Part shown: piece after piece, positions 1 to 36,923 of the stretch | Layout: each line of letters opens with the position of its first letter | Numbering within the stretch: the stretch's first letter is position 1 | Source of the DNA: Nostoc sp. TH1S01 | GTDB lineage: Bacteria > Cyanobacteriota > Cyanobacteriia > Cyanobacteriales > Nostocaceae | DNA: 36,923 bases | Direction of reading: 5' to 3' | Assembly: GCA_018993265.1 (NCBI GenBank) | Contig: JAGKSW010000078.1 | Span: forward strand, 1-36,923 | Program-made: the position numbers and the translations under genes | The notes under the pieces: model-generated | What the model saw: only the letters and a program-made list of their open reading frames with translations | Database searches by the model: none | What the model was told of the DNA's origin: nothing

Positions 1-62
1 GGGGGGCATCGACTGTTGGGTTAGGTAATGTAAGTCGGTTTGAAACTGCAATTGCTGTTTGA
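1..62 (+). CDS. tnpB: C-terminal end of an IS605-family TnpB (OrfB), partial
   Basis: Only the last 19 codons are in the window, in the frame beginning at base 3. They read GASTVGLGNVSRFETAIAV and then TGA at 60-62. The GASTVGLG(D/N)V tail is one I associate with OrfB/TnpB proteins of cyanobacterial IS200/IS605 elements. The call is strengthened by what follows directly: a GAATCC-led hairpin ending in TCAA, laid out like the right end of such elements. TnpB is an RNA-guided nuclease that uses a guide RNA transcribed from its own 3' end. The catalytic part lies outside the window, so activity cannot be judged. The tail is too short for certainty. Confidence 0.55.
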   Translation, partial: GASTVGLGNVSRFETAIAV

Positions 63-102
63 GCCTAGAATCCCCACCATTCAATGGTGGGGAGTATGTC
101 AA
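63..102 (+). ncRNA. IS605-type right end / omega-RNA 3' hairpin
   Basis: TCCCCACCATT (71-81) and AATGGTGGGGA (83-93) form a strong hairpin preceded by GAA and followed by GTATGTCAA. The ISDra2 omega-RNA and right end have the same layout: a GAATC-led hairpin, a short tail ending in TCAA, then guide sequence taken from the flanking DNA. By analogy the element ends at 102 and the guide would start at 103. The hairpin is seen directly; the RNA role is inferred from position and family knowledge. Confidence 0.5.
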
Positions 103-1004
103 CCAGGAAACTTCTTCAATAAATCATCCCCAGGAATCACTGTTGTATAAAATACATAGTCATTATTAGCTACATAGCGGCGGTCTTGTTTAATAATTGA
201 CATAAACTCTCTATGTCCCTGGCGCATCCGGCCTACAAGACAACCAGCACTGGCATTTTTAATATCATTACTAGGCGCATCATAACCCCAGTGTTGATTC
301 ACAGCAAACAAACCTGTATCTAGTTTGTCACCAGTGCGTTGAAAATCTTTGTTGAAATCGCGGTGAACAGTAATCGGTGCAACTTGTACTAATGCTTCGT
401 GACGTTCTGCATTGCCATGCACACCCACAGCCCAAGCTTTGTATTGTCCAAACTTAATTCTGGCAGCACCTCCGGGATTTAAGGGGTTGAGAGTGTAATA
501 TCTGCCTGGTTCGGTGGTAGCTTGCCAGTGATCTACGATTTTAGGAGTACCATCTACTACTTCGATGACAATGCGACGATCATTAAAGGCGTTGGGTGTG
601 TCACTATTGAGATTCCAGTCACCATCCATACCCTCAACATAAACAATATTGTATTCTTTGGGGCCAGTAAAAACTTGATAATTTTGTGCCAACATATACT
701 TCACAATTTTGCTGGCAATGTCATTACCTAATTTTAATGGGGGTTTAGGCAGTTCATCTGGTTTGGTTTCAATTAATTCCTTAGCTGTAACTGCACCTAT
801 GTAATCTGGCTCATTGATTTTTTTTAATTCTTGAAATTTTTTGAGAGCTGCCGCAGTCACAGGGCCAAATTTAGCATCTGCTGGTGGTTCTAATAAACCT
901 AGACCAATTAATAATATCTGAATCTGGCGACTTAATTCTTCGTCTTTTGCGATCGCCTCAAATCCCCACTTTTCTTCTTTACCTAAGAAATCTTGTAATT
1001 TCAT
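99..1004 (-). CDS. peptidoglycan-binding domain protein, possibly YkuD-like
   Basis: This 301-residue protein has no signal peptide. Residues about 25-80 look like a PG_binding_1 domain (SRQIQILLIGLGLL, then KFGPVTAAALKKFQ), a three-helix module that binds peptidoglycan or glycans. The C-terminal 200 residues contain VGVHGN, ITVHRDF and a late SAGCLVG motif, which recalls the His and S-x-GC pattern of L,D-transpeptidase-type (YkuD) enzymes, but I cannot prove that fold. The ATG has an AGGTG ribosome site. The stop codon (TGA, read from TCA at 99-101) lies in the terminal TCAA of the adjoining IS605 right end, so the natural C-terminus may have been replaced or shortened by the insertion. The protein could be a wall-active hydrolase or transpeptidase. 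Confidence 0.65.
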   Translation of the reverse strand: MKLQDFLGKEEKWGFEAIAKDEELSRQIQILLIGLGLLEPPADAKFGPVTAAALKKFQELKKINEPDYIGAVTAKELIETKPDELPKPPLKLGNDIASKIVKYMLAQNYQVFTGPKEYNIVYVEGMDGDWNLNSDTPNAFNDRRIVIEVVDGTPKIVDHWQATTEPGRYYTLNPLNPGGAARIKFGQYKAWAVGVHGNAERHEALVQVAPITVHRDFNKDFQRTGDKLDTGLFAVNQHWGYDAPSNDIKNASAGCLVGRMRQGHREFMSIIKQDRRYVANNDYVFYTTVIPGDDLLKKFPG

Positions 1005-1219
1005 CTTGCACCTATCTTCGTTAGTTATTACTAGGTATAAACATCAATGCCAGCATGACTGATGATGTTTGGAACTATACTCGCGGCTCAAAATTTCAGC
1101 CGTGATTTTTAGTATTACTTTACGATTCAAGGCGACTTCAGTAATTTACGCAAAAGTAATTCTGTATTTTTTATAAAATCTCATTTGTGTGGTGGAGATT
1201 GCCTTTGTCATAATTAACT

Positions 1220-1347
1220 ATCCCGCCTCGGAATGAATTCCGAGTCTCATAGCCTAAGTCATCTCAAGATGACTCAACGAGAAATGTATTCCAGTCCACT
1301 TAAGTGGACTTTGGCTATGAGCCTGGAACTTTAGTTCTAGGCGGGAT
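1220..1347. repeat. nested multi-hairpin palindromic element (128 bp)
   Basis: The outer arms ATCCCGCCT (1220-1228) and AGGCGGGAT (1339-1347) are perfect complements. Inside are CTCGGAAT/ATTCCGAG (1227-1244), a long stem pairing CTCATAGCC-TAAGTC (1246-1260) with GACTTTGGCTATGAG (1307-1321), AGTCATCT/AGATGACT (1257-1274), the perfect 18-bp palindrome at 1293-1310, and GGAACTTTAGTTCT (1325-1338). Almost the whole element is base-paired. It lies in the 378-bp gap between the nadE 3' end and the peptidoglycan-binding gene, which holds no gene that I can support. It is probably an interspersed palindromic repeat or miniature element; a structured RNA is the alternative. Confidence 0.7.
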
Positions 1348-1382
1348 GTATTTGAACATTTTTGACTGAGGTAACACGTAGG

Positions 1383-3089
1383 TTAACTAGGTGTAGAGAT
1401 AGGTCTGGTTTGATAAGCATTTTTGATGGCTACCCAGCTACTAGCGATGGGCATTCGCCAGCCTGTACCAAAGGCGCGGTCGGTAATTTTCAAACCGGGG
1501 GGTGCTTGTCGCCGCTTAAATTCGGCACGGGCAACCATTTGAATTACTCGGTCTACAATTATGGGGTCGTGACCTGCTTCAACAATTTGGGCGGCTGATT
1601 CATGGTCGTGAATGAAGCGTTGCAAGATGTCATCTAAAATTTCATAAGCTGGGAGGGAATCTTGGTCAACTTGGCCGGGTTTGAGTTCAGCACTGGGGGC
1701 TTTGGTGAGGATATTTTGGGGAATAATTTCGTCGTTGCGGTTTAACCATTGGCAAATTTTATAAACGCGGGTTTTGGGAACATCAGCAATTACAGCTAAA
1801 CCACCGTTCATATCACCGTAGAGGGTACAGTAACCGACGGCCATTTCTGATTTGTTGCCAGTGGATAATAATAGATAGCCAAATTTGTTAGCGATCGCCA
1901 TTAATAAGTTACCGCGAATCCGCGATTGAATATTCTCTTCGGCAATGCCAAATTCTGTACCAGCAAACAATTCAGCTAGGCTATTGTCAAAGCCTTGCAT
2001 TAATTCGCCTATTGGTAAGACAGTGGTTTCAATGCCTAAATTTTTACCTAATGCCAAAGCATCACTTACAGAATGTTCGGAACTGTAAGGTGATGGCATG
2101 AGGACACCGAGGACATTTTCTTTACCTAATGCGGCTGTAGCGATCGCGGCGACTAATGCTGAATCGACACCACCACTTAAACCTAATACTACTTTAGAAA
2201 AGCGACATTTTAGGGCATAATCTTTTACACCCAAAACTAAAGCTTGCCAGACTTCCTCTTCTTCTGATTCGCACTCAGGTATTAAAGAACTTAACTCTAA
2301 ATCTCGTTGTTTCTTGTTAAATTCAACATTTACTAAGTCGGTTTCAAAACCACGGGCGCGACACATAATTTCGCCTTGACCATTCAAGGCAAAACTATAA
2401 CCATCAAATATTAAATCATCATTACTTCCTACTTGATTGACATAAATCATTGGTTGTTGAAAACGCACCGCACTATGTTTGAGCATTGATTCTCGAAACT
2501 GCGGTTTACCGACGCTGTAAGGTGAAGCAGATAAATTAACAATTAAATCTACGCCCAAAATTGCTAGGTCTGCGATAGGATTAACAGCGTAACTACGCTT
2601 GCCCCAAAATTCTTCATCATTCCATAAATCTTCGCAAATAGTTACACCAATATGAATATCATCTAAAATAAAATGATTAGGTTGTAACCCTGGTTCAAAA
2701 TAGCGGTCTTCATCAAATACATCATAAGTTGGCAAAAGCCGCTTGTAAAAAATTTGCTTGACTTTGCCTGTTTCTAATAAAGCAATACTATTAAATAAAC
2801 TTTTACCACCAGTGATATGGGATTTAGTATTTGGTTCAACAGTTCCGACTAGTACAGCTAATTCAGGCGGCAAATCTCTAACTAATTGTTGTAATGCCAT
2901 ACTCATAGCAGAGACAAAACTAGGATTTAATAATAAATCCCGTGGCGGATAACCACATAAAGAAAGTTCTGGGGTTAATAATAAACGTGCGCCTGATTTT
3001 ATCGCCTGATGTGCGGCTTCTAAAATCTTTTGGACGTTTCCTGGTATATCACCAATGGTTGGATTAAGTTGAGCGATCGCAATTTTCAT
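1383..3089 (-). CDS. nadE: glutamine-dependent NAD+ synthetase
   Basis: NadE makes NAD from deamido-NAD, ATP and glutamine, the last step of NAD synthesis. The N-terminal nitrilase-type glutaminase domain (about 1-265) shows the expected Glu (TPELSLCGYPP, E41), Lys (YKRLLPTYDVFDE, K116) and Cys (VTICEDLW, C152). The C-terminal synthetase domain carries the PP-loop SGGVDS (305-310), STGNKSE and GDMNGGLA motifs. The length of 568 residues fits the two-domain family. It lies downstream of pncB-nadD-nrtR on the same strand but is separated by 284 bp of repeats, so it may have its own promoter or be uncoupled. The start codon is abutted by a heptamer tandem repeat and no Shine-Dalgarno sequence is visible. 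Confidence 0.96.
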   Translation of the reverse strand: MKIAIAQLNPTIGDIPGNVQKILEAAHQAIKSGARLLLTPELSLCGYPPRDLLLNPSFVSAMSMALQQLVRDLPPELAVLVGTVEPNTKSHITGGKSLFNSIALLETGKVKQIFYKRLLPTYDVFDEDRYFEPGLQPNHFILDDIHIGVTICEDLWNDEEFWGKRSYAVNPIADLAILGVDLIVNLSASPYSVGKPQFRESMLKHSAVRFQQPMIYVNQVGSNDDLIFDGYSFALNGQGEIMCRARGFETDLVNVEFNKKQRDLELSSLIPECESEEEEVWQALVLGVKDYALKCRFSKVVLGLSGGVDSALVAAIATAALGKENVLGVLMPSPYSSEHSVSDALALGKNLGIETTVLPIGELMQGFDNSLAELFAGTEFGIAEENIQSRIRGNLLMAIANKFGYLLLSTGNKSEMAVGYCTLYGDMNGGLAVIADVPKTRVYKICQWLNRNDEIIPQNILTKAPSAELKPGQVDQDSLPAYEILDDILQRFIHDHESAAQIVEAGHDPIIVDRVIQMVARAEFKRRQAPPGLKITDRAFGTGWRMPIASSWVAIKNAYQTRPISTPS

Positions 3090-3091
3090 AA

Positions 3092-3147
3092 GAAGTATGA
3101 AGTATGAAGTATGAAGTATGAAGTATGAAGTATGAAGTGTGAAATAT
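3092..3147. repeat. tandem heptamer repeat GAAGTAT x6 plus 2 variants
   Basis: Six exact GAAGTAT units (3092-3133) are followed by GAAGTGT and GAAATAT. This is a short tandemly repeated heptamer of the type common in heterocystous cyanobacteria. It begins 2 nt upstream of the nadE start codon and replaces any normal leader. Copy-number change here could alter nadE expression (inference). Confidence 0.9.
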
Positions 3148-3167
3148 GGATTTTATACTTTAAGTTA

Positions 3168-3290
3168 TGTGCAACTTATTTTTGCAACCCCTCTCCAAAC
3201 CTCTCCCCGTAGCGGAGAGAGGCTTTGAATCTTGCTCACCTTCCCTACAAGGGAAGGGGTTGGGGGTTAGGTTTGAGAGAAAGTTGCACA
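3168..3290. repeat. nested palindromic miniature element (123 bp)
   Basis: The terminal arms TGTGCAACTT (3168-3177) and AAGTTGCACA (3281-3290) are complementary. Inside, CTCTCCAAACCT pairs with AGGTTTGAGAG, AACCCC with GGGGTT, and there are local hairpins CTCTCCCCG/CGGAGAGAG and CCTTCCC/GGGAAGG. It is a non-coding, MITE-like interspersed repeat. Confidence 0.75.
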
Positions 3291-3344
3291 AAGTGTTGCT
3301 TAGTTTTTAAGCTTCAGCTTTTAGGCTTTCATTCTGCAAACTTT

Positions 3345-3372
3345 TTCAGACTTCAGACTTCAGACTTCACAC
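3345..3372. repeat. tandem heptamer TTCAGAC x3 plus TTCACAC
   Basis: A second short heptamer tract flanks the palindromic element on its other side and ends one base before the stop codon of the NrtR-like gene. Confidence 0.8.
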
Positions 3373-3373
3373 T

Positions 3374-4120
3374 TTAAATAAACACCAAAGGTTTATCTTT
3401 AAAGGGTGCAAAAGCTTCAGCGTCGAATTTATATAAACTAGCTGGGCGGCCTGCACCCCGTGATACCTTTACTCCGGTATCGCACAAAAAACCTAACTTG
3501 AGTAGACGCGCCCGAAAATTAGAGTAATCAGAAAAGTTTTCACCTAAAACCGTTGTGTACAACTGATACAAATCGTTTAAAGTAAACATTTCTGGTAAAA
3601 CTTCAAACGCAACCGGGCTGTACTCTAATTTATTTCGCAGTCGTCTGTGACCGTAAGTTAGCAGTTCATTATGGTCAAAGGCTAACTGTGGCACTTGCTT
3701 GACGGGATACCAAGCAATTCCCGCTACTTTATCAGCGATTAATTCTGCTTCTTCAAATCTGACAAGGGCAAAATAACTCACTGATAAATAACGCACGCCA
3801 TAACTATCGGTTGCTTCTCTGGGGTCACGATTTGGCCCACCAAAGGTATACAACTGTTCTAAATAAAGATTGTTGACTCTGATTTTCTCTGCCATGATGC
3901 GATAGGCCGCATCTTCTAAAGACTCGCCTTGACGCACTAACGTACCAGGAAGACTCCAATAATTTAAAAATGGTTCTTGCTGTCGCATGACTAAGAGAAC
4001 CAACAGTCGATTTTGAGCCGTATCTACAGAAAAAATTACATTATCCACACCTACCTTAAAATCAGCCAAAGGTTGTTGATTTAGCGGAGTTGGAATCTTT
4101 TTGTGGTTGCGTCCTGGCAT
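3374..4120 (-). CDS. nrtR: NrtR-type Nudix-related transcriptional regulator of NAD metabolism
   Basis: The N-terminal 150 residues form a Nudix fold. Its signature is degenerate: the box reads LPGTLVRQGESLEDAAYRIM then AEKIRV, so the second Gly, the Glu after the Arg, one of the paired Glu residues and the late Gly of the consensus are changed. The C-terminal part (about 165-248) looks like a winged helix, with TLNDLYQLY and RARLLKLGFL followed by GAGRPASLYKF. This Nudix-plus-wHTH architecture with a weakened catalytic box is that of NrtR, an ADP-ribose-sensing repressor of NAD genes. It lies between nadD and nadE and overlaps the 3' end of nadD by 40 nt in another frame, implying translational coupling. 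A plain Nudix hydrolase is less likely. A palindromic operator candidate lies upstream of pncB (6106-6126). Confidence 0.82.
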   Translation of the reverse strand: MPGRNHKKIPTPLNQQPLADFKVGVDNVIFSVDTAQNRLLVLLVMRQQEPFLNYWSLPGTLVRQGESLEDAAYRIMAEKIRVNNLYLEQLYTFGGPNRDPREATDSYGVRYLSVSYFALVRFEEAELIADKVAGIAWYPVKQVPQLAFDHNELLTYGHRRLRNKLEYSPVAFEVLPEMFTLNDLYQLYTTVLGENFSDYSNFRARLLKLGFLCDTGVKVSRGAGRPASLYKFDAEAFAPFKDKPLVFI

Positions 4121-4680
4121 TTGTACAAATGCTGTTGATGAATATAAGCAACAATGGGAGCTATGAGTGCTTCAGTATCTCCATGCTCACGATAAGCTGT
4201 TGAGGATACATTTAAACCTGTGAGGGTAGCGATCGCAATTTTTCCTCCCAGCTTTTTGATTTCCTCTAAGCTAGATTCTTCTATCGCATATCCTGGTCGT
4301 GGCACAATCAATAGTTGCACTTGCTGTAATAAATCTTCAATTCTATACCAGCGTGGTAGTTGATTGATTAAATCTGAGCCAATGACTAAGGTGTATTCCG
4401 CCTCTTCACCCCAATGCTGTTTGGCTTTTTCTACTGTTTCTAGGGTGCGCCAGCTACTCAAATCTTGGGAAACTGCCACGTTATGGCTTGGCGCATTCAT
4501 ATCGGCAATTAACAAGCGTAGCATCGCCGCCCGATGTTCTAGCAGCGTTTGATGAGACTTAAACGGATTATCCGCCGCCCAAACTGCCACCCAATCATAA
4601 CGCTCAGACAACCATCTTAAAATCTCTTGATGCCCAGCCGTTGGCGGATCGGCACTTGTACCAAATAAAGCAATTCTCAT
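4081..4680 (-). CDS. nadD: nicotinate-nucleotide adenylyltransferase
   Basis: NadD converts nicotinate mononucleotide and ATP to deamido-NAD. The 199-residue protein has the nucleotidyltransferase signature FGTSADPPTAGH (T14-x-G-H17) near the N-terminus and NVSSTAYR (ISSTxxR type) near residue 160, the two ATP-binding motifs of the family. It starts 2 nt after the pncB stop, so the pair is certainly one transcript. The last 40 nt overlap the next gene. Together with PncB and NadE it completes the Preiss-Handler route from nicotinate to NAD. Confidence 0.93.
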   Translation of the reverse strand: MRIALFGTSADPPTAGHQEILRWLSERYDWVAVWAADNPFKSHQTLLEHRAAMLRLLIADMNAPSHNVAVSQDLSSWRTLETVEKAKQHWGEEAEYTLVIGSDLINQLPRWYRIEDLLQQVQLLIVPRPGYAIEESSLEEIKKLGGKIAIATLTGLNVSSTAYREHGDTEALIAPIVAYIHQQHLYKCQDATTKRFQLR

Positions 4681-4682
4681 AT

Positions 4683-6071
4683 TTACCTCTGTGCCTCTGC
4701 GGTTAGTTCCTTTGTTTGTTCAGTCAACTTTTGCAACCCAGCCGAAATTTCTACCGGCAAAGCCACAGGATTTAATATTTGCCTTGTTTCCTCTGGCAAA
4801 CTAGCGACTGTTATCGCTGTTCGTTGGCGAATTTCTGCCAAAGTTTCTGGCAATTGCACTCGTTCGCCTTCTTTCATGACCAATTGCAATAAAGGTGTTT
4901 CTGATTGCGGTGTTTCTGTGATTAACCCCAACCTATCAGCTTTTACCTTGCCGCCGACAAATGACCGAAAAATCTGCTTGCGTCCTGGATAAGTTACCTT
5001 ACCACTAGACTGCTTCATGACTGGAATGCCATCAATTTCTACCAGCTTGTAAACCCCGTTGACAGGCTGACCCGTTACCAGTCGTGTTCCTAAGCCGTAA
5101 CCATCAATTATTGCCCCAGCCGCCTTGAGTCTGGCTATTTCCCATTCATCTAAGTCCCCACTAGCAACAATCGGCACATTTGGTAAAAGCGATCGCACTT
5201 GTTTTGATAAGCTCACCAAATCCCCAGAATCCAGTCTGACTCCTGATAATTCCATTTCCCCAGCATTCACTTTGGCTGCCAAATTTTCCGCCGCCGCGAT
5301 GGTATCGTAAGTATCAATTAACAATGGCGCACCGGGAAAATAGCGATGAAATGCCGTAAAAGCTTCGGCTTCACTGCCTTCCATCGCTGACAACGCCATG
5401 ACCAAGGCGTGTGCCATCGTACCACTTGGCTGTTGACCTAGTTGTAGTGCGGCTAACACATTCGAGGTAGCATCTAATCCCCCCGCCAAGGCTGCCCGTG
5501 CTGCCCACAACGCCCCTTGGGGACTGAATGCCCGCCTAGTACCAAACTCTAAAAGTTTGGCTTCCTGCCCAGCAACATCACGCAGACGGGCGGCTCTGGT
5601 GGCAATTAAAGTTTGATAATTGATTGTATTTAAGAGGTAAGTTTCTATTAGTTGAGCTTGCCACAGTGGTGCTTCAATTCGCAAAAATGGCTCGTTAGCA
5701 AATACGGCTGTGCCTTCGGGAACTGCCCAGACATCACCAGTAAATTTAGCCTCAGCCAATAACGACCAAAAGCGATCGCTTGCGTGGGCAAAAATTCCCG
5801 TTGCTTGTAATGCGGCAATTTGAGAATGAGTAAAGCTTAACTTTTCTAAATATGCCAGAGCTTGCTCTAGCCCCATTGCAATTAGATAGCCAAAATTTTC
5901 TGGCGATCGCCTCACAAATAACTCAAAACTAGCTCGTTTTTGTTCTAATCCTTCACCGACATAACAAGCTGCCATTGTTAGCTGATAAAGGTCTGTGAGC
6001 AAGCTGTAATCAGCCGCAGAGATTGTCAGGTCTTGGCGCTGGTAGCTTTCCAAGTCTGGGATAGTTGCCAT
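4683..6071 (-). CDS. pncB: nicotinate phosphoribosyltransferase
   Basis: This enzyme joins nicotinate to PRPP, giving nicotinate mononucleotide, the entry step of the Preiss-Handler salvage pathway. The 462-residue protein begins SLLTDLYQLTMAACY, the usual NAPRTase N-terminus, and contains LEFGTRRAFSPQGA, the substrate-binding segment, plus VRLDSGDL and DGYGLGTRLVTG phosphate-binding segments. It is the first gene of the pncB-nadD-nrtR operon. A perfect 8+8 bp palindrome lies 35 bp upstream of its start and is the likely regulatory site. Confidence 0.95.
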   Translation of the reverse strand: MATIPDLESYQRQDLTISAADYSLLTDLYQLTMAACYVGEGLEQKRASFELFVRRSPENFGYLIAMGLEQALAYLEKLSFTHSQIAALQATGIFAHASDRFWSLLAEAKFTGDVWAVPEGTAVFANEPFLRIEAPLWQAQLIETYLLNTINYQTLIATRAARLRDVAGQEAKLLEFGTRRAFSPQGALWAARAALAGGLDATSNVLAALQLGQQPSGTMAHALVMALSAMEGSEAEAFTAFHRYFPGAPLLIDTYDTIAAAENLAAKVNAGEMELSGVRLDSGDLVSLSKQVRSLLPNVPIVASGDLDEWEIARLKAAGAIIDGYGLGTRLVTGQPVNGVYKLVEIDGIPVMKQSSGKVTYPGRKQIFRSFVGGKVKADRLGLITETPQSETPLLQLVMKEGERVQLPETLAEIRQRTAITVASLPEETRQILNPVALPVEISAGLQKLTEQTKELTAEAQR

Positions 6072-6105
6072 GTAAGAGCGTCCTTACAAGAATGCTGCTT
6101 TTTTA

Positions 6106-6126
6106 TTATGGTAGATTTTACCATAA
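6106..6126. promoter_or_regulatory. candidate NrtR operator upstream of pncB
   Basis: TTATGGTA-N5-TACCATAA is a perfect 21-bp palindrome, 35 bp upstream of the pncB ATG. Its size and symmetry are what is expected for an NrtR dimer site, and an NrtR-like gene is in the same operon. Binding is inferred. A weaker inverted repeat, TGTAAG-N6-CTTACA (6071-6088), lies between it and the start. The rest of the 410-bp gap to 6481 is AT-rich, with nothing else recognised. Confidence 0.6.
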
Positions 6127-6481
6127 CTAATGTCAACTTCCCTAAGATAATAAAGTTGTTGACTTCATTAAATCAACATACTCACAGTAAAATAATGATG
6201 ATTTATGCAAATATTTAATCTTTTTTAATAGTTTATTCCGGAGAAATAAAATTCTATAAAACACTCATATATATGAAATAAACGAGAGCAATTAAGAGTT
6301 TTGTTATAATTGGAATTGCAGAGAAACTTTAAACTTTTTTGGCAACCTAAAGTATTGCAAAGCAATCTGAAAAACTATTGCATAAATTCTCAATATATTG
6401 AGAGTCTGAGCGATGAGAAAATATCGAATTAAAGTAGAGAGATAACTATTTAACTGACTCAAAAATAAGGAGTCTAAGAGT

Positions 6482-6634
6482 ATGGCTATTTCCCAAATCA
6501 TTGCTAAGATTACCGAGTATATCTCTGAAGCTGCAATGCGAATTTTTGGCCCTACAGATGATCAATATCCTAATATTGGGGTGCAACCCTTTACAGGTGA
6601 ACCTTATAAGAAAGGTATGAGTGATATTTGGTAG
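6482..6634 (+). CDS. small conserved-looking protein of 50 residues, function unknown
   Basis: An ATG at 6482, preceded by an ideal AAGGAG (6467-6472) nine bases upstream, opens a 50-codon frame. It begins MAISQIIAKITEYISEAAM and contains RIFGPTDDQYP and GVQPFTGEPY before TAG. The amphipathic N-terminal helix and the acidic, proline- and glycine-rich second half look like a real small cyanobacterial protein. I believe similar short proteins occur in other cyanobacteria, but I cannot name a function. A strong intrinsic terminator follows at 6664, so this is a self-contained monocistronic unit. Open frames on the opposite strand here lack ribosome sites. Confidence 0.78.
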   Translation: MAISQIIAKITEYISEAAMRIFGPTDDQYPNIGVQPFTGEPYKKGMSDIW

Positions 6635-6663
6635 ATGGTGAAGTATTTAGATATGAGTGAGGT

Positions 6664-6695
6664 AAAGGCTTGAGCCAAAAGCTTGAGCCTTTTTA
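6664..6695 (+). terminator. intrinsic terminator of the 50-residue protein gene
   Basis: AAAGGCTTGAGC (6664-6675) pairs with GCTTGAGCCTTT (6681-6692), 12 pairs including two G-T, around a CAAAA loop, running into a T-rich tail. Confidence 0.85.
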
Positions 6696-6894
6696 TTTGG
6701 TGGGGAGTTGGGAGTAGGAAAGAAGATTTTTTCAAAAATAAAATATGAGTGCTATAGATAAGTAAGTCGGTGGAAATAAACCAAACTATATTACGAAGCG
6801 TAAATATCCTGGAAACACTTACAAATGACCAATGACCAATGACAGCCCTCACTAGTTATCTTTAATTCCCCCGACCTACTTAAAACTTGGTTTT

Positions 6895-7881
6895 TTAATC
6901 AATTACTAAAACCGCTGAACCTTCAATTTCGCCATTACGAAGGGCGTTTAAAGCTTCATTTGCTTGGGTGAGAGGAAAAGCATTCACTTCTGTTTGAATC
7001 GGAATTTTAGGTGCTAAAGCGAGAAATTCTTCGCCATCTTTGCGAGTTAAATTAGCCACAGACCGCAAAATTCTTTCTTCCCACAGAATTTCGTAAGGAA
7101 AAGTGGGAATATCGCTCATGTGAATACCGGCACAAACTACAATTCCACCTTTGGCGACTGCGCGTAAAGCTGATGGGACTAATTTACCTACAGGCGCAAA
7201 AATTATCGCTGCATCTAAAGGTTCTGGTGGTAATGTGTCTGAGTCACCAGCCCAAGTTGCACCGAGTTGAAGGGCAAATTCTTGTCCTGTGATATCTCCA
7301 GAACGAGTAAAAGCAAAAATTTGCCGACCTTGATAGCGGGCTAATTGAATTAAGATGTGGGCAGATGAACCAAACCCATAAAAACCAATTTTTTCAGCAT
7401 CGCCTGTCATGCTGTAAGCGCGATAACCAATTAAGCCACCACATAATAAAGGCGCAGCTTGTAAATCAGGAAAGCTAGGATCTAAGGCAAAGCAAAAGCG
7501 GTGATCAGCTACAGTATATTCTGCATAACCACCATCTAGGTTATAGCCAGTAAATTCAGCAAAATCGCAGAGATTTTCTCGTCCTGAGCGACAATAACGA
7601 CAGCGATCGCAAGTATGACCCAACCAAGGCACTCCCACCCGTTGACCGACATAAAATTTATCAACCTTTGCTCCCATCGCCTCGATAGTACCGACAATTT
7701 GATGGCCTGGTATTAAAGGTAATTTAGGATGAGTCAATTCTCCATCAACTATATGTAAATCTGTGCGGCAAACTGCACAAGCATGAACCCGAATCAGAAC
7801 TTGTTCCGCATTGGGTTGAGGTATTGGTAACTCAGCTAAACGCAGAGGTTGATTTGGTGCATCTAAAACCATTGCACGCAT
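6895..7881 (-). CDS. zinc-dependent alcohol dehydrogenase family protein
   Basis: A 328-residue medium-chain dehydrogenase. The catalytic zinc ligands are seen as CAVCRTDLH and PGHQIVG. The structural zinc is held by the cysteine cluster in CDRCRYCRSGRENLC. The cofactor fold follows in the middle, with IGFYGFGSSAH as the Gly-rich turn. It probably oxidises alcohols or reduces aldehydes with NAD(P). The family is the bacterial AdhA/YahK-like class, but the substrate cannot be told. It is monocistronic, and the upstream 200 bp towards the next gene holds only a short palindromic repeat. Confidence 0.88.
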   Translation of the reverse strand: MRAMVLDAPNQPLRLAELPIPQPNAEQVLIRVHACAVCRTDLHIVDGELTHPKLPLIPGHQIVGTIEAMGAKVDKFYVGQRVGVPWLGHTCDRCRYCRSGRENLCDFAEFTGYNLDGGYAEYTVADHRFCFALDPSFPDLQAAPLLCGGLIGYRAYSMTGDAEKIGFYGFGSSAHILIQLARYQGRQIFAFTRSGDITGQEFALQLGATWAGDSDTLPPEPLDAAIIFAPVGKLVPSALRAVAKGGIVVCAGIHMSDIPTFPYEILWEERILRSVANLTRKDGEEFLALAPKIPIQTEVNAFPLTQANEALNALRNGEIEGSAVLVID

Positions 7882-7971
7882 AATTAGGGGAGTGGGGAGT
7901 AGGGATGAGTACTGACTATTGGTATAGCTTAGGCTGAACGATTTTTATTCTATCTTGGGAATAGATATATA

Positions 7972-7996
7972 CACCGTTCGGCTGACGCTCACGGTG
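7972..7996. repeat. short dispersed palindrome
   Basis: CACCGT (7972-7977) and ACGGTG (7991-7996) flank TCGGCTGACGCTC, followed by AAGCCCCTACGCCCC. It resembles the GC-rich short palindromic repeats scattered through Nostocales genomes. Confidence 0.5.
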
Positions 7997-8081
7997 AAGC
8001 CCCTACGCCCCAGACGCGCCCACAGCTTTGATTGCTTGTTTTCATAAATACCCTACTCCCTACTCCCTATTCTCTAATCCC

Positions 8082-8870
8082 CTACTTACTAAAGATTTCG
8101 GCGAAAAATTGCCGCATATCTTCCCAAGAACGTTTGTCAGCAACGGGGTTATATAATGCTCCTTTTATCTGACCTTTGTATTCTGGGTTAGTAAAGGCGT
8201 GTACTGCACCACCATAAGAAATTAATTGCCAGTCTACATTTGCTTGGCGCATTTCATTTTCAAAAGCTTGGACTTGTTCTGGTGGGACGAATGGGTCATT
8301 AGCACCGTGTAACACTAAGACTTTGGCTTTGATATTTTTGGCATCGTTGGGGTTTGGTGTATCGAGGTTGCCGTGAAAACTGACGACTCCGGCAATGTTA
8401 GCACCGCTACGGGCAAGTTCTAATACTGTACCACCACCAAAACAATAACCGATCGCTGCAATTCGGTTAACATCAGTCAGTTGATTTGATTGTAATACTT
8501 TTAACCCAGCTAAGGCGCGATCGCGCAACAATTGGCGATTTTGACGATAATAAGTGGCTAGTTTACCTGACTCTTCCGGATTCTTCGGTCTGACACCTTT
8601 GCCATAAATGTCAGCCGCAAAAGCAACATAACCAAGTTTTGCTAACTGTTCTGTGCGTTGTTTAATATAAGGTTGCAGTCCATTCCATTCATGTACTACC
8701 AAAACCCCAGGACGCTTACCTTTAATAGCATCATCGTAAGCTAAATAGCCTTGTAGAACTGTATTTCCTTGTTTATACTCAACATTTTTGGTTTGAATTG
8801 CTGCCAATGTTTGTGTAGCAGTCAATACCACAGCCACAGGTGTAATTAATGCAGAAAGCAGTAATTTCAT
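8082..8870 (-). CDS. exported dienelactone hydrolase family protein
   Basis: The 262-residue protein starts with a signal peptide (MKLLLSALITPVAVVL, cleavage expected after LAA near residue 24), so it acts in the periplasm or outside. The alpha/beta-hydrolase core has the DLH nucleophile elbow GYCFGGG with Cys in place of Ser, the acid in HGANDPFVPP, and the His in GGAVHAFTNP. Dienelactone hydrolases cleave lactones in aromatic degradation. Many cyanobacterial members with signal peptides have no assigned substrate. It is divergent from the M3 peptidase gene, with a 199-bp gap holding GTCATTT direct repeats. Confidence 0.87.
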   Translation of the reverse strand: MKLLLSALITPVAVVLTATQTLAAIQTKNVEYKQGNTVLQGYLAYDDAIKGKRPGVLVVHEWNGLQPYIKQRTEQLAKLGYVAFAADIYGKGVRPKNPEESGKLATYYRQNRQLLRDRALAGLKVLQSNQLTDVNRIAAIGYCFGGGTVLELARSGANIAGVVSFHGNLDTPNPNDAKNIKAKVLVLHGANDPFVPPEQVQAFENEMRQANVDWQLISYGGAVHAFTNPEYKGQIKGALYNPVADKRSWEDMRQFFAEIFSK

Positions 8871-9069
8871 CTCAGGACACCCAGTAAATTTAGTAATCTG
8901 GGATGATTATCTCTGGAAAATAGACAATAAAGTTGTCATTTGTCATTTGTCAAACAAATCCACTCCCAACTCCTAACTCCCCCATTCGGTTATTTCGGCA
9001 TTCTGGCAACGCTAAAAATCACAGCGATCGCTACATTAGAAGATATATATAGATAGTTATCACAACACC

Positions 9070-11175
9070 ATGAGTGCAGCCACTATTGAGCAAAATCCCT
9101 TGTTAAAAGGTGCTGGCTTACCGCCCTTCACCGAGATTCAACCAGAACAAGTAATACCAGCTTTCGAGCAGTTATTAAAAGAACTCGATGAGCAACTTGC
9201 TAATTTAGAAGCTAATGTCCAGCCAACTTGGAGTGGTTTAGTTGAACCCTTAGAAAAACTCACAGAAAGACTGACTTGGAGTTGGGGTATAGTCAGCCAT
9301 TTAATGGGTGTAAAGAATAGTCCCCAGCTGCGCGAAGCTTATGAAACTGTGCAACCCCAAGTGGTACAGTTCAGCAATAAACTTGGTCAAAGTCAAGTTC
9401 TATACAACGCTTTTAAAGAACTCCGTGCTAGTGATACCTGGGTAAATTTGGAACCAGCCCAACAGCGCATTGTTGAAGCTGCCATCCGGGATGCCGAACT
9501 GTCTGGTGTGGGCTTATCAGGCGAAGCCAGAGAGCGTTTTAATGCCATTCAAATGGAGTTGGCAGAATTATCGACAAAATTTTCTAACCATGTATTAGAT
9601 GCCACCAAAGCTTTTAGCTTAACCCTGACAACCAAAGCAGAAGTTGACGGCTTACCCCAAAGTTTACTCAGCCTAGCCGCCCAAACTGCCCGTGCGGCTG
9701 GTGAAGAAAGCGCCACCCCAGAGAATGGCCCTTGGCGCATCACTTTAGATTTCCCCAGTTACAGCCCATTCATGCAGCACAGTACTCGCCGAGACTTGCG
9801 TGAAAAGTTGTATAAAGCTTATGTTACCCGTGCCTCTTCTGGCGAGTTAGATAATAATCCCTTAATTGCGCGAATTTTGGAATTACGGCTAGAACTGGCG
9901 AATTTGTTAGGCTACAAAAATTTTGCTGAGTTGAGCCTTGCTAGTAAAATGGCTCCTAATGTCGCAGCAGTAGAAGCACTCTTAGAAGAACTGCGGAGTG
10001 CAAGTTATGATGCTGCTGTCAAAGAATTAGCCGAACTCAAAGCTTTTGCTGCTGCCAAAGGCGCACCAGAAGCCGCAGATTTACAACACTGGGATGTTAG
10101 CTTTTGGGCAGAACGTCAACGGGAAGAAAAATTCTCCTTTACCACCGAAGAATTACGTCCTTATTTCCCCTTACCGCAAGTTTTAGACGGCTTATTTGGA
10201 CTAGTGAAGCGGCTGTTTGGTGTTATCGTCACCCCAGCCGATGGCCAAGCCCCGGTATGGCATGAGGATGTAAGATATTTCCAAATTGCCGATGACACAG
10301 GTAAACCCATCGCCTACTTTTACCTCGATCCTTACAGCCGTCCCGCTGAAAAGCGTGGCGGTGCTTGGATGGATATCTGCATTAACCGAGGCAAGATTAA
10401 CGATAATGGTGCAACATCTGTTCGCTTACCTGTAGCTTATTTGGTGTGCAACCAAACTCCACCAGTGGATGGTAAGCCTAGTTTAATGACTTTCGGTGAA
10501 GTAGAGACATTATTCCACGAATTTGGTCATGGCTTACATCACATGCTGACCAAAGTTGATTACACCAGCGCCGCCGGTATCAACAATGTTGAGTGGGATG
10601 CGGTGGAACTGCCGAGCCAATTCATGGAAAACTGGTGCTATGAACGCCCCACCTTGTTTGGCATGGCGAAGCATTACGAAACTGGCGAACCATTACCAGA
10701 GCATTATTACCAAAAACTGTTAGCAGCTCGCAATTACATGAGTGGTAGTGCCACATTGCGGCAAATTCACTTTAGCATTGTGGATATAGAACTGCACGAT
10801 CGCTATCGTCCTGGTGGAGATGAAACTCCCGCCCAAGTTCGTCATCGCATCGCCAAGACAACAACAGTTTTGCCACCCCTAAGCGAAGATTCTTTCTTGT
10901 GTGCTTTCGGGCATATCTTTGAAGGCGGTTATGCCGCAGGTTACTACAGCTACAAGTGGGCTGAGGTACTGAGTGCTGATGCTTTCGCCGCTTTTGAAGA
11001 AGCTGGTTTAGAAAATGAAGAAGCTATCCAAGCTACCGGTAAACTCTACCGAGATACTGTGCTGGCGCTTGGTGGTAGCAAACACCCAATGGAGATATTC
11101 AAAGCCTTCCGGGGACGTGAACCCAGCACAGATGCTTTACTGCGGCATAATGGCTTGTTAAACACAGCCGCTTAA
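9070..11175 (+). CDS. prlC: M3 family oligopeptidase (oligopeptidase A-like)
   Basis: A 701-residue zinc metallopeptidase. The catalytic HExxH motif is in FHEFGHGLHHML (H483, E484, H487), with the third ligand region NNVEWDAVELPSQFMENW downstream, both hallmarks of family M3 (thimet oligopeptidase/OpdA). The length matches OpdA/PrlC. It degrades short cytoplasmic peptides, including signal-peptide fragments and proteolysis products. There is no signal peptide. It is a single-gene unit closed by a terminator at 11353-11380. Confidence 0.93.
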   Translation: MSAATIEQNPLLKGAGLPPFTEIQPEQVIPAFEQLLKELDEQLANLEANVQPTWSGLVEPLEKLTERLTWSWGIVSHLMGVKNSPQLREAYETVQPQVVQFSNKLGQSQVLYNAFKELRASDTWVNLEPAQQRIVEAAIRDAELSGVGLSGEARERFNAIQMELAELSTKFSNHVLDATKAFSLTLTTKAEVDGLPQSLLSLAAQTARAAGEESATPENGPWRITLDFPSYSPFMQHSTRRDLREKLYKAYVTRASSGELDNNPLIARILELRLELANLLGYKNFAELSLASKMAPNVAAVEALLEELRSASYDAAVKELAELKAFAAAKGAPEAADLQHWDVSFWAERQREEKFSFTTEELRPYFPLPQVLDGLFGLVKRLFGVIVTPADGQAPVWHEDVRYFQIADDTGKPIAYFYLDPYSRPAEKRGGAWMDICINRGKINDNGATSVRLPVAYLVCNQTPPVDGKPSLMTFGEVETLFHEFGHGLHHMLTKVDYTSAAGINNVEWDAVELPSQFMENWCYERPTLFGMAKHYETGEPLPEHYYQKLLAARNYMSGSATLRQIHFSIVDIELHDRYRPGGDETPAQVRHRIAKTTTVLPPLSEDSFLCAFGHIFEGGYAAGYYSYKWAEVLSADAFAAFEEAGLENEEAIQATGKLYRDTVLALGGSKHPMEIFKAFRGREPSTDALLRHNGLLNTAA

Positions 11176-11283
11176 TTGGAAGTAAGCTGTTACAGGCTTC
11201 AATATCAAGCCTAAATGAGTCACGAAACATAATTACAGCATATTTTGGGTACATAAGGTACAAGCGTAAAACCTAAAACCATG

Positions 11284-11309
11284 TAGAGACGTTACATGTA
11301 ACGTCTCTA
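11284..11309. repeat. perfect 26-bp palindrome
   Basis: The half-site TAGAGACGTTACA (11284-11296) is followed directly by its exact complement. This looks like a dispersed Nostocales palindrome. It lies in the 632-bp gap after the M3 gene. Confidence 0.8.
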
Positions 11310-11352
11310 TAGTATTTCACGAATATCGAAACTGCTGTATATTTGCAGTTTT

Positions 11353-11380
11353 GCCTCCTGGAATTCTCAGGAGGCTTTTT
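11353..11380 (+). terminator. intrinsic terminator
   Basis: GCCTCCTG (11353-11360), a 7-nt loop, CAGGAGGC (11368-11375) and TTTTT. It ends the M3 peptidase unit. The remaining 427 bp up to the FIST gene are AT-rich leader with no supported gene. Confidence 0.85.
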
Positions 11381-11807
11381 ATTACTAATCATATATATTG
11401 GTAGCAATGAGCGATCGCCGATTTTTAGCTAAATTTTAAATACAGCTTTATATTATTGATAATACTAGATAAAATCTTCTCTTACTAAGCAATCCACTGC
11501 TTTAATTATGCGAATAATTACGAGATTTTCTCTAACTTTTATGACAGCTTTAAAAATAACTTGAACTGAAGATAAGCACCCCAATTTTTCTAAAATTAAA
11601 AATTTAGATTAGCAGTGTTAATCTCAAATCATTTCTGGGAAACCTAAGCACAGTAAAACTGTAAGGTTAGGGCTGACTGATAAGTATGTTAGTTGATACA
11701 ACTATTATCCAAAGAATACTGCAAAATCAATCTTGGGCTTTAAGTCTAATTTCTGCCTTAACTTTAAAAGTGAACTAAATACATTTTTGATTGATTAAGG
11801 GGATAAA

Positions 11808-12980
11808 ATGCTAAAGGTCATTCTCGGTCATAGTGATGATCCTGACACTCAAGGAGCAATTGCAGAAGTTTTAGAAAGATGTGTTAGTGATTTAAGTAAT
11901 TATCCGTGTATTTTACCGAAAGCTGGTCTTTTATTTGCGGCGATTGATTTTGATCATGCTCTAATTCTCAAAGAAATTTGCCAAGTATTTCCTGGAATTG
12001 ACTTGATTGGTTGTACTACGGATGGTGAAATCTCGTCAATTTTAGGGTTTCAACAAGATTCTGTGACACTGATGCTTTTCTGCTCTGACACTGTAGACAT
12101 TTATGCAGGGATAGGGTACGGAGCCAAAGAAAATCCCTTAGCTGCGGCGCAGCAAGCAGTGGAACAGGCTACTGAGAAGTGCAACACACCTGCTAAATTA
12201 TGTGTCACTATACCCGCTAGTTATTTAGCAGATGGTTCTACTACCAATGGTGAGTTAATTCTGCAAGGATTGAAGTCGGCATTAGGTTCTCATGTACCAA
12301 TTTTAGGTGGTGCGGCTGGGGATCAGTTTAGATTTCAAACTACTTATCAATTTTTCGGTAACAAAGTTTTGACAGATGCACTCCCAATTTTGATTTTTTC
12401 TGGGGATATTCTATTATCTTATGGAACTGGCTGCGGCTGGACACCAATTGGACGCAAGAGTCTTGTGACGAAATCGCAGGGAACGGTGGTTGATGAAATT
12501 GATGGAGTCTCAGCACTAAAATTTTATCAGCGATATTTGGGCGATCGCCAACCAACAGCAGAAAACCCTTTAGCAGTATACGAAGAAAATAGCGATCGCT
12601 ACTATATGCGAGTTCCTAATACTTGTTCGCCAACTGGGAGCATTAATTTTCTGGGAAGTGTGCCAGAAAAAGCTACAATTCAGATGACAGACTTTAACCG
12701 TGATGAAGTTCTTTCTGCTGTCAAAACCTCACTTCAGACGGCCTTAGAAAACTACCCCGGAATAGAACCAGATGCCATTTTGCTATTTTCTTGTTGCTGT
12801 CGGCGTTGGTTATTAGGCACAAGAGCCAAAGAAGAGTATCAAATTATCAAAACAGAACTTGCTAAGGAAATTCCGATTTGTGGGTTTTATACCTACGGGG
12901 AATTTTCTCCCTTAGAACCACAGGGTTCAACTTACTATCATCAAGAGACATTTGTGACTCTGCTGTTAGGCACAAAATAA
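11808..12980 (+). CDS. FIST sensory domain protein
   Basis: A 390-residue cytoplasmic protein with a FIST_N domain (about 25-225; LIGCTTDGEIS and PILGGAAGDQFRF are typical) followed by FIST_C (about 230-380; FSCCCRRWLLG and GFYTYGEFSPL match the GC..R and GEI.P patterns of the domain). FIST proteins are proposed ligand-sensing input modules for signalling, perhaps of amino acids. The start has an AGGGG ribosome site. The next gene, a histidine kinase, begins 6 nt after its stop, so the two very likely work as a sensor/kinase pair split over two polypeptides. Confidence 0.88.
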   Translation: MLKVILGHSDDPDTQGAIAEVLERCVSDLSNYPCILPKAGLLFAAIDFDHALILKEICQVFPGIDLIGCTTDGEISSILGFQQDSVTLMLFCSDTVDIYAGIGYGAKENPLAAAQQAVEQATEKCNTPAKLCVTIPASYLADGSTTNGELILQGLKSALGSHVPILGGAAGDQFRFQTTYQFFGNKVLTDALPILIFSGDILLSYGTGCGWTPIGRKSLVTKSQGTVVDEIDGVSALKFYQRYLGDRQPTAENPLAVYEENSDRYYMRVPNTCSPTGSINFLGSVPEKATIQMTDFNRDEVLSAVKTSLQTALENYPGIEPDAILLFSCCCRRWLLGTRAKEEYQIIKTELAKEIPICGFYTYGEFSPLEPQGSTYYHQETFVTLLLGTK

Positions 12981-12986
12981 AGGTTT

Positions 12987-14057
12987 ATGCAAGATATAGA
13001 CTACGCAAGCAGACTAAAAGAATTAGAAAAAACCATACGAATTTTACAAAAAAAATTAGAACGTTCGGAAGCAGATCGTCAACAATTAGAGAATGCCAGT
13101 GAAGTGAGAGAGGCAATTCTCAAAAGTGTCATTCGAGAATTGGAGGCATCACAAATTGCTTTAGAAAATCGCGGTCAAGAATTAGAAACTATTTTGGGTA
13201 ATCTCAAAGCTTTACAAATCAAACTGGTTGAATCTGAGAAAATGTCTGCCCTTGGAGTTTTAGTTGCCGGAATTGCTCACGAAATTAATAATCCCGTCAG
13301 TTTTATTTACGGTAATTTGAGTTATGCTAACAATTACTTTCAAGATGTACTAGATTTATTAGAAATTTATCAACAGCATTATCCCAACCCAGCAATTGCT
13401 ATCCAAGAAAAAATCAAAGAAATTGAACTGCAATTTATCCAGGAAGATTCAAAAAAGCTTTTCCAATCAATGATGTGCGGTGCAGAGCGCATCTGCGAAA
13501 TTGTCAAATCACTGCGGACATTTTCTCGTCTTGATGAAGCCGAATTTAAAACTGTTGATATTCATGATGGTATTGATAGCACCTTAGTGATTTTAAATAA
13601 TCGGTTTAAGGCATCCTCTAATAAATTATGCGATATTCAAATTATCCGGAAATATGGAAACTTACCATTGGTTGAATGTTATGCTGGGCAACTTAACCAA
13701 GTATTCATGAACATATTAGCTAATGCGACTGATGCTTTAGAAGAGGCAGTAGTTAAAAAAAAATGTACTCAAGATAATTTCAATCCAACAATTGAGATTG
13801 CAACTAAAGTCATCAATCATGATTGGATAGAAATTAGTATTGCTGATAATGGTTTAGGAATTGCAGAACCAGTGCAAACAAAATTATTCGATCCGTTCTT
13901 TACAACTAAAGATATTGGCAAAGGTACAGGTTTAGGTTTATCTATTAGTTATAAAATTATTGTTGAATTACATGGAGGCAACCTGGAATGTCATTCAGCG
14001 CCAGGAACAGGAGCAAACTTTATTATTCAAATTCCTATTCGCCAGTATACAAAATAA
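12987..14057 (+). CDS. soluble sensor histidine kinase, partner of FIST protein
   Basis: A 356-residue protein with no membrane segment. Residues about 5-85 form a coiled coil. The HisKA dimerisation helix contains GIAHEINNPVSF with phospho-acceptor H98. The HATPase has the N box NQVFMNILANATDAL, G1 DNGLGI, F box FDPFFTTK and G2 GKGTGLGLS. There is no sensor domain of its own, which fits input from the FIST protein encoded just upstream. No response regulator gene is adjacent. This is the type of kinase found after FIST or GAF modules in cyanobacteria. Confidence 0.93.
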   Translation: MQDIDYASRLKELEKTIRILQKKLERSEADRQQLENASEVREAILKSVIRELEASQIALENRGQELETILGNLKALQIKLVESEKMSALGVLVAGIAHEINNPVSFIYGNLSYANNYFQDVLDLLEIYQQHYPNPAIAIQEKIKEIELQFIQEDSKKLFQSMMCGAERICEIVKSLRTFSRLDEAEFKTVDIHDGIDSTLVILNNRFKASSNKLCDIQIIRKYGNLPLVECYAGQLNQVFMNILANATDALEEAVVKKKCTQDNFNPTIEIATKVINHDWIEISIADNGLGIAEPVQTKLFDPFFTTKDIGKGTGLGLSISYKIIVELHGGNLECHSAPGTGANFIIQIPIRQYTK

Positions 14058-14072
14058 TTGGGAGCATCCCAG

Positions 14073-14425
14073 GGGAGCATCCCAGTTTTTTGCAAAGAGG
14101 GCAAAAATCAGTCAGGATAAGTAAGACGAGTATATTGATCTAGCGATGACTCCAGAACAAAAGCAAGCACTTCAAGAACATATTCAGGCGATGCCTTCGG
14201 CGGGCTACGCCTACGCATTATTAATTACGAATACCATCAAGCTGAAGAAATTTGTTCGATTGGTTCTGGAGCTGTTGAATCTGCCGTTAAACAGGTTGAC
14301 CGTCGAACTAAGATTTCCGGAGCGCAATGGAAGCGCGAAAATGTACCTCAAGTCCTTGCCCATCGCTGCGCCTACCTTAATGCATTATTGTCGCTTTGAG
14401 CCACTTCAAAAACTGAGATGCTCCC
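14073..14425 (+). mobile_element. internally deleted ISKra4-like element (353 bp)
   Basis: Terminal inverted repeats GGGAGCATCCCAGTTTTTT (14073-14091) and AAAAACTGAGATGCTCCC (14408-14425) match except for one base in the core. Between them are the first 15 codons and the last ~60 codons of one transposase, joined by a short GC-rich palindromic repeat (about 14190-14216). The tip of the left repeat, GGGAGCATCCCAG, is also present at 14060-14072, giving a tandem end. It is a non-autonomous remnant, mobile only if a full relative supplies transposase. Confidence 0.72.
14146..14399 (+). pseudogene. ISKra4-family transposase remnant
   Basis: MTPEQKQALQEHIQA (14146-14190) is the start I know from cyanobacterial ISKra4-type transposases. 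From 14214, in a different frame, come RIINYEYHQAEEICSIGSG, AVESAVKQVDRR and a tail ending YLNALLSL with TGA at 14397. The IGSG..ES motif and its tail are characteristic of the C-terminus of the same family. The central several hundred codons are missing. Non-functional. Confidence 0.72.
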
Positions 14426-15120
14426 TTGGCTACCTTTGGGGTAAATATGATTTGGAAGATAAACAAAATCCAGTAGAGAGAGCAAAATTCCCTGAGTTAC
14501 TAGCGGAATATTTATTAATAGCAAGAGAACAGCCAGAACGTCTACAGATATGGTTTTGGGACGAAAGTGGTTTTAGTTTGCGTGTGATTCGCCGAAAAAA
14601 TTGGGGTAAAAAAGGAAAACGCAAAAATATTCCAGGACAACGGCGGCATGGACGTGTCAATATCATGGGAGCAATTAGAGAAGTAGATCGCAAGCGGGTA
14701 TGTTTTTTTATTAAAAAAGGTAATGCAGAGATTTTTCATGAGCAATTGCAACAATTAAATGAATTAATCAAACAAGAGTGGGTAAACAAAGGAAACCGCC
14801 CCGAAGATTTTGCCAAACTTGGACCAAAGATTATTTTAATTTTAGATAATGCTAGTTATCATAAACGTCGGGATATTCTCGCTAAAATCTCTGAAGAATT
14901 CCCTAATTTTGTTTTAGAGTTTTTACCGCCTTATAGCCCTGACTACAACATTATTGAATTAGTTTGGCATTCATGTAAAGAATATATCGCTCATCGTTTA
15001 TTCAAGTCAGTAGATGAATTGCAATCTTTACTAGATAAGTTATTAAATCAAGGTGAGTTAGTGATTAAGTGGCATCGGAAAATCAAAAATAAGGGAAATA
15101 TGACCTATGTTGCAGCTTGA
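14146..15120 (+). pseudogene. chimeric frame: ISKra4 remnant fused to truncated IS630-family transposase
   Basis: A single open frame of 324 codons runs from the ISKra4 start through the deleted element into an IS630 transposase. Real IS630 sequence begins about 14426. It keeps the DDE catalytic core: WFWDESGF, then ILILDNASYHK, then LPPYSPDYNIIELVW. The N-terminal helix-turn-helix DNA-binding region (roughly 100 residues) is gone, so the protein is very unlikely to transpose anything. Residues 16-93 are an out-of-frame translation of the remnant, hence nonsense. No left half of the IS630 element is seen upstream, so the insertion was accompanied by a deletion. Confidence 0.8.
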
Positions 15121-15130
15121 ATGACGATTA

Positions 15131-15155
15131 GCTTATCTCATTTAGGACTGCTATA
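15131..15155 (+). mobile_element. right terminal repeat of the IS630-type element
   Basis: CTCATTTAGGACTGCTATA ends here, just before a TATATATA tract. IS630/Tc1-type elements insert at TA. The same end sequence is found inverted at 16617-16640. Confidence 0.6.
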
Positions 15156-15179
15156 TATATAAATTTGTCTTAAATTCAT

Positions 15180-15950
15180 TTACCAAGGTAACTTGCTTCC
15201 ATCCCAAGAAAAGAATTGACCGCTATCACCTGCTTCTAATTTTTCAATTACAGTTAATAATTGGCTAACAGTACGTTCTACCGAAAATAATTTTTCTGGT
15301 GGTACACTGCGCTGAAATGGACGAGAAAGATTTGTATCGGTTGTTCCAGGATGTAAAGTGACAACCAAAGTTTGAGGACAACTTCTTCCATATTCAATCG
15401 CGGCTGTTCGCATCAACATATTCAGCGCAGCTTTAGAAGCGCGATAACCATACCATCCACCTAGTTGGTTATCGCCAATGCTACCAACTTTAGCAGATAT
15501 AGCGGCAAACACGCTGGGTTCTTGATGGCGAAATAAGGGTAATAAATGTTTAGCTAGTAAAACTGCTCCAATACTATTAATTTGAAAGTAGCGCAGTAAG
15601 TTTTCTGGATTAATTTGTCTTAAGCTTTTTTCTGGTTGTAAATCACCTTCATGTAATAGTCCTACACAGTTAATTACCAAGTGCAGCTTGTTGATTTTTG
15701 CGCTGATATTTTTTACCGCTTCAACAATCTGCGTCTCATCAGAGATATCCATCTGTATGCAAGTTAATTTTTTAGGATATTCTTCTGTTAACTCTATTAA
15801 TTCTTGGGCAGTTTGTTGTTGCCGATATGTTGCGTAGATGTTGTTGATTCTTGTGTCTTGAATTAAATGCCTAACAAAACCTAAACCAATGCCTTGGCTG
15901 GCTCCAACAATCATTGTATTGGCATTATTAAAAGATTCAATAAAAGGCAT
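15180..15950 (-). CDS. short-chain dehydrogenase/reductase (SDR)
   Basis: A 256-residue Rossmann enzyme: VGASQGIG (16-22) is the dinucleotide-binding Gly motif, INCVGLL stands at the NNAG position, and YGYRASK holds the catalytic Tyr and Lys. The whole-length similarity is to the CsgA/C-factor type of SDR common in cyanobacteria. Substrate unknown; NADPH is likely given TYR at the end of the second strand. It follows the GNAT gene on the same strand after 38 bp and may be co-transcribed with it. Confidence 0.88.
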   Translation of the reverse strand: MPFIESFNNANTMIVGASQGIGLGFVRHLIQDTRINNIYATYRQQQTAQELIELTEEYPKKLTCIQMDISDETQIVEAVKNISAKINKLHLVINCVGLLHEGDLQPEKSLRQINPENLLRYFQINSIGAVLLAKHLLPLFRHQEPSVFAAISAKVGSIGDNQLGGWYGYRASKAALNMLMRTAAIEYGRSCPQTLVVTLHPGTTDTNLSRPFQRSVPPEKLFSVERTVSQLLTVIEKLEAGDSGQFFSWDGSKLPW

Positions 15951-15988
15951 TTTTCTGAATTTAAATACTATGATATCTGGGTAATAAA

Positions 15989-16498
15989 TTATATCTTTAA
16001 TCTATAAAATAAGTGAGGTAAATTAGCATGAATCATCTCACGCTCATACTTAAATTCCAACTTTTTCATAACTCTTTGCGAAGCTTGATTCGTCGTTAGA
16101 GTAAAACAAACTACTTCCCGTAGTTTTAGAATTTCAAAAGCTATTTTTAAGATTTTTTCTCCCATTTCAGTAGCTAATCCTTGACCCCAAAATTTAGCCA
16201 TGAGAGCATAAGCTAATTCAACTTCATTCATGCCTCCTACATCAGTATTACGAAGACCAGCCCTACCAACAAACTGATGATTAACTTTATCTCTAAATAC
16301 CCATAAACCAAATCCGTAACTTTGCCAATGATGCAAGTTATTGAAAATAAACAGCCGTGTTTCTTCATCAGAACGCACACCACCTAGAGTTGCCATCACT
16401 TGTTGGTTTTGATGCATCCGATTTAATTCATTTAAATGTTGAAATTTCAGCCTTTCTGCTAACAAGCGATGAGTAGTAAACGTTTCCATTGACTGCAT
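15989..16498 (-). CDS. GNAT family N-acetyltransferase (RimJ/RimL type)
   Basis: The 169-residue protein starts with METFTTHRLLAERL, the usual start of the Acetyltransf_3 (RimJ/RimL) group. The acetyl-CoA site is seen as ELAYALMAKFWGQGLATE, with the Q-x-x-G-x-A/G pattern WGQGLATE. The C-terminal strand has TNQASQRVMKKLEF, also typical. It probably acetylates an N-terminus or small amine; the target cannot be told. It lies 38 bp upstream of the SDR. Confidence 0.88.
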   Translation of the reverse strand: MQSMETFTTHRLLAERLKFQHLNELNRMHQNQQVMATLGGVRSDEETRLFIFNNLHHWQSYGFGLWVFRDKVNHQFVGRAGLRNTDVGGMNEVELAYALMAKFWGQGLATEMGEKILKIAFEILKLREVVCFTLTTNQASQRVMKKLEFKYEREMIHANLPHLFYRLKI

Positions 16499-16616
16499 AT
16501 TTTTTTAGGAAATCGATTGTCACATCTCTGGTTTGAAAATTGAGGACTGGTGTTTTGTATCCTTACATAATTTAACCGCAAATAAACACCGATAAATACA
16601 GATAAATTAAATTGAC

Positions 16617-16640
16617 TATAGTAGTCCTAAATGAAATGTG
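16617..16640 (-). repeat. solitary IS630-type terminal repeat
   Basis: TATAGTAGTCCTAAATGA matches the complement of the IS630 right end at 15131-15155 except for one base in this core. No transposase lies beside it. It may be the relic of a second copy or a decayed miniature element. Confidence 0.5.
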
Positions 16641-16692
16641 AACAAATTCACTCCCTACTCCCTATTCCCTGATTCTTTGAGGAATTTATCAA

Positions 16693-17202
16693 TCAAATAG
16701 GATTGCTATATACCATTTCAAACTCTAACTGATGACTTTTGCTAAAATCATGAGTGAAATGATCCACGACATTTGTATCAGCAAGTTCTAAATTATAAAA
16801 ATCTACAACTTCATGATCAAAATAAGGGCCAGCGTGCCAAGTTCCCTCATTTAATTTAATAAAACAATTCCCTGGAATCCGAAAAGCTGCAATTTCTTCT
16901 AAAACTGGTTCATCCAATTCATTATGAGGAGGACACACTGCTATCAACCAATCTTTGCCTTCTAAGGAACCTAAGCATTGAGTGCATTGCACATGACGCG
17001 TAATTTTATTAAACTTACGTCCGCGCTTTTCTAGACGCATGATATAAAATCTTGGAGTACCATTTTGCAGATTTAATTGAGCATCGTCTGTATCAAAAGC
17101 TTTACCATCTGTACTGGCAAAAATTACCTGTCCATAGCGCCGAAAATTTTCTGGGGTAATTAGTTCTGCTCTTAATTGTTGGACTGTTTGTGATGTACTC
17201 AT
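16693..17202 (-). CDS. ureidoglycolate lyase family protein
   Basis: A 169-residue cupin-type protein with AELITPENFRRYGQVI at the start and GNCFIKLNEGTWHAGPYF near residue 130; the W-H-A-GPY segment is the AllA (ureidoglycolate lyase) signature. AllA releases urea and glyoxylate from ureidoglycolate in purine or allantoin breakdown. No other allantoin gene is in the window, so the role here is uncertain. It is translated 12 bp after the DoxX gene, forming a two-gene unit. Confidence 0.8.
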   Translation of the reverse strand: MSTSQTVQQLRAELITPENFRRYGQVIFASTDGKAFDTDDAQLNLQNGTPRFYIMRLEKRGRKFNKITRHVQCTQCLGSLEGKDWLIAVCPPHNELDEPVLEEIAAFRIPGNCFIKLNEGTWHAGPYFDHEVVDFYNLELADTNVVDHFTHDFSKSHQLEFEMVYSNPI

Positions 17203-17214
17203 AGTATTAATAAA

Positions 17215-17655
17215 TTACCATTCTAATTCTTTAGGAATGAGTGATTTAGGAATTAACGAAGCTTGGATTTCTTTATCGGAAGGTCTTGTATACCACCAAG
17301 CCCAGGCTATTAAAACTGCTTGTAATGGCAATCTAATTGCTTGAACCCAAGGTGAATCTGAATATGGTATGGTTTCAATTTTAATATGATTAACTGCCAT
17401 GTTGATATTAGCAGGGAAAACAGCAATAAATAGCAGCACTAGTCCCCAAGCTGCTGCTTGACTCACAGGCGGAACTAATAACCCAATACCACCTAAAATC
17501 TCATAAAAGCCACTGAGATAAACTAATTCTAAAGGATAGGGCAGTTGTGGCGGCATGATTTTAACGTAAGGTTGCGGCACGGCAAAGTGTGTAATGCCTA
17601 CGATGATGATTGATATTGCCAAGATGACACGAAAGAGTTCCTTACGTCTGTTCAT
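17215..17655 (-). CDS. DoxX family membrane protein
   Basis: From the ATG at 17655 this encodes a 146-residue protein with about four hydrophobic helices: VILAISIIIVGITHFAVP, LELVYLSGFYEILGGIGLL, AAAWGLVLLFIAVFPANI and LPLQAVLIAWAWWY. The G-x-THF and P-x-N-x-x-M segments and the helix spacing are DoxX-like. A longer frame begins with TTG at 17724, but the ATG has an AGGCG site and a membrane-ready start. DoxX proteins are inner-membrane proteins of unclear function. It is followed at 12 bp by the ureidoglycolate-lyase-like gene. Confidence 0.82.
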   Translation of the reverse strand: MNRRKELFRVILAISIIIVGITHFAVPQPYVKIMPPQLPYPLELVYLSGFYEILGGIGLLVPPVSQAAAWGLVLLFIAVFPANINMAVNHIKIETIPYSDSPWVQAIRLPLQAVLIAWAWWYTRPSDKEIQASLIPKSLIPKELEW

Positions 17656-17741
17656 GGTTTCGCCTAATTTTATCCTTGCGCTTACCACTTTAGTTTGCTG
17701 ATTTTCAGGTGAGTTTGTCTTCAATCAATGGTAAGAAACAT

Positions 17742-17809
17742 CACGCAGAGGAGGACACTTGCGTGCGGGGGTTTCCCCCGTTGAGCAAAGTGTCCGTCGC
17801 GCAGAGAGG
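17742..17809. repeat. hairpin repeat inserted in a CGCAGAG repeat
   Basis: GGACACTT (17753-17760) and AAGTGTCC (17788-17795) enclose CGGGGG-TTT-CCCCCG (17766-17780). The hairpin is embedded between CACGCAGAGGA and CGCGCAGAGAGG, a common Nostocales repeat, as if inserted into it. Confidence 0.65.
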
Positions 17810-17828
17810 ATGAGGAGATTGGTTTTGA

Positions 17829-17892
17829 TTAGTTAGATTTGAAAATTTGCGATCGCTCCCTGCTCCAATCCTGTAAAATTCCATTGATTAAC
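17829..17892 (-). repeat. 64-bp array repeat, copy R6 (distal end of array)
   Basis: On the minus strand this reads GTTAATC...AACTAA and encodes LINGILQDW..., ending FKSN and stop, in the same frame as the hydrolase C-terminus. It marks the left limit of the array. Confidence 0.8.
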
Positions 17893-17972
17893 ATTCCCAA
17901 TCAACGACGGCAAGTAACCTTAAAATAGGAACTATCGGCTTTCGTCCATCCGCTGCATTGGGATTGTTATGC
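17886..17972 (-). other. attC-like recombination site A (87 bp)
   Basis: On the minus strand: GCATAAC (R'' box, containing the TAA stop of the GNAT gene), AAT, then CCCAAT, which pairs exactly with ATTGGG next to GTTAATC (R' box). Further pairing CA(G)CG/CGTTG brackets an extra unpaired base, as in integron attC sites. The boxes differ slightly from RYYYAAC/GTTRRRY. Confidence 0.7.
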
Positions 17973-18446
17973 ATCTGCCCACGGAACCCATCTCAAAAAA
18001 CAACGATTACCTTGTTGTTCTGTAATCTCTGCACCCAGCCGATCATAAAAGCGAAGTCCACGGGTATTTCGAGCATCAGCATTCCACGCAAGATGAGTAC
18101 AGTCATTTTCTTTAGCAATTTGAGCTAGTTGAGCCATTAATGCTGCTCCTGCACCTTGGCTTCTCATCTCGTCATCCACGTACAAATCGTCAAGCCAGAT
18201 GCTTGGTTGACCTGCAAACGATGAATACCGAAATCCATATAACGCAAAGCCAACCTCACGTCCTAAAATCTCTGCAAACAAAACGTAAGAGAAGGGAATA
18301 ACTCCAAAAAGTGTTTTATGAAGCTTATCTTCAGATACTTGCAATGTACCAGAAAAAGCACCAATGTTTCGATCAAATTCAGATTTTTTCTGAATGAACG
18401 AGAAAATCAGTGACACATCATCAACAGTAGCATATCTAACTTTCAT
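17967..18446 (-). CDS. cassette-borne GNAT acetyltransferase
   Basis: A 159-residue GNAT. WLDDLYVDDEMRSQGAGAAL contains motif A with the acetyl-CoA loop RSQGAGA, and WNADARNTRGLRFYDRLGA is motif B. It resembles the diamine/polyamine (SSAT-like) acetyltransferase group (IWLDDLYV), but the substrate is not certain. GNATs are among the commonest cassette-encoded enzymes in integrons. The stop codon lies inside the attC-like core GCATAAC. Upstream it carries the array repeat R5 and a 100-bp leader shared with the HEPN/MltR cassette. Confidence 0.88.
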   Translation of the reverse strand: MKVRYATVDDVSLIFSFIQKKSEFDRNIGAFSGTLQVSEDKLHKTLFGVIPFSYVLFAEILGREVGFALYGFRYSSFAGQPSIWLDDLYVDDEMRSQGAGAALMAQLAQIAKENDCTHLAWNADARNTRGLRFYDRLGAEITEQQGNRCFLRWVPWADA

Positions 18447-18586
18447 GAATTCAAGTTGGCTTCTGATATTTCTTGTCTGGGCTATAATTTAATTGGGTTA
18501 AAGCATCCACATTCTCAAAAAATCATCACCTTACACCAATAATACTCAGATTTAGTCCTAGCCTATTAACATCCCATAGAATAACG

Positions 18587-18686
18587 CCCAAAGGAATTGC
18601 TTGAACAAATCCAGTATGTTATTCGATTTAAGCACTATTCTTACCAGTAAAAATAAAATCAGAGTCTCAGCTTACCTGCTCGCCTG
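18587..18686 (-). repeat. shared cassette leader, copy L1
   Basis: About 100 bp starting CCCAAAGGAATTGCTTGAAC on the plus strand, nearly identical to 21610-21710. In both places it directly follows an R repeat on the minus strand. The neighbouring GAATAACGCCC (18579-18589) resembles an attC core and arm and may be a relic site. The rest of the 437-bp gap between the GNAT and PIN genes is R5 and site B. Confidence 0.85.
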
Positions 18687-18750
18687 TTAGTTGGATTTTA
18701 AAACTTGTGATCGCTCCCCTATCAAATCCTGTAAAATTCCATTGACTAAC
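18687..18750 (-). repeat. 64-bp array repeat, copy R5
   Basis: The minus strand reads LVNGILQD...LKSN and stop in the hydrolase frame, from GTTAGTC to TAA. It adjoins attC-like site B. Confidence 0.85.
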
Positions 18751-18829
18751 GTTCTCCTTGAGCGACGGCTAGTAACCTTTGTATTTCAAACCCAGATATC
18801 CCAACTGTCTGCTGCAAGGGGGTTTTTGG
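18744..18829 (-). other. degenerate attC-like site B
   Basis: The R' side is intact (GACTAAC on the plus strand, then an arm with GCGACGGCTAGTAACC as in site A). The far side has TGCTGCAAGGGGG, related to TGCAACGGGATT of sites C and D, but the expected GTTATGC is GTTTTTG. The PIN stop lies about 55 bp beyond, so the site and cassette joint have decayed. Confidence 0.45.
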
Positions 18830-18883
18830 ACAGCTTTTATGACAAGTTGACAACACGATCGCAACTCATAGCTCCTAATCAAC

Positions 18884-19312
18884 TTAGCCCCCATTTTGTT
18901 GCCTGACTTGCTGTAACAACTCTTGGATAGATAATACAGATATAGGCGAATTCAGAAAACCTTGAGCATCACGGGTCACAATGGCTTCTAATCCTTGAGC
19001 GACTGCACTAAAAATTTGAACAGCGTCTTCAAAATCAGTTAAGCCAGAGTTGAAAGCTGATTCCAAAACGGCTCGATCAACTGAACAAATCATCATGGCG
19101 CTCAGTATTTCTGAGACTGCTTGTCGCGCTTGCTCAACGCTACGGGTGTGCCTGCGTGAGATATAGAAAATATCTGTTAGCGTTGTCGCTGTAACATAGC
19201 CAACGATCTCGCCTACATCGATTGCCTGAAACAGCAGTTCCGCATCCTGAGAAAAAGGTTCTCGTTGCAGCAAAAAATCTAGGACAATATTAGTATCAAT
19301 TAAAACTCTCAC
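18884..19312 (-). CDS. PIN-domain toxin (VapC-like ribonuclease)
   Basis: The 142-residue protein opens with RVLIDTNIVLDFLLQREPF, the first acidic motif of PIN nucleases (Asp in DTN). It continues with LTDFEDAVQIFSA (second and third acidic residues) and AIVTRDAQGF (last Asp region). It would cleave RNA unless bound by its antitoxin. It starts with GTG, overlapping the antitoxin stop by 4 nt (GTGA), the classical coupling of toxin-antitoxin operons. It is carried by the cassette array. The stop is not in a recognisable attC core because the site behind it is degenerate. Confidence 0.88.
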   Translation of the reverse strand: MRVLIDTNIVLDFLLQREPFSQDAELLFQAIDVGEIVGYVTATTLTDIFYISRRHTRSVEQARQAVSEILSAMMICSVDRAVLESAFNSGLTDFEDAVQIFSAVAQGLEAIVTRDAQGFLNSPISVLSIQELLQQVRQQNGG

Positions 19313-19539
19313 TGAAGAAACTTCTCCACCCGTCTCTCTTCCAGCATCGCTGCCACTTCTTCATCAGTTGGTGCAGATTGCTCTGTTTTTAGCAATCCTC
19401 TCATCCGTCGAATTGCACCGGAGCGGTCAGGCTGGGTAACGGTTGTATCTTGTAAGGATTCAATGATGACAGAGATCAGCGAGAGGCGCTCGCTGGGTGT
19501 TAACTTTAAAACTTGCGCTTTTATATCTTGCGACAACAT
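19309..19539 (-). CDS. antitoxin of the PIN toxin (VapB-like)
   Basis: A 76-residue protein with IKAQVLKLTPSERLSLISVI, a short helical segment typical of cyanobacterial antitoxins of PIN toxins, and a charged C-terminal toxin-binding tail with DEEVAAMLEERR. It lies directly upstream of the PIN gene and overlaps it by 4 nt. It should neutralise the PIN nuclease and probably represses its own promoter. No separate attC is seen between it and the preceding orphan antitoxin gene. Confidence 0.8.
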   Translation of the reverse strand: MLSQDIKAQVLKLTPSERLSLISVIIESLQDTTVTQPDRSGAIRRMRGLLKTEQSAPTDEEVAAMLEERRVEKFLQ

Positions 19540-19570
19540 GGATGGCTCCCATAATCGAGGGATTTACTAT

Positions 19571-19783
19571 CTAGTATGAGCGATGCCGATCGCCTGTTAG
19601 TGAGATTTTAAAATGTGCGATCGCCTCTTGAGCAAGCGCCTCTAATTTACCGTCTTCGATGTCTTGCTCTATCTGCTTGTCCCAGCGTTCGTAGTCTAAA
19701 TCAAGAAACCACAGTCTTAATTTCTCAAACTCACTTGATGGCAACGAAAGGATTGCTGCTTCGATTTGCTCCAAATTGGACAT
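19571..19783 (-). CDS. orphan antitoxin-like protein with replaced C-terminus
   Basis: A 70-residue protein: NLEQIEAAILSLPSSEFEKL, then RLWFLDLDYERWDKQIEQD and GKLEALAQEAIAHFK. The first 57 residues look like a family of small cyanobacterial antitoxins usually followed by a RelE/ParE-type toxin. From the HIP1 site at 19617-19624 onward the coding sequence runs into array repeat R4, giving the tail ISLTGDRHRSY. No toxin gene follows; instead comes the VapBC pair. It is therefore probably a relic that lost its toxin by recombination at the repeat. It may still be translated. Confidence 0.65.
   Translation of the reverse strand: MSNLEQIEAAILSLPSSEFEKLRLWFLDLDYERWDKQIEQDIEDGKLEALAQEAIAHFKISLTGDRHRSY
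19597..19624 (-). repeat. 64-bp array repeat, partial copy R4
   Basis: Only the distal half (GCGATCGC through TTTTAAAATC and CACTAACAGGCGATC) is present. It forms the 3' end of the orphan antitoxin gene. Confidence 0.75.
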
Positions 19784-19835
19784 AACCCTTTGTACCTCTC
19801 TCCCTTGAGAAAATTATAGCTTTCCCGGAAAGGCA

Positions 19836-19917
19836 GATTACCTTCACTCGTGGCTAATAACCTTGCGCTTCCAATCAATTAGCTTGATACGGTCGGTGTG
19901 CAACGGGATTGTTATGC
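19836..19917 (-). other. attC-like recombination site C
   Basis: The R'' box GCATAAC contains the stop of the TIGR02391-like gene and is followed by AATCCCGTTGCACACCGACC, identical to site D. The opposite arm is damaged: GATTACC instead of GATTAAC, and about 8 nt are missing. No R repeat follows. Confidence 0.6.
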
Positions 19918-20646
19918 GTTGCCCGCATCTGTATCCCAGTCTATATCTTCTAACATCTTTAAAAGCAAATCGATAAATACGATGATTGCCCCACCTATCT
20001 CTGGACTGGGATCTACAATGCGGTGTGCGTATGAATTGCGAAAAACAGACATCATACCTGCATACAAATCTCGATAAGCTTTAAGCTTTTTCTCTTCAAG
20101 TTTGCCACTCAGTACTGGATTCTTACCAGCAAAGATAATATTAACAATGCCTTCACCTGTTGCATCTGGGTTAATAGACTCTGTTTTACCAAGTTTTCGC
20201 AAACGTTCTTCTAAAACAACTGTTGCTATCCGAACTGCTTTATCCCACGCTTTAGGATCTGTACCGCCTGCACTTAACGAGATACGACATCGATCCCATA
20301 ATTCAGAATCTAAGTGACCTATTTCAGTCAAAGGGATCAAATGAGGAATTGCAGACAAATCAGGCGCACCAAAGTTAGAATCTATTGCTTCAAAAGCTCG
20401 ACTGGTAAGGGCGCATTTGTATTGGTCTTCACGCTTTTGATAGCAAGTTAAGCAGCCACTTTTCTCTAGCACATCGAGAGTCGTCTTTTTTATTTCAGGA
20501 ACATCACCTTGGTATTTTACAAGACGTGTTCCTTGCATATCCCACATAACCCAAATTTCTTCTTCATTGAGCTTTGCAGCACGCACTTCTGAAACGATCC
20601 ATTGCAAAAGCTTTTTCTGGGTATCAGTCAAACTGTAAGTTTGCAT
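19912..20646 (-). CDS. TIGR02391-like HEPN-type protein
   Basis: From the ATG at 20646 the protein has 244 residues; a longer frame starts with TTG at 20664. The C-terminal half (KAWDKAVRIATVVLEERLRK, GEGIVNIIFAGKNPVL, MSVFRNSYAHR) resembles the TIGR02391 (Ymh) family. Counted in the 250-residue form, it carries R209-N210-x3-H214, the Rx4-6H motif of HEPN ribonucleases. The N-terminal 90 residues look like a small winged-helix or MarR-like fold. A role as an abortive-infection or stress RNase is plausible but inferred. The stop lies in the attC core. A TATAAT box lies 38 bp upstream. Confidence 0.7.
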   Translation of the reverse strand: MQTYSLTDTQKKLLQWIVSEVRAAKLNEEEIWVMWDMQGTRLVKYQGDVPEIKKTTLDVLEKSGCLTCYQKREDQYKCALTSRAFEAIDSNFGAPDLSAIPHLIPLTEIGHLDSELWDRCRISLSAGGTDPKAWDKAVRIATVVLEERLRKLGKTESINPDATGEGIVNIIFAGKNPVLSGKLEEKKLKAYRDLYAGMMSVFRNSYAHRIVDPSPEIGGAIIVFIDLLLKMLEDIDWDTDAGNA

Positions 20647-20683
20647 ACTTAGACTACTAAACAACTTGTAGGCATGACCATTT

Positions 20684-20689
20684 ATTATA
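20684..20689 (-). promoter_or_regulatory. -10 box of the TIGR02391-like cassette
   Basis: A perfect TATAAT within CGTATAATAAATGGTCAT on the minus strand. The same segment (CGTATAATAAATAGTCAT) precedes the HEPN/MltR gene, so it is a conserved cassette promoter. No good -35 is seen. Confidence 0.6.
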
Positions 20690-20724
20690 CGTAAATTTTC
20701 TTGTAAGTTGATGCTGATCGCCTG

Positions 20725-20788
20725 TTAGTTGGATTTTAAAATCTGCGCTCGCTCCTGTATCCAATCCTGTAAAATTTCATTGAATAAC
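20725..20788 (-). repeat. 64-bp array repeat, copy R3
   Basis: Minus strand: LFNEILQDWIQERAQILKSN and stop, in the hydrolase frame. Confidence 0.85.
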
Positions 20789-20869
20789 GCTCCCGTTCAC
20801 CCGCCGCTAGTAACTTCTCAAACTCGACCAACTGTCCTATACGGTCGGTGTGCAACGGGATTGTTATGC
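20782..20869 (-). other. attC-like recombination site D (88 bp, best preserved)
   Basis: On the minus strand: GCATAAC-AAT-CCCGTT-GCA-CACC...GGTG-AACGGG-AGC-GTTATTC. CCCGTT/AACGGG and CACC/GGTG pair perfectly, with an unpaired GCA bulge on one side only and then CCG/CGG. R boxes match 6 of 7. This has the R-L-L-R layout, asymmetric bulge and length of integron attC sites. Confidence 0.75.
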
Positions 20870-20874
20870 CGCTC

Positions 20875-21480
20875 TCAACTACCTTCAGTTTCTTCAAGAA
20901 ATCGCGTCTTGTCTAGTTGTGCTGTCTTAATTGGTTGCAGTTGAACACTAACTGCTTCAACCACTTCAAGGCTCATCAGCAACACCACGACAGCAGCACA
21001 AAAATTCAATAATTTTTCAGGGAATCCGCCTTGTCTCAATTGATCCACCATATTGTCGAAAGAATCTCCATCTTTTCTGACATCTCTAATTAACTCATTA
21101 AGCTGCCCATTGTGAGGTGCCTGGGAGAGACTTGCAACATCAATGGAATGAGCAAATGCATTCCGAATTTTTCTTATCATCTGTAAAGCATGTTCAAAGT
21201 TTCTGTCGATTACGCCTAATCTATACGCAAGAGCAATTTTGGCAGAAAAGGAGCCAAGAGGACGCTCAGAATCAAAGAGGTTATCCGAGCCACCAGGATG
21301 AGGGTGCATTAATTTCTTGAGAAGGCGCTCAAGGCTTACATCTAAGCGAGCAGCACCCAAAACTACTGCCGCTCGCTCCCCCTCTCTTGCAAGACCCACG
21401 ACAAAATTTGTTGTCTCCTGAATGAGCCTCTCCTGAAGTTCTTCAATTTCACTCTCTGTTAGTAGAAGGTTGTTATCCAT
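20875..21480 (-). CDS. MltR-like HEPN-type protein
   Basis: A 201-residue protein. AAVVLGAARLDVSLERLLKK, then LFDSERPLGSFSAKIALAYR and LQMIRKIRNAFAHS match the layout of the MltR (mannitol repressor-like) family. The RNAFAH segment (R106, H111) is also the Rx4H motif of HEPN ribonucleases. No mannitol genes are nearby, and the cassette setting points to a stress or defence role rather than a sugar regulator (inference). The C-terminal 60 residues include a hydrophobic helix (LLNFCAAVVVLLMSLEVV). The stop lies 5 nt before attC-like site D. A conserved TATAAT lies about 105 bp upstream. Confidence 0.72.
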   Translation of the reverse strand: MDNNLLLTESEIEELQERLIQETTNFVVGLAREGERAAVVLGAARLDVSLERLLKKLMHPHPGGSDNLFDSERPLGSFSAKIALAYRLGVIDRNFEHALQMIRKIRNAFAHSIDVASLSQAPHNGQLNELIRDVRKDGDSFDNMVDQLRQGGFPEKLLNFCAAVVVLLMSLEVVEAVSVQLQPIKTAQLDKTRFLEETEGS

Positions 21481-21584
21481 TACTGGTGCTTTTAGGGATT
21501 TAGAAAGTCATCAACAGATACATATAACATTACCTACCTTTCCAACTACCGTCCTTACCGGGAGATCAGGTAGTATGACTATTT

Positions 21585-21590
21585 ATTATA
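21585..21590 (-). promoter_or_regulatory. -10 box of the HEPN/MltR cassette
   Basis: TATAAT in CGTATAATAAATAGTCAT on the minus strand, with TTGGGA 18 bp upstream as a weak -35. Nearly the same sequence is used by the neighbouring cassette. Confidence 0.55.
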
Positions 21591-21609
21591 CGGAAAGTTT
21601 CTGTATATT

Positions 21610-21710
21610 CCCAAAGGAATTGCTTGAACAAATGCAGTATTTTATCCGACTTAATCACTATTCTTACCAGTAAAGATAAAATTAGAGTCTCAGCTTATAC
21701 AGATCGCCTG
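21610..21710 (-). repeat. shared cassette leader, copy L2
   Basis: About 100 bp nearly identical to 18587-18686, again directly after an R repeat. The 429-bp gap between the HEPN/MltR and brnA genes is made of this leader, R2, R1 and attC-like site E. Confidence 0.85.
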
Positions 21711-21774
21711 TTAGTTAGATTTTAAAATCTGCGATCGCTGTCTGCTCCCATCCTGTAAAATTCCATTGACTAAT
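21711..21774 (-). repeat. 64-bp array repeat, copy R2
   Basis: Minus strand: LVNGILQDG...ILKSN and stop in frame. The core is GACTAAT, one change from GACTAAC. It is only 19 bp from R1, so this unit is empty of any gene. Confidence 0.85.
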
Positions 21775-21793
21775 AGATGATACCGATCGCCTG

Positions 21794-21857
21794 TTAGTTA
21801 GATTTTAAAACTTGGGATCGCTCTTGCATCCAATCGGATAGAATTCCATCGACTAAC
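21794..21857 (-). repeat. 64-bp array repeat, copy R1
   Basis: Minus strand: LVDGILSDWMQERSQVLKSN and stop in frame. It adjoins attC-like site E. Confidence 0.85.
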
Positions 21858-21915
21858 GGTTCACTTGAGCAGCTACAATGAATATTAAACTCAGCATCAA
21901 AATCTTGTGTTAGTC
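21851..21915 (-). other. attC-like recombination site E (65 bp)
   Basis: GACTAAC (R'', containing the brnA stop) and GTTAGTC (R') are perfect 7-bp inverted repeats. Inside, TTGA-(T)-GC pairs with GC-TCAA, leaving one extra base, the hallmark asymmetry of attC. It is shorter than sites A-D and unrelated to them in the centre. Confidence 0.68.
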
Positions 21916-22215
21916 TGCTTGCACCGAATTGTTGTACGGCTGAGTGTTTACTTTACTATGACTTTCAATGTATTGACGCAAGATTGAGTTGATTAACGTT
22001 TTGTATTCACCATCTTGAGCTTGAAACCACTTCAAAACATCAGGTTCAATCTGAACTAACTGCTGTGCTTGAGTTGCAGGAATTCGTAGAGTTGCCTTCT
22101 CAAAAAACTCCTCTGTCAATGGTGGGATATCGGAGTAATCAATACCCTCATCGTCCATTGCCTCTAATGCTGCCCAATTAGTACGAGAGGTACTGCTCAA
22201 GTCTTCGTCGCTCAT
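21910..22215 (-). CDS. brnA: BrnA antitoxin
   Basis: A 101-residue protein: SRTNWAALEAMDDEGIDYSD then IPPLTEEFFEKA is the BrnA N-terminal pattern, and VLKWFQAQDGEYKTLINSIL the DNA-binding ribbon-helix-helix part. It binds and blocks BrnT and usually represses the operon. It overlaps the end of brnT by 38 nt. The stop codon TAA lies in the attC core GACTAAC, so the gene is trimmed exactly to the cassette end. Confidence 0.9.
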   Translation of the reverse strand: MSDEDLSSTSRTNWAALEAMDDEGIDYSDIPPLTEEFFEKATLRIPATQAQQLVQIEPDVLKWFQAQDGEYKTLINSILRQYIESHSKVNTQPYNNSVQAD

Positions 22216-22456
22216 ATCTATTTGCCCTTCGTGCTGAAATGATCCGAATTACGTCATTCTGTCGTTCTGTCCAAACCACGACCGCTACACCGTTACCGAG
22301 GAAACCAATACCGAACCAACGGTCTTCGCCATAATCAAACCGATTGTCTAGCTCAATTAGCATTGGACTCTCAAACATTTCAGGAACATCGGCAAAATCA
22401 ATCTCATGCTTGCGAATATTCTCTAAATTTTTTGCCTCATCCCATTCAAACTGCAT
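22178..22456 (-). CDS. brnT: BrnT ribonuclease toxin
   Basis: A 92-residue protein of the BrnT (RelE-fold) family: FEWDEAKNLENIRKHEIDF at the start, DYGEDRWFGIGFL in the middle, and IRIISARRANRYERRRLEQY with the catalytic Arg/His-type region at the end. It cleaves RNA and halts translation until neutralised by BrnA. It is the first gene of the array, 73 bp after the hydrolase stop codon. Confidence 0.93.
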   Translation of the reverse strand: MQFEWDEAKNLENIRKHEIDFADVPEMFESPMLIELDNRFDYGEDRWFGIGFLGNGVAVVVWTERQNDVIRIISARRANRYERRRLEQYLSY

Positions 22457-22529
22457 GAAGGACTAGAAATGCCAATTAAACTATCTCTATTATCCTGCAC
22501 CTGTCAACTTTGCACAAATGCAACTCAGG

Positions 22530-22593
22530 TTATTTAGATTTTAAAGCTTGCGATCGCTCCCATATCCAATCTTGTAAAATTGGGTTGACTAAC
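22530..22593 (-). repeat. hydrolase 3' end = array repeat R0
   Basis: The last 21 codons of the hydrolase gene (from GTTAGTC to TAA) match the R1-R6 consensus at about 52 of 63 positions, in the same frame and with the same stop. No attC arm lies on the hydrolase side. Confidence 0.8.
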
Positions 22594-23435
22594 TCTGGTG
22601 CTTCATCTTGGGGGCAATGTCCTACTCCTTCTAAGGGAATGAATTTTTCTACTGATGGGTAGTTAGCTAATTCTCGACCTAAATGTATTGGTTCCCAAGG
22701 GTCGGCGGTTCCCCATAAAATAATTGCTGGGCAAGATAATAATGGCAGTAAGTCTTCTGGTAAAGGCCCTGTAGAGTAAGAAGTAAATGCCAAAAACACA
22801 GCCACAGCACCAGGATCTTTGGCTGGCGCTGTCAGAATATCGACTAGTTCATCTGTGACTGTCTCTGCGTTGGCGTAAGCTTGCAGCAAAATTTTCCGCA
22901 CTGTTTTGGGTTTAGCGACTTGATTAAAAAAGAATTGCCCAATTGGTTTAATAGATAATACCCGTTGTAAAATTGGCGCACCCACACGCCGAGTCCAAGG
23001 TAAGGTGGCGCGTTTGCGATCGTGTAATAATCGCAAGGAACAGTTAATTAAGGCGACTCCCAAAGCAATATCTGGAGAACTAACTGCGGCTTGCATCGCT
23101 ACAATACAGCCAATGGAATTTCCCACTAAAAAAGCTGGTTCACCTACCACTTCCCGACAAAAGTCTGCTACTTGCTGTCCCCACATTTCCAAGGTGTAAG
23201 CAATTTTTTCTCCCGGCTGAGGTTTCGCAGAACCACCGAAGCCAAGCAAATCTATGGCATAAACACGGCAAGTTTCTGCAAGGGCTGGTATATTTTTACG
23301 CCAATGCCACCATGAGGCTCCAAAGCCATGCACCAAAACTACTGCTGGCCCGGTCGTTCCTTGAGTTTGGTAACAAATTGAGAACCCCTGCCATGTCCAA
23401 GTTTTTGCGGTAAAAGCAGTTGTAGAAGTCTTCAT
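22530..23435 (-). CDS. alpha/beta hydrolase; anchor of the cassette array
   Basis: A 301-residue alpha/beta hydrolase: VVLVHGFGASWWHW (oxyanion loop), VGNSIGC (nucleophile S107), WGTADPWEP (acid D245) and GVGHCPQDEAP (H273) form a full catalytic triad. This type is widespread in cyanobacteria; the substrate is unknown. Its C-terminus, LVNPILQDWIWERSQALKSK, is the parent or relative of the repeat reiterated six times downstream. The gene itself is intact and contains HIP1, so it belongs to the host chromosome, with the array inserted behind or into its 3' end. Confidence 0.9.
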   Translation of the reverse strand: MKTSTTAFTAKTWTWQGFSICYQTQGTTGPAVVLVHGFGASWWHWRKNIPALAETCRVYAIDLLGFGGSAKPQPGEKIAYTLEMWGQQVADFCREVVGEPAFLVGNSIGCIVAMQAAVSSPDIALGVALINCSLRLLHDRKRATLPWTRRVGAPILQRVLSIKPIGQFFFNQVAKPKTVRKILLQAYANAETVTDELVDILTAPAKDPGAVAVFLAFTSYSTGPLPEDLLPLLSCPAIILWGTADPWEPIHLGRELANYPSVEKFIPLEGVGHCPQDEAPELVNPILQDWIWERSQALKSK

Positions 23436-23842
23436 AGAAAATCTGTATTTTTATTTACTAATTTTAATATTTCGTAATATCTTTGGGGAATTATCTTAAA
23501 TTGTAGAAGTAATTTGTAAATATTTTACAAGCAGGAACATAAAAACCAAGACAAATAAGTGACTATATTTACTCTAAGCTAAGTATAATAACTTAATTAA
23601 ATTTCTGGATAATTGCTTCAAAGTTTTGATAAATCTGATGCGTGAAAGTTAATCACACATAGATTTGGTGTAATATTTTTACCAACGGTTTGATATTCAG
23701 TAGTTTTACAATTTACGGTTTCTCTAGTTGATCTCTACAATCATTTGATATCGAGCATTGGCGATAAGGTGGTTGGCTGCCAAAAAAATGACGCTAAATT
23801 TCACCTAGCATTTTTGTTCCTAGTTCCTTCTGGTTCACCGAG
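23436..23842. other. AT-rich divergent intergenic region
   Basis: 407 bp between the divergent hydrolase and thioredoxin-like genes. It should hold both promoters. I see no repeat, hairpin or small gene that I can support. Confidence 0.6.
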
Positions 23843-24397
23843 ATGACAATACTAGAAACAATTTATACTCCTGTTGGCGGTTATGCCCCGGATTTTGAAC
23901 TGCCTGGAATTGACGAGCGAGTACATCATCTCAGCCGTTATTTAGACAAATTCCAGGCTGTTGGCGTTGTTTTTATGTGCAACTACTGTCCTTATGTCAG
24001 TTTATATTTAGACAAGCTCAAAAAAATTCAAGCAGAATTTGTCGGGAGCAGCTTTACCCTAATTGGGATGAATGGCTGTGATACTAATAAGTATCCTACA
24101 GAAAGCTTTGAAAATATGAAAGCTTTTGCCGAGCATCACCGCCTGAACTTTCCTTACCTCTGGGATTCAACTCAAGACGTAACTCGGAGTTTTGGCGCGA
24201 TTAAAACTCCGATGGCTTTTTTAATAGATAGTAATGGGATGGTGCGTTATAAAGGCAAAATTGACACTGATCCGCAAGCGCCATCATCTGTGAGAGAAGA
24301 TTATTTGCGAAATGCGATCGCCTGTTTATTTAAAAGTCAAGCAATTAACCCCCAAGAAACAGAGCCAATTGGAACTAGTTTGATTTGGCGCAACTAG
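23843..24397 (+). CDS. thioredoxin-like (AhpC/TSA-type) protein
   Basis: A 184-residue thioredoxin fold. GGYAPDFELPGID begins the domain, VVFMCNYCPYV carries a C-x2-C pair at the redox position, and IKTPMAFLID gives the cis-Pro loop. The CNYCPYV motif is that of the peroxiredoxin/thioredoxin-like group common in cyanobacteria. It probably reduces disulphides or peroxides; the partner is unknown. It sits 70 bp upstream of pyrH on the same strand. Confidence 0.85.
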   Translation: MTILETIYTPVGGYAPDFELPGIDERVHHLSRYLDKFQAVGVVFMCNYCPYVSLYLDKLKKIQAEFVGSSFTLIGMNGCDTNKYPTESFENMKAFAEHHRLNFPYLWDSTQDVTRSFGAIKTPMAFLIDSNGMVRYKGKIDTDPQAPSSVREDYLRNAIACLFKSQAINPQETEPIGTSLIWRN

Positions 24398-24467
24398 ACA
24401 TAGGTAGTCATTGTGCTGCTATCTTAAATTGGAGGCAATTGCAACTTTTTCGATAAAGCGTAACTTC

Positions 24468-25196
24468 ATGGGAACGAATTACCGACGGGTTTTACTCAAA
24501 CTAAGCGGTGAAGCCTTAATGGGCAACATGGGCTATGGCATTGATCCGGAAGTGGTCAAAGAAATAGCACAAGAAGTAGCAGAGGTGATAGCCACTGGCG
24601 TTCAAATCGCCATAGTCGTTGGCGGCGGCAATATTTTTCGTGGCGTAAAAGCGGCATCGGCGGGGATGGATAGGGCAACCGCTGACTACATCGGCATGAT
24701 TGCCACGGTAATGAATGCCATGACGCTGCAAGATTCGCTAGAACGAATAGGGGTACAGACGCGCGTACAAACTGCCATAGCCATGCAAGAGTTAGCAGAA
24801 CCGTATATTCGTCGTCGAGCCATCCGTCATCTTGAAAAAGGACGGGTGGTAATTTTTGGCGCTGGTTCTGGAAATCCCTTCTTTACCACAGATACCACTG
24901 CGGCACTCAGGGCCGCAGAAATTGATGCAGAAGTGATTTTTAAAGCCACTAAGGTAGATGGCGTATACGATGCTGACCCCCAAATTTATCCTAATGCCAA
25001 GCGTTATACTAGCCTCACTTATGCTCACGTTTTGGCTCAAGATTTGCGGGTAATGGATAGTACTGCGATTGCCTTGTGTAAAGAAAACAATATCCCAATT
25101 CTGGTATTTGACTTGACGGTGCGAGGTAATATCCGCCGCGCAGTCATGGGAGAATCAATCGGCACCCTTGTGGGAGGTTCTTGTGAAATTAGCTGA
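24468..25196 (+). CDS. pyrH: UMP kinase
   Basis: Phosphorylates UMP to UDP. The 242-residue protein starts at the ATG at 24468 ([19 protein letters not shown]). It shows [10 protein letters not shown] (phosphate-binding), [15 protein letters not shown] and [13 protein letters not shown], all diagnostic of bacterial PyrH. A longer frame from 24411 adds an N-terminus the family does not have. It overlaps the start of frr, the standard pyrH-frr arrangement. Confidence 0.96.
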
Positions 25197-25731
25197 AGCT
25201 GAGAGTACAATGCAAAAAACCGTTGAGTCAACTCAACGCGCATTTAATACAATTCGCACTGGTCGCGCCAATAGCAGTCTCTTAGATAAAGTGTTAGTGG
25301 ATTATTACGGTTCACCAACACCCTTAAAATCACTGGCAAATATTAGCACGCCAGATGCCACAACAATTCTGATTCAGCCTTACGATAAGAGCAGTTTAAG
25401 CATCGTTGAAAAGGCAATTTCTCTTTCTGATGTGGGTTTAACACCCAGTAACGACGGTTCTGTTATCCGGCTAAATATTCCGCCATTGACCAGCGATCGC
25501 CGTAAAGAACTGGTTAAAATTGCTGCTAAGTACGCTGAAGAAGGTCGTGTGGCTATTCGGAACATCCGCCGTGATGCGATCGACTCAATTCGTAAGCAGG
25601 AAAAAGCCTCAGAAATTTCTGAGGACGAAGCCAAAGACCAACAAGATAAACTGCAAAAACTCACGGACAAGTACACTGCTAAAATCAATGAGTTGTTAGC
25701 AGAAAAAGAAAAAGACATCACCACTGTCTAA
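25183..25731 (+). CDS. frr: ribosome recycling factor
   Basis: RRF splits post-termination ribosomes with EF-G. The 182-residue protein begins at GTG 25183 ([17 protein letters not shown]), placed 5 nt after a GGGAGG ribosome site that lies inside pyrH, so translation is coupled over a 14-nt overlap. [13 protein letters not shown] and [24 protein letters not shown] are the conserved RRF segments. An upstream ATG at 25168 is less likely. Confidence 0.96.
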
Positions 25732-25778
25732 AGTATGTAGACGCTTTTAGCGGCTTGCCGCAGGCTAGTGTGAAGTGT

Positions 25779-25847
25779 GAAGTATGAATTTCTCAATTCA
25801 TACTTCACTAAAGAAGTATGAAATGTAAAAGATGAATTTCATACTTC
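25779..25847. repeat. paired hairpins built from the GAAGTATG heptamer
   Basis: GAAGTATGAATT-TCTC-AATTCATACTTC (25779-25806) and GAAGTATGAAAT...ATTTCATACTTC (25813-25847) are two 12-bp-stem hairpins. Their unit is the same heptamer found before nadE. They may act as a terminator or mRNA 3' end for pyrH-frr. Confidence 0.7.
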
Positions 25848-25919
25848 TGACTTCATACTTCAGCCTTTTTTTAGCTAACCTAGGGCTATTGGGGTTTATG
25901 GTCAGTCCAAGAGGTTAAC

Positions 25920-26795
25920 ATGGCACACTTAGATTTACGTCGTCCCCAAAATACTAACGGCGATTTTTATGTAGATACTACCTGTATTGATTGTGATACC
26001 TGTCGCTGGATGAGTCCAGAAATTTTTTCTCGTATTGATGAACAGTCGGCAGTTTATCACCAACCGACTAATGAAATAGAAAGATTAGCCGCACTTCAAG
26101 CACTTTTAGCTTGTCCTACAAGCTCGATTGGTACTGTTGAAAAACCCAAAGATATCAAGCATACTCAAGAAACTTTGCCGATTTTGATAGCAGAAAATAT
26201 CTACCATTGTGGCTATCATTCAGAAAAATCTTACGGTGCTGCTAGTTATTTTATTCAATTACCAGCAGGAAATATTTTAGTAGATTCTCCTCGATTTACA
26301 CCGCCTCTAGTGAAGCAGCTAGAAGCAATGGGAGGAATTCGTTATATGTATTTAACGCATCAAGATGATGTGGCAGATCATCAAAAATATGCTGAACATT
26401 TTGGGTGTGATCGCATTCTCCACGCGGATGATATTTCAGCAAGTACCCGCAATGTAGAAATTCAGCTAACAGGCTTAGAACCATTTGCTCTCACTTCAGA
26501 TATATTGATTATTCCTGTTCCTGGACATACAAAAGGACACACAGTTTTACTCTACAAAAATAAATTTTTATTCACTGGCGACCATCTTGCTTGGTCAGAA
26601 AGTAGACACCAATTAGCGACATTTCCTGACTACTGTTGGTATTCTTGGTCAGAACAAATTAAATCAATGCGGAATTTAGCTAATTATACTTTTGAGTGGG
26701 TTTTACCAGGTCATGGGCGGAGATTTCATGCCGATGTTGCAACTATGAATCAGCAAATGCACAAGTGTATTGAGTTGATGGAAAGCCTTGAATGA
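25920..26795 (+). CDS. ferredoxin/metallo-beta-lactamase fusion protein
   Basis: A 291-residue protein. Residues 1-75 look like a small ferredoxin: CIDCDTCRW gives three closely spaced Cys and LLACPTSSIG the fourth. Residues 95-290 form an MBL-fold hydrolase with THQDDVADH, VPGHTKGHT, FTGDHLAW and LPGHGRRFH metal-binding segments. The first motif is HxDDxADH rather than HxHxDH, so one metal ligand is altered. An iron-sulphur domain attached to an MBL core suggests a redox enzyme; the substrate is unknown. Tail to tail with the recombinase-like gene, 4 bp apart. Confidence 0.85.
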   Translation: MAHLDLRRPQNTNGDFYVDTTCIDCDTCRWMSPEIFSRIDEQSAVYHQPTNEIERLAALQALLACPTSSIGTVEKPKDIKHTQETLPILIAENIYHCGYHSEKSYGAASYFIQLPAGNILVDSPRFTPPLVKQLEAMGGIRYMYLTHQDDVADHQKYAEHFGCDRILHADDISASTRNVEIQLTGLEPFALTSDILIIPVPGHTKGHTVLLYKNKFLFTGDHLAWSESRHQLATFPDYCWYSWSEQIKSMRNLANYTFEWVLPGHGRRFHADVATMNQQMHKCIELMESLE

Positions 26796-26799
26796 CTTA

Positions 26800-28119
26800 C
26801 TAAAAAATAAATACTATTCGCAAATCCCATTTTTTAGCTTCACGGATAATTTCAATTTGGCGAATAAATTCCCGCAGGTAAAAGCGTCGTTCTGCTTCTG
26901 ATAAATCTAACCAAAATTGCGGAATAGAAACAGCTTGCGCGACAGAACGCAGGTTTACAGGTGGAAGTGTGGCTAACTTTGCTTGGAGTGCAGAAATTTC
27001 TGTGCGGAGTTTGTATTCTCTGAGTTTTGCTGTTTCTACATCTAAAATGCCAGTTTCAATTAAAGCAGGTAACTGAGCTAATATTTCTTGTTGACGAGCG
27101 ATCGCATCGCCTAAACTATTCTTGACGCTATCCAATTCTGGAGAATTCATTCCAGCTACTGCTAATGGTAAATCACGACAAACTTTAGCGATCGTCAATT
27201 CTAAAATGTCTTGGTAGGGAATGGCGCGACACTTGGGGCTGCGAGGGCAACTAATCGGACGTAAATAAAGGTACTCTTTATCTTGGTAGCGACGGGTAAC
27301 ACGAGTGACTGTCGTATGAGATTGACATTCGCCGCAGACAACTAACCCAGCTAAAGAACGCGGCGCACTTGCAGTTCGAGATGGTAAGCGGCTATTACGG
27401 CGTAACAGTCGGTCAATTTGGGCGGCTTCTTCCTTAGAAAGAATCGCCGTATGGGTATCTGAGATAATTTCACCGTTGAGATAAGCTGTATCTCCCCGAT
27501 AAACAGGATTTGTTAACCAGCGTCGCCCAGTGGTAACGGAAATTTTCTTCCCATACTTTTTCGCTAAGTAACGCACTGCGCCCCGCAAGGAACCGTAAAG
27601 TAAAAAGTGATCAAAAAAGTCTTTGACAACTGGGGAAGTGCTGCGGTCAACAATATATTTTCCTTGACCACGACGATAACCGTAGGGTGATTTTCCTGGT
27701 GGGGGTGCGGCTTCTAGGCGGTTGCGGGCGTGTCCTTGACGAATACGCCGACTTCTTTGTTGATGTTGGATTTCTTGGATTAGTTTTAGTAATTCAGCGC
27801 GAAACTGGGATTTTTCTGATGTGTAAGATTGTTCAGTAGCAATTACAGCTACGCCCATCGCTTCTAATTCATTTAAGCGATCGCTTATTTCCTCTACAGT
27901 ATCACCTAATTCTTCGAGGCGACGAACCAGCAAATATTCTACTGGTTCATGTTGGCAGTCTGTGAGTAATTGTTGTAATTGCGATCGCACGGTATATCCA
28001 TCACTATCTCTCTTGGCCAAATCTTCATAAATTCGGTCTACCTCCCATTGCCAATTAATGCGTTGAGGAACAGATTCTAGCAGAGGGTCACAATAAATAT
28101 AGGCAATAATTTTCATCAT
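26800..28119 (-). CDS. large serine-recombinase-like protein, probably catalytically degenerate
   Basis: A 439-residue protein laid out as a large serine recombinase: resolvase-like N-domain (1-140), recombinase domain (about 150-255; GKSPYGYRRGQGKY, RRWLTNPVYRGD), zinc ribbon (VVCGECQSH ... SCPRSPKC), then a coiled-coil tail. In the N-domain, however, the usual Y-x-R-V-S-x-x-x-Q start reads AYIYCDPLLESVPQ, with no Ser at the nucleophile position, and the D-R-L-x-R segment reads RRLEELGD. A strand-exchange reaction is therefore doubtful. I recall similar proteins being conserved in cyanobacteria, which argues for a domesticated DNA-binding role. It is not next to any attachment site that I can see. 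Confidence 0.75.
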   Translation of the reverse strand: MMKIIAYIYCDPLLESVPQRINWQWEVDRIYEDLAKRDSDGYTVRSQLQQLLTDCQHEPVEYLLVRRLEELGDTVEEISDRLNELEAMGVAVIATEQSYTSEKSQFRAELLKLIQEIQHQQRSRRIRQGHARNRLEAAPPPGKSPYGYRRGQGKYIVDRSTSPVVKDFFDHFLLYGSLRGAVRYLAKKYGKKISVTTGRRWLTNPVYRGDTAYLNGEIISDTHTAILSKEEAAQIDRLLRRNSRLPSRTASAPRSLAGLVVCGECQSHTTVTRVTRRYQDKEYLYLRPISCPRSPKCRAIPYQDILELTIAKVCRDLPLAVAGMNSPELDSVKNSLGDAIARQQEILAQLPALIETGILDVETAKLREYKLRTEISALQAKLATLPPVNLRSVAQAVSIPQFWLDLSEAERRFYLREFIRQIEIIREAKKWDLRIVFIF

Positions 28120-28762
28120 TCAATAATTAATAATCATTAGCTGTATGACACAAACATCAGCTACGAACCTTTTAAATTAACTTTTTTGCCACTGCCAACT
28201 GTTGTGGAACATAAGTTTTATGAAGTGAATAATAATTTTTAGTAAAGATTTTGCTAATAATTTTGATATTCTTTCTGAGCAAAATCATCTATTAATTAAT
28301 AGTAATTCGCTGTCATTAGCAAAGATATTTTAAAGTTTAGGTATAATGACATCATGATCCTCTTCAGAATGTATATAATGGTATTAGAGCAAAGTTAACT
28401 AGCATTTTGTTTTTATTTTAGTCAAAAATAATTTTCTTTTAATTTTGGCTAAAATGTTTTGGTTCATGAGTTTCCCTATTTAATTGTATTTAACCACTCG
28501 GTTCCAATTTGCTTGTAATTAAAAACAAGCAAGAGTTTATGTTTGTATATTTTAATTTTTTGGTGAGAGTGGATTAAAATGCTATTATTTTTTTGATGTG
28601 AATTGAAATAAATGGCTGGTTATTACCAGCTTAATAAGGATACATAAAAAAGGGGCAGTTGTTTTTCCTCAGTATCCAGTAATCAAGGAGAAATCCGCTA
28701 GATAAGCAACAAAGTGATTTCTTCCCCACTCCCTATTGTTAGGCTAGGTCTAACTAACTCAA

Positions 28763-28874
28763 TAGACATCTTGCAAAAGTAATTATTTGCAGGCTTCTTG
28801 CGTAGCTCTAGCAATAATCGCTACAAATTGGCGAAGCCTCATAAAGGGCAAAAAATATTTATGCAAGAAGTCTA
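28763..28874. mobile_element. miniature inverted-repeat element (112 bp)
   Basis: TAGACATCTTGCA (28763-28775) and TGCAAGAAGTCTA (28862-28874) are inverted ends with one mismatch, and the similarity continues inward (AAAGTAATTATTTGC against GGGCAAAAAATATTTA). The centre holds GGCTTCTTGCGTAGC and GGCGAAGCC, a short dispersed palindrome. Non-coding. Confidence 0.65.
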
Positions 28875-28987
28875 ATTATAGTTCAGTTAATCATAGTATG
28901 TTGCTTGCTTTTATGTAATGAGCAACATCAAATTAGTAATTTTGGGGTTGGTTAATTCTTCAATCAGCCTGTAATTAAGCAGAAAAG

Positions 28988-29013
28988 CATAATAGCATAT
29001 ATGCGCTATTATG
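28988..29013. repeat. inverted repeat, possible operator
   Basis: CATAATAGC (28988-28996) and GCTATTATG (29005-29013) are perfect 9-bp arms around ATATATGC. It lies 138 bp upstream of the Tat-type exported protein gene. No T-run follows, so it is not a terminator. Confidence 0.55.
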
Positions 29014-29150
29014 TCACATTTTTTGCTGTCCAATTAACAGAAAGGTATGAGTTTTTTAGCTAGTTTTCCAGACAAGTTTATATTCCCACTATTAATTAGC
29101 TCAAACCTAATTTTTTGAGTCCAATAATATTAACTATAGGATTTTGATTT

Positions 29151-30125
29151 ATGTATTTAAGAATCAAACGTAGACAATTTGGTCAGTTAGTTATTGCTAG
29201 CGCAGCTACAACAATGCTAGTTAATCTTGCGAAAAATAAAACCTTGGCACAAGAGGCGCGAGCCTTAGTGGGAGTTCGCCTGCCTGCAAGCCAAAATAAG
29301 CAAAAGGCTAAAATCTCTACAGATATAGAAAACACCAGTCCAGCAGTTACTTTAGTATCTTTAGATTTAACAACTGGCAGCGAGAAATCAACTACTAATA
29401 TTCCTTCAAGTACTGTTGATAATCAAACTACAAAAAGTGAAGCTACCAAAAGAGCCTTTTATACTGAATCGAGTCGGATAACTGGTTTTACGACCTTATC
29501 AGATGGCACTTTGGCGATGGTTACTGTAGACACAAACCAAAAAGGGAATTATAGTAAACTCATATTCACTGATAGAAAATCACCGCAAAAACCAAAAGCT
29601 AAAAAAATATCAGGATTCAAAAAAGCTAATAATACAATTGAAGGAATCTTAGGAACAAAAGATAATAAAATTATAGGAATTGCTAGTAATAATCAGGGAC
29701 TTCCTCCTTTCTATTTAGTACTTATTGATCCAAAAAATGGCAAAGTTACTTCTGGAGATGAATTAAAGTTACCTGAACTACCACCAAATATCCGGTTCAA
29801 CAATCTTGCTCTTAGCCCCGATGGCAAATTTTATGCCACTATCCTCAATTCAGAAGGTAGAGTGACTTTAGTAACGTTAGATCCTAACAAAACTTCGATG
29901 ATCACTGGGAAATTATTAATTACTACTATTGCAGAATTAACATATAACAGAAAGTATTTATCCAGCGACTTACTGAGCTTGGCTTTCTCGCCTTCTGGTC
30001 AACTGATTGCACTTGCAAACCTTAACAATGAGCAAAAAAATTCTATATTTGCAGTGGATATTAAAACTGCAAGAATGACGATTTTATCAAAAGTAGAAAT
30101 AGATAAATGTACCTTCACTCTCTAG
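29151..30125 (+). CDS. exported protein with Tat-type signal, possible beta-propeller
   Basis: A 324-residue protein. The N-terminus MYLRIKRRQFGQLVIASAA with a hydrophobic stretch and LAQEA looks like a twin-arginine (RRxF) signal, so export in folded form is likely. The rest is Lys-, Ser- and Thr-rich with strand repeats such as GFTTLSDGTLAMVTVD, NNLALSPDGKFYAT and LLSLAFSPSGQLIALAN, spaced as in WD/YVTN-type propellers. The protein ends abruptly in the middle of such a blade (KCTFTL), so it may be shortened relative to its relatives. I do not recognise a specific function. Confidence 0.7.
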   Translation: MYLRIKRRQFGQLVIASAATTMLVNLAKNKTLAQEARALVGVRLPASQNKQKAKISTDIENTSPAVTLVSLDLTTGSEKSTTNIPSSTVDNQTTKSEATKRAFYTESSRITGFTTLSDGTLAMVTVDTNQKGNYSKLIFTDRKSPQKPKAKKISGFKKANNTIEGILGTKDNKIIGIASNNQGLPPFYLVLIDPKNGKVTSGDELKLPELPPNIRFNNLALSPDGKFYATILNSEGRVTLVTLDPNKTSMITGKLLITTIAELTYNRKYLSSDLLSLAFSPSGQLIALANLNNEQKNSIFAVDIKTARMTILSKVEIDKCTFTL

Positions 30126-30196
30126 AAGAAATACAGTGTTTCTCGGTTGAGTCAAGAGACTAGTATCGTTTTCCCCACACTGCTGTAATTGTCAAA

Positions 30197-30556
30197 TCAC
30201 TGCTGACTGATCTCAATCACATTTCCATCGGGATCTTGGGTAAAGATCGCAGGGCGACCAGAGGCACTCGCTTGAATAGGATAATTTTGACTAAGTAATT
30301 CTTGTTTAGCTTGTTCTAAATCAGCCACTGCAAAAGCAATATGGGGGTTGCGCCCCCATTTTTCGTTTGGGTTATCGGTTGGTACAGTTGATGCAACTAT
30401 CAGATGAACTTGATAGTTACCAACTTGATACCATGCACCAGGATATTTCAGGGAACGGTCAATTTTGGATAATCCCAATACTTGACTGTAAAAGTGTTCA
30501 GCGCGTTCTAACTCAGTAACGAGAATGGCTGTATGAAGGCTTTGGGTAATCTGCAT
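30197..30556 (-). CDS. VOC family (glyoxalase/bleomycin-resistance fold) protein
   Basis: A 119-residue single VOC module: SLHTAILVTELERAEHFYSQ gives the first metal His and the FYSQVLGL pattern, VHLIVAS and PHIAFAV the middle ligands, and FTQDPDGNVIEISQ the last Glu strand. It is a metal-dependent dioxygenase, isomerase or binding protein of unknown substrate. Single gene, convergent to the Tat-type exported protein gene. Confidence 0.88.
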   Translation of the reverse strand: MQITQSLHTAILVTELERAEHFYSQVLGLSKIDRSLKYPGAWYQVGNYQVHLIVASTVPTDNPNEKWGRNPHIAFAVADLEQAKQELLSQNYPIQASASGRPAIFTQDPDGNVIEISQQ

Positions 30557-30674
30557 TGTTGGTCAAGTTCGCTTTTATTTAGATTTTGACGTATTTGCAG
30601 TACAACTAGGCGATCGCTCCAGGTAAAATCCCAGAAATTGAGATGAGATCATCTATCTGTAAGGGTTTGATTGC

Positions 30675-30720
30675 TGTCCCAACTAAAATGTCATCAATAC
30701 ATGACATTTTAGTTGGGACA
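30675..30720. repeat. perfect 20-bp-stem hairpin
   Basis: TGTCCCAACTAAAATGTCAT (30675-30694), loop CAATAC, then its exact complement (30701-30720). No T-run follows. It lies in the 507-bp gap between the divergent VOC and DUF4912 genes. It may be two transposon ends joined head to head, or an RNA hairpin in the DUF4912 leader. Confidence 0.85.
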
Positions 30721-30871
30721 CAAAAGCAAATGTTATGAAAGCGTGACATATTGATCCCGTGAGAGCTATTAAATTCGTGAAAGCCTGAAAAAAGTGCCTT
30801 TAGACCCCTTGATCAATACCGAGGGTTACTGGTTAATATTTACTTAACAAAACGACTCCTCCGATCCCGAA

Positions 30872-30891
30872 AAATGCTTACCTAAGCATTT
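30872..30891. repeat. inverted repeat in the DUF4912 upstream region
   Basis: AAATGCTTA-CC-TAAGCATTT is a perfect 9+9 palindrome, 172 bp before the DUF4912 start. It is a candidate operator or leader hairpin. The remainder of the gap is AT-rich without a gene. Confidence 0.55.
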
Positions 30892-31063
30892 CAGGAAATT
30901 GAAAGGGAGTGACCCTCATTTTAAAAGCGAATTAAAAAACTTTAAAAACTGGGCAAAACCAGGAGTCAGGAATAAGAAATTCATCTGAGAAGAATGACAT
31001 TTTTATCAAACATTCTCTAACTCAGAGAGATAATTACCTTTCAAACTACTGGAGGCCAAATTA

Positions 31064-32311
31064 ATGGCAAAAGAACGCCCACCGCTAGAGGAGATGACAC
31101 TGCGGCAACTACGTAAAGTTGCTAGCGAATATAGCGTCTCCCGCTATAGCCGAATGCGTAAATCACAATTGTTGGCAGCAATTCAAGAAGTGCAGCGCAG
31201 CAAAGCGTCCCTTAGTCCATCTCGTTCACTGGAGGCACAGGAAACCGTGGAAGCAGCAAAATTTGAACTGGGTCAAGAAGACCGTACTGGTGGCTCTCTG
31301 GCTGATGTTGATGAAGGACTCGCCGATCTACCAGGTGGTTATGGTGAAAGTCGGATTATACTTTTACCGCGCGATCCGCAATGGGCTTACACTTATTGGG
31401 ATATTCCCAATGAGCATAAAGAAGAACTGCGTCGGCAAGGTGGACAGCAATTAGCACTGCGAATTTATGATGTTACCGACATCAACCTTGATTATCAAAG
31501 CCCCCACAGCATCCAAGAATATCCTGTTGATGAACTAGCCAGAGAATGGTATTTACCAATTCCTGTGAGCGATCGTGATTATGTCATCGATATTGGTTAT
31601 CGGACTTTTGATGGTCGTTGGTTAGTTTTGGCTCGTTCTGCTCAAGTACACATTCCTCCTGTGTATCCATCTGACTGGATTGAGGATGTCTTTATCAACG
31701 TTAACTTTGAAGAAGACCTGCGTGGTAGAACTCTGTACGAACTAGTACCACCTGCTAAGAAACTGGCAACCGCAGCAGGAGTTAATGGTGGCAACCCCAT
31801 CTACGACCAAATCTTTGGTTTAGCCGAGTCTGCCGAAGCACAACGGGTTGCAGGTTCTCTGTTTGGTTCCATGCAGCACGTACCTGGTTCTGTACGTCCC
31901 GAACAGGCTATCAGTTCCTACGTCTTCCCATCTGGTGTAGGTATGTGGGCAGTTCCTACCGTGTCTGGTTTAACCATGTCTGGTGCAGGAATGTCTGGTG
32001 TCGGCTTCTCCGCTTCCGCTGCACCAATTCGTACCCGCCAGTTCTGGTTAATTGCTGATGCTGAATTGATTGTTTACGGTGCAACCGAACCCGATGCTAC
32101 CGTGACAATTGGCGGTCGTGAAATTAAACTGAATCCCGATGGTACATTCCGCTTCCAGATGTCCTTCCAAGATGGTTTAATTGACTACCCAATTTTGGCT
32201 GTGGCTGCTGATGGTGAGCAAACACGCTCAATTCACATGAAGTTCAATCGTGAAACACCATCTCGCAATACCAACACCAAAGAAGAAGCTATTCCCGAAT
32301 GGATTTTCTAA
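31064..32311 (+). CDS. DUF4912 domain protein with SAP/Rho-N-like N-terminus
   Basis: A 415-residue protein. Residues 6-45 (LEEMTLRQLRKVASEYSV, then MRKSQLLAAIQ) resemble a Rho N-terminal/SAP-type nucleic-acid-binding helix pair. The middle (about 95-215; RIILLPRDPQWAYTYWDIP is the signature) is DUF4912. A Gly/Ser/Met-rich linker and a C-terminal strand-rich domain (PDATVTIGGREIKLNPDGTF) follow. Such proteins are conserved in cyanobacteria without a firm role. Strong GGAGG ribosome site; terminator directly after. Confidence 0.85.
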   Translation: MAKERPPLEEMTLRQLRKVASEYSVSRYSRMRKSQLLAAIQEVQRSKASLSPSRSLEAQETVEAAKFELGQEDRTGGSLADVDEGLADLPGGYGESRIILLPRDPQWAYTYWDIPNEHKEELRRQGGQQLALRIYDVTDINLDYQSPHSIQEYPVDELAREWYLPIPVSDRDYVIDIGYRTFDGRWLVLARSAQVHIPPVYPSDWIEDVFINVNFEEDLRGRTLYELVPPAKKLATAAGVNGGNPIYDQIFGLAESAEAQRVAGSLFGSMQHVPGSVRPEQAISSYVFPSGVGMWAVPTVSGLTMSGAGMSGVGFSASAAPIRTRQFWLIADAELIVYGATEPDATVTIGGREIKLNPDGTFRFQMSFQDGLIDYPILAVAADGEQTRSIHMKFNRETPSRNTNTKEEAIPEWIF

Positions 32312-32343
32312 GTAATCCGCCGAAATTGAAATTTTGAATTATT

Positions 32344-32376
32344 ACCCGCTATAGTCGTTTTATAGCGGGTTTTTAT
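32344..32376 (+). terminator. intrinsic terminator of the DUF4912 gene
   Basis: ACCCGCTATA (32344-32353), loop GTCGTTT, TATAGCGGGT (32361-32370), TTTTAT. Its tail is 10 bp before the next start codon. Confidence 0.88.
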
Positions 32377-32385
32377 TATCTTAGT

Positions 32386-33318
32386 ATGTGGATAAAAAAA
32401 ATATTTCTCTTATCTATATTGAGTATTACAATCAATTTGTTATTAGCTTGTAAAGAAGATACAGCCAATTCATCAACCAAAGCTGCAAAAACTTGCCCTG
32501 GTGAAAATCCTCAATTTAGCATTGAATTTTTTAAAACAAATAATCAAGGCATAAAATCAGCCAAAGGCATTAATCATGTAATTATTTTTAATCCTAAATC
32601 ACCTAAATTAGATTTCAAAGTAAATGTGGGTTTATCTCATAAGCTTTATGCTAAAAACCAACAAGGCAAATTTATCAGGAATTATGTCCCAAAGCAATTT
32701 AATGAAATTATTAGCGATGGAAATTCTCTGTTAAATGAACAAAAACCTATAGCAGCTATTAACGCCGACTATATAGGTACAGATGATAAACCTCAAGGAT
32801 TAAATATTTCGCGTGGTATTGAGTATTCAGGAACATTTAAAAATAGGCGTTCTTCCTTTGGCATTTCTGGAGGCAGACCTCAAGAGCGAATCGCTACGAT
32901 TCAGGCGGGAAGAAGAACTAATAATATTCTTAATTACAATTTAGTGGGTGGTAATGGCAGATTTTATCGCCAAGGTAAGTTTAAAGATATTTGCCAAGAT
33001 TTAGGAGAATTTGCCTGTAAAGAAGCTACTAATCGCTCTATGGTAGCGACAACTAGTAAAGGTTATGTAATTCTGTTAGTGAATGATATAAAAGCTAATT
33101 CAGTGATTGAACCTTCTCAAGTTAATCAAGAATTACTACCAGATATGTTTGATAATGTTTTATCTGGAATTGCTAGTAATAATTGTTTAGGCAAAATTCA
33201 AGAAGGAATGTTATTTGATGGAGGTAGGTCTCCTGGATTATATTACAACGGCAAAATTTATGTCGAAAATGGCGGCGCAATTGGTTCAGTGTTTTTGATT
33301 TACAAAATATCTCAATAA
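32386..33318 (+). CDS. NAGPA/phosphodiester glycosidase-like lipoprotein
   Basis: A 310-residue protein. The N-terminus ends in LLLACKEDT, a lipobox, so it is likely membrane-anchored. PIAAINADYIGTDDKPQGLN, then NRSMVATTSKGYVILLV and GMLFDGGRSPGLYYNG are the three conserved blocks of the NAGPA-type phosphodiester glycosidase domain (also called DUF2233). The family removes sugar phosphates or acts in wall glycan modification. The substrate here is unknown. It follows the DUF4912 terminator closely and probably has its own promoter. Confidence 0.8.
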   Translation: MWIKKIFLLSILSITINLLLACKEDTANSSTKAAKTCPGENPQFSIEFFKTNNQGIKSAKGINHVIIFNPKSPKLDFKVNVGLSHKLYAKNQQGKFIRNYVPKQFNEIISDGNSLLNEQKPIAAINADYIGTDDKPQGLNISRGIEYSGTFKNRRSSFGISGGRPQERIATIQAGRRTNNILNYNLVGGNGRFYRQGKFKDICQDLGEFACKEATNRSMVATTSKGYVILLVNDIKANSVIEPSQVNQELLPDMFDNVLSGIASNNCLGKIQEGMLFDGGRSPGLYYNGKIYVENGGAIGSVFLIYKISQ

Positions 33319-33335
33319 TTTTGACTTCAGTAAAT

Positions 33336-33369
33336 AAATGCGATCGCATCTACATTAGCGATCGCATTT
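33336..33369. terminator. HIP1-built hairpin between convergent genes
   Basis: AAATGCGATCGC (33336-33347) and GCGATCGCATTT (33358-33369) form a 12-bp stem from two HIP1 sites between convergent genes. It may work as a bidirectional terminator, although the T tracts are weak. Confidence 0.45.
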
Positions 33370-33452
33370 ATCACTCCCAATTTTTCAACCTTAGATGGGG
33401 TCAGAATTTGAGAGTTTATTTTTTGACTATAAGTATAAAATACTTACATTAT

Positions 33453-33845
33453 TTAACCAGGAATATCGCCTTCATCCCAGTTGAGAATTTTGCAAATGTT
33501 CTCTACTAAATCTAAGGGCATAAATGGTTTAACAATTACTCCAGCTACTCCCAGGTTAAGAAATTCTTCTTGTTCGCTAGTTTGAGCTTTTGCTGTTAAT
33601 AAAACCGTAGGGATATGGCTAGTTGCAACATTTTCTTGGAGTTTTTTAAATGTTGTTATGCCATCCATTTCTGGCATCATCACATCTAGCATGATCACAT
33701 CTGGTTGATCCAAGGCGGCAATTTCTATACCTGCACTACCTGAAGATGCTGTGATGACATCCCACTCTGCTACTGACTCTAGAGAGATTTGCACAATCTC
33801 CCGGACGCTATCTTCATCATCAATCACTAAAATTCGTTTTATCAT
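33453..33845 (-). CDS. CheY-like single-domain response regulator
   Basis: A 130-residue REC domain: IDDED acidic pair, MLDVMMPEMDG with the phospho-acceptor Asp, VLLTAKAQ with the Thr switch, and VKPF with the Lys. No output domain. It would relay phosphate to or from a kinase; the large regulator gene starts 353 bp away in the opposite direction and contains an Hpt domain, so a partnership is possible (inference). Confidence 0.93.
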   Translation of the reverse strand: MIKRILVIDDEDSVREIVQISLESVAEWDVITASSGSAGIEIAALDQPDVIMLDVMMPEMDGITTFKKLQENVATSHIPTVLLTAKAQTSEQEEFLNLGVAGVIVKPFMPLDLVENICKILNWDEGDIPG

Positions 33846-34198
33846 TTTTATCTATCCTAATTATTCAATAAAGTTATGCACCAAAATAACTACTAACTTT
33901 TTCAAGACAGCGAGGTATTTTGGTAAGCGAATAATTATTTACGAATCTAGATGATGGAATTCATAATTTTTCTGCCTAATCTCCTGTTTAATTTTTTGCA
34001 TATAATATAAGTGTTAAAACTTAGATTACATGCTGTACATAACAGGTTAGCTGCTGGTTGTAAATATTTTTTCAAGAAATAAAAAATAAGAAATGTAATT
34101 TTAAGCCAAGTTCATTGATTGACTATATATCCTGTTGATCTGAGTAATTAGCCATCAATTTATAAAAGTTAAAAATTTAAATTTCATACAAATTTATT
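33846..34198. other. divergent promoter region of two regulator genes
   Basis: 353 bp of AT-rich sequence between the divergent CheY-like gene and the five-domain regulator gene. I see no repeat or small gene here. Confidence 0.6.
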
Positions 34199-36214
34199 GT
34201 GAAAATTTTAATAGTAGAAGATGATACAAATATCATTGAAATACTGAGGGTAGCACTTTCAGAGCAACATTATTTAGTGGAGGTTGCTACCGACGGTAAA
34301 AGTGGTTTAGAACTGGCTTTAGCCACTACCTACAATTTGATTGTTCTGGGTGTCAGTTTGCCGATAATTGACGGTATAAGTATTTGCAAACAGCTACGTA
34401 ATCAAGGTTGTTGTATTCCAGTTTTATTACTAATAGAGGTAGATAACAGTACTCAATCAATTGCTGGGTTAGATGCAGGAGCAGATGATTATGTAATTAA
34501 GCCATTTAACTTAGAGGAATTATTAGCAAGAATCCGAGCATTATTGCGTCGAGGGATGATTAGCACTACACTGCTCATTGAATTTGGAGCTTTACGTCTT
34601 GATCCGAGTTCCTGTCAAATTACTTATGCAGGAAAAATTTTGCCGCTGACGGCTAAGGAATATGCGCTACTAGAACTTTTATTACGTAATAGTCGGCGCA
34701 TATTTAGTCAAAGTTCACTGCTAGAGCATTTATGGTCTTTTGATGAAATTCCTTCCGAAAATACGGTACGCTCTCACATCAGAAGTTTGCGTTCTAAACT
34801 TAAGAAAGCTGGAGCAAAGGCTGATTTGATTGAAACAGTCTATGGATGTGGTTATCGTCTGAATACGCAAGAACTAGACAGAGGTAATGTCAACAAAATA
34901 ATTGAAACAGAGAAGCCAAAACATAGCACAAAAGCAGATCAGGAAAATTCAATTAATTCTCAACTAAAACAGCAAATAACTGCTCAACTTGCGGGAATTT
35001 GGCAGCGTTATCAATACCAATATAGCGATCGCCTGGCAATCATTGAGCAAGCTGCTCAATCTTTGTTAACAAATACCTTAACTGAAGACTTGCGCCAGCA
35101 AGCACAACAACAGGCTCATACTTTAGCTGGTTCCTTGGGAAGTTTTGGTTTTGATAATGCAACTCGGTTATGTCAAAACATTGAAACAATCTTAAAATTG
35201 CCAGAAAAACTCAATAAAATCCAAGCAGAACAAATCCGAACCCTGCTAATGGAATTAAAAAATATATTAGAGCAAAACCCGACATTAATTCCGCCACAGT
35301 CAGGTATTAAACCACCTTATCTCAATCAAAAATATCGATTGTTAATTGTTGATGATGACCTGCAAACCCTGGATATTTTACGTACCATTCTCCAGCCTTG
35401 GGGATTCACACTGACTTTGCTAGATGACCCGCAATATTTCTGGGATACATTAGAACAATTTATACCAGATATGCTGATTTTAGATTTGGAAATGCCCAAA
35501 TTCAGCGGAATTGATTTGTGTCAAGTTGTCAGAAATGATCCGCGTTGGAGCAATTTGCCTGTATTATTTCTCTCAGCGCACAGAGATATGCAGATAGTGC
35601 AAAGCGTATTTGCGGCTGGTGCTGATGATTACGTTACCAAGCCAATTGTCGAACCAGAATTATTAGCGCGTGTTCTTTGTCGTTTAGAACGCAGCCAAAT
35701 TATCCGCAAGTTTGCAGAAATTGATGCTTTAACTGGAATTACCAATCGGCGCAAATCTGTGCAAGAACTTAACAGATTGCTGCATCTTGCAGAACGCCAA
35801 AATCAACCATTTTATTTTGCTGTTTTAGACTTAGACCGTTTTAAATATATTAACGACCAGTATGGTCATGATGCAGGAGATCAAGTTTTAAGCCAATTAG
35901 GAAAACTCTTAAAACAATCATTCCGTCAGGAAGATGTGGTAGCGCGTTGGGGTGGGGAAGAATTTGTCGTTGGATTGTACGGTATTACCCAACAACAGGT
36001 GCTGAAGCGATTGAATGATTTCTTAGATATTCTGCGTCGTATAGAATTTACAACTAGCAATCAAAAAAATTTTAATGTAACCATCAGTGGTGGAGTGGCT
36101 GAGTTTCCTAAAGATGGTCATGATGTGCAAACGCTGTATCGTTCTGCTGATAGTGCTTTGTACCAAGCTAAAGCCGCAGGACGTGATCAGATATTTTTGT
36201 CGTCCAGCAATTAA
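34199..36214 (+). CDS. five-domain regulator REC-wHTH-Hpt-REC-GGDEF
   Basis: A 671-residue protein starting with GTG. Domains in order: REC1 (1-120), OmpR-type winged helix (about 130-225; LTAKEYALLELLLRNSRRI, VYGCGYRLN), Hpt (about 265-350; AHTLAGSLGSFG, H307), REC2 (about 378-495; LILDLEMP, D429), GGDEF (about 505-670; GGEEF 585-589, with RQED five residues before it, an intact inhibitory I-site). It should bind DNA and make c-di-GMP, controlled by phosphorelay. Oddly, REC1 has Gly51 where the phospho-acceptor Asp belongs (IVLGVSLPIIDG) and lacks the Thr switch, so it is probably not phosphorylated. Confidence 0.92.
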   Translation: MKILIVEDDTNIIEILRVALSEQHYLVEVATDGKSGLELALATTYNLIVLGVSLPIIDGISICKQLRNQGCCIPVLLLIEVDNSTQSIAGLDAGADDYVIKPFNLEELLARIRALLRRGMISTTLLIEFGALRLDPSSCQITYAGKILPLTAKEYALLELLLRNSRRIFSQSSLLEHLWSFDEIPSENTVRSHIRSLRSKLKKAGAKADLIETVYGCGYRLNTQELDRGNVNKIIETEKPKHSTKADQENSINSQLKQQITAQLAGIWQRYQYQYSDRLAIIEQAAQSLLTNTLTEDLRQQAQQQAHTLAGSLGSFGFDNATRLCQNIETILKLPEKLNKIQAEQIRTLLMELKNILEQNPTLIPPQSGIKPPYLNQKYRLLIVDDDLQTLDILRTILQPWGFTLTLLDDPQYFWDTLEQFIPDMLILDLEMPKFSGIDLCQVVRNDPRWSNLPVLFLSAHRDMQIVQSVFAAGADDYVTKPIVEPELLARVLCRLERSQIIRKFAEIDALTGITNRRKSVQELNRLLHLAERQNQPFYFAVLDLDRFKYINDQYGHDAGDQVLSQLGKLLKQSFRQEDVVARWGGEEFVVGLYGITQQQVLKRLNDFLDILRRIEFTTSNQKNFNVTISGGVAEFPKDGHDVQTLYRSADSALYQAKAAGRDQIFLSSSN

Positions 36215-36309
36215 ATTACCATTTCGGCGATCGCATTACACTTGTCAGCTACTCCCCATTCCCTAGTAATGTTATTTGTAGGAGTGTTGAGATTTGTTAA
36301 GAATAAGTT

Positions 36310-36804
36310 ATGAAATATTGGCGCATACTAGCTAGTGTTGTTTTAGCAATGGCTTTATTTTTATTCCCCTTATCGGCGGAGGCTGCTAGTTCTTCGAGTA
36401 TTACCCGTTCGGCTGGGGATGAATTGATAGCAAAGGATTTTTCTGGCCAAAGTTTAATTGGTAGAGAATTTACCAATGTTGATTTAGAGAATGCTAACTT
36501 TAGCAATGCTGACTTACGCGGAGGGGTGTTTAACGGTACTGTCCTGGAAGGTGTAAATCTGCATGGTATAGATTTTAGTGAAGGTATAGCTTACTTAGCC
36601 AAATTCAAAAACGCTGATTTAACTGATGCAATTTTGACAGATGCGATGATGCTGCGATCGACCTTTGATAATGTTGAGATTACAGGTGCAGATTTCACTA
36701 ATGCCGTTTTAGATGGGACACAGGTGAAAAAACTCTGTGCTAAAGCTAGTGGTGTCAACACTAAAACAGGTGTAGATACGCGTGAGTCTTTAGGTTGTAA
36801 GTAA
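36310..36804 (+). CDS. exported pentapeptide-repeat protein
   Basis: A 164-residue protein with a signal peptide (ILASVVLAMALFLFPLSAEA, cleavage after AEA), so periplasmic or thylakoid-lumenal. From about residue 45 on it has A(D/N)Lxx-type repeats: FTNVDLENANFSNADLRGG, then FKNADLTDAIL and ITGADFTNAVLDG, expected to fold as a right-handed quadrilateral helix. Two Cys near the end (LCAKASG, GCK) may form a disulphide, as in lumenal members. Single gene, followed by a strong terminator. Confidence 0.9.
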   Translation: MKYWRILASVVLAMALFLFPLSAEAASSSSITRSAGDELIAKDFSGQSLIGREFTNVDLENANFSNADLRGGVFNGTVLEGVNLHGIDFSEGIAYLAKFKNADLTDAILTDAMMLRSTFDNVEITGADFTNAVLDGTQVKKLCAKASGVNTKTGVDTRESLGCK

Positions 36805-36816
36805 ATTTATAAAAAT

Positions 36817-36843
36817 AACCCTCCAAATATCTGGAGGGTTTTA
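36817..36843 (+). terminator. intrinsic terminator of the pentapeptide gene
   Basis: AACCCTCCA (36817-36825), loop AATATC, TGGAGGGTT (36832-36840), TTT. Confidence 0.88.
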
Positions 36844-36923
36844 ATTGATGAAAATTTGAATATTTATCAGTAGGAGAATTACTCAGGATTTATAGATTTA
36901 TCGTAAGGATTCAGGGAACAGAG

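What the first reader, a model, noticed from the sequence alone, without database searches (positions are those of the whole stretch)
17829..22593. Integron-like cassette array in a cyanobacterial chromosome, with no integrase nearby
Five attC-like sites (17886-17972, 18744-18829, 19836-19917, 20782-20869, 21851-21915) separate single genes or toxin-antitoxin pairs, all on one strand. In three units the TAA stop is inside the R'' box (GCATAAC twice, GACTAAC once). Sites A and D show perfect inner stems next to the cores (CCCAAT/ATTGGG, CCCGTT/AACGGG) and bases bulged on one side only, the geometry that integron integrases read. Sites A-D resemble each other, as in superintegrons. Cargo (GNAT, BrnTA, VapBC, HEPN proteins) is typical of cassettes. 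No IntI-type tyrosine recombinase is in the window.
Basis: partly seen in the sequence, partly recalled or inferred. Interest (0 to 1): 0.9.

Follow-up and report, generated by a model that had tools for sequence, protein, structure and literature searches.

The report
Relic integron array still swapping genes
A Nostoc chromosome carries the remains of an integron (a gene-collecting element) that has lost its integrase, and in sister species the gene set at this spot differs, apparently swapped by recombination between repeated copies of the end of the neighbouring host gene.

Summary
A covariance model built only from attC sites of other species finds exactly the five reported sites (E 4e-16 to 1e-7; next best 3.4); site E really spans 21851-21937. 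The array is a relic chromosomal integron of Nostoc, by definition a CALIN. (1) Two stubs of the intI start lie antisense inside the array (+18570-18647, +21611-21670). (2) Relics of attI are present (+21577-21611, +20678-20694). (3) Four of the five attC sites are followed by a ~65 bp copy of the 3' end of the flanking hydrolase gene, stop codon included. (4) Nine of 11 genomes of the genus hold an array beside this gene with different cassettes: 37 ORF families in 8 complete arrays, none in all. None of the 11 has an integrase match over the family cut-off; 7 of 150 genomes of the order, all in other genera, have a full-length stop-free one. Exchange points between sister arrays fall mostly inside the tail copy, downstream of the integrase cut, so recombination between tails is the likely present mechanism (inferred). 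Integron relics and cyanobacterial attC sites are known; the multiplied platform [host gene end + intI stub + attI] and turnover apparently without integrase are the new part.

The parts
22530..23435 (-). alpha/beta hydrolase gene, left flank of the array; its 3' end (22529-22593) is the source of the repeated tail
   Evidence: Pfam Abhydrolase_6; protein match in 60 of 60 relatives, best match at least 62% identical in 58 of them; tail profile hit
22178..22456 (-). BrnT toxin, cassette 1
   Evidence: PF04365, E 8e-27
21910..22215 (-). BrnA antitoxin, cassette 1
   Evidence: PF14384, E 2e-7
21851..21937 (-). attC site E (corrected extent)
   Evidence: CM R1, E 4.3e-16
21789..21859 (-). hydrolase-tail copy after site E
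   Evidence: nhmmer
21706..21775 (-). second tail copy in tandem with the previous one, no gene between them
   Evidence: nhmmer
21611..21670 (+). intI 5' stub 1 (20 codons, antisense to the cassettes)
   Evidence: tblastn 75% identity to the IntI of L128, E 6e-4
21577..21611 (-). attI relic 1, directly beside intI stub 1
   Evidence: 4 substitutions in 35 to the attI-side sequence of intI-bearing relatives
20875..21480 (-). DUF4145 (HEPN-like) protein, cassette 2
   Evidence: PF13643, E 2e-4, 21.7 bits against a cut-off of 23.1
20782..20869 (-). attC site D
   Evidence: CM R1, E 4.3e-15
20720..20790 (-). hydrolase-tail copy after site D
   Evidence: nhmmer
20678..20694 (-). attI relic 2 (core only)
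   Evidence: core pattern with at most 3 substitutions; direct repeat D9
19912..20664 (-). Hypoth_Ymh protein, cassette 3; its TAA stop lies inside R'' of site C
   Evidence: PF09509, E 7e-13
19833..19917 (-). attC site C, degenerate R', followed by no tail
   Evidence: CM R1, E 1e-7
19571..19783 (-). small gene of family c6 (no Pfam hit) fused at GCGATCGC to the right half of a tail; in G006, G001 and G010 the intact gene is followed by a ParE-like toxin gene (c19), missing here
   Evidence: c6 3' ends in 7 arrays; neighbours; ParE_like
19592..19628 (-). partial tail copy (right half)
   Evidence: nhmmer
19309..19539 (-). VapB-like antitoxin, cassette 4
   Evidence: no Pfam hit; PADLOC HEC-01B C-terminal match, E 4e-11; role inferred from its place before the PIN gene
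18884..19312 (-). PIN_3 protein (VapC-like toxin), cassette 4
   Evidence: PF13470, E 2e-23
18744..18831 (-). attC site B
   Evidence: CM R1, E 3.6e-8
18682..18752 (-). hydrolase-tail copy after site B
   Evidence: nhmmer
18570..18647 (+). intI 5' stub 2 (26 aligned codons, two of them before the start codon, one stop; antisense)
   Evidence: tblastn 77% identity to the IntI of L128, E 7e-7
17967..18446 (-). GNAT acetyltransferase, cassette 5; its TAA stop lies inside R'' of site A
   Evidence: PF00583, E 4e-14
17886..17972 (-). attC site A
   Evidence: CM R1, E 3.2e-9
17829..17893 (-). last hydrolase-tail copy, next to the DoxX gene
   Evidence: nhmmer
17215..17724 (-). DoxX-like gene, right flank of the array in 8 of the 9 array-bearing genomes (G002 has no match at E<=1e-30)
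   Evidence: PF13564

Best explanation
This is a relic chromosomal integron of Nostoc. Its integrase gene was deleted down to about its first 24 codons, leaving a stub, beside the 3' end of a hydrolase gene. The platform that was left, [last ~65 bp of the hydrolase gene + intI stub + attI], was copied, whole or in part, in front of several cassettes; the tail part lies behind most attC sites (four of five in the window). In a working integron, cassettes are cut and joined by IntI at the G^TT of each attC. Here the cassettes of sister species have been exchanged and deleted mainly by recombination between copies of the hydrolase tail, downstream of that point. Because the tail carries the real end of the hydrolase frame and its stop codon, an exchange at the first copy leaves the hydrolase whole. 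Shown by comparison: attC sites, intI stubs, attI relics, tail copies, differing cassette content. Supported statistically but on post hoc segments: linkage of part of the tail to its left neighbour. Inferred: that the exchange is ordinary homologous recombination, that copying came after the integrase was lost, and that integrase first joined the tail to attC sites at the hydrolase's own GTTAGTC.
For: Five attC sites by a model made without the window; the same model hits an attC beside a genuine intI (L126, E 4.5e-6). intI stubs and attI relics in the order expected of an integron; in G001 tail, stub, attI and first cassette follow each other at the first position. 0 of 11 genus genomes has an integrase match over the TIGR02249 cut-off, all first-look candidates scored, against 9 of 150 relatives. 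Tail copies only at this locus in the own genome. Nine of 11 genus genomes carry the array; 37 ORF families in 8 complete arrays, 11 in more than one, 0 in all. Stub plus linker with one cut end recur in G001, G008, G010 and G002's second array and on contig C20 of the own genome. Tail linkage in internal tails: positions 36-49 go with the left neighbour (9 of 10,000 permutations), not the right (4751); positions 67-89 go with the right (127), not the left (7904). Change points: hydrolase 47, c165 37-67, c42 33-67, c19 28-32, against the integrase point at 15/16. Shared cassettes are often closer than the hydrolase, e.g. BrnT 98.0 against 92.0%.
Against: The tail segments were chosen after seeing the data. 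Positions 18-35 of internal tails show no left linkage (5276 of 10,000) and 90-103 no linkage either way (4283, 2811); the whole left half is not significant (443 of 5000). For c33 the change point (6-32) does not exclude the integrase point; 7 of 42 tails were dropped, and two further partial copies were never in the 42. 28 of 33 internal tails begin at TTAGTC, 17 of them after a G, the integrase cut, so integrase made junctions at some time. An IntI on an unsampled plasmid or strain cannot be excluded. Species were compared, not strains; no array was watched changing. No empty hydrolase-DoxX site was found: DoxX is not beside the hydrolase in G003, G007 or G013.
Confidence: 0.7

Rival explanations
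1. An ordinary CALIN still shuffled by an integron integrase supplied in trans; the hydrolase tail is simply the shared start of the cassettes, because cassettes were inserted at the hydrolase's own GTTAGTC (an attG-like site).
For: 28 of 33 internal tails begin at TTAGTC, 17 directly after a G. The hydrolase GAGTTAGTC is present in genomes without an array, e.g. G003. Other genera carry integrases over the cut-off. For c33 the change point does not exclude the cut.
Against: If integrase moved the cassettes, the left part of the tail should travel with the gene to its right; positions 36-49 travel with the left neighbour and most change points lie downstream of the cut. No integrase over the cut-off in 11 of 11 genus genomes.
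Confidence: 0.2
2. A non-integron integrative system, like SCCmec at rlmH (recalled), in which a site-specific recombinase targets the hydrolase 3' end and every unit carries a copy of that end.
For: The tail regenerates the hydrolase frame with its stop codon; 8 of 9 array-bearing genomes have the full end, G008 is cut short.
Against: No recombinase among one member of each of the 37 cassette families scanned with Pfam; the only mobility genes are an IS4/5 transposase in G008. attC, attI and intI relics explain the layout.
Confidence: 0.05
3. Exchange is specific to the GCGATCGC palindrome (HIP1) inside the tail and not general homologous recombination.
For: The window junction c6/tail is a clean GCGATCGC x GCGATCGC fusion, and a G002 tail breaks right after the octamer. 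The switch from left to right linkage spans the octamer. HIP1 has been linked to site-specific and illegitimate recombination (PMC4390886, passages read).
Against: Change points scatter (28-67 for left linkage), so HIP1 is not the only point. The octamer sits in the longest invariant block, where homologous exchange is expected anyway. [quoted passage not shown]
Confidence: 0.1

Closest known systems
CALIN (cluster of attC sites lacking integron integrase)
   Same: Several attC sites separating single genes or toxin-antitoxin pairs on one strand, no intact intI.
   Different: Keeps intI 5' stubs and attI relics in place, and a copy of a host gene end follows most attC sites; content differs between species with no integrase found in the genus.
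Sedentary chromosomal integron with an inactivated integrase (Xanthomonas and others; nearly one third of intI genes were pseudogenes in PMC2426708)
   Same: Platform of intI, attI and array at one chromosomal site; the integrase has decayed.
   Different: In Xanthomonas arrays are said to have stabilised after inactivation (PMC8618304, passage read); here no two of the 8 complete arrays have the same content and the platform is multiplied.
delta-attI-type gene cassettes of mobile integrons (PMC12901181)
   Same: Pieces of attI occur inside arrays, away from the first position.
   Different: There attI replaces attC behind the gene; here attI and the intI stub lie before the gene and the attC is kept.
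attG insertions (integron cassettes entering genomic sites; mentioned in a passage of PMC12901181, original paper not seen)
   Same: A plain chromosomal GTT site, the hydrolase GTTAGTC, can explain how array and gene became joined.
   Different: Here the host gene end is itself copied between cassettes.

Membership tests
CALIN | two or more attC sites close together | tested here: met
   5 sites within 4.1 kb, E <= 1e-7, with a model made without the window; IntegronFinder's own model could not be run
CALIN | no integron integrase gene nearby | tested here: met
   no TIGR02249 match over the cut-off in the own genome; only 5' stubs in the array
Complete integron | intact intI gene | tested here: not met
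   stubs of 20 and 26 aligned codons in the array; best whole-genome score 54.9 bits against a cut-off of 265
Complete integron | attI site beside the intI start | tested here: met
   attI relic beside stub 1, second core without a stub; whether they work is not testable here
Integron cassette array | attC folds as single strand with paired R''/R' and L''/L' | tested here: met
   11 training sites: 76.5% of cells paired against 68.5% in shuffles and 18-49% when slid, on a structure I chose for this alignment; in the window clear by structure alone only for A and D
Integron cassette array | cassette presence or absence differs between related genomes | tested here: met
   37 ORF families in 8 complete arrays, 11 in more than one, 0 in all
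Integron cassette array | cassette junctions at G^TT of R' | tested here: inconclusive
   28 of 33 internal tails begin at TTAGTC, 17 after G, but exchanges between sister species map mostly downstream
SCC-like integrative element | own site-specific recombinase in the element | tested here: not met
   none in one member of each of 37 cassette families, Pfam E<=0.001 (window proteins 0.01)

The most novel reading that the evidence does not exclude
A cassette array that outlived its integrase: the truncated platform [host gene end + intI stub + attI] was multiplied through the array after the integrase was lost, and homologous exchange between the host-gene ends now swaps defence and toxin-antitoxin cassettes between Nostoc species while keeping the host gene intact, an integrase-free way for an integron relic to stay dynamic.
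Probability: 0.5. Interest if true: 0.75.

Novelty: new variant of a known kind. Interest (0 to 1): 0.58.

Why it matters
CALINs are more abundant among bacteria than integrons with an intI gene (stated in a passage of PMC9668308), and how they change once the integrase is gone is an open point. This locus shows differing arrays in a genus where no integrase over the cut-off was found in 11 genomes, and points to a testable means, the repeated end of a neighbouring gene. Sister arrays hold a GmrSD-type restriction enzyme, a NERD-UvrD helicase, a Fic protein and toxin-antitoxin genes, so the site also looks like a defence hotspot. It gives the HIP1 palindrome, whose role is unsettled (PMC4390886, passages), a natural setting for a recombination test.

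Tried and rejected
Rfam gave no hit in the window, so an attC model was built here. A pure stem-complementarity scan found A and D but not B, C or E above chance, and scored two places outside the array as high. The idea that exchange happens exactly at HIP1 was weakened by the change-point analysis. The whole-left-half permutation test for internal tails was not significant and segment 18-35 showed no left linkage; two tails with a deletion disturb the alignment there. An empty hydrolase-DoxX site was sought and not found. Codon-position variability of internal tails was not informative, 0.133/0.127/0.156 at positions 1/2/3. sigma-70 promoter and terminator scans found no more sites than shuffles. 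In one search only 13 first-look candidates were scored in many genomes; I repeated the search for the genus alone with all candidates scored.

Literature: ten full-text searches. In the listings I saw no title or abstract start about a Nostoc integron array, about copies of a host gene end in an integron array, or about integrons and GCGATCGC; two listings were capped (25 of 33, 15 of 21), subscription journals and preprints are not held, and the Cyanobacteria attC set of PMC8352920 may include Nostoc. Papers seen: PMC12901181 (abstract, outline, passages), PMC9668308, PMC8618304, PMC2426708, PMC8352920, PMC4390886, PMC5101192 (passages only), PMC11023631 (abstract and outline); all others as listings.
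Full report
What is there. The window is contig C12 of a draft genome of 7.65 Mb. On the minus strand, between an alpha/beta hydrolase gene (22530-23435) and a DoxX-like gene (17215-17724), lie BrnTA, a DUF4145 protein (just below its cut-off), a Hypoth_Ymh protein, a small gene fused to half a tail, a VapBC-like pair and a GNAT enzyme.

attC sites. A covariance model was built from 11 attC sites of sister genomes, none from the window. It finds exactly the five reported sites with E from 4.3e-16 to 1e-7; the next hit has E 3.4. In the whole own genome the next hits are on contigs C20 (E 5.7e-5), C234 (0.03) and C229 (0.08) (150 of 2345 first-look candidates were scored). In 80 hydrolase loci of named genomes (1.26 Mb) the 5 hits at E<=0.01 fall in 3 of the 4 loci that carry an array; only those 4 of 80 have more than one tail copy. 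The model also hits an attC beside a genuine intI in another family (L126, E 4.5e-6). Site E ends at 21937, not 21915. The training set includes the BrnTA attC of another species, so E is not fully independent. By structure alone only A and D exceed shuffles, and two places outside the array score as high.

Integrase and attI relics. TIGR02249 gives no match over the cut-off in the own genome (best 54.9 of 265 bits) nor in any of the 11 genus genomes, with all candidates scored; G002 and G007 keep fragments of the C-terminal part. Among 150 genomes of the order (the genus included) 9 have a match over the cut-off, all outside the genus; 7 of the 9 are stop-free and near full length, two have a stop inside and lack one end. 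26 more have weaker or partial matches at E<=1e-20. The own genome keeps a fragment on C150 (80% identity over 49 residues). Inside the window two stubs of the integrase start lie antisense to the cassettes: +18570-18647 (77% over 26 residues, two before the start codon, one stop; E 7e-7) and +21611-21670 (75% over 20; E 6e-4). Beside the latter lies an attI relic with 4 substitutions in 35 to the site upstream of intI in L127-L130; a second core lies at +20678-20694. In 720,950 positions of both strands the full attI pattern (at most 9 substitutions) was found three times, all in arrays (window, G001, G010). In G001 the order at the first position is hydrolase end, stub, attI, first cassette: an integron without most of its integrase gene. 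Stub plus linker recur in G008, G010 and G002's second array and at a second relic integron of this genome, contig C20 near what looks like an aroB gene (name read from the sequence, not searched). That one cut end suggests that copying came after the loss of the integrase (inference).

The hydrolase tail. About 65 bp of the hydrolase 3' end, in frame and with its stop codon (LVN[P/G]ILQDWIxERSQxLKSN), are repeated behind sites A, B, D and E (not C), with one further tandem copy and one right half. In the own genome the tail occurs only here; the next match has E 0.1. Hydrolase genes without an array, such as that of G003, have the same GTTAGTC and protein end, so the host gene is the source. 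In 8 of 9 array-bearing genomes the hydrolase keeps the full end; in G008 it is cut short.

Sister species. Nine of the 11 genus genomes (G000, G001, G002, G004, G005, G006, G008, G009, G010) carry the array beside the hydrolase; G003 and G007 do not. G002's array is split over contigs and was left out of the count. In the 8 complete arrays there are 62 mechanical ORFs of 65 aa or more on the cassette strand (22 on the other; overlapping frames included) in 37 families, 11 in more than one genome and none in all. One member of each family was scanned with Pfam: no recombinase, one IS4/5 transposase. BrnTA occurs in four genomes at different positions. G002 has a second small array about 15 kb from the hydrolase. 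Shared cassettes are often closer between species than the hydrolase: BrnT 98.0 against 92.0% (6 pairs), c19 95.8 against 89.7% (6), c6 95.5 against 90.6% (21); but c42 97.6 against 97.7% and c165 92.8 against 92.4% (1 pair each).

Where exchange happens. If integrase moved the cassettes, everything right of G^TT should travel with the gene to the right. 42 tails were aligned, two partial copies left out. Hydrolase-hydrolase identity is 0.907 and 0.853 in the first two segments against 0.707 and 0.732 for hydrolase-internal, and equal (0.783, 0.780) in the third. For internal tails, positions 36-49 are linked to the left neighbour (9 of 10,000 permutations), not the right (4751); positions 67-89 are linked to the right (127), not the left (7904). 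Against this reading: positions 18-35 show no left linkage (5276; right 1627), 90-103 none either way (4283, 2811), the segments were chosen after seeing the data, and the whole-left-half test was not significant (443 of 5000). Change-point estimates, with 35 of 42 rows, put the end of left linkage at 47 (hydrolase), 37-67 (c165), 33-67 (c42), 28-32 (c19) and 6-32 (c33), while right linkage starts between 69 and 140; the integrase point is 15/16. The exchange zone is thus the tail and beyond, scattered as homologous recombination would leave it; only c33 leaves the integrase point open. Two junctions fall exactly at GCGATCGC: in the window gene c6 is fused there to a tail, with the ParE-like neighbour of sister arrays missing, and a G002 tail breaks there. 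HIP1 has been linked to site-specific and illegitimate recombination (PMC4390886, passages), but the scatter argues against HIP1 as the only point.

How it probably arose (inference). An integron sat beside the hydrolase and its integrase gene was lost except for the start; the platform was then copied. The hydrolase GTTAGTC resembles an attC R' box, and 28 of 33 internal tails begin at TTAGTC, 17 of them after a G, so integrase, perhaps supplied in trans, may have joined tail and attC sites first. Later, exchange between tails took over.

What is known. Integrons, intI pseudogenes and attC sites in Cyanobacteria are described (PMC2426708, PMC8352920, PMC9668308; passages), as are CALINs and attI pieces in arrays of mobile integrons (PMC12901181; abstract and passages). 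I did not see a report of a multiplied platform with a host gene end in the searches listed under Tried and rejected. Hence: new variant of a known kind.

Noticed in passing
G000 contig C20, L153 2982-4490: A second relic integron in the same genome: attC, one cassette, attI-like site (7 substitutions) and intI stub, near what looks like an aroB gene; no hydrolase tail.
   Followed up: partly
L135 (G002:C130:12000-31000), reverse strand 13.1-15 kb: A second, small tail-bearing array in G002, about 15 kb from the hydrolase on the opposite strand.
   Followed up: partly
L082 4786-5579: An IS4/5-family transposase, in two frames, inside the G008 array.
   Followed up: no
L077 6803-8617, L081 15924-17819: Large defence-like cassettes in sister arrays: a GmrSD-type restriction enzyme and a NERD-UvrD helicase.
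   Followed up: partly
L125-L133: Integron integrases over the cut-off in 9 of 150 genomes of the order (7 stop-free); L127-L130 have a repeated TTATACGGAAAAATTC motif upstream of intI.
   Followed up: no
L082 1363-1405: The hydrolase gene of G008 is cut short inside its tail, within the GCGATCGC stretch, losing its last residues.
   Followed up: no
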